64,000 nucleotides of DNA from Planctomycetaceae bacterium (GTDB lineage Bacteria > Planctomycetota > Planctomycetia > Planctomycetales > Planctomycetaceae). Within the stretch, counting starts at the first letter, position 1; every line of letters starts with the position of its first letter. Shown here in pieces: positions 1 to 64,000 of this stretch. A program made the position numbers and the translations under genes. The notes beneath the pieces were generated by a model. That model was not told where the DNA came from. It was given only the letters and a program-made list of their open reading frames with translations, and searched no databases. The stretch lies in contig WFTL01000152.1 of assembly GCA_015485495.1 (NCBI GenBank), positions 1 to 64,000 of the forward strand, written 5' to 3'.

Positions 1-258
1 GACCATCTGAATCCGTCGGCATGCACGGTCGACGCCCGCGCACTGCTGTGCGTCTGGCAGACATAAGCCGGCCGCAGCATGTTCCCGCCGAATGCTCCCG
101 TATCTGCTGTGCGGCGGAAAACCCTGTGCATGTCCTGCAGCCGAAAAGATTCGGACTGCAGCGGTGGTGGTGTCAGAGTGAAACCGGTGCTGGCCGCCTG
201 AAACTTCTTCTGCGGCAGAAAACCGGCGGCCTCATTCCTGTGTGTCCACGGTGCCTTC
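1..258. other. Left edge, no gene recognised
   Basis: Open frames cross this stretch, but none gives a recognisable protein. The 170-codon + frame that starts at 21 runs out of register into the following phosphatase gene and looks like a shadow. The promoter of the phosphatase-copA pair should lie here, but I could not pick out convincing -35/-10 boxes. Confidence 0.4.
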
Positions 259-1845
259 GTGCCTGTTCGCTTTCGTTCACACAAAAAGTCACGTGTCCGG
301 GAATCGTCCCGCGTCGACCAGGTGTCCGGCGGCGATCCGCAGGCAGTTGGAAACACGGTACGGTGGACGCCGCACCATCCGCGGACACCGATCCGTACAC
401 GCTGGTCGCTGGGAACGCAGCTTCTGTTTGCTGTGAACGGACTTTGCGCGATTTTCGTCGTTCTGTTCCACCTGGACGACTACCGCCAGGCCATGCGACA
501 GCAGATGGCGGAAAAGCAGATCGCTCTGCATGAAGAAGCCATCACGATTCTTTCGGCAGTTCCTGAAATCGAGATGCTCGGAAGCAGCGCTCTCCAGCGA
601 TTCATCGATCGGGCATGTGCTCAGATGAATGCAGCGCATTCTCCGGGACACCACATCGCTCTGATTTCCGAAGGACAGACGTTTCAGGCCGCGTCCCATT
701 CGCGGCAGTCCGACCAGCTGATCCGGAAGATGCGTGAAGCCACTGAACGATCCGGCGGGTACGGGCAGTTCCGCGAGCGCCCTTTCATTGTGGGAGCTTC
801 CCGCCGGAAGAGACAGTCGGTTCTGGTCATGGAATTCATAGACGATCTTCAGGCTCAGGTGCTGCAGGACAGTCTGCGCCGCTTCGGCGGATCTGCTCTT
901 CTGGCAGTGGCTGCTGCCGTCATCGTCAATGTGGTGATGGTCCGGATCGTCGTCCGCCCGGTCAGCCGCCTGGTCCGGGTCGTTCGCCAGATCCGCGACG
1001 GGACTTTCGGGGAACAGGTGAACGGCTTCCGCAGCCGCGAACTCCATGAACTGTCTCAGGCTGTCAATCAGATGAGCGAAACCCTGGCAGAAGCAGAACG
1101 TCAGCGACGCATGCAGATGGCCCGGGCGCGCCGCATCCAGCAGAATCTTCTGCCGCCGACTCCGAAACTGCCCGATGCGTCGATGGTCGTCCATTTCGAA
1201 CCGGCAGATGATGTGGCCGGCGACTTCTATGACGTGCAGTTTCTCTCTGACGGAGGATGGGTTGTCTTCCTGGCCGACGTGACCGGACATGGAATTCCGG
1301 CCGCTATGAATGCGACGCTGCTGAAGGCCTGGCTGGCGGAAGCCTGTGAGCATCAGAGCGGTCCGGTGGAAATCATGCGGCATATCAACCGTCGGTTCAC
1401 GGAACAGACGCTGCCGGGAGATCTGGCAACGGCGGTGCTGATTCGCCGCCTTCCTTCCGGCGGACCACTGCAGATCGTCAATGCCGGCCATGACGCGGGA
1501 CTGCTCCGGACAGCCGAAGGCCGGCTCACAGCCTGTCCTCCCACAGGCCTGCTTCTGGGAGTGGATGAAACGGCCGACTGGTCGGTGCAGACAGTTTCGG
1601 TGTCGCCGGGAGACCGCCTTCTTCTGTTCACCGATGGTGTGACAGAAACATTTTCCGCGGACCACACCATGTTCGGGCGGGAGCGTCTGGAAGCGGCTTT
1701 TGCTGAAACAGCCGACCGGGATCTGTCGGATACCGTGGGGTGTCTGATCCGGGAGGTCAGAGCGTTTCGCGGAACAGCAGAACAGAAGGATGACATCACA
1801 GTCATCGCGTTGGAATTCCGTGAAACCGGGAGGCACTCAGTATGA
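259..1845 (+). CDS. Membrane HAMP-PP2C (SpoIIE/RsbU-type) serine phosphatase
   Basis: Likely a membrane-bound phosphatase that removes phosphate from a Ser/Thr-phosphorylated partner, as RsbU does on anti-anti-sigma factors. Two hydrophobic segments (about residues 53-70 and 208-232) flank an extracytoplasmic sensor of about 130 residues. A HAMP linker follows (about 230-285), then a PP2C/SpoIIE catalytic domain. The acidic metal-binding motifs are visible: [21 protein letters not shown] near 460 and the terminal DDITVI. The start shown is GTG; the first about 45 residues are Arg/Pro-rich and the true start may be a later GTG. The stop overlaps the copper ATPase start by 4 bases (ATGA), so the two are probably co-translated. 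The partner protein is not visible here. Family assignment is firm, the sensed signal unknown. Confidence 0.85.
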
Positions 1846-4277
1846 ACGGGCACTCGAACGAAAACTCTCCGGACACCGGCACGAATCCCGCCGGGACAGA
1901 AACAGAAGACGTGATCGATCCGGTCTGCGGGATGAAGATCGATCGGCGAACAGCCCGCATGCTGATGCATGAAGGGCAGCCCTGGTGGTTCTGCAGTGAA
2001 TCATGCGAGAAGACGTTTCTCAGTGATCCGACCGCCGTTCTGAAAAAAGACGGGAGCCCGGACAGTTCCGGCCTTCGCCGTCGGTCGCCGGTGCAGGATC
2101 CACACAGCCAGGGACCGCCGGATGCTCATCAGACCACATCACCTGATGACGGCGTGTATACCTGTCCGATGCATCCGGAAATCGAACAGGCCGGCCCCGG
2201 CATCTGTCCGATCTGCGGAATGGATCTGGAACCCAAATCGGTTTCTTCGTCTGAACCGGACGATGACCGACAGCTGAAAGACATGACGCGCCGCTTTCAG
2301 GTGGCCGTCGCGCTGAGTCTTCCGCTGCTGATCATGACGATGGTTCCTGCGCCCGGCCGGCTGTCGGGCGTTCGGCTGCCGGCTGGTGCCAGTGGCCTGG
2401 TTCAGCTTCTTCTGGCAACACCGGTGGTTTTCTGGTCCGGCCACCCTCTGCTGGTGCGGGGACTGCATTCGTTTCGGACGTTTCGTCTGAACATGTTTTC
2501 TCTGATCACTGTGGGCACTCTGGCCGCGTGGATGTTCAGCGTTTTCGTTGTGCTGTTTCCAGGAGCGATTCCCGAAGCGTTTCTGGAAGACGGCCGGCCG
2601 CCTCTTTATTTCGAAGCAGCGGCTGTCATCGTGACCCTCGTGCTGCTGGGACAGGTTCTGGAACTGCGGGCCAGACAGAGAACCAGCGGAGCCATTCGCG
2701 AGCTGATGAAGCTGGCACCGGAAACTGCCCACCGGCTGACAGAAGACGGTGAACACCAGGTGCCAGTTTCGGAAGTGCGTTCCGGAGATCGTCTGCGGGT
2801 GCGGCCGGGAGAAAAAATTCCGGTGGACGGCCGTGTGATCAGCGGCGGCAGCCGCGTGGATGAATCGATGCTCACCGGCGAACCGGTGCCCGTCAAAAAG
2901 GCGCCGGGTGATCTGGTCACCGGCGGAACGCTCAATCAGACAGGTGCACTGGAAATCGAAGCGACCAGCGTCGGCAGCGAAACGGTTCTCAGCCGTATCG
3001 TGCAGATGGTTGCAGCCGCTCAGCGCAGCCAGGCCCCGATTCAGAGGCTCGTGGACGTTGTTTCCCGCTATTTTGTCCCTTCCGTCATCGCCTGCGCCCT
3101 GCTGGCTTTTCTGGGATGGGCCGTTGTGGGACCGGAACCACGGCTGGCACATGCCTTCGTTTCTGCCGTGGCGGTTCTGATCATCGCCTGTCCCTGTGCC
3201 CTGGGACTGGCCACCCCCATGTCGGTCATGGTCGGCGTCGGACGAGGTGCCCGGGAAGGAGTCCTGATTCGCGACGCCGAAGTCCTGGAAGTCATGGAGA
3301 AGGTCGACGTGATCGTTGTGGACAAGACGGGAACCCTGACGGTCGGCCATCCGGAAGTCACGGACATGAGAACCTTCTCCGGATGGTCTGAAGAAGACGT
3401 GTATCGACTGGCGGCGGCCGCTGAAGCATCCAGCGAACATCCCCTCGCCCAGGCCGTTGTCCGAAAGGCTCAGTCGCTTTCCGTGACTTTCGGACCGGTG
3501 CAGGATTTCAACAGCGTGACCGGCAGCGGTGTCACGGGCACGGTGGCAGGACACAGTGTTCTGGTGGGAAAACCGGACCTGCTGCGGCAGCGCGGAGTGC
3601 AGGGACTGGATGAAGCGGAACAGACCGTCAGCGAGTATCGGCAGTCCGGCCGGACAGCCATCCTTGTGGCAGTGGACGGACAGACGGTGGCGGTGATCGG
3701 CATTTCCGACCCGGTCAGACAGAGCACACCGGAGGCATTGCGCACCCTGCACGAACTCGGACTGAAAGTCGTGATGCTCACCGGCGATGCGGAGCGAACG
3801 GCCAGAGTTGTTGCGGACTCTCTGGGAATCGATGAATTCCATGCGGAGGTGTCTCCTCAGGACAAACATGACTTCGTGGCCGGACTGAAACGTCAGGGGC
3901 ATGTCGTTGCTATGGCCGGTGACGGCATCAACGATGCGCCGGCTCTGGCGGAAGCGGATGTGGGCATCGCCATGGGCACCGGCACGGGCGTGGCCATCGA
4001 ATCCGCCGGAATCACGCTGGTCGGCGGGGATCTGCGGGGCGTGGCGGCGGCCTGTCTGCTGAGTCGAAAGACGATGGCCAATATCCGTCAGAACCTGTTT
4101 TTCGCCTTCATCTACAACGCTCTGGGAATCCCCGTGGCAGCCGGGGTGCTCTATCCGCTGTCCGGAACACTTCTGAGCCCCATGCTGGCAGCGGCAGCCA
4201 TGAGTCTGAGCAGCGTGTCTGTGATTGCCAATGCCCTGCGGCTGAAACGGGTGCCTCTCGTGCGTAACGGAACGTGA
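1842..4277 (+). CDS. copA: Copper-type P1B ATPase with N-terminal YHS and heavy-metal-binding domains
   Basis: ATP-driven export of Cu(I), or a related soft metal, across the inner membrane. From the N-terminus: a YHS module (DPVCGM at 26-31, C51 and C55), a heavy-metal-binding domain (CPMHPE and CPICGM, about 108-127), then the P-type core. The core has the CPC membrane metal site (450-452), TGE loop (346-348), phosphorylated Asp in DKTGT (D494), the SEHP motif of P1B pumps and the GDGINDAP hinge. There is no classical GMTCxxC domain, so the YHS/HMBD pair replaces the usual metal-binding head. Its 811 residues are normal for the family. It overlaps the upstream phosphatase by 4 bases, with GGGAGG about 8 bases before the ATG. 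Copper is the best guess; silver or another metal is possible. Confidence 0.93.
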
Positions 4278-4367
4278 AAACAGCGGAGCAGCACATCCAG
4301 CAGCGGACCCCGAAACGATCCGAACCGGAACGAAACCGGCTCATTCTCAGACCGAAAGGAAAATCCG

Positions 4368-5234
4368 ATGACAACAGTTTGCCCTGGCATCCTGCGGACC
4401 GGACACATTGCCGCAGGGCTGGCCGGCTGTGCCCTGGCCCTCACCATGCCGCAGGCTCCGGCTCAGCCGACACCAGCAGCCGCTGAGGACCGTGAAGATC
4501 TTCAGGAACAGCTTGAGACGCTGCAGCAGCGCCTGGAACAGCTCGAAGCGGCACTGGAACAGCGCCGACCGAAATCGACCGGCACTTCCGAGTCGGCTGC
4601 TGCCGACCTGAATGGCGGCGGAATGATGAAAGACCGCAGGATGCGCAACCGTCCCCGGAAGGGCATGCGCATGATGAAAAAGAAGATGATGATGGGAGAA
4701 CAGTCGGAAACCCAGGGGGACGGCATGTCGAACGGGACAATGGGACGTATGAAAATGGGCCCGATGATGATGGGCCGGATGAAGAAGGCCGGGACGACCG
4801 GAGCCCGTTCAGATTCTTTCGACTCGTCGCTTCCCGGATTCCCCGGAGCATCTCACATCTACCACGTGGGCTCCACAGGCTTTTTCCTTGATCACACAGA
4901 ACACATCACGCTCACGTCCGATCAGCAGAAACAACTCAACAGGATTCGCGAGGAAACCCTGCTGTCTCAGGCCACGTTCGATCGCTGGATCGACGAAGCG
5001 GAACAGCAACTGTGGGTTCTGACAAGTTCTGATCGGCCGGATGCTGCCGAAATCAGAACACGAGTCATGGAAATCGCGAAGCTCGAGGCTGAAAAACGAC
5101 TGGCTTTTATCGAAGCGGTCGGACGGGCAGCCGGCGTTCTTACAGAGAATCAAAGAAACATCCTGACCGGACTTCATTCGGCAGAACAGACGTCTGTTTC
5201 AGAAGACCCGGATTCACCCGGGACGGCTCCCTGA
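4368..5234 (+). CDS. Exported Met-rich Spy/CpxP-like metal-stress protein
   Basis: Probable periplasmic metal-binding or chaperone-like protein. The N-terminus has a short hydrophobic export signal with a possible lipobox (LAGC, 18-21). Residues 40-67 are a Glu/Gln/Leu coiled coil. Residues 86-138 hold 17 Met in 53 positions, mixed with Lys/Arg/Gly, a composition typical of Cu(I)-binding segments. The C-terminal half (about 175-272) is helical and carries two LTxxQ-type motifs (LTSDQ, LTENQ), the hallmark of Spy/CpxP/CnrX proteins. It starts 90 bases after copA with AAAGGAAA before the ATG, so it belongs to the copper group. Family call rests on composition and motif; the bound metal is inferred. 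Confidence 0.75.
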   Translation: MTTVCPGILRTGHIAAGLAGCALALTMPQAPAQPTPAAAEDREDLQEQLETLQQRLEQLEAALEQRRPKSTGTSESAAADLNGGGMMKDRRMRNRPRKGMRMMKKKMMMGEQSETQGDGMSNGTMGRMKMGPMMMGRMKKAGTTGARSDSFDSSLPGFPGASHIYHVGSTGFFLDHTEHITLTSDQQKQLNRIREETLLSQATFDRWIDEAEQQLWVLTSSDRPDAAEIRTRVMEIAKLEAEKRLAFIEAVGRAAGVLTENQRNILTGLHSAEQTSVSEDPDSPGTAP

Positions 5235-5318
5235 ATGAATCCGATCCCGCACACACATTCCACATTCTGCAGAAAAAGGAGGTGAACAAAGGCGACACAG
5301 AAAAATGTATGACGGACC

Positions 5319-5335
5319 GGCCCGGATGCCGGGCC
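5319..5335 (+). terminator. GC hairpin between metal genes
   Basis: A perfect 7-bp stem (GGCCCGG / CCGGGCC) with a 3-base loop, followed by a short T-containing run (CATTGTTTG). It sits in the 213-base gap between the Met-rich protein and the His-tailed protein. It could end or attenuate the copA transcript; the T-tract is weak. Confidence 0.4.
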
Positions 5336-5447
5336 CATTGTTTGTCATCCGGACCATCTGTTCCGGAGTCCGCGAGGAATCTCCTGGCGGGAGTTTTTCA
5401 GCGGACAGCACACAACCACTTTTCTCCATTGAAAAAGGACTGTCACA

Positions 5448-6071
5448 ATGACGTTTCCACCAGCTCGAATGATCACTGCAGCAGGGCTGTTCCTGTTTCT
5501 GGGTGCTCTGGCGATCCCTCTGTCCGCCGCGGACGGACACAAACACGACGGGCATGACCACGGACACGGAGTGTCTGAGAAAAAAATCTCGGCTGCTCTG
5601 AACAAACTGTCTCCGAAAGACAGAGAACTGGCGCGTGCCCAGCGTTTCTGCCCGATGATGCCGCGGACACGTCTGGGATCGGACGGAACTCCTCAGAAAG
5701 TTCTGATTGACGGCAAACCGGTCTTCGTCTGCTGCGAAGACTGTGTTCCTGAAGCAAAAGAAGACGGCCGCCGCACTCTGTCGGCGGTGCGCAAACTGAC
5801 TCGGGCGGCCGCCACGCTGGCGAAGCTGCCGCCCGACCAGCGGGCCGACGCGGAAACTCAGAAATTCTGTGCTGTCAACACGAACAGTCTGCTGGGAAGC
5901 ATGGGAACACCGGTCCGCATGACTCTGAAAGGACAGACGGTTCTCCTGTGCTGCCGTGGCTGCGTGAAGAAAGCTCAGTCTCGTCCCGATGCCACACTGG
6001 CCCGTGTTGCCAGACTTCGCAAAGAAGCAGAACACGGTGACCACCATCATGGCGATCACGACCACGACTGA
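5448..6071 (+). CDS. Exported His-tailed protein with two Cys metal-binding modules
   Basis: Likely periplasmic metal-binding protein. A signal peptide (about 1-27) ends at AADG. A His/Asp-rich stretch follows (31-40), and another forms the C-terminal tail (196-207). Between them are two copies of a module of about 55 residues (about 55-110 and 127-182), each with a leading Cys (C68, C141) and a CCxxC group (95-99, 168-172) after a GTPxxxxxxGxxV strand. The arrangement recalls YHS/TRASH-type metal modules but is not identical to any I can name. A good AAGGA ribosome site precedes the ATG. It lies in the copper block and may buffer or deliver metal; that role is inferred. Confidence 0.72.
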   Translation: MTFPPARMITAAGLFLFLGALAIPLSAADGHKHDGHDHGHGVSEKKISAALNKLSPKDRELARAQRFCPMMPRTRLGSDGTPQKVLIDGKPVFVCCEDCVPEAKEDGRRTLSAVRKLTRAAATLAKLPPDQRADAETQKFCAVNTNSLLGSMGTPVRMTLKGQTVLLCCRGCVKKAQSRPDATLARVARLRKEAEHGDHHHGDHDHD

Positions 6072-6121
6072 ATCCGGATGAGCGGAGCGATCCGCTCCGC
6101 TTCCCGGAAGACCTGAGGCCA

Positions 6122-6163
6122 GGAGTCATTTCGACGGCGAATCTCCGTCGCCGAAATGACTCC
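6122..6163 (+). terminator. Hairpin terminator after the His-tailed protein gene
   Basis: A 10-bp outer stem (GGAGTCATTT / AAATGACTCC) encloses a 6-bp inner stem (CGACGG / CCGTCG) with a 7-base loop and a 3-base bulge, followed by GTTTCAT. It lies 51 bases after the stop codon and before the dehydrogenase gene, so it probably separates two transcripts. Confidence 0.6.
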
Positions 6164-6246
6164 GTTTCATCCGGATCCCCTGCAGCCTGTGCGCTCGTCC
6201 GGTCCGGCATCCGGATTCCTTTCTCCTGCAGCCTGAAAGAAACGTG

Positions 6247-7581
6247 ATGACAGACGATCTTTTCTCTGAAGCAGTCCGCAGGCTTGATCGGGCCGCAGAA
6301 TATGCCCGCATCGATTCGGAAGCCCTGCTTCGACTCAGTTCTCCCAGAGCTGTTCTGGAAGTGTCGATTCCTGTCCGCATGGACGACGGATCTCTTCAGG
6401 TGTTTCGCGGATACCGCGTTCGTCACGATGACACCCGTGGCCCGACGAAAGGAGGCATCCGATTTCACCCCGATGTGAATCTTTCCGAAGTCAAGGCACT
6501 GGCCTTCTGGATGACGTGCAAGTGTGCAGTGGCGGGAATTCCGTTCGGCGGCGCCAAAGGGGGAGTGGTCGTCGACCCGAAGTCGCTTTCCCGGCTGGAA
6601 CTGGAACGGCTCAGCCGGGGATACGTTCAGGCCATCGCCGATTTCATCGGACCGGAAACCGACGTGCCGGCGCCCGATGTGTACACCAATGCCATGATCA
6701 TGGGCTGGATGATGGATGAGTATTCCGTCATCCGTCGCCGACGGATGCCCGATGTGATCACGGGAAAACCAATACCGCTCGGCGGCAGCCTCGGCCGTGA
6801 CGACGCAACAGGACGCGGAGCCTACAACTGCATTCGGGAACTCCAGCGAATTCGTGGCTGGAACCCGACGGATCTGCGCGTGGCCGTTCAGGGATTTGGC
6901 AACGCCGGCCAGCACGTCGCCCGGCTGCTGGCCGAAGACGGCTGTCGCATCGTAGCCATCAGTGATTCGCGCGGAGGCATTCTGCGAGAAAACGGAATCG
7001 ATATTCCCTGCGCCATCCGGCACAAGAATTCCGGCCAGAGTGTCTACAGCGAACAGTCTGTGTGCGGCTGCCCGGTCTGCGGAGAAGCAGACTGTCACTG
7101 TGACGAAGGCCCCCTCTCCGGCAGCACACTCATCTCCAACGAAGAACTCCTGGAACTCGACGTCGATCTGCTGATCCCGGCGGCGATGGAAAACCAGATC
7201 ACATCAGAAAACGCACCGCGCATTCGTGCCCCGGTCATCGTGGAGGTGGCCAACGGACCGATCACTCCGGATGCCGACGACATTCTGTCCAGCCGCGGAA
7301 CTCTGATCGTTCCGGATATTCTGGCGAATGCCGGAGGCGTCACGGTGAGCTACTTCGAATGGGTGCAGAATCGGACCGGCGACTACTGGTCGACCGACAC
7401 CGTTCGCTCGCGACTGCAGGAAATCATGTCCCGGGAATTCCATGCCGTCTACGACCGCATGACGGAACAGAGCATCGATATGAGAACGGCTGCCTATGCG
7501 CATGCTGTCTCGCGACTGGGAGAAGCGATCGCCTGTCAGGGGACCAGTCACTACTTTTCCGCATCGCCTGTCCATTCATGA
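6247..7581 (+). CDS. gdhA: Glutamate dehydrogenase (Glu/Leu/Phe/Val dehydrogenase family) with Cys-rich insertion
   Basis: Catalyses reversible oxidative deamination of glutamate to 2-oxoglutarate with NAD(P). The dimerisation/catalytic half carries the substrate Lys in TKGGIRF and the catalytic Lys in GGAKGG (about 104). The Rossmann half shows the GFGNAG dinucleotide motif (about 217-222), and the C-terminal part has the PDILANAGGVTVSYFEW signature. The length (444) is slightly above the usual about 425 because of roughly 20 extra residues at 266-293 with five Cys (CGCPVC, then CHC), just before SNEELLELD. GTG at 6244 is directly followed by ATG at 6247, which I prefer. Substrate could be another amino acid, but the closest resemblance is to hexameric glutamate dehydrogenases. 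Confidence 0.92.
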   Translation: MTDDLFSEAVRRLDRAAEYARIDSEALLRLSSPRAVLEVSIPVRMDDGSLQVFRGYRVRHDDTRGPTKGGIRFHPDVNLSEVKALAFWMTCKCAVAGIPFGGAKGGVVVDPKSLSRLELERLSRGYVQAIADFIGPETDVPAPDVYTNAMIMGWMMDEYSVIRRRRMPDVITGKPIPLGGSLGRDDATGRGAYNCIRELQRIRGWNPTDLRVAVQGFGNAGQHVARLLAEDGCRIVAISDSRGGILRENGIDIPCAIRHKNSGQSVYSEQSVCGCPVCGEADCHCDEGPLSGSTLISNEELLELDVDLLIPAAMENQITSENAPRIRAPVIVEVANGPITPDADDILSSRGTLIVPDILANAGGVTVSYFEWVQNRTGDYWSTDTVRSRLQEIMSREFHAVYDRMTEQSIDMRTAAYAHAVSRLGEAIACQGTSHYFSASPVHS

Positions 7582-7606
7582 TGTCCTTCGTTCGGAAACA
7601 TCGCTT

Positions 7607-9619
7607 ATGAATACCTGGCTCCTTCTCATGACAGGCTTTCTCTGGCAATGCCCGCCGGCCCTGCTGTCCGTCCAGGCAACCACTGACGGGCACGCCGCCC
7701 ACCACGGAGGACAGTCCGCTCCGCCGACTGCGGACAGCCGACAGGACAACGGCGGCATGATGAAAGGCGGCATGATGAAAGGCGGCATGATGAAAGGCGG
7801 CATGATGAAAGGCGGCATGATGAAAGGCGGCATGGGGAAGATGATGGAGCAGATGGGAGCTCCAAAACCAAAGGAGACCTGGCCGCGTCTCATGGAACTG
7901 CCCGATCTGCCTCCGGAAAAACGCGCTGAAATTCAGACAGAAGCTCATGAACGAATGATCGAAGGCGTGCGGCTGATGAGTGACGCCCTGGAGCGGCTGA
8001 CAGCAGCCGCTGCGCGGCAACAGTTCGCTGCAATGCAGGAAGCGACGGCCACTGTTCGCGAAGGCCTGGAACGCTTCGACAGCGGCCTGTCCGCACATCG
8101 GGCCATCGCTGAAGGACAGGCGCCGCGGAATACCGCACTTCACTGGTTCCGAAAACAGATGGACCTGCTGCCACCACCGCCACCCTCGCAGACCTGGCAT
8201 GTGTTCGGCATGTCGCCGTTTCATACGCTGGTCATGGTGCTTCTCACGGTGTTCGCCGTGGCCGTGATCTGGATGTATTACTTCAAAATGAAACGGGCCG
8301 CTGCCCTTCTCGAATCGTTCGCCGCAGTCCGAAACAGTCCGCCGGACGCCCCGTTGGCTGCCGCCGATCAGCCCTCCGACCGTTCGCCGCAGCCTGCTGC
8401 CGTCGCTGCTTCGGTCCCGCCGGTCTCAGCGCTGCCGGTTCCCGGTGCCGGAGACTCGACGGCTGAAGCAGACTCCAGCCGGAATTCCTCGGATCCTCCT
8501 GGCTCCCCCTGCTGCTCCGACACGGAAGAAACCTGTCCGGATGAAGCGGACAATTCCGGCGGCCTTCTTCCGGTCTCCCGCCGAAAGCTGTGCCGCCTGA
8601 AAGTCGCAAGGATCGTTCAGGAAACGCCGGACGTGAAAACCTTCCGGCTTGTGGCCTGTCACGGAAGCGGCCTTCCGTTCAGTTATCTGCCCGGACAGTT
8701 TCTGACACTCACTTTGCCGGTGGGCGAAAAACCCATTCGCCGCAGTTATACAATTTCGTCATCTCCGACACAGGGCTGCTACTGTGAAATCACCGTCAAG
8801 CGAGAAGAACACGGGCTCGGTTCCCGATGGCTGCATGACCATGTGCAGCCAGGCGACCTGCTCGACGTCCGGGCCCCCAGCGGCAAATTCTTTTTTACCG
8901 GAACCGAAAGCGACAGCGTGGTGCTCATCGGCGGCGGTGTGGGAATCACCCCCATGATGAGCATTGTGAGAGCTCTGACAGACATGTGCTGGGAAGGAGA
9001 CATCTGGATGATCGTCGCCTGCCGCGACCCTGATCATTTCATTTTCCAGGCAGAACTGAATCGACTCAGCCAGGAATACGCCAATCTTCATCTGCATGCA
9101 GCGATGAGTCGAATCGACCGCGATCAGGGCATCTGCCGCCGCGGACGACTCAGCCGTGACATGCTGAAGGAATGGGTGCCCGACATTGCCTCCCGCCGCA
9201 TCCATCTGTGTGGCGCACCGCCGATGATGGAAAGCACCCGCGCCCTTCTGGAGGAACTCCATGTGCCTCCGGAAAACATTTTTACAGAGAATTTCGGTTC
9301 CACCAGGAAACCCGACAGAACAAAAAAACAGCCGCCTGCTGCGGCTGTTCCGGAAACCGGGGCCCAGGTGACTTTCGCTGCTTCCGGAAAGACGGCTGTG
9401 CTGCAGTCCGGGGAGACCATTCTGGAAGCCGCCGAACGAATCGGAGTGGACATCTCTTATTCCTGTCGCGTCGGAACCTGCGGCGAATGCGCCGTGCGGC
9501 TGCTGAAAGGAGATGTCACTATGGAAGAAGATGCCGGGCTGGATCCGGAAGATCGCGAAGCCGGCAGGATCCTGGCCTGCCAGGCCCGCTGCAGCAGCCC
9601 CGTCACGGTGGATGCATGA
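7607..9619 (+). CDS. Membrane-anchored FAD/NAD(P)/2Fe-2S reductase with Met-repeat exported domain
   Basis: Probable NAD(P)H-fed electron entry protein of a transmembrane redox chain. Order over 670 residues: export signal (1-22); HAAHH; five exact MMKGG repeats (51-75) and more Met to 83; a helical domain (about 100-185); one membrane helix (206-225); a Pro/Ala/Ser linker (242-320); a ferredoxin-reductase module with the FAD motif RRSYTIS (378-384), the nucleotide loop GGGVGITP (442-449) and CGAP (535-538); a C-terminal plant-type 2Fe-2S domain with C620, C625, C628 and C658. The order flavin, NAD, 2Fe-2S matches phthalate-dioxygenase-type reductases. The Met domain would face the periplasm and the reductase the cytoplasm. 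The ATG at 7607 is chosen because it begins the signal peptide; a longer frame from 7496 overlaps the dehydrogenase. The next gene starts 17 bases after the stop. Confidence 0.85.
   Translation: MNTWLLLMTGFLWQCPPALLSVQATTDGHAAHHGGQSAPPTADSRQDNGGMMKGGMMKGGMMKGGMMKGGMMKGGMGKMMEQMGAPKPKETWPRLMELPDLPPEKRAEIQTEAHERMIEGVRLMSDALERLTAAAARQQFAAMQEATATVREGLERFDSGLSAHRAIAEGQAPRNTALHWFRKQMDLLPPPPPSQTWHVFGMSPFHTLVMVLLTVFAVAVIWMYYFKMKRAAALLESFAAVRNSPPDAPLAAADQPSDRSPQPAAVAASVPPVSALPVPGAGDSTAEADSSRNSSDPPGSPCCSDTEETCPDEADNSGGLLPVSRRKLCRLKVARIVQETPDVKTFRLVACHGSGLPFSYLPGQFLTLTLPVGEKPIRRSYTISSSPTQGCYCEITVKREEHGLGSRWLHDHVQPGDLLDVRAPSGKFFFTGTESDSVVLIGGGVGITPMMSIVRALTDMCWEGDIWMIVACRDPDHFIFQAELNRLSQEYANLHLHAAMSRIDRDQGICRRGRLSRDMLKEWVPDIASRRIHLCGAPPMMESTRALLEELHVPPENIFTENFGSTRKPDRTKKQPPAAAVPETGAQVTFAASGKTAVLQSGETILEAAERIGVDISYSCRVGTCGECAVRLLKGDVTMEEDAGLDPEDREAGRILACQARCSSPVTVDA
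7751..7840 (+). repeat. 15-bp coding minisatellite (MMKGG repeat)
   Basis: Five exact tandem copies of GGCGGCATGATGAAA (7751-7825) and a sixth diverged copy (7826-7840), in frame inside the reductase gene. Identity at the nucleotide level points to recent slippage expansion. Confidence 0.97.
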
Positions 9620-9635
9620 ATTCCGGGGTCGGCCG

Positions 9636-11252
9636 ATGAAAGAACGTGAGCGAATCATTGTGACGGGCCTGGTGGTCCTGCTGCTGGTGCTGTGGCTGGG
9701 ATTCGTGTTCCACCGTTCTCCGGATTTCGCCGGCAGCCTCACCGGAGGCATTCTGGCCGTGGCCGGTGCGCTGCTGATGACCATTCCTCTGGCCTACCTG
9801 TTCGTCAAGCGGATCCCCGGACTCCGATCGCGTCTGAAACCTTACGTCTCCATGCGGACGCTTCTGTCCTGGCATATCTATGCGGGAATCCTCGGACCGA
9901 TTCTGGTCATCCTGCATACGGGACACAAATTCGAAAGCCCGCTGGGCATCGCCCTGACACTCATGACTCTCGTGGTGGTCTTCAGCGGATTCGCGGGACG
10001 GTACCTGATGAGCCATTTCTCATCGGAGATTCGGGAGAAGAAAACACTTCTGAAAGAACTCCATGCCGTCCGCGACCGGATGATCCGGCATCTGGCAGGA
10101 CATCCGCATCAGGCAGAGGCTGTGCGGCCTTTTTCAGGAATTCTTTCCCGGATGGCTGCCGGACTGATACAGGAACCTCGTGGCATGGCCGCGGACATCG
10201 ACGCCCCTGTCACACCGATCATGGTGGTCCGGCTGGCCGAATCCATCGCCGACGTGGAATACGCCATCGAAACGCATCAGACGTTTCGTCGATGGTTCGG
10301 AACCTGGCTGAAATGGCACATTGCCGTTTCCGCCCTGCTTTACGTTCTGATGATTCTGCACGTGTGGGCGGCCGTTCATTTCGGGCTGCGATGGTTCAAA
10401 GCACCAACAACCGACCATTTTCGCAGCACGGATCCACTGGCCGCGGCACCTGCAGATGCGTCCTTCGGAACAGAACCCCATTCGACGGCCGTGCAGGACT
10501 TTCACAGGGCGTTCGGCCGGCTGTTTGAAAGCACCTGGCGGCCGCCTGCACGAATCAACGGCATTTCCACAACCGTGTTCAACTATGCCGAATGGGCGCG
10601 TCAGGCCCGAAAAGAGCAATCGGACTTTCAGAAGGCCGTGGCTGCTTTGAAACGCGTGCAGCCTGGCGATCTGAATGGCGGAGACCGGGAAAAGATATTC
10701 TGGATCAACGTCTACAACTTCACCGCGATGAAGCTGGCCGCGGAAAACTACCCGGTCGATTCCATCACCAGCAGAAAAATCAGCCTGACAGGGAACCCCT
10801 GGTCTCTGAAGACAGTGACGGTTGGAAACCGATCGTATTCACTCAGACAGATCGAAACAGACATGCTGCTGTCCCGATTCAACGATCCGAGGATCGTGTT
10901 TGCCGTGAGCTGTGCGGCCGTCAGCTGCCCGGACCGTCCCAGCCGCCTGTTCACAGCAGATGCGGCAGATTCGCAGCTGGACTCACTTGTGGACACATTC
11001 TTTCAGAATCGCAGTAAGGGACTGCGTCTGGATACCAACAGCCGCACTCTGACCGTCTCCTGGATCCTGAAGGCAGATCGACCGTTGTTCGGTTCCGGTG
11101 ATGACGGAGTGCTGCAGTTTATCATTCGTTACGCACCGCCAGACATCGCCGCCTGGCTTCGCCGTCACGGCGACGATGTTCGAATGACGTACTTCGAACA
11201 TGACTGGAGCCTGAATGATGTGGCTCTCACAACGGACGAGGCATCTGAATGA
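9636..11252 (+). CDS. Bis-heme b-like membrane protein fused to DUF547
   Basis: Probable transmembrane electron carrier. Four hydrophobic helices lie in the first 252 residues (about 8-25, 34-56, 77-97 with 104-120, and 226-250). Two helices each carry a His pair spaced H-X13-H (H80/H94 and H228/H242), the geometry that holds two stacked b hemes in ferric reductase and NADPH oxidase domains. From about 285 to the end is a DUF547 domain, with FWINVYN (355-361), the SCAAVSCP motif (425-432) and the terminal HDWSLN. ATG 9636 follows the reductase stop by 17 bases; ATG 9612 is an alternative that would overlap it. The stop overlaps the cytochrome start by 4 bases. Heme binding is inferred from His spacing; the role of DUF547 is unknown. 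Confidence 0.8.
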   Translation: MKERERIIVTGLVVLLLVLWLGFVFHRSPDFAGSLTGGILAVAGALLMTIPLAYLFVKRIPGLRSRLKPYVSMRTLLSWHIYAGILGPILVILHTGHKFESPLGIALTLMTLVVVFSGFAGRYLMSHFSSEIREKKTLLKELHAVRDRMIRHLAGHPHQAEAVRPFSGILSRMAAGLIQEPRGMAADIDAPVTPIMVVRLAESIADVEYAIETHQTFRRWFGTWLKWHIAVSALLYVLMILHVWAAVHFGLRWFKAPTTDHFRSTDPLAAAPADASFGTEPHSTAVQDFHRAFGRLFESTWRPPARINGISTTVFNYAEWARQARKEQSDFQKAVAALKRVQPGDLNGGDREKIFWINVYNFTAMKLAAENYPVDSITSRKISLTGNPWSLKTVTVGNRSYSLRQIETDMLLSRFNDPRIVFAVSCAAVSCPDRPSRLFTADAADSQLDSLVDTFFQNRSKGLRLDTNSRTLTVSWILKADRPLFGSGDDGVLQFIIRYAPPDIAAWLRRHGDDVRMTYFEHDWSLNDVALTTDEASE

Positions 11253-12052
11253 GTCGTTCCGGCAGATACATTTCAGCATCTGCAGCCCTGGGAACGGCTG
11301 CAGTCCTCTGGTGGCTCACACCGGGAAAGGCAGTCCTTTTTCAGGCAGCCACCTGGCAGAAAATGGCACAGCCGGGCGCATTGTCGTCCGTGCATGCGCA
11401 CCTGGAAAATCGTTGCGCATCGTGCCATACGCCGGCTCGCGGAGTGAGGCCGGAATCCTGTATCGCCTGTCATGCCGGCAGTGAATCGCTCCTCCAGCGG
11501 GGAACAACGTCGTTCCATGCCGGTATCAGCAGCTGTACAGAGTGTCATCCGGAACATCGGGGACGCCATCAGCATCCCACCCGAATGGACCATACTGCTC
11601 TGACTCACATCGGACTGCGGCAGCTTCGCAGTCATGACGTTCCAGACAGTGAAAGCCGGCAGCTTGCCAGACGGCTCCGTGAATGGATCCGGCGCAGCGC
11701 AGCGGATCCCGAAGCTGTGCCCCACACGAGGATCACTCCTGGAGAATTCGTCCTGAACTGCCGCAGATGTCATGCATCCGAGGATCGTCATCTCGGACTG
11801 TTCGGAAGCGACTGTGCGGAATGTCATGCCACAGACCGATGGAGGGTCCCGGAATTCCGGCATCCTCCGGCTTCATCCACAGACTGCGCTCAGTGCCACC
11901 AGGCACCACCGAGCCACTACATGATGCATTTTCGCATGATTTCCGCGCGGGTCGCGGGCAAACCTCATGCCCGTGTCGGGCAGTGTCATTTGTGTCACCG
12001 CACGACATCCTGGAACGACATCCGCGGAACCGGGTGGTACAAACATCACTGA
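11249..12052 (+). CDS. Membrane-anchored seven-heme cytochrome c
   Basis: Periplasmic multiheme electron carrier. An N-terminal hydrophobic segment (about 7-24) without a clear cleavage site probably anchors it. Seven CXXCH heme motifs occur at 56-60, 71-75, 96-100, 171-175, 189-193, 213-217 and 246-250, and many extra His could be distal ligands. The gap between motifs 3 and 4 (about 70 residues) splits the protein into a three-heme and a four-heme part. It resembles cytochrome c3/c7-type families in spacing. It starts inside the stop of the bis-heme/DUF547 gene (ATGA), so it is translationally coupled and is the likely terminal acceptor of that chain. Its own acceptor is not identifiable. 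Confidence 0.88.
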   Translation: MSRSGRYISASAALGTAAVLWWLTPGKAVLFQAATWQKMAQPGALSSVHAHLENRCASCHTPARGVRPESCIACHAGSESLLQRGTTSFHAGISSCTECHPEHRGRHQHPTRMDHTALTHIGLRQLRSHDVPDSESRQLARRLREWIRRSAADPEAVPHTRITPGEFVLNCRRCHASEDRHLGLFGSDCAECHATDRWRVPEFRHPPASSTDCAQCHQAPPSHYMMHFRMISARVAGKPHARVGQCHLCHRTTSWNDIRGTGWYKHH

Positions 12053-12103
12053 CAGCCGACGCCGTCACGAACCACCCGGAATCCGCAGGTCCGGAAATGC
12101 GTT

Positions 12104-12125
12104 CGGCCGGCGAAGACGCCGGCCG
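12104..12125. terminator. 9-bp GC hairpin between convergent units
   Basis: A perfect stem CGGCCGGCG / CGCCGGCCG with loop AAGA, placed between the cytochrome stop (+) and the 3' end of the tRNA gene (-). It is suited to end both transcripts, although neither side has a strong T-tract. Confidence 0.55.
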
Positions 12126-12129
12126 ATAG

Positions 12130-12203
12130 TAGCGGTGGAGGGACTCGAACCCCCGACACGCGGATTATGATTCCGCTGCTCTAACCAACTGAGCTACACC
12201 GCC
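12130..12203 (-). tRNA. tRNA-Met (anticodon CAT)
   Basis: A 74-base cloverleaf on the minus strand. The acceptor stem is GGCGGTG/CACCGCT with a G-T first pair, the D arm is GCTC...GAGC, the anticodon stem is GCGGA/TCCGC with loop ATCATAA (anticodon CAT), and the T arm has TTCGAGT. The discriminator is A and CCA is not encoded. The body matches elongator Met tRNA; a CAT-reading Ile tRNA cannot be wholly excluded by eye. Confidence 0.95.
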
Positions 12204-12755
12204 GCGAAAACAGAAACAGCCCGTTCCGGGAATCCACATCATTCTCAATCATCATGCGGGGACCACCATCGATCCCTGCTGTTCCGCCGGGCCGGTTCAA
12301 CGGGAAATCCGAAAACCGCCGGCGGGGCGGCGAAGTCTAGCAGAATCCGGAAGCGTCTCAACAACGATTCACCGATTTGGCGAGCCGCCCGGAATCCCGC
12401 GCCGCCTTCCTGATCCCCTGACACCGGGGACACCGGATGATTGTCCGCCTCCCCCCTGGTGCCGCAGGGCGTCGGAAAATCCCCGTCCACTGCCAACCTA
12501 TCCAAAGGATGCCTCCGCAGACTCCGATCCTTTCAGCAGACATCCGCGATCGCACAGGTGAGGACACCGTCCCATAATAACCAGAACCAGGCCGCTGTCT
12601 GTCGCTGACAGGCTGGCGGACGCGGCGGCCGGTCCGATTGAATCCGGAGAATGCGGGTGAGACAATCCGGTCGCCGGCAGGGGGCCAGCGGCGGTCCGAC
12701 GCATGGATGTCCTGACGGCTGGTTTCTGAATTCTTCCGTTTCCGGAGCGATCACG
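12204..12755. other. Gap upstream of dnaE, no gene recognised
   Basis: About 550 bases. It holds the upstream region of the tRNA (minus) and of dnaE (plus). Short frames here have no recognisable protein features. The + frame continuous with dnaE from 12651 encodes an Arg/Gly-rich stretch unlike any DnaE N-terminus. Confidence 0.45.
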
Positions 12756-15700
12756 GTGATCACGCAGTCTGCCGACACGACGTCTCAGCCGGCCCCGTCC
12801 CGGCCGTTCGCTCACCTGCACTGCCACACGCACTACAGTCTGCTCGACGGAGTCAACCGGATTCCTCAGCTTGTGGACCGTGTCAAAGAACTGGGCATGA
12901 ATTCCGTCGCCATCACGGATCACGGCAATCTGTACGGGGCGATGGAATTCTACCGGACCTGCCGCAGCCGGGATGTCAACCCGATCATCGGTTACGAAGC
13001 TTATGTGGCGCCGGGACGGCGCACCGACCGCAGCGCCACGCGTCAGAGCGATGCGCAGTCGCACCTGACGCTGCTGGCCATGAACCGCACCGGTTTCGAC
13101 AATCTCATCCGCATGGCATCGGCCGCCTTTCTGGAAGGATTCCACTACAGACCGCGCATCGACCGGGAACTGCTGGAAGCGCACAGCGAAGGCATCATCT
13201 GTCTGTCGGGATGCGCGGCCAGCGAACTGTCGAAACTGCTGCTGGCCGAACGCACGGATGAGGCCCGCCGGCTGGTGGAATGGTACGCGCGGGTGTTCGG
13301 AGACCGCTTCTACATGGAAATCCAGGACGCCGGATTCGAAATTCAGAAGCAGTGTCTGGGACCGACCATCGATCTGGCACGGGAGATGGGCCTGCCGCTG
13401 GTGGCCACGAACGATGCGCACTACCTGACGCGCGAAGACGCGAAGGTGCAGGACGTGCTGCTGTGCGTGAACACGCGCCGCACCCGCAGCGACCGCAACC
13501 GTCTGAAAATGGAAAACGACGGCCTGTATGTGTGCAGCCCGGAAGACATGTACCGGACGTTCGCCGGACTGGAAGACGCCGTGGCGCGGTCTCAGGAAAT
13601 CGCCGACCGCGTGGACATCGAACTGCACAACCGCCGCCTGTATCCGGTGTTCCGCCCCCCGGATCAGAAAACGGACATCGAGTATCTGACCGAACTGTGT
13701 CGGGAACGGATGTACGAACGGTACGGAGACGAACTGACCGACGCGCACTGGAAACGTCTGGAATACGAGCTGTCGGTCATCGAGGCCAAAGGATACGCCA
13801 GCTATTTTCTGATCGTCTGGGACTTCGTGGAATTCGCCCGGCGCAACGGCATTCCCTGTGGAGCCCGCGGGTCGGCCTGCGGGGCCATCGTCGCGTTCCT
13901 GCTGCGTCTGGGCGATGTGTGTCCTCTGAAATACGACCTGCTGTTCGAACGGTTTCTGGATCCCAGCCGCAATGAGCCTCCGGACATCGACATCGATTTC
14001 TGCCGCGATCGGCGGCAGATGGTCATCGATTACACGCGGGAAAAATACGGGGAACTGAACGTCGCCCAGATCGGCACCTACGGCACGCTCAAGGCCCGAA
14101 ACGCGATTCGCGATGTCGGCCGGGCCCTGGACATTCCTCTGGACCGGGTCAATGAGATCGTGCGGCTGGTCCCGGATGAACTCAACATTCGTCTGCGCGA
14201 CGCTCTGGAAAAAAGTCCGGATCTGAAAAAGCTGTACGATGCCGATCCGGTGGTGCGGGAGCTGCTGGATTTCGCCATGGCGGTCGAAGGTCTGGCCCGC
14301 AGCGTGGGAACGCACGCGGCCGGAGTCGTGGTGTCGGATGTCCCGCTGAACGAAGTTGTGCCGCTGCAGAAAATCACGGGCAAGGACGACATCATCACTC
14401 AGTGGGACGGCCCGACCATTGAGGACATCGGCCTGCTGAAAATGGACTTTCTGGGACTGCGGAATCTGACGATCCTGGACAGGGCCGTGCGCAACGTGCA
14501 GAAGCTGCATCCGGATTTCGATCCGGACGAAATCAGCCGGAATCTGGACGATGAAAAAACGTTCGCACTTCTGCAGCGGGGGGAAACGAAAGGCATCTTT
14601 CAGCTGGAATCCGGCGGCATGCGGGACCTGCTGACGAAGATGAAACCGGACTGTTTCGAAGACATCATCGCCACATCCGCGCTGTACCGCCCCGGACCGC
14701 TGGAAGGCGGCATGGTGATGGAATATGTCGACGTGAAACACGGCCGCCGGCCGCCGCGCAAAGTGCATCCCGTGGTCGATGAGATTCTGGCGGAAACCCA
14801 TGGCGTGATGGTCTACCAGGAACAGGTGATGCGAATCCTGAACCGGGTGGGCAATGTGGAACTGGCCAGTGCGTACAAGTGCATCAAGGCCATCAGCAAA
14901 AAGAAACAGTCGATCATCGACAGCTTCCACGAAGACTATCTGAGAGGCGCTGCCGAGAACGGAATTGCAAAGGATCTGGCCGACGAACTGTGGAAGCTGA
15001 TCGTGGCCTTCGCCGGCTACGGATTCAACAAGTCGCATTCCACCGCTTACGGGCTGATCGCCTACAAAACCGCATGGCTCAAAGCCCACTATCCGGTGGA
15101 ATTCATGGCCGCTCTGCTCAGCTGCGGCATGGAAAGCACGGAACGGATCAGTGAGCATGTGGACGACGCCCGCCGGCAGGGCATCGACGTTCTGCCGCCG
15201 GACGTGAACCGGTCGGATGTGGAATTCGGCATGGCCGACGGCCGCATCACTTTCGGGATGGGGGCCATCAAGGGGATTGGTGAAAACGCGCTGCGGGCGA
15301 TTGTCGCGGAACGGGAGGAAAACGGGCCCTACCGCAGCATTTTCGATCTGACCGAACGGGTGGGCACACGGGCCCTGTCGAAGGCGAATCTGGAAATCCT
15401 CATCAAAGCCGGCGCCCTGGACAGTCTGCCAGGCACCCGCGCTCAGCAGATGGAAGTCGTCGAACGGGCCGTTCAGGCGGCTGCGGCGGTGGAAAAGGAC
15501 CGGGCCAGCGGGCAGATGAGCCTGTTCGGCGGAGACGACACGGATGGTGCGGACCAGGAACAGGACGTGACCGCCTGCCTTCCGGACGTCCCCGACTGGA
15601 CGCATTCTCAGAAACTGGCCGCAGAAAAAGAAGTTCTCGGCTTCTACCTGACGTCTCACCCGCTCGCTCAGCACAGTCGGCGCCTGTCCCGTTACAGCGG

Positions 15701-16301
15701 AACCACGATCCGCGATCTGGCCGATCGGGAAGACGGCGACCGCGTGATGGTGGCCGGGATGATCGGCGCCATCCGCATCGCCACGTCCAAAAAAGCATCG
15801 GCATCCGGTCAGAACCGTTACGCGAACTTCGATCTGGAAGACGCTTCGGGAATCATCCGCTGCATCGCCTGGCCGTCGGATTATGCCCGTCTGGAATCCG
15901 TCATCCGGCCGGAAGAGGTCGTCGTTCTGCAGGGCAGGATCGATCGACGAGGACGCGAACCGAACCTCATCGTCAACCGACTGCTGACTCTGGATGAAGC
16001 CGACCGGGAATTCACATCTCAGGTGGCCATTCGTTTTCAGCGCGGCCTGCACACACGCGATGATCTGGAAACCGTTTACCGGATTCTCAGAAAGTATCCG
16101 GGATCCACCGGCGTTCTGCTGGTCGTCGATTCCCCGGATCCACACGCCGATCCAGCCGCGACCGATTCCGAAAGCCGTCAGGTGCGCTACCTTCTGACCA
16201 CCGGTTCGGACTGTGCCGTCACGGTCAGCCCGGGACTGCGGCAGGAGCTGACCGAATCGATCGGAGAAAGCTGTTTCGAGTTCCAGATGGCCGGAAACTG
16301 A
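12756..16301 (+). CDS. dnaE: DNA polymerase III alpha subunit
   Basis: Replicative DNA polymerase. The PHP domain opens the protein (HCHTHYSLLDG near residue 22, then AITDHGNLYG). The polymerase core shows the catalytic aspartates in PDIDIDF near residue 408 and the GTHAAGVVVS motif. A helix-hairpin-helix region follows, and an OB-fold near residue 1020-1100 (RYANFDLEDASG). The total of 1181 residues is typical of DnaE1. I place the start at GTG 12756 because GGAG sits 8 bases upstream and the PHP domain starts about 20 residues later. The frame is open back to ATG 12651, which would add 35 unlikely residues. It stands alone, without replication neighbours. Confidence 0.95.
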   Translation: MITQSADTTSQPAPSRPFAHLHCHTHYSLLDGVNRIPQLVDRVKELGMNSVAITDHGNLYGAMEFYRTCRSRDVNPIIGYEAYVAPGRRTDRSATRQSDAQSHLTLLAMNRTGFDNLIRMASAAFLEGFHYRPRIDRELLEAHSEGIICLSGCAASELSKLLLAERTDEARRLVEWYARVFGDRFYMEIQDAGFEIQKQCLGPTIDLAREMGLPLVATNDAHYLTREDAKVQDVLLCVNTRRTRSDRNRLKMENDGLYVCSPEDMYRTFAGLEDAVARSQEIADRVDIELHNRRLYPVFRPPDQKTDIEYLTELCRERMYERYGDELTDAHWKRLEYELSVIEAKGYASYFLIVWDFVEFARRNGIPCGARGSACGAIVAFLLRLGDVCPLKYDLLFERFLDPSRNEPPDIDIDFCRDRRQMVIDYTREKYGELNVAQIGTYGTLKARNAIRDVGRALDIPLDRVNEIVRLVPDELNIRLRDALEKSPDLKKLYDADPVVRELLDFAMAVEGLARSVGTHAAGVVVSDVPLNEVVPLQKITGKDDIITQWDGPTIEDIGLLKMDFLGLRNLTILDRAVRNVQKLHPDFDPDEISRNLDDEKTFALLQRGETKGIFQLESGGMRDLLTKMKPDCFEDIIATSALYRPGPLEGGMVMEYVDVKHGRRPPRKVHPVVDEILAETHGVMVYQEQVMRILNRVGNVELASAYKCIKAISKKKQSIIDSFHEDYLRGAAENGIAKDLADELWKLIVAFAGYGFNKSHSTAYGLIAYKTAWLKAHYPVEFMAALLSCGMESTERISEHVDDARRQGIDVLPPDVNRSDVEFGMADGRITFGMGAIKGIGENALRAIVAEREENGPYRSIFDLTERVGTRALSKANLEILIKAGALDSLPGTRAQQMEVVERAVQAAAAVEKDRASGQMSLFGGDDTDGADQEQDVTACLPDVPDWTHSQKLAAEKEVLGFYLTSHPLAQHSRRLSRYSGTTIRDLADREDGDRVMVAGMIGAIRIATSKKASASGQNRYANFDLEDASGIIRCIAWPSDYARLESVIRPEEVVVLQGRIDRRGREPNLIVNRLLTLDEADREFTSQVAIRFQRGLHTRDDLETVYRILRKYPGSTGVLLVVDSPDPHADPAATDSESRQVRYLLTTGSDCAVTVSPGLRQELTESIGESCFEFQMAGN

Positions 16302-16615
16302 CCGGGTGTGCCGTGTCCGCACAGTCCGCGGCCGGCTGCCTCGTCCGGCACGGAATCCCGTTCTGGACAAAACGCGGATCCGGCAAATGTGCGGATCGGG
16401 CAGTTCGGGCAGTCAGGGAAACCGTCGAAAACCGCGCGGACTTTTGCGAAAGCTTCGGAAGTGATACACCTTCCGAACAATCCGGTACGATATGAGCAGT
16501 CCGGAGGCCATCACGGATGTCAGACCGATCCGAATGGGCGACAATGCCAGGCCGGTCTGAATTCCGGAACCAGTGACCGCTCCCTGACAGCATGAGGAGT
16601 CGGAGTATCAAATCC
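16302..16615. other. Gap upstream of GH57 gene, no gene recognised
   Basis: 314 bases between dnaE and the glycoside hydrolase. No RNA or small protein was recognised. It should contain the promoter of the downstream gene, but no clear promoter boxes were found. Confidence 0.4.
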
Positions 16616-18850
16616 ATGGCGGGACGACTGCGGCTGATTCTGGCCCTGCACAACCATCAACCGGTCGGAAACTTCGACGGGGTATTCGAACAGTCGTATC
16701 AGGACAGTTATCTCCCGTTTCTGAACGTCATCGAAGAATTCCCCGACATCCGTTTTGCGCTGCACATTTCCGGCAGCCTCCTGGAATGGCTCCAGGAACA
16801 TCATCCCGAATACGTGGAACGGGTCGCCGGATTCGTCGACCGCGGGCAGACGGAAATCATCGGCGGTGCCTTTTACGAACCCATTCTGTCCAACATTCCG
16901 CGGCGGGACCGCATCGGCCAGATCGACAGTTACCGGCGCCATCTGGAGCGTCTGTTTTCCACGGACGTTCACGGCATGTGGATGCCGGAACGCGTGTGGG
17001 AGCAGGCATTTGCCGGCGATCTCACGGCGGCCGGCGTCCGCTACACGCTTCTGGACGATCATCATTTTCTCAGCACGGGAATCGCAGCAGACCGTCTGAC
17101 CGGCTACTACATCACGGAAGACGAAGGGCGGCTGCTGTCGGTGTTTCCAGGCAGTGAACGGCTGAGATACCTGATTCCGTTTCGCGACCCTCAGGAAACC
17201 ATCCACTGGCTGCGGGAGATTGCCGACCGGTTCGATGACCCGGTGGTCGTCTTCGCCGACGACGGAGAAAAGTTCGGCATGTGGCCGGACACCCATCAGC
17301 ACGTCTATGTGGACGGCTGGCTGAAGCGATTTCTCACGGCCCTGCAGGACAACCGGGACTGGCTGACGGTGACCACTCCGCAGGAAACCCTGGCGGCCGT
17401 TCGGCCTCTGGGACTGTGTTACCTGGCCGACGGCAGTTATCGGGAAATGACCGAATGGGTGCTGGATGCAGACGATCAGAACGACCTGGAACGTCTGCGG
17501 CATATCGATGGAGACGACAACTGGAAGCGTCTTCTCCAGTTCGTCCGTGGCGGATTCTGGCGCAACTTCCGCGTCAAATATCCGGAAAGCCGCGAAATGT
17601 ATGCGCGGATGATGGAAGTGAGCACCCATCTGGCCGCCGCAGAACGCGGCGAAACGGTCGATGCCGATGTCGTATCGGATGCGCGGCAGTTCCTCTATCG
17701 GGCTCAGTGCAACTGTGCCTGGTGGCACGGAGCCTTCGGCGGACTTTACCTGCCGCACCTGCGGAACGCGGTGTACGCAAACCTGATCGAAGCCGACACC
17801 CGTCTGGAACACGCTCAGCGGGACCTGACGGAATGGATCGATGTGTCCACCGGCGACTACAACCTCGACACATACGAAGAAGTCCGCATCAGCACCCATC
17901 GGCTGGCCGCCTTTTTCAGTCCTCAGGCAGGCGGCCATCTGTATGAACTGGATGTCCGCCCGTGCCGGACCAATCTGCTGGCCACTCTGAACCGCCGTCC
18001 GGAACCGTATCATCGCCGTGTCATCGAATACGGGCAGCGTCTGCGCAGCGGACAGGTCCATGAAGACCATCACGTTGCCAGCATTCACGAAATCGTGCGG
18101 TTCAAACAGCCCGATCTGGACCGGCGGATCGTCTACGATCGGTGGCCCCGCAAGAGTCTGATGGATCATTTCATGGATCCGGCTGCGACGGCCGAAGCCG
18201 TGCGCAGAGGGGAGGGATTCCTGTCGGACCTTTCTTCGGTCGTCTGCGATATGTCGGTCCGCCGAAACGACGACGAGGTTCTCGTGCAGATGTCCGGTCC
18301 TCGGTCTGTGGGAACACAGACCGTTCACATTCAGAAGCGGGTGACGATGTGCCGGCAGCGGCCGGCGGAACTGCTGGTCGAATACGAACTGACGAATCTG
18401 CCGATCGGTCAGCCGCTGCATTTCGCTGTGGAATTCAACGTGGCCACCATGCCCGGCGGCGCATCGGATCGGTACTTCTATGGCAGCAGCGGAGAACAGC
18501 TCGGAACTCTGGATGCCTGCCTGGATCTGTCGGAGACCGACCGCATCGGCCTGGTCGACGAATGGCAGGGGATCGATGTGGCCGTGGAATGGGCTCAGCC
18601 GGCCGGCCTGTGGGCCTTCCCCATTGAAACGATCAGTCAGTCCGAATCCGGATTCGAACTCGTGCATCAGAGCGTCGCGCTGCTTCCCCACTGGCAGATC
18701 TGTGCCGAAGCCGACGGACGCTGGACGATGGATCTACGGTTCACCGTCAGCACGTCACTGGCCCGCGCCCGCCAGCTTGCGGAAATGGGACAGCGTCGGG
18801 AAAACGATGCACCGGCACCGAAACCGCCTGTGACCGGGCCGGCCGACTGA
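16616..18850 (+). CDS. GH57 4-alpha-glucanotransferase / alpha-amylase-like enzyme
   Basis: Acts on alpha-1,4-glucans (glycogen or maltodextrin), cytoplasmic since no signal peptide is seen. GH57 conserved regions are in order: HNHQP (12-16), GGAFYEP (83-89), MWMPERVWE (121-129) and ADDGEKFG (214-221). The predicted nucleophile E125 and acid D216 fall two residues beyond E123 and D214 of the Thermococcus litoralis glucanotransferase, a strong match in spacing. The C-terminal half is a beta-rich domain as in that enzyme. Length 744. ATG 16616 has GGAG ten bases upstream; ATG 16592 in the same frame would add eight residues. Glucanotransferase is favoured over amylase by the full-length match, but specificity is not proven. 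Confidence 0.88.
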   Translation: MAGRLRLILALHNHQPVGNFDGVFEQSYQDSYLPFLNVIEEFPDIRFALHISGSLLEWLQEHHPEYVERVAGFVDRGQTEIIGGAFYEPILSNIPRRDRIGQIDSYRRHLERLFSTDVHGMWMPERVWEQAFAGDLTAAGVRYTLLDDHHFLSTGIAADRLTGYYITEDEGRLLSVFPGSERLRYLIPFRDPQETIHWLREIADRFDDPVVVFADDGEKFGMWPDTHQHVYVDGWLKRFLTALQDNRDWLTVTTPQETLAAVRPLGLCYLADGSYREMTEWVLDADDQNDLERLRHIDGDDNWKRLLQFVRGGFWRNFRVKYPESREMYARMMEVSTHLAAAERGETVDADVVSDARQFLYRAQCNCAWWHGAFGGLYLPHLRNAVYANLIEADTRLEHAQRDLTEWIDVSTGDYNLDTYEEVRISTHRLAAFFSPQAGGHLYELDVRPCRTNLLATLNRRPEPYHRRVIEYGQRLRSGQVHEDHHVASIHEIVRFKQPDLDRRIVYDRWPRKSLMDHFMDPAATAEAVRRGEGFLSDLSSVVCDMSVRRNDDEVLVQMSGPRSVGTQTVHIQKRVTMCRQRPAELLVEYELTNLPIGQPLHFAVEFNVATMPGGASDRYFYGSSGEQLGTLDACLDLSETDRIGLVDEWQGIDVAVEWAQPAGLWAFPIETISQSESGFELVHQSVALLPHWQICAEADGRWTMDLRFTVSTSLARARQLAEMGQRRENDAPAPKPPVTGPAD

Positions 18851-18924
18851 AAGGCCGTCCCGGGATCGTTTCGGCGGTCTTCGAAACCTGCCGTGTTCCC
18901 CGGACGATCACTGTTCCCGGACCA

Positions 18925-20283
18925 TCAGGGCGCATCCAGTCCCAGACTTTTCAGCCGCCGGTACAGACTGGGCCGCGTGAGCCCCAGTCGCCGGGCGGTT
19001 TCCGCCTTGTTGTTGCCGCAGGCCGACAAAGTGGCCGACAGGATGCGGCGTTCCACATCGCGCAACAGATCATCCAGCGACCGCACGGGAGCCGTCGGCG
19101 CGGCCGGCAGGGTCTGTGCCTGCATGCCGGAACGAAATGCAAACGGCAGGTCGTCCGGCTGCACGACGGACGTGGAACACGCATCACACGCTTCAAAGAT
19201 GACCTGCTGAAGCTCCCGCACGTTTCCCGGCCACTGATAGTCGAGCAGCAGCCGGGCCGTTTCCGCGGACAGTTCCTGAGCGGACGTGTCCCGCAGCCGC
19301 CTGTTTCTCTGAATGAACGCATGGGCCAGCAGCAGCACATCCTCACCCCGATCGTGCAGTCGCGGCAGCAGCACGTGCAGAGGCGCGATCAGCCGGCTGA
19401 ATTCCGGCAGCATCCATCCGTCCCGAACGGTCACATCCGGGACTTCGCTGCCTGTCGCCGCCAGGCGGATCGAACGGCACTCATCGGTGTGTTCCAGCAG
19501 CCACTGCTGCACCTCCCGCGGCAGACGATCGACATGCAGCAGCAGCAGCATGCCGGGATGTTCGTGAGCCCCCGCATGCTCTGCCGACAAATGCCTCAGT
19601 TCCCGAATCACGTCGTACAGTTCTTCCGCGGACAGCAGTTCGCAGTCGACGGACACGCACGCGGATTCGGCGTCCGTTCCGCCGGCATGCACGCATTCGG
19701 CCAGATGCTGCCGACCGGTTCCCGATTCACCGACCACCGTGAACGAACAGCGGCTGTTCTTCAGCAGATCCATGAGCTGCCGCACTGGTTCCATGGAGAC
19801 ATCGGCACTGAGAAACTGGTCGGGACCGTGCCGTCTGCGAAAGTCGGCCCGCAGCGCGGCGATTTCCGCATGCAGCCGCTGAGCGATCGATCGGTCGAGC
19901 GGAGCCTGGTCCGGTCCGGCGGACAGCCGGACGGACACGACGCGTTCCACCTGACCGCCAGGACCCGACAGCGGAAAGGAACAGAATTCCGCCTGCAGCC
20001 GCCTGCCGTCCTGCCCAGGAATCACAGCGGTCCAGAACGTGGTCTGGCCCTGCCACACAGCGGCCGCCGGCCGGAACACGGCCGCCACCAGATCCGCCGG
20101 ACTGCCGGCGTCTCCGTCCAGTGCATCGCACGACAGGCCTTCGATCTGATCCGCCGGCCAGCCGGTCCAGGCTTCCATACCCGGACTGAAAAAACGAATG
20201 CGGCAGCGCGCATCGACAATGCACAGACAACTGGACGAATCGACCAGAATCGGATCCAGCAGGTTGCGACGACGCCCGTTCAT
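18925..20283 (-). CDS. NtrC-like regulator with PAS domain and degenerate AAA+ ATPase
   Basis: Looks like a sigma-54 enhancer-binding protein that has lost ATPase function. Order over 452 residues: PAS-like sensor (about 8-125); AAA+ region (about 160-385); Fis-type helix-turn-helix at the end (about 405-450, RRLGLTRPSLYRRL). The Walker A loop reads GESGTGRQ, with Arg in place of the essential Lys (191). The GAFTGA sigma-54 contact loop is absent. The Walker B acidic pair is replaced by LLLHVDRLP (247-255). The WPGNVREL motif is kept (351-358). It probably binds DNA without remodelling sigma-54. Its ATG overlaps the stop of the upstream membrane-protein gene by 4 bases. Target genes are unknown. 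Confidence 0.82.
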   Translation of the reverse strand: MNGRRRNLLDPILVDSSSCLCIVDARCRIRFFSPGMEAWTGWPADQIEGLSCDALDGDAGSPADLVAAVFRPAAAVWQGQTTFWTAVIPGQDGRRLQAEFCSFPLSGPGGQVERVVSVRLSAGPDQAPLDRSIAQRLHAEIAALRADFRRRHGPDQFLSADVSMEPVRQLMDLLKNSRCSFTVVGESGTGRQHLAECVHAGGTDAESACVSVDCELLSAEELYDVIRELRHLSAEHAGAHEHPGMLLLLHVDRLPREVQQWLLEHTDECRSIRLAATGSEVPDVTVRDGWMLPEFSRLIAPLHVLLPRLHDRGEDVLLLAHAFIQRNRRLRDTSAQELSAETARLLLDYQWPGNVRELQQVIFEACDACSTSVVQPDDLPFAFRSGMQAQTLPAAPTAPVRSLDDLLRDVERRILSATLSACGNNKAETARRLGLTRPSLYRRLKSLGLDAP

Positions 20284-21638
20284 GACCTTCCATCCCGATC
20301 GACTTCAGTATCGCTGAGAATCCGTTCCGTGTCTGCCGACGGACATTCTTCCTCACCACGGGACGAAAGCATCGGACTGGGAATCCGTCTCAGCAAAAAC
20401 AGCCCGATCAGACAGACGCCGGCACGAAACAGATCCACCGACAGCCTGCCGGACGCCGCAACCACCAGTTCCAGAATCACCAGTCCGGCGGCTGCGAAGG
20501 CGGCCGTCATCAGAACGAACGATCGGCCCGTCGGTCCCCCGGAGTCGGAAAAGGATTCTCCTGCCAGACCGCTGAATCCGGTTCCCAGAGCGGCGGAAAC
20601 GGCTGCTGCGCAGGTCATCGACAGGACCGCCGGCAGCCACGGCAGCCCGGGTCCCGCACCATCGGGACCGGCCAGGCCGAACAGCAGCAGGCCGATCAGC
20701 AGACACGGCAGCAGCAAAACCGCATAGCCGGTGTCCGGCACGACGGAACGGAACGCGGCGCTGCCGAAAGCCGCTGCTCCGACAACCAGAAGAAAAACGG
20801 CCGGCCCGTCGGATGCCGCGAGAACCGGAAGCACGCCCGCCAGAACATACCAGCCGATGCTCATCAGACCGATCCCCAGACGAACGGGCGTCGGTATCCA
20901 GCGACAGCCCCCGCCGCAGCAGTCGTCTTCGTCACAGGAATCCTCTTCGTCACAGGAATCGCCGGTCGGATTGCCATCGGATTTCGGTGGATTTTCAGGT
21001 TCTGCAGGTTCCGGCCGATCAGGCGTCCCAGCCTCCGGGACCCGGAACAGGTGAACCAGCAGGGGAACGGATCCCAGAACCGTCAGCAGGCCCGCCGGTC
21101 CCGGACCGATGGCATCCGTCGTCAGTACGATGAAGGCCGCCCCGCCATACACCAGCAGACCGTGCCAGCGCAGCACGGACCACAGACGAATGGGGGGAAC
21201 AGAACGGCGGAGCAGATCGGCAGAAGGCGCCCAGTCTCCCCACAAAGCCATGCCGGCAAAAAATGCGGCGAGCAGCAGCACCGGGCGGCTGGTCGTCAGC
21301 GCCGTGAGCAGCAGACCGGCGGCCGACAACAAAGCGGCCACGGCAGCTCGCCGGGCCACAGGGACACGGAAACGCAGTATTTTTTGCAGAGCGAAACCGC
21401 AGCCGGTTCCCAGCAGCAGCACTGCACACAACAGATGCAGCCATGCCTGCCGCAGGGAATCGGCGACGGAAACGGGCTGCGAGGCCCATGAGCCGGCAAA
21501 CACGGCAAAGGGGAAAAACACGGCCATCCCGGCCAGCAGGGATGCGGGCAGGGCCACCGTGACGGCCGCGTCGGCAGCCGCCGGATCAGGAGGTGACGGC
21601 GTCGCGGAAGACAGGTCGGATGACGGACGGGTCAGCAT
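20280..21638 (-). CDS. MFS-like multi-helix membrane protein with Cys/Asp central loop
   Basis: About 11-12 hydrophobic helices in two halves, separated by a cytoplasmic-type loop near residues 205-245; this layout suggests a major-facilitator-type transporter, though no specific MFS motif was recognised. The central loop contains two copies of DSCDEED/DSCDEDD followed by CCGGGC, giving five Cys and many acids in about 20 residues, a plausible metal site. The N-terminal 25 residues are Pro/Ala/Ser-rich. It is translationally coupled to the NtrC-like regulator downstream (ATGA), so transport and regulation may be linked. Substrate unknown. Confidence 0.65.
   Translation of the reverse strand: MLTRPSSDLSSATPSPPDPAAADAAVTVALPASLLAGMAVFFPFAVFAGSWASQPVSVADSLRQAWLHLLCAVLLLGTGCGFALQKILRFRVPVARRAAVAALLSAAGLLLTALTTSRPVLLLAAFFAGMALWGDWAPSADLLRRSVPPIRLWSVLRWHGLLVYGGAAFIVLTTDAIGPGPAGLLTVLGSVPLLVHLFRVPEAGTPDRPEPAEPENPPKSDGNPTGDSCDEEDSCDEDDCCGGGCRWIPTPVRLGIGLMSIGWYVLAGVLPVLAASDGPAVFLLVVGAAAFGSAAFRSVVPDTGYAVLLLPCLLIGLLLFGLAGPDGAGPGLPWLPAVLSMTCAAAVSAALGTGFSGLAGESFSDSGGPTGRSFVLMTAAFAAAGLVILELVVAASGRLSVDLFRAGVCLIGLFLLRRIPSPMLSSRGEEECPSADTERILSDTEVDRDGRS
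20926..20961 (-). repeat. 18-bp tandem duplication in membrane-protein gene
   Basis: Two adjacent 18-base copies differing only at the last base, in frame, duplicating the acidic Cys unit of the central loop. Confidence 0.9.
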
Positions 21639-21697
21639 GTGCTGACGATACCCGCACAGCCGACCGGATTCCCGTCAGGCCCGGAGGAAAACGCAGT

Positions 21698-21730
21698 GAA
21701 GCGTCCATTCCGGGGCAGAAATGGACGCTT
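21698..21730 (-). terminator. Hairpin terminator after the HtrA gene
   Basis: A perfect 12-bp stem (GAAGCGTCCATT / AATGGACGCTTC) with a 9-base loop. On the minus strand it is followed by ACTGCGTTTTCC. It lies about 70 bases after the protease stop and before the membrane-protein gene. Confidence 0.65.
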
Positions 21731-21800
21731 CGACGGCGTCAGCCGGTCCACGATCGGACCAGCGGAAGGAGACACACGGTGATCGACCCGGTTCCGTGCC

Positions 21801-23357
21801 TCACTGCAGTTTCACGAGCACGAAGCGGGAAATGAACCGCCCACTTCCGGTCGGCACCTGAACCAGCAGCAGCACATCCTCATCGGCCTTCTCAACAGCT
21901 GCCTTCAGGCCGGCAATATCGCTCACCGACACACTGCCGGCCCGGCTGATGACCATGCCAGGTTCCAGCCCGGCCCGATCCGCACCGCTGCCGGCTTCCA
22001 CTTCCGTCACCAGAACTCCGGACGCAGCGATGTTGAGATTTTCTGCCACCTCCGGCGTGACGTTCTGCACGCGGATGCCCAGACGATCGATTTTCGACGT
22101 ATCCGGCGACGCCGGTGATCCGTCGCCGTCGTACACGGATTCCGCCAGTTCTTCATCCCGCGGCCGGGCAGCCACCGTGATGCGCAGTTCCATGCGTTTG
22201 TCGTTCCGCAGAATCAGCACCGGATAGGTTTCTCCGACCCGAAGCTGTTCCACCACCGTGAGCATGTTGTGATCTGTGAGGATGTCACGGCCGTTGACCT
22301 GCAGGATGACGTCTCCCACCTGAAACCCGGCCCGATCAGCCGCACTGTCGGGAATCACACGAGTGACCACGATGCCGCGGGGAACTTTGAGCTGAAAATG
22401 CTTCGCCAGATCCGCATCGATCGGCTGCATTTCAATGCCCAGGAACCCGCGTTCAACGACTCCCTTTTCCAGAAGCTGTTCGGCCACCCACCGCGCCTTG
22501 CCGACGGGAATCGCGAATCCCACGCCGTCGTATCCGCCGGATGCCGTGGAAATGGCCGTATTGATTCCGATCACTTCTCCCCGCAGATTCACCAGCGGGC
22601 CGCCGCTGTTTCCGGGGTTGATGGCGGCATCGGTCTGCAGAAATTCCTGCACCATCCGTGATCCGGTCAGGCCGCGACCTTTGGCACTGATGATTCCCTG
22701 AGTCACCGTGCGGTGCAGACCGAACGGACTGCCCAGAGCCAGCACCCAGTCACCGATTTCCATTTCTTCGTCGTTGCCCAGAGGAACATACGGCAGCGGC
22801 TCACTGGCATGAATGCGGACGATGGCCACGTCGGAACGACGATCCATGAGAATGTCATCGTGACCGACCGTGAATTCCCGGCCGTCCGCCAGACGCACCG
22901 TGACTTCTTCGGCATCGCGGACGACGTGCGTGTTGGTCATGACCACACCGTCGGCGGAAATGAGGAATCCGGACCCGCGTCCGCCCGGCAGCCGCCGTTC
23001 CCGTTCGATCATGCCGCCGTCCGGTCCCTGTTCGAAAAACGGTTTCAGCCGCGGATCGTTTCCGAAGAACCTCTTCAGCAGTTCGTCGTCGCCGAACGGA
23101 ACCCCGCGACGAACAGTTTCCCGGACAACACGTCCCGTGGTTTCGATGGAGACCAGAGCCGGAAGAGTCTGGCGGGCCACACGCCGGAATGCGCTGGAAA
23201 GCTGCATGGCGTGTTCCAGAGCCGGATCGCTGTGGCTGTGGTCGGACTGAGCCAGAACCGGGCCGGACAGTCTGGACCGGCTGACCGACAGAATCCCGGC
23301 CAGCAGCAGCAGCGCCAGCAGGGTTCCGCCGGATATTCGAATGAGTCGTCGTGTCAT
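21801..23357 (-). CDS. HtrA/DegP-type periplasmic serine protease with two PDZ domains
   Basis: Envelope quality-control protease. An N-terminal signal or anchor helix (about 3-25) precedes a trypsin-like domain with the triad H144 (NTHVV), D176 (RSDVAIV) and S251 (GNSGGP). Two PDZ domains follow at about 300-395 and 430-518. A Gln/Arg/Gly-rich activation segment with RRLPGGRGSG precedes the active site. At 518 residues it fits the DegP/DegQ class. The minus frame is open far upstream, to 24290, but that region is antisense to RNase III; ATG 23357 has AGGAG eight bases before it and starts the signal sequence. A hairpin terminator follows. Confidence 0.93.
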   Translation of the reverse strand: MTRRLIRISGGTLLALLLLAGILSVSRSRLSGPVLAQSDHSHSDPALEHAMQLSSAFRRVARQTLPALVSIETTGRVVRETVRRGVPFGDDELLKRFFGNDPRLKPFFEQGPDGGMIERERRLPGGRGSGFLISADGVVMTNTHVVRDAEEVTVRLADGREFTVGHDDILMDRRSDVAIVRIHASEPLPYVPLGNDEEMEIGDWVLALGSPFGLHRTVTQGIISAKGRGLTGSRMVQEFLQTDAAINPGNSGGPLVNLRGEVIGINTAISTASGGYDGVGFAIPVGKARWVAEQLLEKGVVERGFLGIEMQPIDADLAKHFQLKVPRGIVVTRVIPDSAADRAGFQVGDVILQVNGRDILTDHNMLTVVEQLRVGETYPVLILRNDKRMELRITVAARPRDEELAESVYDGDGSPASPDTSKIDRLGIRVQNVTPEVAENLNIAASGVLVTEVEAGSGADRAGLEPGMVISRAGSVSVSDIAGLKAAVEKADEDVLLLVQVPTGSGRFISRFVLVKLQ

Positions 23358-23717
23358 GAGTGTGTCTCCTGCCCGAAAGAACAATCGAGGATCTCCGGCA
23401 TCCCCGCCTCGGGGAATTCGGAAGCGATGGTCGTGGTGAACACCTGACATGTTGCCGCCGTCGGCGACATCCGGCATGATTTTCCCGCTCAATCGGCTCC
23501 AAAGAAGCCGGCACGTGCAGACAGCGGGGAAATGCCCTATTCTGCAGTCCACGAACTCCCGCGGCCCGTTGCTGCCCAAAACACGCAGCTGGACCGTGCC
23601 GCAGGACGGTCCGTTTCTTTGTTCCGCCCCGATTCGGCACGACATCCGTTCCGGGACCTCCGAAACAGCCGGGATCTGTGCTGCGGAACCGGCCCAGAAC
23701 TCCATCCTTCCGATCTC
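23358..23717. other. Divergent gap between htrA-like gene and rnc
   Basis: 360 bases between two divergent genes. It must hold both promoters. Frames running through it are extensions of the flanking genes without conserved character; nothing else was recognised. Confidence 0.4.
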
Positions 23718-24434
23718 ATGTCTGAACCGCCTGCCAGTGCCGACCCGATCGCCATGCGCATGCAGCAGTGTGAGGAACGCATCGGCTACCACTTCCGCGA
23801 CTCTGCGCTGCTGCGCCGATCGCTGACCCACAGTTCGGGAGCCCCGTCGCGTCTGGACAGCAATGAACGCCTCGAGTTTCTGGGCGATGCCGTTCTGGGC
23901 ATGGTGATCTGTGAGGAACTGTTCGCCCGATTTCCGAACCTGCGCGAAGGCGACCTGACGCAGCAGAAATCGCAGCTTGTCAGCCGCGCCGCCTGTGCCC
24001 GCGTGGCCCGGAAGCTGGGAGCATCGGAATTCGTTCTGACCGGAAAAGGACTGCAGTCGATTCCGGATTCCGTCGAAGCAGCTCTGGTGGAAGCTCTGAT
24101 CGCCGCAATTTATCTGGACGGGGGTCTGCAGGCGGCCCGCGAATTCATTCTGCGGGTGTTTGCACAGGAACTGGATGTCTGTTCCCGCGGACAGACACAG
24201 AACTACAAAAGCCTGCTGCAGGAAGAAACTCAGCGGCTCAGCAGTGAAGCCCCTTCGTACATTCTTCTGGACCAGCGCGGCCCCGACCATGCCCGCGAAT
24301 ACTGCGTGGCCGTGTCCGCCTCAGGGCAACGTTACGAAGCCGCCTGGGGATATACGAAAAAGGAAGCCGAACAGAAAGCGGCCAGAAACGCCCTGAAGAT
24401 CATCAATCCGGATCTGCTTCCGGAAGCCCCCTGA
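23718..24434 (+). CDS. rnc: Ribonuclease III
   Basis: Cleaves double-stranded RNA in rRNA and mRNA processing; acts as a dimer in the cytoplasm. The signature ERLEFLGDAVLG is near residue 50-61, and the second metal-binding segment VEALIAAIYLDGG near 125-137 provides the catalytic Glu. A double-stranded RNA-binding domain forms the C-terminus (about 160-233), ending in KKEAEQKAARNAL. At 238 residues from ATG 23718 it matches the usual size; the frame is open back to 23532, but those extra residues have no counterpart in the family. The next gene starts 36 bases after the stop. Confidence 0.95.
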   Translation: MSEPPASADPIAMRMQQCEERIGYHFRDSALLRRSLTHSSGAPSRLDSNERLEFLGDAVLGMVICEELFARFPNLREGDLTQQKSQLVSRAACARVARKLGASEFVLTGKGLQSIPDSVEAALVEALIAAIYLDGGLQAAREFILRVFAQELDVCSRGQTQNYKSLLQEETQRLSSEAPSYILLDQRGPDHAREYCVAVSASGQRYEAAWGYTKKEAEQKAARNALKIINPDLLPEAP

Positions 24435-24470
24435 CTTCCCCCGTCGAATACCGGAAAAGAAACCTGATCC

Positions 24471-25457
24471 ATGAACGATGTCTGCCGGATTCGCTGTGAA
24501 CGGTTCTGGACTCCCGACAGCGATGCCCTGCGTTTTCTTCCCGAAGGTCCCCAGGCGTGCCCTGACGGACGCGTCAGCTGGGTGGCCATTCAGCATGGCC
24601 CGCGCGGGGTCACCGGATCTGTCAACCTGTTCGACCCGACCACGCGTCAGAATGAAACGTTCGAAGTGCCCGGCCGTCCCGGATTCGCGTTTCCCACCAC
24701 GTCGCTTGGCGTGTTTCTGGTGGGAGCCGATCGGACCGTCGGCCTGCTGAACATATCGGACGGAACCTGGACAGAATGCCTGAATGGCATCGATGCCGAT
24801 GTGTCGGACACGATCATCAACGACGCCTGTTTTCACGACGATTTCATCGTGTTCGGCTGCAAAGACCTGCACTTTCAGACGGCCAAAGCCGGCCTCTACC
24901 TGTGGAAAGTCGGCACCGAACGCCCGGTGCGACTGCGGCAGAACTGCATCTGTTCGAACGGCAAGTTCGTGGTTCAGGACGAAGAGGGACTGCTTCTGTA
25001 CGACATCGATTCCCCCCGCAAGACGATCACCTGCAGCCGGCTGGACATCGAACAGGGCACGGTTTCCGACGAACGCATCATCGTCGACCTGACTGCCGAA
25101 GACGTCTTTCCCGACGGCATGATTCCGACTCCCGACGGGCGGAGCCTGATTGTGGCGATATACAATCCGCACGATGCCCCCGCCGGGCAGGCGCGGCAAT
25201 ACCACCTGGAAACCGGCGATCTGGAATGCGTCTGGGAATGTCCAGGAGCCGCTCAGGTGACCTGTCCTCTGCTGGTTCAGATCGACGGACAGGTCCGTCT
25301 GCTGCTGACAACGGCGGTCGAACACCTGCCCGACGAACGCCTCCCGCACCAGCCGGCCGCCGGCAGCCTGTTCATCGGCGACACCGCGTTCGATTCCGCA
25401 GGGTCGGACCGCCTGCCGGATGTCGAAAAAGCCGGCGGATACAACCCGGCCATGTAA
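24471..25457 (+). CDS. SMP-30/gluconolactonase-like beta-propeller protein
   Basis: Predicted six-bladed propeller hydrolase acting on sugar lactones or similar esters. The metal-ligand positions of the family can be traced: Glu in LPEGP (about 24), Asn-Asp in INDACF (about 117) and Asp in FPDGMIPTPDG (about 214-222). There is no signal peptide, so it is probably cytoplasmic. Length 328 is typical. The gene sits 36 bases after RNase III on the same strand and may share its transcript. Substrate is not predictable from sequence alone. Confidence 0.82.
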   Translation: MNDVCRIRCERFWTPDSDALRFLPEGPQACPDGRVSWVAIQHGPRGVTGSVNLFDPTTRQNETFEVPGRPGFAFPTTSLGVFLVGADRTVGLLNISDGTWTECLNGIDADVSDTIINDACFHDDFIVFGCKDLHFQTAKAGLYLWKVGTERPVRLRQNCICSNGKFVVQDEEGLLLYDIDSPRKTITCSRLDIEQGTVSDERIIVDLTAEDVFPDGMIPTPDGRSLIVAIYNPHDAPAGQARQYHLETGDLECVWECPGAAQVTCPLLVQIDGQVRLLLTTAVEHLPDERLPHQPAAGSLFIGDTAFDSAGSDRLPDVEKAGGYNPAM

Positions 25458-25459
25458 GC

Positions 25460-25740
25460 ATGCGAACGGTGAACGGCCTTCTGCAGGACGCATCCAGGGG
25501 CGAAGCGACACCGATCCGACACGCCAACGCTCACACCGCAGGGAAACTCGCCTGCGGCCGGTGCCGTGTCCGCCACCTGGACGGCCGCAGACCGAGACGA
25601 TTTCGATCCGACCACGCTCACCACCATTTCCGATGCCACGGACGATTCCAGAGATCGTGTCACCAGAACGCAATACGTATGCGCACGGAGAACAACAGCA
25701 TGCAGGCCGGATCCAGGAACGAAGCGACGCCGATACGGCA
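25460..25740 (+). repeat. Pair of imperfect 60-bp direct repeats
   Basis: Copy A is at about 25460-25521 and copy B at about 25679-25740, both beginning ATGCGNACGG and containing the core GAAGCGACRCCGAT. They are roughly three-quarters identical with no large indels and lie 219 bases apart. Translated in one frame, both give MRT...EATPIR. The stretch between them and on to 25896 has open frames in more than one register but no recognised gene. Function unknown. Confidence 0.7.
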
Positions 25741-25896
25741 GCATGAGTGACGTGAATCATTCGTCAGACGTTGAGACTCCGACCTCGCGGATGTATGATG
25801 GCTACACGTCAATCGTTACCCGTCGCCACGGTTCTGAATCGCTGTGGGGGCTCTCGTTGTCTGCCGGGGCGAACGGCGTGGCTGACGATGGAGCCA

Positions 25897-26319
25897 TCAT
25901 GGAATCCGTCGCGCATCAGAATGGCTCGACTGTCTGCGACGCCCCCCGCCTGGCCCGCGCGACACTCGCCCACGACGCGGCCGGCGTGGTTCCTCTCCTT
26001 CTTCGGCCGCCCGTTCTTCGATGAGCTGTTCCAGTTCGCCCCGATCAAACAGCAGCTGATTCGGATCGATGCGTTCGCGTGTTTTCCCCTTCAGAGCGGC
26101 CAGCAGGTCGCGAATCGTGCGTTCGTTTCTCTCCAGCTGGGCTTTCTGACTGGCCACTGTCGACAGCAGTTCGGCGACCCGTGCTTTCTCGACGGCCGCT
26201 TCCCGCCGGGCGGCCGCCGCCTTCTTCTGAGCGGCCGCCGTTTCCTGCTGCAGACGGAGCACGAGCTGCCGCAGAGAGTCCACCGAAGCGGGCAGAGATG
26301 TGGGGTCCTCCTGACTCAT
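25897..26319 (-). pseudogene. IS66-type transposase (TnpC) N-terminal fragment
   Basis: 140 codons resembling only the start of an IS66 large transposase: a Gln/Ala/Arg coiled coil (about 10-75), then the family segment IDPNQLLFDRGELEQLIEE (about 84-102) and an Arg/Pro/Gly-rich stretch. It stops where the zinc and DDE catalytic parts should begin, and the sequence beyond the stop does not resume TnpC in any frame I could read. It is adjacent to and in the same orientation as the TnpB fragment, the usual IS66 gene order. Confidence 0.72.
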
Positions 26320-26331
26320 ACCCCTGTGACG

Positions 26332-26589
26332 TCAGGAAGCGGCCGGCCGTTCCAAAAAAGTGTTCCTGAAAATGCTTTTTCGTCGATACCGTCTGCGACG
26401 TGCGACAGAACGCAGATCGATGCCTTCCAGCAGCTGGGCCAGTTCCTGACGGCTGATCTCGGCAGACGCCGCGGTCGTTCTGCCCAGGTCGGTGGGGAAC
26501 TGCCAGGTTCCCTTCTCAAGACGCTTGTACCAGATGGCCAGCCCGTCCCGATCCCAGTAGAGGATCTTCAGGCGGTCCCTGCACAGCGG
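26332..26589 (-). pseudogene. IS66-type TnpB C-terminal fragment
   Basis: About 85 codons with no start, beginning directly after the stop of the HEAT-repeat gene and in the same frame. The first readable residues, RDRLKILYWDRDGLAIWYKRL, are the hallmark of IS66 TnpB (Orf2), followed by a Gln-Phe-Pro segment as in the family. The N-terminal third of TnpB is missing. With the TnpC piece it marks a decayed insertion whose left part has been deleted. Confidence 0.78.
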
Positions 26590-28365
26590 TCAGTTTTCGA
26601 CAGGACGAAGAAACGGATCCGGCGGAACTGCCCGGCGGGGCGGAGTAGGCGCCTGTGGAGTTCCGGTGATTCGGCCAACAGCCCATTTGGCAGATTCGTA
26701 AATCCGATTTCCCGGTGTCATTTCTTTCATGGCGGCCCGCAATGGTTCGACGCTTTCCGGATCGCCGATACGGCCCAGACTGACGGCTGCCGTGGCACGA
26801 ACGATCGCATGCTCGCGGATCTGCCGGCTCGTGTCTCCCGCTCGGGACAGCAGTTCCCTGACAAGACGCGGTTCCGGCTGATCTTCGAACAGCAGTCCCA
26901 GTGCCCAGATTGCCGCACTGCGGCCGCGCGGTCCGATGTCGAATCGTTTCGGCACGCAGATGATCAGTTCGGGCACAGCTTCGGAATACGTCTGTCGTCC
27001 GATCAGCTCGAACAAGAACCCGAGAGCGGCATCATCCGCGGGACTGACCTTGCCTGTTCCCTGACCTGAAAGTCCACCGGCAACCGGTTTCAGAACCTTT
27101 CGGATCCACTGATGCACACCGGGAAGGGTGTCAGGCACGGCCATCTCCCGCAGCGCCCAGGCCGCTGTGACGCGTACTTCCGACCGTTCGTGGTCAAGCA
27201 GTTCTGTCATTCGCCGGGAACTTTCCCGGTCGTGGACTGTTCCGGCCAGCTGTGCAGCCTGCTGAAGAGCCCTCCAGTCGTCTCCGGCAAGGATTCGATG
27301 AACAGTCTGGATGACCGCGTGCTGCAGATCGTCCTCCTGGAACAGCAGCAGCAGCTGTGTTCGAGCCCATTGGCGCACGTCAGGATGGCGATCTGACAGA
27401 AGGTTCCCCATGATCGACACCGCCGATTCAGAGGGTGTGTTCATCAGGGACTGTGCCGAGAAACGGCGGACATTCGGTTCCGAATGATGAAGGAGTTCCG
27501 GCAGGAGCGGATGGATCTTTTCCGGTGCCAGCTGTGTCAGTTGTTCGACTGCGGCTGCTGCGACGAGAGGGTGCTGATCGCGGACCGCCTGCAGAAGGAT
27601 TTCTTCACATGCCGGTCCGTGATGACCGGCGAGAAGCCGAACAGCAATCAGACGACTGGAAAATCCTTCCGGCGATGTATCGTCCAGCAGGACACGGGCC
27701 GTATCAACAAGTCCGTCCTGGGCCAGATGCCCCAGGGCGTCCGCAGCAGCCAGACGTGCATCGAAACGGATGTGATTCCGGTCCAGAACGATCTGCTGCA
27801 GGGGGGCGACGGCATCTGCCGCTTCCAGCACCGCCAGTCCATTGGCCGCAAAAACCAGCTGCAGAGGAGAAATGTCCAAAGGGGCTTTCAGTCGTTCCAG
27901 CCAGTCGTCCTTCAGAACGGAAGACTTCCATTGCACCAGGGCCGGTTCAATCAGCATCTGTGCCCGAAGGCCTCCTGTACGGGCTGCCTCGGCCAGCACA
28001 GAGTCTGCTCCGGAAACGTTCAGGGCAATCAGTGCAGACGCCAGCGTCAGACGGACTTCTTCGATGGCAGAGTGATTCAGGGCATCTGTCAGCGGCTGAT
28101 GAAATGCCTCCAGACTGTGGTTTCCGCGACGCACTTCCTGAATGAGTGCTTCAGCGCATTCCCGACGCAGGTCTTCTTCCGGTGAATTCAGAGCAGCAAT
28201 CCACTGCATCTGCCACGTGTCCGGCAGAACGGCCACCGGTTCAACAAGAGGGATTCTCGGGGCGGTGTCTGTCAGAGAAATCAGTTGCGGAATACGCTCT
28301 TCAGCACAGGCAACCATCTGAGCTGCCGGAATCAGCAGCAGGATACCAGTAGACAGCAGTTTCAT
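26590..28365 (-). CDS. Exported HEAT-repeat protein
   Basis: 591 residues with a signal peptide (about 1-21, ending ACAEE) and then arrays of about 30-residue helical hairpins in the style of HEAT/PBS lyase repeats (for example SEVRVTAAWALREM and IREHAIVRATAAVSLGRIGDPE). It probably serves as an extracytoplasmic protein scaffold; no catalytic motif is visible. The tail after 565 is Pro-rich. It is the last gene of the ABC operon, 84 bases after the ATPase. Its stop codon abuts, in frame, a fragment of an IS66 TnpB gene, so the original C-terminus may have been longer. Confidence 0.78.
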   Translation of the reverse strand: MKLLSTGILLLIPAAQMVACAEERIPQLISLTDTAPRIPLVEPVAVLPDTWQMQWIAALNSPEEDLRRECAEALIQEVRRGNHSLEAFHQPLTDALNHSAIEEVRLTLASALIALNVSGADSVLAEAARTGGLRAQMLIEPALVQWKSSVLKDDWLERLKAPLDISPLQLVFAANGLAVLEAADAVAPLQQIVLDRNHIRFDARLAAADALGHLAQDGLVDTARVLLDDTSPEGFSSRLIAVRLLAGHHGPACEEILLQAVRDQHPLVAAAAVEQLTQLAPEKIHPLLPELLHHSEPNVRRFSAQSLMNTPSESAVSIMGNLLSDRHPDVRQWARTQLLLLFQEDDLQHAVIQTVHRILAGDDWRALQQAAQLAGTVHDRESSRRMTELLDHERSEVRVTAAWALREMAVPDTLPGVHQWIRKVLKPVAGGLSGQGTGKVSPADDAALGFLFELIGRQTYSEAVPELIICVPKRFDIGPRGRSAAIWALGLLFEDQPEPRLVRELLSRAGDTSRQIREHAIVRATAAVSLGRIGDPESVEPLRAAMKEMTPGNRIYESAKWAVGRITGTPQAPTPPRRAVPPDPFLRPVEN

Positions 28366-28449
28366 GGCCGGTTTCTGATTTCGTGATGAAAAGACTCTGC
28401 ATGGCTGCCGGAGCCGGCAGAACTGATCGGGCTCAGTGATGAAGACAGG

Positions 28450-29415
28450 TCAGTCGGACACAGGAGTCGCCGTGACAGACAGGAAGGCATCTTCCAGATC
28501 AGCCGCCACTTCCCGGAACTGAGTGACCGGAACGCCTCCCGAAACCAGAGTCTTCAGCAGGGAACCAAGATCCTCCTCTGATCGGTTCGTCCGCAGTCGC
28601 ACCATCGATTCCGCTTCAGACGGATGGACCGCATCGGGGTTCCCTGAAAAATCGGTCACCAGCCTGACGGCTTCTTCCAGGGGTGCTCCGGAGGAAAGCT
28701 GGATTTCAATGGTCCGCTCCTGGCTGACACGGGCCATGATTTCTTCCAGCGTGCCGGCGGCTCGGAGTCGGCCATGAGTGATGATGGCCACCTGATTGCA
28801 GATTCGGGCCAGCTCCGGAAGAATGTGGCTGGTGACAATCAGTGTTTTGCCGTTTTCTGCCAGACGAAGCAGAATCTCCCGCATTTCAATGCGGGCCGAC
28901 GGATCCAGACCGTTGGCTGGTTCGTCCAGAATCACGACTTCCGGATCATGCAGCAGCGTTCGAGCGATACCGATTCGCTGCTTCATGCCGTGGCTGAGCG
29001 ATTCCACGAAGCGGTCCTGCATCCATTCGGCGTTTGTGATCTCCAGGACTTCCTGAATCCGTTTTCGCCGTTCTGTGCGGGCGATGCCGTAAGCGGCACC
29101 GAAGAAGTCGAGATACTCCCGCACCCGCATGTTGTCGTACGAACCGAATACGTCCGGCATGTATCCCACAAGCTGCTTGATGCGGTGTGTTTCGCGCGAA
29201 CAGTCGGCGCCGGCAATCGAAGCCGAACCGCTGGTTGGTCGCGCCAGCCCCACCAGAACGCTGATCGTCGTCGTTTTTCCTGCTCCGTTCGGCCCGATGA
29301 AGCCCAGAATCTGTCCGCGGTGCACTGTCAGGGACAGATCCTCCACTGCAGTGAATTCACCAAAACGTTTTGTCAGGTGTTCAATGACAACAACCCTGTC
29401 AGATGTGGTGGTCAT
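28450..29415 (-). CDS. ABC transporter ATP-binding protein (ABC-2/CcmA type)
   Basis: Powers the exporter formed with the permease upstream. Walker A GPNGAGKTT (about 39-47), signature LSHGMKQR in place of LSGGQ (about 142-149), Walker B VVILDEPANGLDP (about 163-175) and the switch His in TSHIL are all present. The C-terminal 80 residues match the extension of drug/gliding-type ATPases. The ATG overlaps the stop of the large membrane protein by 4 bases. Substrate unknown; the gene order recalls Gld/Nos-type exporters. Confidence 0.93.
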   Translation of the reverse strand: MTTTSDRVVVIEHLTKRFGEFTAVEDLSLTVHRGQILGFIGPNGAGKTTTISVLVGLARPTSGSASIAGADCSRETHRIKQLVGYMPDVFGSYDNMRVREYLDFFGAAYGIARTERRKRIQEVLEITNAEWMQDRFVESLSHGMKQRIGIARTLLHDPEVVILDEPANGLDPSARIEMREILLRLAENGKTLIVTSHILPELARICNQVAIITHGRLRAAGTLEEIMARVSQERTIEIQLSSGAPLEEAVRLVTDFSGNPDAVHPSEAESMVRLRTNRSEEDLGSLLKTLVSGGVPVTQFREVAADLEDAFLSVTATPVSD

Positions 29416-31988
29416 TTTTCTGAATCTTTCTTCGGCGATGCCGTATCCGGTTCGGTGCGCCCTTCCAGATGCATCCGGATGAATTCCATTTTCCAGGAAC
29501 CGTCCGTCACGGCGGAACTGCGTTTGCCGGAACGAACACCCGTCACATGGACTTCCACGAAAACAGCTCCGTCGTCCACGCGGAGAAGTGTTTCTGAATC
29601 CAGAACGGAATTGTAAACGCCGACCGGGCTGGTCAGGCTGATCAGTGGTTTCAGGTCCTCACGCCGACCTGCGGAAATGTTCACATCGCGACCCGGCGCA
29701 CGAATCTGAAACTCAAGCTGTCCGCGATGAAAGGTGATGGGATTCAGCACATCGGGAACTCGGAATTTCAGCAGGGTTCGCGTGTCAGCCGAACTTTCCC
29801 TCCACTCTCCTGCACGCCTGTCATAGGCAGGGCTGAAGGAACCGTCCTGTCCCCTGACGGATTCCATTTCCACAAGCGGAGAGGGAATGACGACCTCCGT
29901 TCCGGGTGCCGGTGCTTCAAAGGTTACAGGGACTGCCGTCAGTACCGTATGAGTTGTTCGAAAATCGCTCGGTGGTTCGAAATCAGAATGTGGCTGCTGC
30001 ATCCATACCAGCAGCGTGGGCCGTCTGAAAAACCGAGGGCCGTTTTTCGGCATCAGCAGACGCCGATAAAGCGTCTGTCGCAGTGACTGTCGATCGGACA
30101 GCAGGGATCCGAAAATGAAGGTGTCCCGGTCCAGAACCCGGACAGCGGATGCAGCAAACTGCCCGCCATGACCGGCTGTGTGGTCGATGCCCAGAGCATG
30201 GCTGCTATGGGTCACAAGGACAGGATCTTCCGGATTGACGAACGGTCCCGTGGTCAGCCGGACCTCCGGCCCCTCCGGGCCAAAACGGACGGATGCCGAA
30301 ACGGGATCCGACAGATCCGTCGTCTGTTCCGCAGAAAAAAAATTCAGTCCGGCCGGCACGGACAGATCATCCCAGCGCATGGTTCCGTAGTCGGTTCGAA
30401 TGAGTCGACGTACGGTGCCGCTGGCACGATCTCGCGAGGGAATCAGAAGGCGATTTCGGCTGGAGGGAAAGTCGGCCGACAGACCGTTCGGAGAATACAC
30501 AGCAGCCAGTCCCGTCGAATGAACGTGCATGCCACCTGCGTTCACCTGAGCGAATTCCGCGAGGTGGATTCCCGGTGGAACCGCACGGCGTGAAAACTGT
30601 CCCAGGAAAGCGATGGGAACGGCAAACGTCAGTGCCAGAACAGGCCCCAGTACAGCAAGACTTTCCGGGCGTTGCAGCCAGTCCCGCAGCAGACCACCGG
30701 CAGAACCCCTGTCGCGTTCTGTATCCGCGGTGTGCCGTTTTCTTCGGTGCAGCCAGATTCCCGCAGCCAGAAGCAGGATGCAGAACATCGAGAGACTCAT
30801 CAGGATCACCTGGCGATCCGGTATCCGGTATCCCACCTGCGCGGACAGGAACGGACGGAGAGCATCAGCCCCCCAGGTCGGTTCTTCTGTCTGAATGGTC
30901 AGTTCATCGATGAGCTGCGTCATGGCGGTCAGGCCGATCAGATGCGATTCCCGTCGGGACTCAGCCGGTCGGTCAGCGTCGGTGCGAGGCCGTACCCAGG
31001 TCCGGTCTCCCGCAGTCGTGAACAGAACGCGTCCCTGCCCAACATCTGCAGAGAAGGATGCGGGCCACCCGTCGATTTCGTGCAGAACCTGAACACCGTC
31101 AACAACGACACGAACAAAATCGACCGGGTAATCGAAGGTCCGGCGTTCTCCCACCATCTGACCGGTACGAACGTTTTTCAGCTGCACATCCAGCAGACTG
31201 GTCTGGTCCACAGATGTGATCTGAAGCAGATCTCCCAGAAGATCATGAACGACCTGCGGCCGAACGTAGTCCAGTCGGATCCAGAGGCGACCACCCCGAA
31301 CCAGCCAGTTTCGCAGACTGGCCAGGCATCCTGGAAATTCTGCTATGGTGCTGCTGCCGAGCACAATGTGATCCACGGTGCCCAGTCCTTCTGCCACCGC
31401 CGGAAACTGAGCGGCATCGATCCGTATCGTGGCCCGCGACTGTCCCATTCCGATCCGCATCACGGCTGCAAGTTCTGTGAGACGGTCGATTCGTTCCGTG
31501 GATTCCTGAAAGGTGTCGGCGACGACCAGAGTGACAGATTCGCCCGGGTCATAAAGGATCTCTGAATCGATCCTGAAGTCGTCCGAAGCTCTCAGAAGCA
31601 CAGATTCTCCCTGTTCCTGTGCATACAGCAGAGGGTGCCATTCGATGCGTCCGGAGTCATCGGCGGCAGAGAGCACCGGAATGGACACCCGTCTGACGGC
31701 CCGAGCCGGGATGTGTGATTCCCGCATGTACTGATCCAGGGGAGATCCGGAAAAATACCCGCCTGTCAGGACCCGAGCTTTCCGGCCGGCACGGTTGTGG
31801 ATAGCCACCTGCTTCAATGCCCACTTTCCATCACGGTAACGGTTGATGGGCAGCGGGACGTCATACTGACGCAGTTCAGGAGGTTCAGTTGCTGACGCGG
31901 GCTGCGCCAGCGCGTCCGGTGCGATGGTGAACGGACCGGCAGCGATGGCACAGACCAGAACACACGATCCTGCTGACAACCTGAACAC
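29412..31988 (-). CDS. Large membrane-anchored component of ABC-2 operon
   Basis: 858 residues, function not known. A signal or anchor helix at the N-terminus is followed by a soluble region of about 370 residues that includes a dehydrated Rossmann-like segment (VLGSSTIAEFP, then NWLVRGGRLWIRLD). Two membrane helices lie at about 390-412 and 440-465, then comes a long beta-rich extracytoplasmic domain. The order of exported domain, helices and exported domain resembles the extra membrane subunits found with GldF/GldG-type transporters, but no family is named here. GTG 31988 has GGAG six bases upstream; TTG 32000 is the alternative. It is coupled to the ATPase gene by a 4-base overlap. Confidence 0.72.
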   Translation of the reverse strand: MFRLSAGSCVLVCAIAAGPFTIAPDALAQPASATEPPELRQYDVPLPINRYRDGKWALKQVAIHNRAGRKARVLTGGYFSGSPLDQYMRESHIPARAVRRVSIPVLSAADDSGRIEWHPLLYAQEQGESVLLRASDDFRIDSEILYDPGESVTLVVADTFQESTERIDRLTELAAVMRIGMGQSRATIRIDAAQFPAVAEGLGTVDHIVLGSSTIAEFPGCLASLRNWLVRGGRLWIRLDYVRPQVVHDLLGDLLQITSVDQTSLLDVQLKNVRTGQMVGERRTFDYPVDFVRVVVDGVQVLHEIDGWPASFSADVGQGRVLFTTAGDRTWVRPRTDADRPAESRRESHLIGLTAMTQLIDELTIQTEEPTWGADALRPFLSAQVGYRIPDRQVILMSLSMFCILLLAAGIWLHRRKRHTADTERDRGSAGGLLRDWLQRPESLAVLGPVLALTFAVPIAFLGQFSRRAVPPGIHLAEFAQVNAGGMHVHSTGLAAVYSPNGLSADFPSSRNRLLIPSRDRASGTVRRLIRTDYGTMRWDDLSVPAGLNFFSAEQTTDLSDPVSASVRFGPEGPEVRLTTGPFVNPEDPVLVTHSSHALGIDHTAGHGGQFAASAVRVLDRDTFIFGSLLSDRQSLRQTLYRRLLMPKNGPRFFRRPTLLVWMQQPHSDFEPPSDFRTTHTVLTAVPVTFEAPAPGTEVVIPSPLVEMESVRGQDGSFSPAYDRRAGEWRESSADTRTLLKFRVPDVLNPITFHRGQLEFQIRAPGRDVNISAGRREDLKPLISLTSPVGVYNSVLDSETLLRVDDGAVFVEVHVTGVRSGKRSSAVTDGSWKMEFIRMHLEGRTEPDTASPKKDSEK

Positions 31989-32065
31989 AATGATCTCCAA
32001 AGTACAGACCGGAAGGACCGCTCACGGTGCATTCCCGGAACCTCGTGACTGCCATCTGTCAGTAT

Positions 32066-33721
32066 TCAGTCAGGCGCCATGAGGATGCGGATACGCAGAG
32101 ACAGCAGCAGCAGCAGCAGCACAGTCAGTGTGCCAAGAATCCACCAGTTCGCCGGGATGAGACGGTAGATGGCAAATCCTGGTGTGCGAATCACACTCAG
32201 CGCCGCAGCGAGAGGGTTGATTTTCAGGGCACCTTCCACCGTGGCATGTCCGAACGGAGCGTCCCGGCCAAGCCAGAACAGCAGTGTCCCCGCACAGATC
32301 ACCAGCAGCACAACGTACGATGCGACCGTGGCCGCGGACGTCCGCCGAAAAAAACTGCTGACCGTGGTACTCAGCACAATGGAAAACACGGCTGTCAGGA
32401 CAAGACTGATGACCACCTGACGAACCTGTTCGCTCACCAGAGGATTGATCCACACCATCACCAGATAACCGGGCAGGGTGGCCAGAAGAATCAGCAGCAT
32501 CGTCCAGCTGACACTCAGAAGCTTGCCCCGCAGAATCACGCCGGCAGACATCGGAGTCATCCGCAGCAGCTTCCATCCGCCGCTTTCCAGTTCCCCGCTG
32601 ATCAGCCCGGCAGCCAGGCCCGGCGTGATCAGAACGATGAGAGCCATCTGCATCACCACAATGATGCCGCCGATCGTTTCCACCCCCCAGTCGGCCGATC
32701 CCAGAGTCGTTGCCCAGGTCAGAGCCAGGGAAATCACGGCACAGGCCGATACCAGCCGCAGCAGCCAGTGCAGCCGCCCGAACTGCCGACTGCGGAATTC
32801 CTTGATCATGACCGGATTCGTCCAGGGACCGATTTCCGACTTGCGCCGCTGCGGATCGACCAGAAAGGCGAACCGCCGAAACACCCGCTGCAGCAGTGAA
32901 CGCTGATCGGTCACCAGCCCCTGTGATCGGGGGGCATCGAACATCCGAAAACTCAGCCGTCGCGTCGTGAGCACAGCCAGCACGACCGTCATCAGGACCG
33001 CCGACACGAGATATGTGGCGACGGGATATTCCGCGCCGCCTGCGGTCCGCTGACCGATGTCACGATGCCCCAGCAGTTCCATGACGGCAGGAATCGGCGA
33101 CACGAATCGCAGCCAGAACGCTCCGGTCGCCGCGGAACTCTGAGTTCCCTGCAGAAAAAAATGCGGGATCATCGTGAACAGAACGAGAACCAGGACGGCT
33201 CCATACGTGATTCTCATGGCCGAATCCGGCGTCCTCGCATGACTGCTGACCCACAGGCCCAGAGCGCCCAGCTGAACAGCCAGAACGAGCATGACAGCGT
33301 ACAGCGGCAGGAGCTGGCCGGTCAGGGAGATGCCGCCCATGGCATGACAGGCGGCCGCAGCGGGAACCGTCAGAAAAATGAGGACGACCACGAATCCCAG
33401 AGTGGCTGCCAGCTTTCCGAAATAAACGGCGGACGACGACAGCGGCGAGTGCAGCAGGAGGACCAGGGTTCGCTGCTGCCTTTCCCGCACAATGCTCGAT
33501 GCCGGAAACGACGGAACCAGAAGGACCACCGCGGACAGCAGAGCATACCCGAACAGGATGAATACTTCCCGGGATCGCATGCCCGCCAGATCTACCTGAG
33601 CTCCCTGGGGCCAGCGGAGAGCCACCAGAATCAGACAGGCCACGGCCACGCCCGCCTGAATCGCAAATGCCCGGCGTGTGCGAAACAGACTGAGCAGTTC
33701 TCGTTCAAGAATGGCGCCCAC
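32066..33721 (-). CDS. ABC-2 type transporter permease
   Basis: 551 residues with about 12 hydrophobic helices in two similar halves, each starting with a cytoplasmic segment ending in a TRRAF/SRQFGRL-type amphipathic helix and containing the ERQQRTLVLLL or SGELESGGWKLLRMTP element of ABC-2 permeases. So two permease units appear fused in one chain. I prefer GTG 33721, with AAGGGG nine bases upstream, to TTG 33730. It is first in the operon permease, membrane component, ATPase, HEAT protein. Substrate unknown. Confidence 0.85.
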   Translation of the reverse strand: MGAILERELLSLFRTRRAFAIQAGVAVACLILVALRWPQGAQVDLAGMRSREVFILFGYALLSAVVLLVPSFPASSIVRERQQRTLVLLLHSPLSSSAVYFGKLAATLGFVVVLIFLTVPAAAACHAMGGISLTGQLLPLYAVMLVLAVQLGALGLWVSSHARTPDSAMRITYGAVLVLVLFTMIPHFFLQGTQSSAATGAFWLRFVSPIPAVMELLGHRDIGQRTAGGAEYPVATYLVSAVLMTVVLAVLTTRRLSFRMFDAPRSQGLVTDQRSLLQRVFRRFAFLVDPQRRKSEIGPWTNPVMIKEFRSRQFGRLHWLLRLVSACAVISLALTWATTLGSADWGVETIGGIIVVMQMALIVLITPGLAAGLISGELESGGWKLLRMTPMSAGVILRGKLLSVSWTMLLILLATLPGYLVMVWINPLVSEQVRQVVISLVLTAVFSIVLSTTVSSFFRRTSAATVASYVVLLVICAGTLLFWLGRDAPFGHATVEGALKINPLAAALSVIRTPGFAIYRLIPANWWILGTLTVLLLLLLSLRIRILMAPD

Positions 33722-33998
33722 CCGGCACAACCCCTTGCTGACACGATTCCTGTGGTGTGATGAGTTCCCTGGCGCGGAGTGTCCCAGGGGAGATTCAGCG
33801 GGACATGCTGCATCCGGTCACAACCGCAGCAAATGCGGGACAACAGGCGACATGCAGCGTCAGCACAGCTCAGAGACAGGCGGCGGATGATAATCGGGGG
33901 GCAGACGGGTTTCGACCGGCCAGCTGGTGAATTTCAGGGAATTCCCATGCTCGGTCGGCTTCTTCCCGCCACAGCCCGCCCGCTGCAGCCGGTATGGG

Positions 33999-34703
33999 TC
34001 ACGTACCGCTGCTCACGTCGTCGCCGGAACCGTACGGGTAGAACATCCGTCCGATTTCATCGCTCAGGCGCAGCAGATACTCCGACCGGAAACTGTCATA
34101 GCTGATTTCGGCCGCAGATCGCTGAGTCAGACGCGGGAACTCCGAAGACAGATCCTGAGTGAAAATGCGGTGTCCTTCGCCACCGGAATCCATTTCGTAT
34201 ACGCTCACGATGGCATTGGCCCGGCCGCGGTAAAGATGCCGGCTGTCATGTTCGTACAGAGAGAAACTGCTGATGTCCACGTAGACGACATACGTCACAT
34301 CGAATTCCGCCCCGATTTCGTCCGGCGTATCCCAGTCCGGATTCTCTTCCAGCCACAGACGCACCCGATCGGGGCTGACGACATCGATCTGGTGCTGGCG
34401 AAACCGGGCGGCAATCCCGACAGAAAGCAGATAGTCGATGCTGTCATACTGGTACGTCAGTTCGTCGTCTGCGTAACACACAACGGCCACACGCACTCCG
34501 TGATCGGTCAGCGATTTCCCCGTCTCCGCTTCGAACACCGGTTCAATCTGCGGCGGCCCCCCGATCAGATACCCGAAGAAGACCAGATAGTTGCACCCGG
34601 ACAGGCAGACCGACAGAAGGGCTGCCAGAGACAGCGGCTGCCAGGACGAAAACCGGTCCGGGCGTGCGGCCGTGTGCCGGGAAAAACTGTCGGTGGATGT
34701 CAT
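33999..34703 (-). CDS. Lipoprotein of unknown function (paralogue of neighbour)
   Basis: 234 residues. After a basic, polar N-terminus of about 22 residues there is a hydrophobic segment ending in lipobox LSGC (about 34-37), so the protein should be lipid-anchored. The mature part has an alternating beta/alpha pattern with the conserved run of the family AEFDVTYVVYVDISSFSL. It is clearly related to the lipoprotein encoded 68 bases upstream: both share the order GxxL, VVxxDxVxxW, (A)EF, and RGR. Function is not recognised; the pair may form a heteromeric envelope complex. Confidence 0.72.
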   Translation of the reverse strand: MTSTDSFSRHTAARPDRFSSWQPLSLAALLSVCLSGCNYLVFFGYLIGGPPQIEPVFEAETGKSLTDHGVRVAVVCYADDELTYQYDSIDYLLSVGIAARFRQHQIDVVSPDRVRLWLEENPDWDTPDEIGAEFDVTYVVYVDISSFSLYEHDSRHLYRGRANAIVSVYEMDSGGEGHRIFTQDLSSEFPRLTQRSAAEISYDSFRSEYLLRLSDEIGRMFYPYGSGDDVSSGT

Positions 34704-34771
34704 GATGATGGTTCCTGCCGTCGAAAAAAGAAAAACACGGTACCGGCTGCGCCGGAAGGCGGGATGCTGTG

Positions 34772-35449
34772 TCAGTGAATCGTGTCACGCAGCCGGTGGT
34801 CATACATCATCTGAGCTGCCTGCAGAGAAATTCGGTCCAGCAGGTTTTCCACAAATGTCTCCAGCGATTTCGATTCCCGCGGAACGGGGTAGGTTTCCGG
34901 AAACATCACATGAAGGTTCTGTTCAAACACCAGGCCCGCATGACCGTCGTCCGGATGGATTTCATGGACGCGTACGCGGCCTTCGCTGCGGCCCCGCATC
35001 AGGTCGGGACTGGCCGGTTCCAGACACCGGAAGCTCTCCAGCTCCACATGCATGATGTACCTGGCGGAAAACTCGGCCGCCAGTTCTGAATAATCTCCCC
35101 ATTCGCCGTGATCGTCATACCACGCGGCCACATCATCCGAAGGCACGACACGAATCCCCTGCCTTTCCAGACGCTGTGAAATCCGATCGACAAGTTCGAG
35201 CTGAACGGCCGGGTATTTCGCAAGCACATGGTGCGGAGCGGTGCAGATGATGAGCACCGGGTCTCCGGACTTCTGCAGATTCCGTCCTGTGGTCAGTTCG
35301 AAGGCCGACGTGTTGACGGGATCGCCGAACACCATCTTTCCGGCGGCCACCATGAAACGGCAGCCGGCCAGCATCGGCAGAAGCAGAAGGATTCCACAGA
35401 GGATTCGGCGCCGGTTCCGTTCCGCAGAATTCCTTTCAGGTTTCGCCAC
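34772..35449 (-). CDS. Lipoprotein of unknown function, overlaps DUF2752 gene
   Basis: 225 residues from GTG 35449. A basic N-terminus (ERNRRR) and hydrophobic stretch end in lipobox LAGC (about 28-31). The mature part is homologous to the next lipoprotein downstream (VVPSDDVAAWYDD and AAEFSARYIMHVELESF correspond to VVSPDRVRLWLEE and GAEFDVTYVVYVDISSF). The minus frame is open to 35752, but that part is out of register with the DUF2752 gene and not lipoprotein-like. No start that keeps the signal avoids overlapping the DUF2752 gene, here by 157 bases. Confidence 0.7.
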   Translation of the reverse strand: MAKPERNSAERNRRRILCGILLLLPMLAGCRFMVAAGKMVFGDPVNTSAFELTTGRNLQKSGDPVLIICTAPHHVLAKYPAVQLELVDRISQRLERQGIRVVPSDDVAAWYDDHGEWGDYSELAAEFSARYIMHVELESFRCLEPASPDLMRGRSEGRVRVHEIHPDDGHAGLVFEQNLHVMFPETYPVPRESKSLETFVENLLDRISLQAAQMMYDHRLRDTIH

Positions 35450-35928
35450 TGCTGTGCTCCATCGATCCGAAGCAGATCCATGCGGATCAGCCAGAACCCG
35501 ATACTGAGAACCATACAGAACCCGATCAGCCACAAGACGGCTTTTCCCGGATGCCGAATCACCAGCGAACGTCCGGTGAACACGGCTGTCACACACCACG
35601 GCAGAACCAGCATCCCCGCAGCGACGGCCACGACCACACCCGCCGGACTGGCACGAACGGCCGCACGTATCTGACCACGCGCCAGATGAGTAAAACTGGT
35701 TGTCATCCCGCAAGTGGGGCAGTTCCATCCGGTGAGTCGACGAAATCGGCACTCCGGAAGACCGAGCTGCCGATGAGTTCCGTAGCCGGCCGGATGCGGT
35801 GTCAGCTGCCGGGCTGCGCTGAAGACCATCGCAATGACAACAGCCACAGCAAGGGCACTCAGCCGCACGGAACGATCGAGCGGCTCCGGCTGAAGCAGAC
35901 GAACACTCATCAGAAACTCGCTGAACAC
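35293..35928 (-). CDS. DUF2752 membrane protein
   Basis: Small integral membrane protein with about three helices (20-40, 100-122, 130-150) and the family motif CPTCGMTTSF (about 69-78) just after a Pro/Gly-rich loop. Function of the family is not established; the CxxCGMT motif may bind metal or be redox active. The final about 45 residues are Cys/Trp-rich and are read from DNA that also encodes the lipoprotein start, so they may not be conserved. The start shown is GTG; ATG 35910 would shorten it by six residues. Confidence 0.72.
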   Translation of the reverse strand: MFSEFLMSVRLLQPEPLDRSVRLSALAVAVVIAMVFSAARQLTPHPAGYGTHRQLGLPECRFRRLTGWNCPTCGMTTSFTHLARGQIRAAVRASPAGVVVAVAAGMLVLPWCVTAVFTGRSLVIRHPGKAVLWLIGFCMVLSIGFWLIRMDLLRIDGAQQWRNLKGILRNGTGAESSVESFCFCRCWPAAVSWWPPERWCSAIPSTRRPSN

Positions 35929-36066
35929 GACGAGTATCAGGGAGACGCCCGGAGCCTCAAGGGCAGAACAAAGCGTTCCGTCGGACGAAGCGGCCCGGTC
36001 GGCAGATTGTGCCGGACCGGCCGGCCTTCGTCGATTCCGCGGGCAGAAAGTGCCGCTTTCCCGGCG

Positions 36067-36498
36067 TCATCTGCGTCCCGGTGGTTCTGAACGGCCTGCC
36101 CGCAGACGGCTGTCGTCCAGAGCTTCACGGATGCGTTCTTCCACAACATTCAGCAAAGCATCGTGCAGGCCGAACGGCGGCGTCACCTGCCATGTGACGC
36201 CTGCGTGCGGCCGGGCTGCTCGCCGCACCAGTTCAGGAATGTCATGCTTCCAGTGTCGACCGGGCGACAGAAAATACGGAAAGACGATGACATGCCGGGC
36301 ACCACGCTGCACGCACGCAGTGAACGCTTCTGAAATATCCGGGGCGGCCAGTTCCATGTGAGCCGGTTCCACGATCTCCCGGCCGGTCAGCCGGCGAAAC
36401 CGCTCCACCGCTTCCAGGAGAAGTGTGTTGCTGTCGTCCGACCGGGATCCGTGATCGACGATGATGATGCCGATGGACCGATCCGGTGATCTGCTCAT
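36067..36498 (-). CDS. cbiX: Small CbiX-type sirohydrochlorin chelatase
   Basis: Predicted to insert Co(II) or Fe(II) into sirohydrochlorin. At 143 residues it is the short, single-domain form that works as a homodimer. Metal-site histidines are H16 in VDHGSR and H82/H85 in SPGRHWKHDI. The ATG overlaps the Nudix stop by 4 bases, so it is co-translated with Nudix and close behind fabI. Whether cobalt (B12) or iron (siroheme) is used cannot be told without its pathway neighbours, which are absent. Confidence 0.85.
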   Translation of the reverse strand: MSRSPDRSIGIIIVDHGSRSDDSNTLLLEAVERFRRLTGREIVEPAHMELAAPDISEAFTACVQRGARHVIVFPYFLSPGRHWKHDIPELVRRAARPHAGVTWQVTPPFGLHDALLNVVEERIREALDDSRLRAGRSEPPGRR

Positions 36499-36899
36499 GC
36501 TCCGTGTCGTTCCTGGAGTCGCCGAAGTGCGTCCTGATTGCCGGCCGGGAACTCCAGGGTGTGCAGTTCCGCCACAGGCACCCAGCGAAACGGTTCATGC
36601 GGCCGGGCCAGTCCAGGAAGGTCCGGACTCAGACAACAGTGCCAGAAATCCAGTTCGACTTCGTCATGGTCGTAGGTGTGTGTCGTGGTTGCCAGGTGCC
36701 GGCGGGGAATCACGATGAGTCCCGTTTCTTCACGGCATTCCCGCACGGCGGCCGCCCGGGTTGTTTCGTCGAACAGGCATTTGCCCCCGGGGAACTCGTT
36801 CAGGCCGCTCAGCGACTGCCCGTTTCCGCGCACACCGACCAGCACATGCCCGTCGGATTCCACGACCGCAACGGCCACTCGCACCGGTCCGCTCAACAC
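36495..36899 (-). CDS. Nudix (MutT-like) hydrolase
   Basis: 134 residues. A complete Nudix box begins at G39 (GX5EX7REUXEEXGU, with E45, R53-E54, E57-E58 and G60), so it hydrolyses a nucleoside diphosphate derivative. NEFPGGK just before the box is typical of MutT/8-oxo-dGTP-type enzymes. The GTG start abuts the fabI stop directly (TGA then GTG). A role in nucleotide sanitation is the family default; the substrate is not shown. Confidence 0.88.
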   Translation of the reverse strand: MLSGPVRVAVAVVESDGHVLVGVRGNGQSLSGLNEFPGGKCLFDETTRAAAVRECREETGLIVIPRRHLATTTHTYDHDEVELDFWHCCLSPDLPGLARPHEPFRWVPVAELHTLEFPAGNQDALRRLQERHGA

Positions 36900-37727
36900 T
36901 CACTCCCCTGCCTTCAGAGACGCGATGAAATCATCGGGAGGAGCGCCCATTTTGCTGAACCCGCAGTCCACATGGACCACTTCTGCCGTGATCCCGCCGG
37001 CCAGGTCGCTCAGCAGAAACATTCCGCTGTTCCCCACCTCTTCGGGCGTGATGTTCCGGCGCAGAGGAGCCACACCGCTGTACAGATTCAGCATCTGAGA
37101 AAAATCGCCCACTCCCATGGCACTGATCGTCCGCACCGGCCCGGCACTGATGGCATTGACCCGTGTGCCGCCCGGCCCCAGCTCGCTGGCCAGGTAGCGG
37201 ACACCGCATTCCAGTGCGGCCTTGCACAGCCCCATCAGGTTGTACCCGGGAATGACTTCCTCGCCACCGAAATAACTGAGCGTCAGGATGCTGGACGTCG
37301 GACTCAGAAGATCGCGCCGCCGGGCCGCTCCGGCCACGGCCAGCAGACTGTAGGCACTGATTTCCATTGCCTGGAGAAACCCCGCCCGGCTGACATTCCA
37401 GGTGGGACCTGTGAGGTCTTCCGGGGGAGCAAAGGCCACGCTGTGCAGCAGAAAATCAATCTGGCCGAATGCCGAAGCCGCCCGCTCCATCACAGCCGCA
37501 ATCTGCTCATCGTCGCAGACATCACAGGGAACAAGAAACTCTGCACCGATCGGCTCGACCAGCTTCGCCACCTTGCGCTCATTCTTGGGCCGGTCTCCCG
37601 TATCCGGAAGGTGCGTGAAACCCATCTTCGCACCCTGCTCGTGAAGTTTTTCGGTGATCGCCCAGGCGATGGACCGTTCATTGGCGATTCCCAGAACCAG
37701 ACCCTTTTTTCCTTCAAACAACTGCAT
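36900..37727 (-). CDS. fabI: Enoyl-[acyl-carrier-protein] reductase, FabI type
   Basis: Last step of the fatty-acid elongation cycle, NAD(P)H-dependent. A divergent short-chain dehydrogenase with the FabI signature: GIANERSIAWAI for the cofactor (13-24) rather than TGxxxGxG, SVAFAPPEDL, and the active pair Y-X6-K in YNLMGLCK. At 275 residues from ATG 37727 it has the normal FabI length; the longer frame from 37868 adds Arg/Ser-rich residues not seen in the family. It heads a compact run with the Nudix and CbiX genes. Confidence 0.94.
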   Translation of the reverse strand: MQLFEGKKGLVLGIANERSIAWAITEKLHEQGAKMGFTHLPDTGDRPKNERKVAKLVEPIGAEFLVPCDVCDDEQIAAVMERAASAFGQIDFLLHSVAFAPPEDLTGPTWNVSRAGFLQAMEISAYSLLAVAGAARRRDLLSPTSSILTLSYFGGEEVIPGYNLMGLCKAALECGVRYLASELGPGGTRVNAISAGPVRTISAMGVGDFSQMLNLYSGVAPLRRNITPEEVGNSGMFLLSDLAGGITAEVVHVDCGFSKMGAPPDDFIASLKAGE

Positions 37728-38212
37728 GTCGGTTCGTCTTTCCGTCAGACCGTCTGTCTGCCTTCCGCTTCGCCGTGATGCGGAAAACCGGCATGATAGA
37801 ATGTGGTGCCGCCTGAGGACAGTCCGGGACGAGTTCCCTTTCTTTTCCGCGTCTGGTCCGAGCGGCATTTGCAGTGAACCGGAAGCCCCGCGCCGGCTCC
37901 CCGTATGTCAGCAGCGATGGATGATCCGAGGCACGATCTTCGTCATAGAATGAGCGAAAGTCGGCAGGTGTGTTGTTCAGATCAATCTGAAGCGTGAGCG
38001 GTGGAGGCCTTCGGCAGGATCCTCAAAGACTCCTCACCCGATACCCACAGGCCTGACACCTAAGCGCCCTGATCCGGTTGCTCGTCCCGCCCCGGAGACA
38101 GTTCGAAAGGGGATGTCGCACCACGCGGGGCTGATTCGTACTCACACAACGCCGGCTGAAAATGACAGGCTGGATGTCTTCCGTCGAAAATCTGCAGACG
38201 TCTGGTTACTGG
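37728..38212. other. 485-base gap, no gene recognised
   Basis: Holds the fabI upstream region. The part near 37985-38110 is GC-rich and could fold, but I could not match it to SRP RNA, 6S, tmRNA or RNase P. Short frames on both strands are not protein-like. Confidence 0.35.
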
Positions 38213-39292
38213 CTACGGGATCGTGTTTCCGGATGGCCCGGACTGCGGGGGCTGTTTTTTCTGATTGAGCAGATGAAAGGGGCCCGGACGACCGGCGACG
38301 GAAGCGGATTCTCGCCAGCGGACGACGATGTCGGGATGATCCGTAAAGACTCCGTCGGCTCCGGCCTGCCGCACCACCCAGTCCAGAAGCCGTTCAGCGG
38401 ACGGCACCGATTTCGGCAGGTAGTCGATTCGCACGGTCCACACATGGACTTCCAGAGCATGCTGATGGGCCACTGTGACGACGTCCGTCAGTTCCGGCTG
38501 CGGGTCGTCTCCGCCGTGAACGTCCTTCAGCACGCAGCCGATTTCCAGACCGAGGCCATCCACGACGCGGGCATATTCCTGAATCGCCGTCCGGTCGGGA
38601 ACCGACCGCAAAAGCTGAATAAGCGGCAGACGGCATTTCAGTTCGGTCCGCAGGCGCTTCAGCTCGTCCGTTTCAAAGCACTGCAGAAAGACGGGATCGT
38701 CAGCGTCTGTCAGTCCGTACTCCGTCAGAACGTTCAGCACAGCGGCCGTCACATCCAGTCCCTGCCGACGATGCCACTGCGGCCGTTTCAGTTCGATGTA
38801 CAGGCCGGTTTTCGTACCGCGGGAATGATCGAGTCCGCGAATGAGTTCAATCTGCTCACGCAGTGTGCAGATATGAAATGTGCCCAGGTTCTGAGGAAAA
38901 CGTCGGATGCCTTTCAGATTCCATCGTTCATGAACCCGAAGCTGACGGAGTTCGTCCAGCAGAAAATCGCACACGTACCAGTGTCCATTGTCGCGGCAGC
39001 GATCCGGAAACCGGGTGGCCACATCTGTCACATCGTCCAGCGTCACATCGTGAAGCACAACCGGAACGCCGTCCTTCGTCAGAACACAGTCCTGTTCGAT
39101 GTAATCGGCTCCCAGAGCATGGGCAAAGGCGGCCGATTCCAGAGTGTGTTCCGGCAGATACCCGCAGGCTCCGCGATGGGCGATCACGATGGGCGATGGT
39201 TCTCCCACAGGCCGCGAGACAGCATCGGTGTCGCCCGATGCGGCCGGCAGCCGGTTCAGAACCACCAGGAAAACGATCAGCAGCCACTTCAT
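38213..39292 (-). CDS. Exported GlpQ-type glycerophosphodiester phosphodiesterase
   Basis: Hydrolyses glycerophosphodiesters to glycerol-3-phosphate and alcohol, likely in the periplasm. A signal peptide (1-19, ending PAASG) is followed by the family core: HRGACGYLPEHT (39-50), EQDCVLTKDGVPVVLHD (66-82) with the two His (39, 81) and acidic metal ligands, and a late strand with VWTVR and DGVFTDHPD. ATG 39292 overlaps the stop of the CBM9-like gene (ATGA); the reading frame before it is not signal-like. At 359 residues it is the periplasmic GlpQ size rather than the shorter UgpQ. Confidence 0.9.
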   Translation of the reverse strand: MKWLLIVFLVVLNRLPAASGDTDAVSRPVGEPSPIVIAHRGACGYLPEHTLESAAFAHALGADYIEQDCVLTKDGVPVVLHDVTLDDVTDVATRFPDRCRDNGHWYVCDFLLDELRQLRVHERWNLKGIRRFPQNLGTFHICTLREQIELIRGLDHSRGTKTGLYIELKRPQWHRRQGLDVTAAVLNVLTEYGLTDADDPVFLQCFETDELKRLRTELKCRLPLIQLLRSVPDRTAIQEYARVVDGLGLEIGCVLKDVHGGDDPQPELTDVVTVAHQHALEVHVWTVRIDYLPKSVPSAERLLDWVVRQAGADGVFTDHPDIVVRWRESASVAGRPGPFHLLNQKKQPPQSGPSGNTIP

Positions 39293-39951
39293 TCGTCTGT
39301 CAGCTCCAGATGAACCCACAGGGAAGGATTCCAGGAAAACGGGAAGTCGTCCGTGACGGTCAGCGGCTGTCGGCCCAGTTCCGTATCATGCACCATGCAG
39401 AAGAATCCCAGACGCCGCAGTTCGTCGATTTCACGAAATCCGTAAAGCTGACTGCCGGGAATCCAGACCTCCAGATCGTAGCCGTTTTCGACGGCGTGCG
39501 TCCGCATCAGAAAACGCTGCGTCTGCATTTCCTGACGGATTTCTCTCTGCTGAGCGATCGGTACGCTGCGGGCGGACGGCTCGCCGTCCTGATTCTCATC
39601 GCAGACCACACACAGAACACGGTGACAATATGCCGTGGCCCGATGCACGGTGCCTGTCGGACGCGTGTCGATCCACAGTTCGATGCCGTCGCATGCATCA
39701 GCATCCGGCGGACACGGTTCCACGGGCGCGGACCGCCCCCGCACGGCCAGCAGCACCGCCAGACCGTCACGGTTCCAGCCCAGAGTCACCTGACTGAAGT
39801 TCGGAACGCTGTCGTCCAAAGCCAGAAACGGCAGCCGTCCTCGCTCGTCCAGCGACAGCAGACGCCCCCGCTTCTTCCGGGACGGACCGGAACAGGCCGG
39901 AACACAGATCCGGTAATCGAACAGCAAACCGGCCGGAACAATCTGAGACAC
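39289..39951 (-). CDS. CBM9-like/DOMON-type sugar-binding protein, no signal seen
   Basis: 220 residues from a GTG. Beta-rich with elements typical of family-9 carbohydrate-binding domains: DGIELWIDTR (about 88-97), a mid QTQRF strand and GYDLEVWIPG (about 156-165). No signal peptide is apparent. It is coupled to the phosphodiesterase by a 4-base overlap, so both may deal with lipid- or wall-linked polyol phosphates; this is inferred. It could instead be a stand-alone domain of unknown ligand. Confidence 0.6.
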   Translation of the reverse strand: MSQIVPAGLLFDYRICVPACSGPSRKKRGRLLSLDERGRLPFLALDDSVPNFSQVTLGWNRDGLAVLLAVRGRSAPVEPCPPDADACDGIELWIDTRPTGTVHRATAYCHRVLCVVCDENQDGEPSARSVPIAQQREIRQEMQTQRFLMRTHAVENGYDLEVWIPGSQLYGFREIDELRRLGFFCMVHDTELGRQPLTVTDDFPFSWNPSLWVHLELTDE

Positions 39952-40077
39952 GTGCAGTCAGCCGCTGTACCAGGTCACAGTCCCCCCCGGGGTGACGGTT
40001 CCCCAGGTTCCGCCCGTTCATCCGCGATCCACCTCGGTGGACACGGACAACAGGTCATCCATCATTCCCTTCAGAAC

Positions 40078-40827
40078 TCATTCTGAACCGGCCGGCTGTT
40101 CATCGCGACGGTTTTCGGCTTTCCGGCGCTTCGGCATTTTTTTGCTGCCGGAAAACTCCAGGGTGCCGGTCTGCCCGCCGAAATCATAACTCACCTCTCC
40201 GGCCAGACGGGAACCGCGGGGCGTTCCCTGAAAGTTGAGAACGATTTCCTGGCCGATGTCGGCACGCACCGTGAAGCGGAGTTCGTTTTCTTTGAGCTGC
40301 ACATCGGACAAAGGCAGTTCCCCGGCCAGCGGACTGTCATAAACACCGCCGAACTCCGGTTTGTTGTATGTCAGCCGCAGAGTCGGAGACAGCACCTGTC
40401 CCTCCGGGGTGACGATTTCCAGTTCCCAGTCACCGACGACGTCCGCCGGTTCGGTCGCCCGCTTTGCCAGCCAGTCATACGTGCCGACATCAGCGATGCG
40501 AACGAATCCGGCGATCTCATCGTCCTGGACCTCCCCCGAAAACATCAGTTCCAGTTCCTGTCCTTCGTAGTCCACGGTGAACCCGAACGACACGCTGTTT
40601 CCGTCGACGCTGCCGTCGGAAATTTCCACGTCGAGATTCTGGTCATCGTAGGTTCCGGTCAGAGACGTGCCGTTGAATGCCAGTTTCAGCCGGCTTTCGA
40701 TGATGGTCCCGTTGACATCGGATTCCCACCGCCAGGTTCCGGACGGATCCACCGGCCGGTTGTCTTCGGCCTGAGTACTGACAGACAGATTCAGAACACA
40801 CAGACCGATCAGAAAAAGACGCATCAT
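40078..40827 (-). CDS. Exported protein with two beta-rich repeats
   Basis: 249 residues. The signal peptide ends near STQA/ED (residue 19). Two homologous units follow, about 28-115 and 128-220, each with a G(T/D)W start, a (L/T)KL/RLTYN strand, a GTYD/GGVYD turn, a (V/L)SF/LRFTV strand and an (L)AG(F/E)V end; this is a lipocalin-like or sugar-amidase-inhibitor-like pattern. The C-terminal 30 residues are basic and polar. GGAG lies 6 bases before the ATG at 40827 (a second ATG follows). Function not known. The family occurs mainly as secreted planctomycete-type proteins, by my impression. Confidence 0.7.
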   Translation of the reverse strand: MMRLFLIGLCVLNLSVSTQAEDNRPVDPSGTWRWESDVNGTIIESRLKLAFNGTSLTGTYDDQNLDVEISDGSVDGNSVSFGFTVDYEGQELELMFSGEVQDDEIAGFVRIADVGTYDWLAKRATEPADVVGDWELEIVTPEGQVLSPTLRLTYNKPEFGGVYDSPLAGELPLSDVQLKENELRFTVRADIGQEIVLNFQGTPRGSRLAGEVSYDFGGQTGTLEFSGSKKMPKRRKAENRRDEQPAGSE

Positions 40828-41125
40828 TCCGAACTCCGACTGAAAGGAAGGTTTCAGCTCAGAAACTGAGATCAACGGACAGTCGCCATCCGCCGTCAGG
40901 CCTGAACACGGGGTCCCATGCGGGGTTCCGGCCGCAGACCTCGGAAGGCCGGATGCCGACGGAGACGATGATGTCAGTGAAGCGAAAGACAACCTTCATG
41001 TCCAGGATTTCTGAACAACAGTGCCCGGAATGTCGTTTTTCCCGTTCGGTCGGCTTCCTGCAGTCCGGTTGCTGACGCGGCCGTCCCGATCGTGTTATCC
41101 TGGACATTCAGAAAAGGAACCTGTC

Positions 41126-42190
41126 ATGGAATGCCTGTTCCGGCAGCCGGTCATGGCGGCTGCCGTTTTTGCCATGCTGATATGCCGGGCAGATCACCGG
41201 GCGCTGCCGCAGCCGTCCGATCCGGCCGATGATGGATTCCGAAAATCCGCAGGCCGGCCGGATGACCGGCAGCCGGAAGAACTGCCGGTTCTGCTGTCTC
41301 GTCTGCTGCGCGATACGGCAGCTCTGAACCCGAAGCAGTCCGTGCGGGTCGACCTGCAGGAAAAACGCGTGTTTCTGGTGACGCGCGTTTCCTGCCGCAA
41401 CTGTGTCCTGGAAATGCTCTGCGTGCCGCGCGGGCAGCGGGAACACGAAACGATTCTGAATGTCGATGCCCGTGCTGTCGCCGTACACACAGCGCTGCTG
41501 GCTGTCGGCCTGCGGCCGGGCCGCCCGGCCGTCTTCTTTCCCGAATATCGTCCTCCCGAAGGACCGCCTCTGCAACTGACGGTCCACTGGGTCGATGCAC
41601 AGAACGTGCTGCGGTCCGCAGATGCCCGGTCGTGGATTCGGCATTCCATTCATCGGTATTTCTCCTGGCCGCTGGAACGCCCGCCGTCGGACATCACGTT
41701 TCCGCACGGCGAACTGCGTTACGACCCGGTCAACAAACAGCTCATCTGGTACGGTCCCATGACCCGCGATCAGCGCGATGCCCTGATGGGCCTGTCGAAC
41801 GACGAGCCGTACCGGAAGGGCATTGCCCATTTTTTTCACGTCAGTCAGTCGCGGCCGATGACGGCGACATTCGTGTTCGCCGGCAGCCAGTGGGACACGA
41901 TCGAAGGGACAGGCCGGCGCGTGTACGCCGCCGAAGACGGACATCTGATTACCGTGGCCAATTTTTCTGCCGCCACGATCGATGTGGCCGAAGAAAGCAC
42001 GGCTGCGGACGGCGGCCAGCTTTACGAAGCCTGGGAAGACCGGATTCCTCCGGAAGGAACCCCCGTTCTTCTGGAAATCCGTCGCCGATCCGAACCGACC
42101 GCCGGCCAGAACGCGTCCGACCAGCCGGATGCTTCCTCCACGGCACCTGAACCGCCGCAGCCCGCTTCCCGTCTCGATGACCCGCCATGA
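41126..42190 (+). CDS. Exported YdjY-domain protein
   Basis: 354 residues with a signal or anchor helix (about 10-21). Residues about 70-170 match the YdjY domain: a VLEMLC...GxREHExIL pattern, then [14 protein letters not shown] and a [15 protein letters not shown] segment. A C-terminal region of about 150 residues, beginning near HGELRYDP, completes a second beta domain, and the last 30 residues are polar and Pro-rich. It is first in a group with the sulfatase (4-base overlap) and symporter. The function of YdjY is not known; the context suggests a role at the cell surface with sulfated polymers. Confidence 0.78.
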
Positions 42191-43671
42191 GTTCCGACTG
42201 TTTTCCCGCATGGATCCGGATCGTCTGTCAGGCCGTTCTGGCAGTGTCCTGTCTGTTCTCACCAGTCGGCCGGACACGCGCACAGGATCAGAACGCCGCC
42301 GGCATCGTGTTTTTTCTGGTTGATGATCTGGGCTGGACAGACACGGGAATCTACGGCAGTTCTTTCTACGAAACGCCGCACATCGACAGTCTGGCGGCCG
42401 GCGGCATGCGGTTTACGAACGCATCAGCAGCCAGTCCCGTCTGTTCACCCACTCGGGCCAGTCTGCTGACCGGCCGCCATCCGGTGCGTGTCGACATCAC
42501 CGACTGGATTCCCGGTCGTCCCGTATCGCGCATCTCCAATCCTCGTTTTCAGCACGTGGAAGACCGCAGTGCGCTGGCTTTGAGCGAACGGACACTGGCC
42601 GAAGTGCTCAAAACGCACGGGTATCAGACATGTTTCATCGGCAAATGGCATCTGGGCGGTGACGGGCACCTGCCGACGGATCAGGGATTCGATATCAACA
42701 TCGGCGGTTTTCACGCCGGGTCTCCACCGGGAGGTTATTACAGCCCGTGGAACAACCCGTATCTGAAAGCTCAGGACGATCACGAATACCTGCCGCAGCG
42801 GCTTGCGGATGAAGCCGTGTCGTTTCTGAAAACCCGCGACCCGGATCGTCCGTTTCTGCTGTATCTGTCGTGGTACAGTGTCCACACGCCCGTGCAGCCG
42901 GACGTTCGCACGGTGGATCACTTCCGATCGAAAGCAGCCGCCCTGGGACCGGCGCCGGATCCGGCTGCGGAGCGGACGGCCGCCACGCGCAGCCGGCAGG
43001 ACAATCCGGAATACGCGTCCATGATTTCTGCGGTGGATCGCGGAGTGGGCGACGTCCTGCAGACACTGGAAGAACTGAACATCGCCGACCGGACGGTCGT
43101 GTGTTTCTTTTCCGACAACGGAGGCCTGTCCACACTTTCGGCCGGCCGCACAGGACCGACGAGCAACCGGCCTCTGCGGGCCGGCAAGGGCTGGCTGTAT
43201 GAAGGCGGAATTCGGGTACCGCTGCTGATCCGGGCTCCCGGAATCACTCAGCCCGGATCTGTCAGTGATGCGGTTGTCAGCAGCATCGATCTGTTTCCGA
43301 CTCTGCTGGACCTGGTCCGTGTGCCGCTTCCGAAAAACATCGTCACGGACGGTGTCAGCCTGAGGCCCGTTCTGGAAGGAAGCGGCCGCCTGCCGGACCG
43401 ATCGCTGTACTGGCATTATCCGCATTATCACGGCAGCGGCTGGACGCCGGGAGCCGCCATCCGGACCGGGCGCTGGAAGCTGATCGAATTCTGGGAGGAA
43501 GACCGGACGGAACTGTACGATCTGGCGGCCGATCCCGGTGAGCAGCACGATCTGAGCGAACAGGATCCTGTTCGGCTGCGGGCGATGAAAGCCCGCCTGC
43601 ATGCCTGGCAGCAGGCGATGAAAGCTCGGATGCCGCGTCCGAATCCGGAATGGATCCCGCCGGAATCCTGA
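42187..43671 (+). CDS. Exported sulfatase (arylsulfatase family)
   Basis: Hydrolyses sulfate esters, possibly on sulfated glycans. After a signal (about 12-33) the catalytic core has DDLGWTDTG (46-54) for Ca2+ and the formylglycine motif CSPTR (C86-R90) with the Cys needed for maturation; further motifs are GKWHLGG (about 152-158), [10 protein letters not shown] (about 229-238) and a C-terminal KLIEFW. Length 494 is normal. ATGA overlap with the YdjY gene shows coupling. A formylglycine-generating enzyme would be required and is not in this window. The substrate is unpredicted; planctomycetes often have many such genes. Confidence 0.93.
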
Positions 43672-43815
43672 TGTCTGCCGACCGGCCGTTCCGACGGACG
43701 TCTGACTGCGGCCGATTGCCACATTCCCCGACCACGATGCTGGTGTCTCCGCCGGATCGTTCTATTCTGTGACTTCCCGCTGTTTTCCGTTCTTCATTCG
43801 AACATCGTTACCGGC

Positions 43816-45924
43816 ATGGACACGATCGATTACCTCGTTCTGATTCTGTACTTTCTGGGCATGTCCGGAATCGGCCTGTGGGCGATGACCCGCGTGAAGA
43901 ACCAGGAAGATTTCTTTCTGGGCGGCCGCCGATTCGGAAAGCTGTTCCAGACGTTCGCGGCATTCGGCGCCGGCACCGGATCCGCCGATCCGGTCAACAC
44001 AGCCCGCGGAACATTTGCCAGCGGTATGAGCGGCATGTGGAGCGTGATGTACTGGCTGTTCGTCACGCCGATCTACTGGATCACGGCAGTGTGGTATCGC
44101 CGCATGCGCTGCCTGACACTGGGCGACTGGTTCGTGGAACGCTACGAATCGCGGGGCCTGGGTGTGGCGTACGCTCTGTTCGGCTGCTTCTATTACATGA
44201 CCTACGGAGCCATGCTGTTTACGGCCATCGGCAAGGTGGCCACGCCGCTGCTGGGCGATCAGCTTTTCGGCCTGCCTCTGCAGACGGCACTGCTGCCGCT
44301 GATTGCCATCATCATTTCTGTTTACGGCCTGCTGGGAGGGCTGGCGGCCGCCTACTGGACAGATCTCATCCAGGGCATCTGCATCATCGTCCTGTCGGTG
44401 CTGCTGATTCCGTTCGGCCTGTCGGCCGTCGTGGAACGCTTCGGAAACGAAGGAGACACCTGGACCGACGGTTTCCGTGTGATGCACGAACAGCTTCCGG
44501 AAACGAGTTTCACCATTCTGGGAGCCGACACATCCAGTGAGTTCCCTTTGTATGCCATCGTGTCGATCGTCATCATCAACATGGTGGGCATCGTTCTGAC
44601 ACCTCATTTCCTGGTCACCGGCGGCGGCAGTGCCAAAGACGAATTCGATGCCCGCATGGGACTGGTGTCCGGAAACCTCATGAAACGTTTCTGTACGATC
44701 GGCTGGGTGATCACGGCCCTGATCGTCCTGACACTGTTTTCGTCACGTCCGGATCTGATTGCCGATCCGGATCTGGCCTGGGGAACCGCCACCAGAGAAC
44801 TTCTGGGGCCTCCGGGCATCGGCCTGGTGGGACTCATGCTGGCCTGTCTCCTGGCGGCTCTGATGAGCAGTGTGGACTGTTACATGCTTGTCTGTTCCGC
44901 TCTGGTCGTTCGCAATATCTATGTGCCGTTTTTCGATCCGGACGCGGACGAATCGGAATGCGTTTCGGTGGCCCGGCTGGTCGGTCTGGCCGTGGTGGCC
45001 GGAAGCGTCGCTCTGGCCCTGACCATCAACGACATGTTTCAGAATCTGCAGCTCACCTGGATCGTGCCGGTTCTGTTCGCTGCCGTGTTCTGGACGGGGA
45101 TGTACTGGCGACGGGCCACCACCACCGCGGCCTGGATCACCTTCACGTTCTGTCTGCTGTTCTTTTTCGTCGCGCCGATCGTCATTCCGATCGCTCTTCC
45201 GGACCTGAAAACGGATCCGGAATACACCCGCACAAGTTTTCTCGTGGAAACAACCACCACACGACCGGCCGCGCCGTCCGATGTCGCCCGCCGCCGGGCG
45301 GAAATCGCATCCTGGACGCCCGACAGCGGCCGGCCGCGGCCGCAGCCGCTGGCTCCGGGTGACCCGGTGACCCAGACGAAGCGCCACGGCGGCGTGCCGC
45401 TGTTCTGGACCGGACGTGTTGTTCCGGACGGCCCGGAACAGCTTGTGGAAATCCGCCGCCGCGATGTCGACGGAGGCCAGGAAATCGTCTGGCGCCGCAC
45501 GGGCCCGCTGCGTGCGTCCGGGCGTTTCCGTCTGGAAATGATTCTGCTCGACCGTCTCGGCATCAATCTGGAAGCCATGAGTGCCCCGGCCATTCGCACG
45601 CTCGATCTGCCGATCGCCACGGTGGTGCCGTTCGTCATCATGATCGTCTTCAGTTTCATCACCCGCCGCAACCGGACGGACGTTCTGGATCGGCTGTACG
45701 TTCGAATGAAAACGCCCGTGCATGCTGATCCCGATCTGGACCGGGCGGAAGTCGAAGCGGGGTATGCGAACCCGTCACGGTTCGATGATCGCCGTCTGTT
45801 TCCCGGCACCGATCTGGAATTTCAGAAACCCACCCTGCTGGATGTCGGAGGTTTTCTGATATCGTTCCTGCTGTGTTTCGGTATCATCGGCCTGATGATG
45901 CTCATCGCCCGGATCGGAACCTGA
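43816..45924 (+). CDS. Sodium/solute symporter family transporter
   Basis: 702-residue integral membrane protein with about 13-14 helices, the last near residue 675. The N-terminus is typical of SLC5/SSS: a DYLVLI start, GIGLWAMTR, FLGGRRFGK, and GTGSADPVNTARG on helix 2. It also has GGLAAAYWTDLIQG and a conserved mid-helix near residue 210. A hydrophilic extension (about 480-570) with many Arg and Pro interrupts the usual helix pack before the final two helices. It could import the product of the adjacent sulfatase. SSS is clear; substrate is not. Confidence 0.88.
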   Translation: MDTIDYLVLILYFLGMSGIGLWAMTRVKNQEDFFLGGRRFGKLFQTFAAFGAGTGSADPVNTARGTFASGMSGMWSVMYWLFVTPIYWITAVWYRRMRCLTLGDWFVERYESRGLGVAYALFGCFYYMTYGAMLFTAIGKVATPLLGDQLFGLPLQTALLPLIAIIISVYGLLGGLAAAYWTDLIQGICIIVLSVLLIPFGLSAVVERFGNEGDTWTDGFRVMHEQLPETSFTILGADTSSEFPLYAIVSIVIINMVGIVLTPHFLVTGGGSAKDEFDARMGLVSGNLMKRFCTIGWVITALIVLTLFSSRPDLIADPDLAWGTATRELLGPPGIGLVGLMLACLLAALMSSVDCYMLVCSALVVRNIYVPFFDPDADESECVSVARLVGLAVVAGSVALALTINDMFQNLQLTWIVPVLFAAVFWTGMYWRRATTTAAWITFTFCLLFFFVAPIVIPIALPDLKTDPEYTRTSFLVETTTTRPAAPSDVARRRAEIASWTPDSGRPRPQPLAPGDPVTQTKRHGGVPLFWTGRVVPDGPEQLVEIRRRDVDGGQEIVWRRTGPLRASGRFRLEMILLDRLGINLEAMSAPAIRTLDLPIATVVPFVIMIVFSFITRRNRTDVLDRLYVRMKTPVHADPDLDRAEVEAGYANPSRFDDRRLFPGTDLEFQKPTLLDVGGFLISFLLCFGIIGLMMLIARIGT

Positions 45925-46042
45925 TTCGGGACGAATCGGCATGTGATTCCACGGGATCGGCGGAAACCTCGCAGCGTGGTGACTCCGCTGAACACCGTGC
46001 CGAACTTCAGCCGCCTGCTTCCTGCAACACGGACCATTTTTC

Positions 46043-47038
46043 ATGCGCTGCCGACTGCGATGCATGCTGATTCTGTGGCTGCTTTGTCCTGTCGTGCAGG
46101 CCGAAGACGTTTCCGGAATTCAGAAGCCGTTTCTGTGGGAATTTTCCGCTCCGGAATCCGGCGTCGTCTCTTATCTGTTCGGAACGATTCACGTCACCGA
46201 TCCGGAAATCACCAGGCTGCATCCGGATGTGCACGCGGCCTTCGACAAAGCGGAAGCGGTGTGGCTGGAAATCGATTTCGCTGAGGACGGACTCCGCCAG
46301 CAGGAAGCCATGTCGCTGAAGGCCGGACAGCGGCTGGAGGACCTGGTTTCGGGACAGACTCTCGCCCGCCTCGACGCCCGTCTGAAATCCATCAGTCCGT
46401 TTCTTTCCAGACGTTCCCTGCCGGAATACCACGTCATCCTGTGGCCTCTGGTTCTTTCCGCTCTGGAAGCTCAGCTTTCCCATCCGGGTCACCCGGTGAT
46501 GGACATGAAGCTGCAGACGCTGGCCCGTGAGGCGGGAAAAATCGCCGGAGGCCTGGAGGATCCGGAAACCCGGGTGCAGCTTCTTGTAGAAATGCCTCTG
46601 GACAGGCAGATCGAGTTTCTGGAGGCATCGCTGGATGTTCTGGACGAAGACGATCGCAGCAGCGTCCACCCGCTGGACGTTCTGACCCGTCTGTACTGCG
46701 CCGGCGACAGCGCACCGCTGGAAGCCTGGCTGGACAGGGAACTGAAGCGGCCGAAGATTTCTGATGAACTGCGGAAAGCGTTTGCGGATGCGCTGCTGAT
46801 TTCCCGCAATGAGGATCTGGCGGAGGCCATCGACCGGAAAGTACGGGCCATGCCGGATGCGGTCCACTTCGTGGCGGTGGGCACCGCCCATTGTCTGGGA
46901 TGCCGATCGGTTCCGGACCGGCTTCGGCAGCGCGGCTACGCAATTCGCCGTTCCGAAATCACAGCCGCTTCGACTTCGGACGCATCCGAAGAAGTACGTG
47001 AACAGCCGTCCGGCCGGGTTCAGGAACTGAGCAGATAG
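46043..47038 (+). CDS. TraB/GumN-family exported protein
   Basis: 331 residues with an N-terminal signal (about 1-20) ending VVQAED. Family signatures at both ends of the fold are present: YLFGTIHVTD (about 44-53) and FVAVGTAHCLG (about 274-284). The TraB/GumN group belongs to the Tiki-like/EreA superfamily of putative metal-dependent hydrolases, with conserved His in these motifs. Context gives no partner. The stop lies 19 bases inside the convergent HD-GYP-type gene. Confidence 0.85.
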   Translation: MRCRLRCMLILWLLCPVVQAEDVSGIQKPFLWEFSAPESGVVSYLFGTIHVTDPEITRLHPDVHAAFDKAEAVWLEIDFAEDGLRQQEAMSLKAGQRLEDLVSGQTLARLDARLKSISPFLSRRSLPEYHVILWPLVLSALEAQLSHPGHPVMDMKLQTLAREAGKIAGGLEDPETRVQLLVEMPLDRQIEFLEASLDVLDEDDRSSVHPLDVLTRLYCAGDSAPLEAWLDRELKRPKISDELRKAFADALLISRNEDLAEAIDRKVRAMPDAVHFVAVGTAHCLGCRSVPDRLRQRGYAIRRSEITAASTSDASEEVREQPSGRVQELSR

Positions 47039-49281
47039 CCGCGCAATTCGTGCACGATGCGAACGCAGCGTGTTTCGAACACGTCTGGATCCGGCTCGCG
47101 TCCGACCGGCCGCAGGACCACGCAGACCGAATAGACCGTCTTTTCCCGACCACTCATCGGATCGGTCCGACGACGGGTTTCGAACTGGACGTCGACCGTC
47201 ACCGGCTGGCGTTCCGGGCTGCGTCCCCACCGTCCGGTCCACCCCCGACGCCCCATCTGCAGCAGCAGATGCCCGCATTCCTGAAACTTCACTGTGGCCC
47301 CGGCGGCGGCAATGAAGGCGTCCAGTTTCAGAGCCGTCAGTTCCAGTGATGTGGACACGTGAATGCAGTCGTGGTACTGCAGCCCCCCGCTGTCCCTGCG
47401 CAGCCCGCAGGCTGTTTCTTCGCCGGTGCCCGCCGATTCGATTGCGGGGGCCAGTTCTTCGTCTTCACAGCACGTGGAGTTGCGACCGGCTTCCTTGGCG
47501 CGGAACAGGCAGACATCCGCCCGTTCCAGCAGAGTCTGAACGGAATCTCCCAGACGGGCTGCGGCCACACCGAACGACGACGTGACATTCAGTCCCGAAA
47601 TGCCGCCAATGGAACTGTTCTGGATGGCCTGCCGCAGCCGTTCGGCCCGTCGAACAGCGGACGCCAGGTCGGTGTCCGGACACAGCAGCACGAACTCTTC
47701 TCCGCCGTACCGCCCGATGATCTCACCGGAGTACGTTTCGTTCTGCAGAAGCTGCGTCAGATCCACGAGAACCTGATCGCCCGCTTTGTGACCGAAGGTG
47801 TCGTTGACGCTCTTGAAATGATCCACGTCCAGAAACACGACACTCAAAGGCCGCGATGCTTCGTGATTGTGGAAATCGTCGATCATGTGCCGCAGCTGCG
47901 TCTCCAGCTGTCCCCGGTTGGCAACTCCTGTCAGCGGATCCCGCGTGGCTGCCAGACGCAGTTCGGCATACTCGCGTGTCCGCCGCCGCACCCCGCTCCG
48001 GCTGCGGAACAGCTGCACAACACCGACCGGTTTTTCGGATTGCGGACCGAGCGGCAGGGTGTACACATCCACACTGAGCTGCTGAGTGTCATGAACGGTG
48101 CAGACGCGACTGCAGAACTGCGCCCGGCCGCTGCGCAGGACCTGAGGAACGATTTCTTCCTGCGGTGTGTTCATGCTGCGGCGGCCCGTCTGTGTCACGG
48201 GAGACAGTCGCACATCGGCTGATCGCCACGACCGACCCAGCATCTGAGGGACAGAACGTCCCGACAGGCCCGGCATGCCGTCCGACCAGATGCGGTACTG
48301 TCCGGATTCGCTGAGCAGAAAATAGCCGTCGTAGAGTGTCTGAAACTCATACAGCATCTGCAGAATCTGGGTGACGACGATGACTTCGTTCCGAGCCTCC
48401 TCGGAAACCGCGGACGGCCGGTCTTTCGTGAACGGGTCGGTCTGAGGAAGCAGGCGGTGTCCTTCGGATTCGTGCCAGCGGGCCAGAGTACTGATGATGG
48501 TGCCGTCGTAGCGGGTGCCTTCCTGGTCCCGCAGAATCTGCATCACTTCCCGGTGGGGCATACCGCGACGCCAGGGCTTCGGACTGCTGAGAGAATCATA
48601 CGCGTCTGCGACGGCCAGAATCCGGGATCCCAGAGGGATCTGCCGGAGATCGGAGACCGCATCGCGTTCCACTCCGGCCGCGTCGTAGTTCTGGTACAGC
48701 GCTGTCAGAATGGCAATCAGTTCTCCCTGCGCGTGCAGTGCCTGAAGCAGACAGACGGCGGCCTGATGGTGCTGTGAAATGACATCGCTTTCTTCACAGC
48801 TCAGACGGCCCGGTTTGCGAAGCATGTGTTCCGGAACACCGATTTTTCCCAGATCGTGCAGCACGGCGGCCACTTCCAGAACACGCTGCTCCGAATCGTC
48901 CCATCCCAGGCACCGGGCCAGACCGGTGGCAATCGTGGCCATGCGTTCGCCATGACGGATGAGGGCCGGATCCCGCAGCTTCATGATGCGCAACAGCAGC
49001 AGCATGGCGCTGTGAGGAATCACAGAACCTTCCTGCTGCCGAACTGCCGCATCGCGGCCGATCCGGTCCGACAGCGTCAGCAGACTGGCGGCGACGGCCG
49101 AAGTGTCGGTTGGAACCGCGGCGATCAGATCTGCGGCCGCACTGTCTGGTCGGGAGGTCTGGAGAGCCGAATTCACGGGAAGACTTTCAGCATACGTTCG
49201 GGGCACCGTTTCGGCAGACAGATCGCCGGGCGGTGTCATCGGATATGCCAGCGCGGTGTGGTCTGCGCCCGGCCCGAACAC
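47020..49281 (-). CDS. HD-GYP-like and GGDEF protein with new C-terminal domain
   Basis: 753 residues in four parts: a polar N-terminus; an HD hydrolase domain (about 85-265) with H110, the HD pair in LHDLGKIG (142-143) and HH (171-172); a PAS-like region (about 305-430); an intact GGDEF with GGEEF (526-530) that should make cyclic di-GMP; then a C-terminal region (about 600-753) of no family I can name. In the HD domain the family segment HHExxDGxGYP reads ALYQNYDAAGVER (194-206), so the GYP motif is lost and phosphodiesterase activity is doubtful. The start shown is GTG 49281; ATG 49239 is possible. The 3' end overlaps the convergent TraB/GumN gene by 19 bases. Confidence 0.88.
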   Translation of the reverse strand: MFGPGADHTALAYPMTPPGDLSAETVPRTYAESLPVNSALQTSRPDSAAADLIAAVPTDTSAVAASLLTLSDRIGRDAAVRQQEGSVIPHSAMLLLLRIMKLRDPALIRHGERMATIATGLARCLGWDDSEQRVLEVAAVLHDLGKIGVPEHMLRKPGRLSCEESDVISQHHQAAVCLLQALHAQGELIAILTALYQNYDAAGVERDAVSDLRQIPLGSRILAVADAYDSLSSPKPWRRGMPHREVMQILRDQEGTRYDGTIISTLARWHESEGHRLLPQTDPFTKDRPSAVSEEARNEVIVVTQILQMLYEFQTLYDGYFLLSESGQYRIWSDGMPGLSGRSVPQMLGRSWRSADVRLSPVTQTGRRSMNTPQEEIVPQVLRSGRAQFCSRVCTVHDTQQLSVDVYTLPLGPQSEKPVGVVQLFRSRSGVRRRTREYAELRLAATRDPLTGVANRGQLETQLRHMIDDFHNHEASRPLSVVFLDVDHFKSVNDTFGHKAGDQVLVDLTQLLQNETYSGEIIGRYGGEEFVLLCPDTDLASAVRRAERLRQAIQNSSIGGISGLNVTSSFGVAAARLGDSVQTLLERADVCLFRAKEAGRNSTCCEDEELAPAIESAGTGEETACGLRRDSGGLQYHDCIHVSTSLELTALKLDAFIAAAGATVKFQECGHLLLQMGRRGWTGRWGRSPERQPVTVDVQFETRRRTDPMSGREKTVYSVCVVLRPVGREPDPDVFETRCVRIVHELRGYLLSS

Positions 49282-49412
49282 CCACGCAGTCCAACTGTAG
49301 GCCAGGAAAACATCGCGTGTTTCCGGCAGGGAACGTCTGAGCCGGCGAATTGCCGAGCTGCCAGCCGTCCCAGTCGGTACAACCGGACCGCGGTCTGTTT
49401 CAAAAAGGAGAG

Positions 49413-49458
49413 AACGGCACTTCGGTCATCACCCGATTATTCCGACCGAAGTGCCGTT
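49413..49458 (-). terminator. Perfect 15-bp hairpin terminator
   Basis: The stem AACGGCACTTCGGTC pairs perfectly with GACCGAAGTGCCGTT around a 16-base loop. On the minus strand it is followed by CTCTCCTTTTTG, a T-tract, so it should end the small gene at 49529-50080. Confidence 0.75.
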
Positions 49459-49528
49459 GCCCTGCCCGGTTTCTGCGTGTGGCCGGCACGTCCGGCATCA
49501 CCCGCTTTTCTGTTTCAGCACGCCGGTG

Positions 49529-50080
49529 TCATGGAATGACGGCTCCCGAAGCCGTGATATGCAGACCGGAAGGCGCATAGCGGGGCGGTTCCGCGAGAAG
49601 TTCCAGTTGAACGCGATCTTCCGTCGGAGTCCGGCCTGTCAGGGTCAGGAGACATCGCGTGCCGGGATCACCGCTGTCCGGATCGGCATTGCTGATGGAA
49701 TACCATTCCAGCCGGTCGACAGCATCGAACAGGGGGATCAGGCGGGTGATATCCAGACGAAAGCTGGCATGTTCGATCTGTCCGTCCCGGGGACCTCCGA
49801 TGATTTCCGATGTTCCCAGATACATCCGAACCAGCCACCCCTGTTCGTCCAGCCGACAGTCGTATCCGACGCGGGCCACATCGCACAGCGGTTCGAACAG
49901 ATCGGCAACCTGCTGAACCAGATGCCTGAGCCACTCCGGGCGTCGGTCTTTGTTCCGGCGTCGCGATGCAAGGGCGTCCAGCTGCTGCAGGAGTTCTTCT
50001 GGTGACATGGATTTGATGGATTCGGACGAAGGCAGGAAGGAAAGGAAAGAAAACTGTTCGCCCTCCGGGGCCCGCCGCAT
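49529..50080 (-). CDS. Hypothetical cytoplasmic protein
   Basis: 183 residues without a signal or membrane segment. The N-terminal 60 residues are helical and charged (LLQQLDALASRRRNK), and the rest is beta-rich with paired hydrophobic strands (WLVRMYLGTSEIIGG, ASFRLDITRLIPLFDAV). No family is recognised and no motif is catalytic-looking. Supporting it as real: a clean ATG, codon use like its neighbours, a strong hairpin terminator 70 bases downstream, and isolation from other genes. Divergent from the prepilin-peptidase-like gene. Confidence 0.6.
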   Translation of the reverse strand: MRRAPEGEQFSFLSFLPSSESIKSMSPEELLQQLDALASRRRNKDRRPEWLRHLVQQVADLFEPLCDVARVGYDCRLDEQGWLVRMYLGTSEIIGGPRDGQIEHASFRLDITRLIPLFDAVDRLEWYSISNADPDSGDPGTRCLLTLTGRTPTEDRVQLELLAEPPRYAPSGLHITASGAVIP

Positions 50081-50638
50081 TCGTCCCTGTCGATCGCTGC
50101 AGCCCGAACGGTGAAAACGGCTGCAGGCGGAATCACCCGAAACGGATGATGTCTGATGACCGGCGTGTTGGTTCTATCGGGAGGACCCGCCGGTCAGTTG
50201 ACCGAAAGCCTGTTCTGACAGGCAGTTGAACGTCGTGTGTGTGCATCGTACGTCTGACGATCAGCCGCAATCATTACGACAGCCCTGCGGGTTGGTCCGG
50301 CTGATCCGGGCCCGCCACCTGCGCCGGGCTGCTCATGCCGAACATAACGAATGAACTTTCCGCAGCCGTTCCGGAGCCGGGATCTGTTCCACGGCGCGCC
50401 GAAAGAACTCATGCGGGCAGCCGGTTCCCCCGCGCGGACGGCTGCGCCGGCCAGGCCGTTTCGCACTGGAATTTGCGAGAGCGGACGTTACCGTCTGGGA
50501 GACTCCGGTCGGCCAGGAATTCCTGCTGTGGACATGCCGCGGGCCGGCCCCAATCCGTTCCGCTGTTCACAGCGTTCTGCCGTTCTCCGCAGCCTTCCGC
50601 AGCGAACGCGCAGCGTCTGTGCTGTCTCCACACCGTCC
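50081..50638. other. Divergent gap of 558 bases, no gene recognised
   Basis: Separates the small hypothetical (minus) from the prepilin-peptidase-like gene (plus). The + frame is open from 50351 into the latter, but the extra 96 residues are Arg/Pro-rich and look non-coding. Both promoters should lie here. Confidence 0.4.
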
Positions 50639-51790
50639 ATGGAAGATCTCCTGATTCGCATCGGCCTGTCTCTGAACACCGTCATGGCGGGCGTGTGGAT
50701 CTTCGTGCTGGGGGCGTGCGTCGGCAGTTTTCTGAACGTGGTCATTTATCGCCTGCCGGCCGGACTGGCTCTCAGCCATCCTCCGTCCCGCTGTCCGGCC
50801 TGCGGAACGGAACTGGCCGCCCGCGACAACATCCCGATTCTGGGATGGATTCTGCTGCGGGGACGCTGTCGCTACTGCAGCGAACCGATTTCTCCCCGCT
50901 ATCCGCTCATCGAAACCATCGCCGGCCTCATGTTTCTCATCCTGTTCCTGCAGGAAACCAGCTCAGGCGCGGCCAGCCTGCCGCTGGTCCGGCCACTGCC
51001 GTTCCGGATCAGCGCTCTGGATGCCGTACTGAGGTTCGGACGCTGGGAACTGGTCGGATGGTTTCTGCTGCACAGTTTCTATCTGATGCTCGTACTGGCC
51101 CTGTGCATGACAGCCCTGGACGGACATCGTCCTCCGGCCGTTCTCACGAAAACCGGTGTCCTGCTGGTTCTGGTCACGGCACTGATATGGCCAGGACTGT
51201 TTCCCGTGCACCTGGTGAACCCGCTTCCGGACCCGCTTCGTTCGTACTGGGGAATCCGCTGGCAGACGGACTGGCTGCCAGGCCGTCCGCTGATGTTCGG
51301 TGTCGGTCTGTCCGGTCCGATGGATGCTCTGGCTGGCCTGCTGTCGGGCTGTGTGACCGGCTGGCTGGCTTCCGGAACCGTCGGCCGCACTCATCCCGAA
51401 GGACGCCTCCTGAACAGCGTGCTCATTCTGGCGGGCGTGTTCTGCGGCTGGCAGATGACCTGGCCGCTGCTGGCGCTGTTTCTGTTCGTGACGGCCGGGC
51501 TGGCAGCCTGTTCTGCTTCGCTGAGACGAACGACCCTGCCGCCCCTGGTCTTTGCGATCACAGCCTGCCTGCTGCTGTACTGGTCCCGCCTGCTCAACGG
51601 AACCACGCTGATCCGCTACGACGGCTGGCGGTGGACGGCCGCCTCGGCAGCCGTCGACTGGGCATGCACCATCGGAATCCTGACCGCACTGTCTCTGATT
51701 CTGATGTTCATTCTTCCTTCGCATTACGCGGAGTCGGCTGATCCGTCAGCCACCGCCGAAACGCATCCGACACCTGATCGGCTTCCGTGA
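50639..51790 (+). CDS. Prepilin-peptidase-like membrane protein (A24 type)
   Basis: 383-residue multi-helix protein. The N-terminal part matches the cytoplasmic methylase region of type IV prepilin peptidases: [12 protein letters not shown] (29-40), two CxxC pairs (C52/C55, C77/C80), [17 protein letters not shown] and SPRYPLIE. The two catalytic Asp positions can be placed at D161 (TALDGH) and D229 (SGPMDALAG), but the second lacks the GxGD context of active peptidases, so activity is uncertain. ATG 50639 begins the first helix. No pilin genes are nearby. Its last 83 bases overlap the convergent uvrA gene. Confidence 0.8.
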
Positions 51791-54700
51791 ACCGGAAGCG
51801 AACGGCATCCAGATCGCTGCGATGCGGTCTGATCGTGCGGTCGGCACCCAGATCAGCAATCGCTCCGACGGCGACCGATCCGGTCGGAACAAACAGAATC
51901 AGGTGAACACCGTCTTTGCGTTTGGTATGCAGTTCGGCCGCCGGTGATCCGTCACGAGACTTCCATCGGATCCGTGTCCGCAGACCGTAGTCGACCTCCG
52001 CATCGGCAAAGGCAGCTTCCACTTCCGGCAGCAGACGCTCCAGTGTCTCCATCGTCCAGCCCACCCGTCCCCGGGCAGGCAGACCCTTTTTCATCAGATG
52101 CCACTTTCTTCCCAGATGTTTCCAGGGCATCAGGTCAGCCGGGCGCTGCTGCGCCTTTTCCGCCCGACTCAGCCAGGATTCCACCGCCGTCTGCAGAAAC
52201 TTCCGAAACGCGGCCGTGTCGATTTCATCCTTCTTCCACACTTTGATGGACACTTCCTGCCAGCCGCCGGCGGCACGGCGTACCCGAATCCGCGGGCCCG
52301 TGCTGTAGTAATGCATGTCTTCCACATCATCGATGGGAGTCAGACAGAGCTGGTCGGACAGAGTGGCCGCATCGAACGTGCCGCGACGGACCCGAAAACA
52401 CAGTGTCAGCAGCCACTCATGTCCCGTACGGGCGTGCAGCAGCCACCCCAGACAGTCCGTCGCCCTCACTTCGACAATACTGCGGTGATTCCAGACGGCC
52501 GGTTTCAGCCGGCTGTCCTGGGCCAGCAGGTCGGTGACGAACTTCAGTGCCTCGGCATCCCAGCGGCAGCGGCGTCCATTGGCGCTGACACACTGCTCCA
52601 GATGCCATTTTCTGCCATCCACTTCCCACGGCAGCCGGGTCTCCTTCTGAAGCAGATCGTCCTTCTGACCATTCGTTCGGTCTTCGGCCGTTTCCCGCAC
52701 ATCGAACACTTCAATGCGGCCGCGTTTCGACGTGTTCAGCACGGGGCCGAGCAGTTCTCCTGTCCAGGATCTCCGGCCGGACCGACTCTTTTTCAGAGAA
52801 ACGGCCTGGGCAGCCACGTCTTCAGGCGTTCCGGCCGCGACGATCTGCCCACCGGCCGCGCCGGCTTCCGGTCCCAGATCCACAATCCAGTCGGCCGTCT
52901 TGATCACATCGAGATTGTGTTCGATGACCACGACCGTATGCCCCTGTTCCACCAGGCTGTTCAGAACACTCAGCAGCCGCACAATGTCGTCGAAGTGCAG
53001 ACCCGTTGTCGGTTCGTCCAGCAGAAACAGCGTGTGCCCGGATCGCGGCCGCGACAGTTCGGCCGCCAGACGAAGACGCTGAGCTTCTCCGCCGCTGAGC
53101 GTTGGCGCGGACTGTCCCAGCCGAAGATATCCCAGACCGATTGCCGCCAGAATCGACAGAGGAGCCCGAATGCGGGGCACGTCGGCGAAGACGTCCAGTG
53201 CCCTGTCGACCGACATGTCCAGAACGTCGGCAATCGAAAAGCCTCGAAACGTCACGGTCAGTGTTTCGCTGTTGTAGCGCCGACCCCGGCACGTGCTGCA
53301 TTCCACCCACACGTCAGGAAGAAAATGCATTTCGATTTTCTTCTGTCCCATTCCCTCGCAGTCGTCGCATCGACCGCCCGCACGATTGAAGCTGAAACGT
53401 CCCGGGCGATACCCCCGTACACGGGCTTCCGGCATGCGACAGAACAGTTCCCGAATGGAATCGAAGACGCCCGTGTAAGTTGCAGGATTCGATGCCGGAG
53501 TGCTGCCGATCGGGTTCTGATCCACCACGCAGATGCGGGACAGATGCTCCATTCCCAGAAGCTCCCGATACGGCCCCGGAGTTTCAGCCGCCAGGCCCAG
53601 ACGCCGGGCCACGGCGGGCGCCAGCGTGTTGATGATGAGCGAACTTTTGCCGCTGCCGCTGACGCCGGTGATGCACGTGAACGTTCCCAGAGGAATCATC
53701 AGGTCGACGTTCCGCAGATTGTGCTGACCGGCTCCCAGAAGCTGCAGCAGAGGGCGGTCTGTCTTCGGAATGGCCGGACTGCTCCCGTTCCGGCGCCGCT
53801 TTTTCCGGCGGCTCTTTCCGGATGACGCCGACGAAACGTCTGCTCCTGTCTCTGACAGAATCCGCCGCTGTTCGGGAACCGGAATGTCCTGCCGACCGCC
53901 CAGGTAGCGACCGGTCAGCGATTTTTTCGTCTGGCGGCTGAGCTGGCGGGGCGTTCCTTCTGCAACGACCACTCCGCCCAGACGGCCGGCTCCCGGACCG
54001 AAATCGTAAAGTCGATCGGCTGCCTGCAGCACTTCACGGTCGTGTTCCACCAGCAGAACGGTGTTTCCCAGGTCCCGCAGACGCCGCAGGGCATTCAACA
54101 GACGACCGTTGTCGCGCGGATGCAGTCCGATCGTGGGTTCGTCCAGCACGTAAAGGACACCTGTCAGTGAACGTCCCACCTGCCCGGCCAGGCGAATGCG
54201 CTGCGATTCTCCTCCGGACAGAGTCGGCATGGAACGATCGAGCGTCAGATAGTTCAGTCCAACTTCGTTCAGAAACGTCAGGCGATGAACGGCTTCCTTC
54301 AGCAGATCTCCGGCAATGCGTTTCTGTGCGGCGGTCAGTTTCAGTCGTCGCAGAAACTTCAGACTTTCTTCCAGCGGCATTCGCGACAGCTGAGGCAGGG
54401 TGACGCCATTCAGCTGCACGGCTGCCGCGATTTCATTCAGCCGGGTTCCGCCGCACGCACTGCAGTCCTTTTCACCGGCCATGTCGGCCAGACGCTTCCG
54501 ATAGTCCCACGACAGCCGTGACGCCTGTTCCATCGCCGGATAAATACCCCGATAGCGAATCCGCAGAGCAGCCCCTTCGGACGGCACATCGATCCAGCAG
54601 TTGTCATCGCCATAAAGAATTCGCCTCTGCTGGTCGGCGGTCAGTCGGTACCAGGGTTCATCCAGAGACACCCCGAAAGCCCTGGCCACCGCTTCCAGCA

Positions 54701-57700
54701 GCCTGCCGAATACCGCCTGGCGTTCAGGATCCGGCCATGCTCCGATGGCCCCCTCACGCAGACTCCGTTCCGGACTCGTGACCAGCAGTGCCTGACTGGC
54801 ACCATATTCCGTTCCCAGTCCTTCGCATGAAGGACACCAGCCCAGAGGGCTGTTGAATGAAAACTGCTGTGGTCCGGGCCGATCATACGAATATCCGCAT
54901 TCGAAACACGACAGGTGCAGGCTGTACAGATGAGTGTCCCAGTCGCACTCTGCGGTCCGGCTGTCTGCAACGGCAGCGGAAAGAACTCCCTGGCCCAGGT
55001 GGAGCGCTGCTTCGACGGAATCCGTGATCCGGCTGCGTGCCCGGCCGTCGACAACAACTCTGTCCACGACCACTTCCACATCATGCGTCCGCTGGTGGGT
55101 GAGCTTCGGAACCGCATCCAGCGAGTGTGTGGTTCCGTCGATGCGGACACGAACGAATCCATCGGACTGCAGGCGGCGGAAGGCAGTTTCATACGATGTC
55201 TGACGATCCACTTCGTACGGCGCCAGCAGCAGCAGACGCGTGCCCTGCGGAAACTTCAGCAGAGACTGAACGATTTCATCCGTTGTCTGCTGCTGAGCCT
55301 GTCGGCCGCATGTCGGACAGTGGACCGTTCCCAGCCGCGCATACAGAACCCTCAGATAATCATGGATCTCCGTCACCGTTCCCACGGTCGAACGCGGCGT
55401 GGAACCGGTCGTCTTCTGTTCGATGGCGACAGCCGGACTGAGTCCCTGAATGCTGTCCACCTTCGGCCGCGGCATGCGCCCCAGAAACTGTCTGGCATAG
55501 GCCGACAGGCTTTCCACGTACCGCCGCTGGCCTTCGGCATAAAGCGTGTCCATGGCCAGGGAGGTTTTGCCGCTGCCGCTGGGACCGCAGAACACACTCA
55601 TCGTGTTCCGCGGCAGCTGCAGATCGATGTTCTGCAGGTTGTGCTGAGCGGCTCCTGTGATGCGGATCCGGTCAGAAAACACGAACGGGTCCCCCGAACG
55701 GTGCGTCCCGTTTCGCTCGCCGGACGACGTGCGGCGGTGCCAGGGCTTCAGACCCAGAAGCGGTCGCAGAGCCGCACCGGTGTGGGACCTGCGCGACGCA
55801 GCCACGGCTTCCGGAGTTCCCTCACACACGATCGTCCCGCCGCCCGCTCCGCCTTCCGGCCCCATATCGATGATCCAGTCGGCCGTTTTGATCACATCCA
55901 GATTGTGCTCCACAACGATCACCGTGTTGCCGGCATCCACAAATCCGTGCAGCACCTGCAGCAGCCGATGGACATCGGCGAAATGCAGCCCGGTGGTCGG
56001 TTCGTCCAGTACGTACAGCGTGCGTCCGGTGGATCGTTTGCCCAGTTCCCGGGCCAGTTTGATCCGCTGGGCTTCTCCGCCGCTGAGTGTCGGGGAGGGC
56101 TGTCCGAGCTGCATGTAATCCAGACCCACGTCGCACAGAGTCTTCAGCAGCCGGTGAATCCTGGGCACGTTTTCGAACAGGGCCAGAGCGTCACGCACTT
56201 CCAGACGCAGGACATCGGCGATGCTGTGATCCCGAAACGTGACATCCAGTGTTTCCTGACTGAAACGACGGCCCTGACACACATCGCAGGGGACCCAGAT
56301 GTCGGCCAGAAAATCCATTTCCAGACGCGTGGCACCGTGCCCTTCACACGCTTCACAGCGGCCGCTGGCGACGTTGAAACTGAAGCGTCCCGGACGATAT
56401 CCCCGCATCCGCGATGCCGGCAGTTCGGCAAACAGACGGCGGATTTCGTCGAACACTTTGACATACGTGGCCGGATTGGAGCGGGGAGTCCGTCCGATGG
56501 GCGACTGATCGATATCGATCGCCCGGTCGATCCGGTCCAGTCCCGTCACCTGGTCATGGTCCCCCGGTTCCCCGCGTCCCTGATTGACGTCGCGATTGAG
56601 CACCGGCCACAGAATGTCGCTCACCAGAGAACTCTTGCCGCTTCCGCTGACTCCCGTGACACAGATGAATCGGCCCAGCGGAAAGGAGACATCGATTTCT
56701 TTGAGATTGTTGTGGCGGGCCCCGCGGACTGTGATCGCTGCACCGGATCCGCCGCGCCGATGATCCGGCACTTCGATGCGCTGCTTTCCGCTCAGATACT
56801 GCCCTGTCACGCTTCTGTCGGCCTTCAGGAGGCGGCTCAAGGAACCGCTGAACACGACCTGTCCGCCCCGGCTGCCAGGTCCGGGCCCGAAATCCACGAT
56901 GTGATCGGCCGCCCGTATCGTGTCTTCATCGTGTTCCACCACGATGACCGTGTTCCCCTGATCGCGCAGCCGTTTCAGGCTGTCCAGCAGCATCCGATTG
57001 TCCCGCGGATGCAGCCCAATGGATGGTTCATCCAGGATGTAGACAACGCCCACCAGACCGCAGCCGATCTGTCCGGCCAGGCGAATCCTCTGCATTTCAC
57101 CGCCGGACAGCGTCGGTGCGGCACGGTCCAGCGTCAGATAATGCAGACCGCACTGCAGAAGGAATCCCAGACGGCCCCGGATTTCCTTCAGGGCTTCTTC
57201 CGCGATGTACTGCTGAACGTCATCGAGTTTCAAAGACGAAAAGAATTCGGCTGCTTCGGAAATCGTCAGCGAACAGACCTCCGGAAGACTCAGTTCCTTC
57301 CCGTGCCGATGGCGGCCGCCGAATCGGCGGCTGTTCGTCCGGATGCGCACATGACGCGCCTGTTCATTCAGACGTGTGCCGCCGCAGCTGCCGCAGCGGA
57401 CGATTTCCAGGTGTTTTTCGATCTGCCGGCGGCGCAGAGGATTCCGCGATGTCCGGTACTCATCAAGCAGGCGGGGAATCCATCCTTCCCAGCGGCCGCC
57501 GTGTTTCCAGGAACCGCCCCGATGTCCGTAAGTGAACGTGATATGCCGGTCGCCGGTTCCGTGCAGCCACATGCGCTGCGCGTCTTCCGGCAGATCCTTC
57601 CACTTCGTTTTCAGCAGCGTGCCCGATGGCAGCCCGGTGTCTTTTTCGATGGCTGCGGCCGCTCCTTTCAGGATATGTCGAGACCAGCGGTTCAGCCGCC

Positions 57701-58697
57701 GCAGCGACGGAAGCAGCAGCAGCGCCCCGCTCTGAATCGATTTCTTTTCACTGACAACCACCACATCGTCCGGAAGACCATGCCGAACGCCCAGACCATT
57801 GCAGTCGGGACACATGCCGGCTGGGCTGTTGAAACTGAACAGCTGTGGTGTCGGAGGTTCATAGCTGCGGCCGCTTTCCGGGCAGGAATAACGTGTGCTG
57901 TACAGACGATCGATTCCCGAAGAAAGCGGCCCGTCGTCCTTTTCGGAATCGCCAGGACGTGCTGAAGCGGTGCCGTCGGGCCAGGTGGTGCAGATGAGCC
58001 GGCCGTCGCCCAGATCAAGCGCCTGTTCGACAGCTTCCGCCAGACGGGCCCGGTGCGCAGGACCGCTGATCAGCCGATCGATCACGACCTCCACCGAATG
58101 CCGATGATGACGTCTCAGACGCAGGTTTTCGCTGAGTGACACGAACCGGCCATCCACCCGGGCGCGCAGAAAACCGCGTTTCTGCAGGTTGCTGAACAGA
58201 TCACGAAACTCTCCTTTCTGATTCTGGATGACCGGAGCCAGAATCGCGAAACGTGTGCCGTCCGGCAGACTGCTGATGCTGTCGATGATCTGGTCGACGG
58301 ACTGAGCACGAATCGGCCGTCCCGACACGCTGCAGTACCCCAGGCCGACCCGGGCATACAGAACCCGCAAATAATCGTAGATTTCCGTGATTGTCCCTAC
58401 GGTGCTGCGGGGATTGCGGCTGGTCGATTTCTGCTGAATGGAAATCGACGGGGCCAGGCCGCTGATGGAATCCACATCCGGTCGCGGAAGCTGGCCGAGA
58501 AACTGCCGGGCATAAGTCGACAGACTTTCGACATAACGTCTCTGACCTTCCGCGTACAGAGTGTCGAAAGCCAGGGAGCTCTTGCCCGACCCGCTCACTC
58601 CCGTCATCACGATGAGCCGGTTTCGGGGCAGAGACAGACTCACATTGCGCAGATTGTGTTCTCTTGCTCCGCAAACGGTGATGTCGGTGGAGGTCAT
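51708..58697 (-). CDS. uvrA: Tandem (double-length) UvrA excinuclease subunit with C-terminal extension
   Basis: Damage recognition in nucleotide excision repair. 2329 residues hold two complete UvrA units in one chain (about 1-985 and 1005-1960), giving four ABC ATPase modules with Walker A near 36, 682, 1036 and 1676 and intact LSGGE signatures in each. In unit 1 the first zinc site reads CPESG (near 270), missing one Cys; unit 2 has CFECG (near 1262) intact. The second zinc sites (CEACEGHG...CDVC and CDDCEGMG...CSTC) are intact in both. After about 1965 come 365 residues with two related parts, each beginning GRKWHL. ATG 58697 starts the family sequence; the frame is open upstream. The fused form could act as a built-in dimer. 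Confidence 0.95.
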
Positions 58698-58949
58698 GAA
58701 ATGTTCGGTGTCATTCGCTGTCTGAGGCGAGAATCGAAGTGGGGAATTATAGGAGATGTGTCGGACGGCGACAGCACGCAGCCTGGCCTCCCCAGACACC
58801 TCACCTGAACACCTCGTCCGCACCGGTTTCCGACACAGGCCGTGTGATGCGGCTGTCGGTGTCAGATCGGGACGGCATGGCCGTCTGAACGGTTCCCGGA
58901 CCACTTTCCTCCGGTCCTGCAGCGTCCGTCGCCGGCCACGAAAACCACC

Positions 58950-61286
58950 TCACTGCGATTCCGTGATGTACCCGTGGTACAGCCCCATGTAATAGGCCAG
59001 CAGAAACGGATATCCGTCACAAAGGCGGGTCCCGCGGCCGCCGTCGACCAGCGACCACATGTCGTCGCTCCACGTCAGAGACTGTCGTTCATCGATCGGC
59101 AGCACGAAACCGGTGCGCTGCCCGCCCTTGTCGACATGGCGTCCGGGTTCACGGACATGATCCGGAAGCGGGATGATGTCCAGACGATGCCGATTGTCCA
59201 TTCTCCAGTCAATCAGATCCAGCGGGTAGCGAACCAGCGTGTCCACGCCCTGATGCAGCCAGAAACGATCGGGAGTCAGATCAAGTTCCCCCCACTGATC
59301 CTTTCGGACTTTCCCTTCACAGCAGGCCGCATAAACGAAATTGAAAAACGGATTCCGTTCGTATTTTTCGATGTTCCAGTAGTGCCGAATGGATGTGTAG
59401 TACATTCGCAGCAGAACCGGATCCGTCTCGTATCGAATGAGATGGTAGTAGTTCATGAAAGCCATCTCGTCATCAAACTGAACAAAGGAACCTGGACCGG
59501 CCTGAAGTTTCGGCATCACCATGCCATTCATTGCATAGTGATGATCGAATGCCAGCCGCTCGTAGTGGTCCCGATATTTCTGATCTCCTGTGATGTGGTG
59601 AGCGATCGTCAGGTACGTCAGGATGCTCAGCGAATTCAGCCCCCGCTCGGCCCACCAGTCCGGATCGCCGTTCAGGTCCTCCGGCGCGAACCGGGCCCAT
59701 CGCGTCGGCGTGCCGTCGTGATCGACAAGACGATAGTTGTGCGCAATCAGGTGATCCGTCACACGCCGCACGACGTTCCGGACAACTGCCTTTTCCCGAG
59801 GCGTGCGGGCGACGTGATCATAAACAAGTGCATAGGCGAAATAATGACCGTCCAGTTCATCGGAGCTGGTATCCGCTTTCCAGTACCACCTGCCGTCGGC
59901 ACTGACCGGCCAGCGCGGACTGAGAATCTTCCACAGGCGGTCATTCTGTTCGCGCACACGACGATCCCGATCGGCGTTGTCGCGCTCATTCGGATCCGGT
60001 TCGTCCGTTGACAGAATGGCACGGGCGATGAATCCCGGTGGTGCCGGATGGGTTCCGCCCTGGGTGACCTCGCTGAGGAAAGCCAGAGCTTCCAGGCCGC
60101 GCCACGCACGCTCTCGCCGTGCCGGGTCTCCGGTCGCTGCAAACCCCAGTGCTTCCGCACCCGCATACAGCCCGGTGTACTGGCCATCGTTGTCAGTCGG
60201 AGGCTGCGTTGCAGTGCTTTTATCTCCTGGAACCGACAGATGCGCGTTGACGACGTAACCGTAAGGTGTCCGTCGATGGTAAAGATCGATTTCCTTTTCA
60301 TAGAAGGCCGCTTTTTCCGCAAGCGTCATCCGTTCCGGTACGATGCACGACAGCCCCCTGCGTGTTGCCAGCCAGACCCGTCCGTCCGGTGTGGCAGCCA
60401 TGTCGAGAATGTGATTGTCCAGCAGCCAGCGGCGGCTGCCTCGATATTCCCAGACTCCGTTTCGAAAACACACAGCGCCATTGGTTGTTCCGAACCAGAC
60501 GGCACCATCAGCAGCCACAGCCATGCAGGTGAAGTCGTTGTACGGGAGCCCGTCTGTGCCGTTCCACAGCGTCCAGCTTCCTTCGGCTCCCCGGACACCG
60601 ACTCCCTGCCTGGCCGCAAACCACAGTCTTCCCTGGTGATCAAAAGCCACAGCACGGGCATCTGCGGGATCCCAGCGACGCCGGCCATCCTGAGGAAACA
60701 GATGCTTCCAGGAGCCGTCTCGCCGTTCAAACAGCCCCCGGTCCGTCGCAGCAGCCACCATTCCGTTCAGCACAGCCACGTCCCGTACAGCCGGCCGATC
60801 TGTCGGTTGGCACGAATCGATGTTCTCTGCCGTCCAGACCCCGTGTTCACCCCGAAAAAGTCCGGTTTTCGTACCGGCCCACAGAATCCTGCCGTCAGCC
60901 GCCAGACAGACGGCGGCCGCCGGTACCTTTTCTGCAGCCGCCGCTGCAGGTGCCGTCAGCAGCCTTCCGTCACGATGAAGAACCACGGCAGTGCGGGCAC
61001 CGGACGAAACCGCCGTCGACTGCCCTGACCGCAGAGTGAGCGGTGTGATCACCTGATCCCGCAGTTCGACGGCGCCCCGATCCGTCAGAATGCAGACCAC
61101 CTCATCCACTGCAGCCACGGACCGGATGTGGTCCGACGGGAGACCGTCCTGAGCTGTCAGGCAACGGTGAACCTGCTGGATAAACGGAACAACACGTATT
61201 CCCGACAACGTGCGGTCTGTTCCGAATGCGGGGATCGTAATCAGGACGGCAATCAGAAAAATCACTCGGTCAGCAGGTTTTCGCAC
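58950..61286 (-). CDS. Exported protein: beta-propeller repeats plus helical-barrel domain
   Basis: 778 residues from a GTG, with a signal peptide (about 7-23). Residues about 45-335 contain repeated blades of the two-component-regulator propeller type, for example GRLWFAARQGVGV, GAVWFGTTNGAVCF and GRVWLATRRGLSCI. The C-terminal part (about 345-778) is helical, with features of an (alpha/alpha) barrel sugar-active enzyme (DGQYTGLYAGAEALGF, DELDGHYFAYALVYD, WWAERGLNSLSILTYL), but no catalytic pair is named. It lacks the membrane helix and kinase of normal propeller-sensor proteins. Possible role: a secreted glycan-active or glycan-sensing protein. Confidence 0.72.
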   Translation of the reverse strand: MRKPADRVIFLIAVLITIPAFGTDRTLSGIRVVPFIQQVHRCLTAQDGLPSDHIRSVAAVDEVVCILTDRGAVELRDQVITPLTLRSGQSTAVSSGARTAVVLHRDGRLLTAPAAAAAEKVPAAAVCLAADGRILWAGTKTGLFRGEHGVWTAENIDSCQPTDRPAVRDVAVLNGMVAAATDRGLFERRDGSWKHLFPQDGRRRWDPADARAVAFDHQGRLWFAARQGVGVRGAEGSWTLWNGTDGLPYNDFTCMAVAADGAVWFGTTNGAVCFRNGVWEYRGSRRWLLDNHILDMAATPDGRVWLATRRGLSCIVPERMTLAEKAAFYEKEIDLYHRRTPYGYVVNAHLSVPGDKSTATQPPTDNDGQYTGLYAGAEALGFAATGDPARRERAWRGLEALAFLSEVTQGGTHPAPPGFIARAILSTDEPDPNERDNADRDRRVREQNDRLWKILSPRWPVSADGRWYWKADTSSDELDGHYFAYALVYDHVARTPREKAVVRNVVRRVTDHLIAHNYRLVDHDGTPTRWARFAPEDLNGDPDWWAERGLNSLSILTYLTIAHHITGDQKYRDHYERLAFDHHYAMNGMVMPKLQAGPGSFVQFDDEMAFMNYYHLIRYETDPVLLRMYYTSIRHYWNIEKYERNPFFNFVYAACCEGKVRKDQWGELDLTPDRFWLHQGVDTLVRYPLDLIDWRMDNRHRLDIIPLPDHVREPGRHVDKGGQRTGFVLPIDERQSLTWSDDMWSLVDGGRGTRLCDGYPFLLAYYMGLYHGYITESQ

Positions 61287-61385
61287 AGCCAGTTCTCTCC
61301 CAGAGGCCGGCAGAACAGTCGTGCTTGCCGGCTTCGACGAAGACAGTCCCCGCCGGACGGCAGCCGGCTGGTTTCGCCACCGATT

Positions 61386-62333
61386 TCACGCATCGGCAGC
61401 CGGGTCGGCAGGATCGGAAAGGTTCCAGCCGGTTGCGTCGAAAAACACATCGTCCAGTGAGGGCCGGGCCAGTTCAACAGACAACACGACCGATCCCAGT
61501 TTCTTCAGCAGGTCGGGAAGATGCCGGGCAGCATCTGTGGTGCGGACACTCACAAGGTCTCCGCGCACAGCAGGCGTTCCGCCAAACAGCGACTCGAACT
61601 CCTGGCAGACACGACGGGTGTCCGCGGTCCGCACCGTCAGCCGTTCGCCGGCAACTGTTCCGCGAAGTTCTTCGGGAGATCCCGATCGGACGATGCGGCC
61701 CTGGTGCAGAAGAAACAGTTCATCACAGCGTTCTGCTTCGTCCATCAGATGAGTCGAGACCAGGACGGTCGTGCCGTCCTTCCGGCGAATGTCATCGATC
61801 ACATCCCAGAATCGACGGCGGGCCGCCACGTCCAGACCACTGCTCGGTTCATCCAGCAGCAGAACACGTGGCCTGTGCAGGAGCCCCTTGGCCAGTTCCA
61901 CCCGTCGCTTCAGACCTCCCGACAGCGTTTCCACCAGGTCCTGACGGCGGTCGGAAAGGTCCAGACGCGACAGTTCCGAATCGATGCGACTGGTCAGTTC
62001 ACGGCGGGCCATGCCGTACAACTGCCCGTGACAGCGGAGATTTTCTTCCACGGTCAGGCGGACGTCCAGGGCCGGAGACTGGAACGTCACTCCCAGCTGT
62101 TCTCGCACCCGCACGGCACGATCGCGCACATCGCATCCCAGAATGGAGATTGTGCCCGACTGAACAGGCAGCAGTGTGGCCAGCAGCCGAAACAGTGTCG
62201 TCTTGCCCGATCCGTTCGGCCCCAGCAGGCCTGTCAGAGATCCGGACGCCACGCTGAAGGAAACGCCGGACAGGGCCGGCGTTTCACCGTAGCGATATGT
62301 GACCGATGAAACATCAACGGCAGCGACCATCAT
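61386..62333 (-). CDS. ABC transporter ATP-binding protein (ABC-2 type)
   Basis: 315 residues with Walker A GPNGSGKTT (about 37-45), signature LSGGLKRR (about 137-144), Walker B VLLLDEPSSGLD (about 156-167) and the switch His in STHLMDEA. The C-terminal 90 residues match the regulatory tail of DrrA/CcmA-type ATPases. It starts at ATG 62333 (a second ATG follows immediately); the longer GTG frame from 62387 lacks a ribosome site. No permease gene is adjacent: the next gene downstream is the propeller protein. It is close to cytochrome oxidase genes, so a cofactor or haem-related export role is possible but unproven. Confidence 0.9.
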   Translation of the reverse strand: MMVAAVDVSSVTYRYGETPALSGVSFSVASGSLTGLLGPNGSGKTTLFRLLATLLPVQSGTISILGCDVRDRAVRVREQLGVTFQSPALDVRLTVEENLRCHGQLYGMARRELTSRIDSELSRLDLSDRRQDLVETLSGGLKRRVELAKGLLHRPRVLLLDEPSSGLDVAARRRFWDVIDDIRRKDGTTVLVSTHLMDEAERCDELFLLHQGRIVRSGSPEELRGTVAGERLTVRTADTRRVCQEFESLFGGTPAVRGDLVSVRTTDAARHLPDLLKKLGSVVLSVELARPSLDDVFFDATGWNLSDPADPAADA

Positions 62334-62465
62334 GGATGCCTCACACGATTCCCCCCCGAGGAGCACCGGGCCGTTCGTGCAGTGCACAACGGAACGGACA
62401 GCGGTCCCACCTCCCTTCGGCAGGGCCGTTCACGGGAAGCCCCCGGCAGCAGGTGCGTCCCGGAA

Positions 62466-62894
62466 TCAATGGGAACCGCCTGAGCCGTGCTGTTCGCCGC
62501 CCGCTGCGTGACTGCCGCCGGAATCCCCGTGCCCGCTGCCATGTCCGCTTTCAGCCCGCCAGGCAGCCATTTCTTTTTCCCACGCGGTCATCTGAGGCGT
62601 CATGGGAGTGTAGTACGACATGCCGATATCCGGCATCAGAGCCAGAGGCAGGCCGATGGCCAGAATCGTCGTGGGCACCAGCAGGATGAACTTCCAGTTT
62701 CCTTCGAATTTCAGATGCATGAAAAACATCATCACGCACAGCGCCTTGGCCACAGCCACAGCCATCACCAGCACCACCGTCACGGCATGATTGTCGAAAG
62801 ACAGCAGGTCGAACACCACGGACAGCGCCGTGAACAGGCACAGAGCCAGAAAGACGATCAGGTAGTTGACGTGGTGTGTGTCGTTGTGAGACAT
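62466..62894 (-). CDS. Cytochrome c oxidase subunit IV (prokaryotic type)
   Basis: Small subunit of an aa3/caa3-type terminal oxidase. 142 residues with three helices (about 11-30, 36-60, 69-88), preceded by MSHNDTHHVNYL, typical of CtaF/CyoD-like subunits. The last 45 residues are hydrophilic with a Gly/His/Ser-rich tail (HGSGHGD and HAAGGEQHG) that might bind copper. It follows the subunit III gene by 77 bases on the same strand. Family call is good; role in assembly is inferred. Confidence 0.85.
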   Translation of the reverse strand: MSHNDTHHVNYLIVFLALCLFTALSVVFDLLSFDNHAVTVVLVMAVAVAKALCVMMFFMHLKFEGNWKFILLVPTTILAIGLPLALMPDIGMSYYTPMTPQMTAWEKEMAAWRAESGHGSGHGDSGGSHAAGGEQHGSGGSH

Positions 62895-62971
62895 GTGATT
62901 GACTGTCCGAAGTATCAGACCTGTGAACAGGAAACACCGGAACCGACAGCGTGCAGCCCGTCAGAACCGCT

Positions 62972-64000
62972 TCACGCGGCAATGTACAGCAAAGGAAACA
63001 GGAAGATCCACACAAGGTCCACGAAGTGCCAGTACAGTCCGCTGTTTTCCACCCAGTCCACCCATCGTTCGTTGAGCAGAGGGCCCTGAGACAGTGCCAG
63101 ACCGAACAGAATCATACCGACAATCACGTGGATGGCATGGAATCCTGTCATCAGAAAATAGCAGGACGCAAACAGGTTGCCGTACAGAACCGGATGCGGA
63201 TCATGAACCCCGTCTGCCACAGCAGCGCCGAAGGATTCATCAGCCTTCATGTCTTCCAGGTACTCATGGACTTCACCGAGTTTCAGTTCCGGGATGCGAT
63301 CCCCCTCGACCAGCGCATTTCGCGCCGAACGATAGGCACTGATTTCCGCCACCGGCAGAGCCGTCAGTGATGCATTGGCAACGCGGTGTTCATGAAGATT
63401 CTTCCATCTTTCATACAGACGCAGATCGCCTTCCACCTGAGCACGGTACTCTGCAGCCGTTTCCTCATCCATGTCACTGTCTGCCGGGCTGCCACCCTGC
63501 TGAAACGCCTGCAGCTGAGGAACCAGAGAGGCCAGGTCCGACGGACGATCGACCGAAACCACATCGTTGTCCGTGTAGACGGCCAGCCGCTCCCGGACAA
63601 CGGCTTCCAGTTCCCGATCGAGCTTGGCGATGGCCTGCGTGGGAGTTTCCGGAATGTGGCCCGGAAGAATGTCGTGCGAAAACTTGCCGGTGTATTCGAT
63701 GCCCTTGATTCCCAGAAAAACGACTGCCAGCAGCATCGTCAGCCACAGCCACTTCCGGGCGTCGGCATACCGCCGGTCGCCCATGGCGGCATGAGCCAGC
63801 ACCACGAAAAAGCTGGATACGATCAGGACGAACGTATTCAGGCCTCCCCAGAACACGTTGATATGCGTGTCTTCCGGTCCCGGCCAGAGACTGCCGGCAC
63901 CCACACGCACGACGATGTATGAACCGATAAACGCCGTAAAGAACATGATTTCCGTACCCAGAAACAGCCACATGCCCAGTTTCGCGTTGGGAACCGGGAT
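62972..64000 (-). CDS. Cytochrome c oxidase subunit III, N-terminus cut by window edge
   Basis: Core subunit of the haem-copper oxidase. The gene runs off the right edge: nine codons before the first in-window Met are still coding and no start is visible. Of the seven usual helices, those present include [55 protein letters not shown] and the C-terminal block [20 protein letters not shown] with [17 protein letters not shown]. Between helix 4 and that block is an insertion of about 130 hydrophilic, charged residues (about 115-245) not found in ordinary subunit III. It is upstream of subunit IV in the same direction; subunits I and II should lie further right. Confidence 0.93.

Follow-up and report, generated by a model that had tools for sequence, protein, structure and literature searches.

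Three adjacent genes in a Planctomycetaceae genome, lying beside genes for copper resistance, encode a reductase, a membrane heme protein and a multiheme cytochrome c. The question is whether their products form one chain that carries electrons from cytoplasmic NAD(P)H to periplasmic hemes, as the preliminary description of this DNA proposed, and what such a chain would do in this place. The window analysed here is the whole stretch of 64,000 nucleotides in which the genes lie. Our results suggest that the trio is one transmembrane electron exporter with a role in metal stress, a reading to which we give a probability of roughly 0.65 from sequence evidence, and this figure excludes the terminal acceptor.

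The three genes and their products

A reductase with a membrane anchor, a membrane protein with two H-X13-H pairs and a cytochrome with seven CXXCH motifs had been reported from this place, and all three genes were confirmed there. Their features, in window positions, are the following.

7607..9619, + strand: P1, an exported or membrane-anchored FAD/NAD(P)H/2Fe-2S reductase of 670 aa (Pfam and NCBIfam domains; kept in related loci)
7751..7834, + strand: Met-rich tandem repeat of P1, a 15-bp unit repeated 5.6 times that encodes GGMMK; candidate copper-binding stretch
7859..8206, + strand: predicted periplasmic helical domain of P1, distantly like Spy/LTXXQ protein (hhalign, 87.6% probability against a Spy-like family)
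8228..8284, + strand: single transmembrane (TM) helix of P1, residues 208-226, N-out/C-in by the positive-inside rule
8600..9592, + strand: FAD_binding_6, NAD_binding_1 and Fer2 domains of P1 (Pfam), in the order of phthalate dioxygenase reductase
9636..11252, + strand: P2, a membrane bis-heme b protein with a C-terminal DUF547, 538 aa (domains, conservation and model)
9636..10406, + strand: membrane domain of P2, residues 1-257, with five TM helices and the ligands H80/H94 (TM3) and H228/H242 (TM5)
10689..11000, + strand: DUF547 domain of P2, periplasmic by topology, accessory (Pfam, E 6e-15)
11249..12052, + strand: P3, a heptaheme cytochrome c of 267 aa with seven CXXCH (Pfam Cytochrom_c3_2 match)

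P1 and P2 are separated by 16 bases (9620-9635), which corrects the 17 bases first given, and the overlap of P2 and P3 is four bases, as had been noted. This spacing suggests that the three genes are co-transcribed. A tRNA-Met gene is located at 12129-12203, 76 bases downstream of P3, and may be an island boundary; the local GC (0.59 vs 0.61) is not distinctive.

The N-terminus of P1 is signal-peptide-like, and the units of its 15-bp repeat are exact. The TM helix is strong, and positive charges lie on its C-terminal side, followed by the FAD domain.

In P2, the two H-X13-H pairs (H80-X13-H94 on TM3 and H228-X13-H242 on TM5) had been recognized correctly, but the DUF547 domain in the C-terminal half had been overlooked. 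The preliminary description had made its proposal depend on the conservation of these pairs, and we found that all four histidines are invariant in 61 P2 sequences, as are H26 and H97. When 11 sequences that include the distant planctomycete relatives were compared, only the four ligand residues stayed invariant among the histidines. DUF547 is fused to P2 in only 16 of 80 related loci, and its fusion state shows at least eight changes on the P2 tree. The AlphaFold model of P2 is good (pLDDT 85.8).

The four canonical heme histidines, in pairs on TM3 and TM5, are those of the ferric reductase domain (FRD)/NOX superfamily. The membrane part of P2 has no match to a Pfam family, and PF01794 gave no match to P2 at E 0.1 and none in its own genome. 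In the comparison with VIA-align 2, the best-ranked solved structure was SpNOX (Z 9.9, 16% identity and an rmsd of 3.7 over 121 residues), with a Z that helical bundles can reach by chance; b6f, b561 and NOX5 ranked below it, among unrelated helical proteins. A Foldseek search of the full P2 model against the PDB returned nothing significant, with SpNOX in the top three at E 1.1, and PDB sequence searches with the P2 and P3 profiles gave nothing convincing. Profile comparison (hhalign) with long ferric reductases reached 85% for the wider P2 family and 17% for P2 alone. Cytochrome b561 and DUF4405, considered as the family of P2, were rejected because their profiles did not match (0.1-9%, hhalign). 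Together, the profile and fold comparisons hint weakly that the membrane part of P2 has the ferric-reductase/NADPH-oxidase fold. We therefore describe P2 as probably working like a split ferric reductase/NOX, with the P1 helix in the place of TM6, but refrain from assigning it to the superfamily.

P3 carries multiple CXXCH motifs together with conserved distal histidines, as a multiheme cytochrome c does. Seven CXXCH were found in the P3 of 75 of 77 loci, and one of the two exceptions is a truncated contig. At L023:9435-10250 the seventh motif reads CXXCN, the sole such exception seen. An alignment of 51 sequences, whose rows were picked among proteins with seven CXXCH and not for any other histidine, contains exactly seven invariant histidines besides those of the motifs. 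As seven CXXCH go together with seven other invariant histidines, it suggests that P3 holds seven bis-His hemes and is an electron carrier rather than a protein with a catalytic heme. The structure model of P3 is poor (pLDDT 63).

Distribution, mobility and distant relatives

Recurrence of the trio in other genomes was another point on which the preliminary description had rested its proposal. Among 59 relatives searched, four other genomes showed P1, P2 and P3 in synteny. When 84,980 species genomes were searched by pattern, 174 encoding stretches emerged, and the best 80 of the 174 were made into loci. These best 80 span about ten phyla, among them Planctomycetota, Verrucomicrobiota, Nitrospirota, Nitrospinota, Pseudomonadota (Legionella, Methylocaldum, Methyloversatilis) and Hydrogenedentota. 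In all of them where the contig allows, the order P1, P2, P3 on one strand is kept, and the P1-P2 gap is 30 bases or less in 69 of 77 loci. Since order and strand are kept in all informative related loci, the arrangement is not due to chance.

Among 294 planctomycete genomes, strong P2 matches were found in six, and strong P3 matches in the same six and on one contig-edge fragment. The P2 tree intermixes phyla, with single placements unsure because many of its rows are metagenome bins, and P2 is present on 52 plasmid records, 26 of them typed as conjugative. The mixing of phyla and the plasmid records indicate that the trio is an accessory, mobile system. It occurs in Planctomycetota as well as in Legionella, Sphingomonadales and Alteromonas, also on conjugative plasmids, and existing annotation calls its genes no more than 'hypothetical', '2Fe-2S' and 'cytochrome c3'.

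Several loci showed peculiarities of their own. In Planctomycetes bacterium TBK1r, P2 and P3 are separated by an inserted transposase-like ORF (L047:8906-10369). On a Legionella anisa plasmid, P2 is interrupted in frame (L119:11998-12760), and P1 and P3 are open, with P1 annotated short. A canonical long-form ferric reductase/NOX-like protein directly follows the trio at L046:9666-11138 and L049:9631-11103.

Distant relatives carry other dehydrogenases. In planctomycete genomes, some proteins combine in one chain a P2-like bis-heme b domain with 4Fe-4S and Pyr_redox_3 domains, and they are followed by 23-26-heme cytochromes. Fusion proteins of this kind at L120:6528-8774, L121:3466-5763, L122 and L129 apparently form an unnamed electron-export family. 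In other planctomycetes (L026-L028), a P2-like cytochrome b precedes a 10-heme cytochrome and large genes that resemble NuoEF and GltD by eye. In several forms, then, a cytosolic dehydrogenase is found together with a putative bis-heme b conduit and a multiheme c protein, which lends support to the proposed electron direction.

Copper neighbourhood and the possible role of the proposed electron route

Upstream of the trio, the window contains the following genes.

1842..4277, + strand: CopA-type metal P-ATPase with YHS and HMBD domains (Pfam)
4368..5234, + strand: Met-rich Spy/LTXXQ-like exported protein, a conserved partner upstream of the trio
5448..6071, + strand: His-rich exported protein with homologues in other trio loci
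6244..7581, + strand: glutamate dehydrogenase (GDH) directly upstream of P1, with a 25-base gap; possible source of NAD(P)H

The copper genes noted earlier at this locus proved to be a feature of many genomes. Among 58 long loci (13 kb or longer; 51 of them non-Legionella), 40 carry one or more genes of copper type, which here means CopA, multicopper oxidase, CsoR, efflux or TRASH-type genes, and 18 have none in reach. The commonest copper neighbour is a multicopper oxidase (29/58); CopA was found in 13, CsoR in 11 and an outer-membrane efflux protein in 11, and a Spy-like gene is present in 42 of the 58. Ten trio genomes hold only 12 multicopper oxidases, and five of these lie within about 8 kb of a trio, against 0.03 expected; we rely on this contrast rather than on the P-value, whose calculation takes the positions to be independent. 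The plasmid copies of Variovorax, Sphingomonas, Methylophaga, Spirosoma and Alteromonas lie amid copper-resistance genes, and such surroundings are not obvious on the Legionella anisa plasmid. For the Alteromonas plasmid family, a connection with resistance to metals, copper among them, has been reported for whole strains (PMC4781885). Non-copper neighbours include GDH (22/58) and an AMPK-beta-like gene (18/58).

In Legionella loci L083-L085, L088, L093, L098 and L112, an ATP synthase gene cluster (N-type, by our reading) lies immediately upstream of the trio. Glucose-6-phosphate dehydrogenase genes, with gnd, lie near the trio at L115:23545-24735, L023 and L025 and may be a local supply of NAD(P)H. 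We rejected a porin-cytochrome conduit, as no porin was seen among the genes that recur beside the trio.

We propose that P1, anchored by its one TM helix, takes electrons from cytoplasmic NAD(P)H through FAD and then probably the [2Fe-2S] domain, and that P2 passes the electrons across the membrane via two stacked b hemes on TM3 and TM5. The periplasmic P3, probably with all hemes bis-His ligated, would take the electrons and hand them on. In mechanism the trio would resemble a ferric reductase/NADPH oxidase in which a separate protein bears the dehydrogenase and the last helix, and in which a dedicated multiheme cytochrome is the outer acceptor. The direction of the electrons and the formation of a complex by P1, P2 and P3 are presumed here. 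Such a route from NAD(P)H to the periplasm is likely, and conservation, topology, the invariance of the heme ligands and the natural fusions in distant relatives back the single route proposed earlier. The trio travels with the Spy-like Met-rich protein in copper-tolerance islands, and its most likely job would be to provide the periplasm with reducing power when copper stresses the cell. A job in copper tolerance is plausible.

As the terminal acceptor, Cu(II), reduced to Cu(I) for Met-rich carriers, is our first guess, a tentative one at odds clearly below even. It is opposed by the greater toxicity of the product Cu(I) and by the neighbouring multicopper oxidases, which would undo the reaction. 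The next guess keeps the same exporter and replaces the metal with the repair or protection of periplasmic proteins, as in MsrPQ, for example of oxidised Met in the Spy-like protein or by removal of peroxide. The Met-rich Spy-like partner in 42 of the 51 long non-Legionella loci and the related domain within P1 speak for such an outlet, and the seven probable bis-His hemes suggest a carrier that needs a partner. However, neither MsrP nor a peroxidase nor another dedicated acceptor enzyme was found among the recurring neighbours, and we regard reductive repair as somewhat unlikely. The metal specificity may also be wrong, because 18 of the 58 long loci are without a copper-type gene and the Alteromonas trio lies beside a hydrogenase. 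The trio could instead be a general stress or redox-balancing module that happens to ride on mobile islands with metal resistance genes, and the GDH and AMPK-beta-like neighbours and the ATP synthase genes in Legionella agree with this. That the copper link is merely incidental is nevertheless unlikely, given the excess of multicopper oxidases close to the trio and the Met-rich and Spy-like parts built into P1 itself.

Electrons could also run the other way, from a periplasmic donor such as H2 (via the HynSL hydrogenase) through P3 to NAD(P)+. On Alteromonas pAM1A3 the trio lies directly upstream of the hydrogenase cluster, and P2 and P3 match its orf1 and cyt by gene order (PMC3102683); in tblastn, the P2 query was about 38% identical over 97% of its length. 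However, hydrogenase activity in E. coli was reported to reach its maximum without orf1 and cyt (PMC3102683), and no hydrogenase was found in the other plasmid loci examined, so a reverse chain is very unlikely. The least probable reading is a NOX-like one, in which O2 is reduced to superoxide at the outer heme or the electrons pass to a neighbouring multicopper oxidase that consumes O2. The fold similarity of P2 to SpNOX and the frequency of multicopper oxidases in the long loci agree with it. Zhang et al. noted that NOX2 carries a signature extra histidine, His-119, at +4 from the outer TM3 heme ligand (PMC3591440). The invariant H97 near the outer heme recalls this residue, but it stands at +3, and the histidine at +4 is absent from P2. 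Moreover, the gene for a dedicated heptaheme protein is present in every case, and copper stress would be made worse by superoxide.

If the trio does export electrons under copper stress, copper-resistance islands hold an overlooked, energy-using arm that sends NAD(P)H electrons to the periplasm, beside copper pumping and oxidation.

Comparison with known systems

The preliminary description knew of no system with this exact set, and we likewise found no description of the trio as a system in the open-licence literature, including that on copper transcriptomics and multiheme cupric reductases; novelty is not thereby proven. The sole prior mention found is that of 'orf1' and 'cyt' beside the Alteromonas hynSL hydrogenase (PMC3102683), where they appear as accessory ORFs only, without P1 or a function in an electron chain. 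It is possible, at odds a little short of even, that the trio represents widespread plasmid-borne split NOX-like exporters, with a heme domain unmatched by Pfam and a heptaheme outlet, that draw on NAD(P)H to supply the periplasm of copper-stressed bacteria with dedicated reducing power and are part of a larger unnamed family coupling varied cytosolic dehydrogenases to 7-26-heme cytochromes. The trio would in that case point to a family of bis-heme b conduits as the joining element.

The cytosolic part of P1 has the flavin-NAD-Fer2 order of the phthalate dioxygenase reductase type, and differs from that type in an N-terminus that is exported, Met-rich and membrane anchored. MsrPQ (YedYZ) likewise has a membrane heme b protein that serves a periplasmic partner. 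In YedZ, an Arg replaces the first heme histidine (PMC3591440), whereas P2 retains all four, with H80 invariant in the 61 sequences, and an MsrP-like enzyme was not seen beside P2. The flavinylation-linked transmembrane electron transfer systems (eLife 2021, PMC8238504) combine a cytosolic donor, a membrane conduit and an extracytosolic acceptor, as the trio appears to do. The passages of that article consulted here do not describe the trio, whose acceptor, as a point of difference, is a heptaheme c protein.

The closest likeness is to the ferric reductase domain superfamily (FRE/NOX, SpNOX; Zhang et al. 2013, PMC3591440), which shares the histidine pairs on TM3 and TM5, the stacked hemes and a cytosolic FAD/NAD(P) dehydrogenase. 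P2 differs in lying below the detection of PF01794. The FAD/NAD dehydrogenase, which is part of the same chain in the long form of FRD/NOX, is encoded in the related loci by the separate gene P1, so that this part and the last helix belong to a second protein. The trio differs further in its extra [2Fe-2S] domain and its dedicated heptaheme protein.
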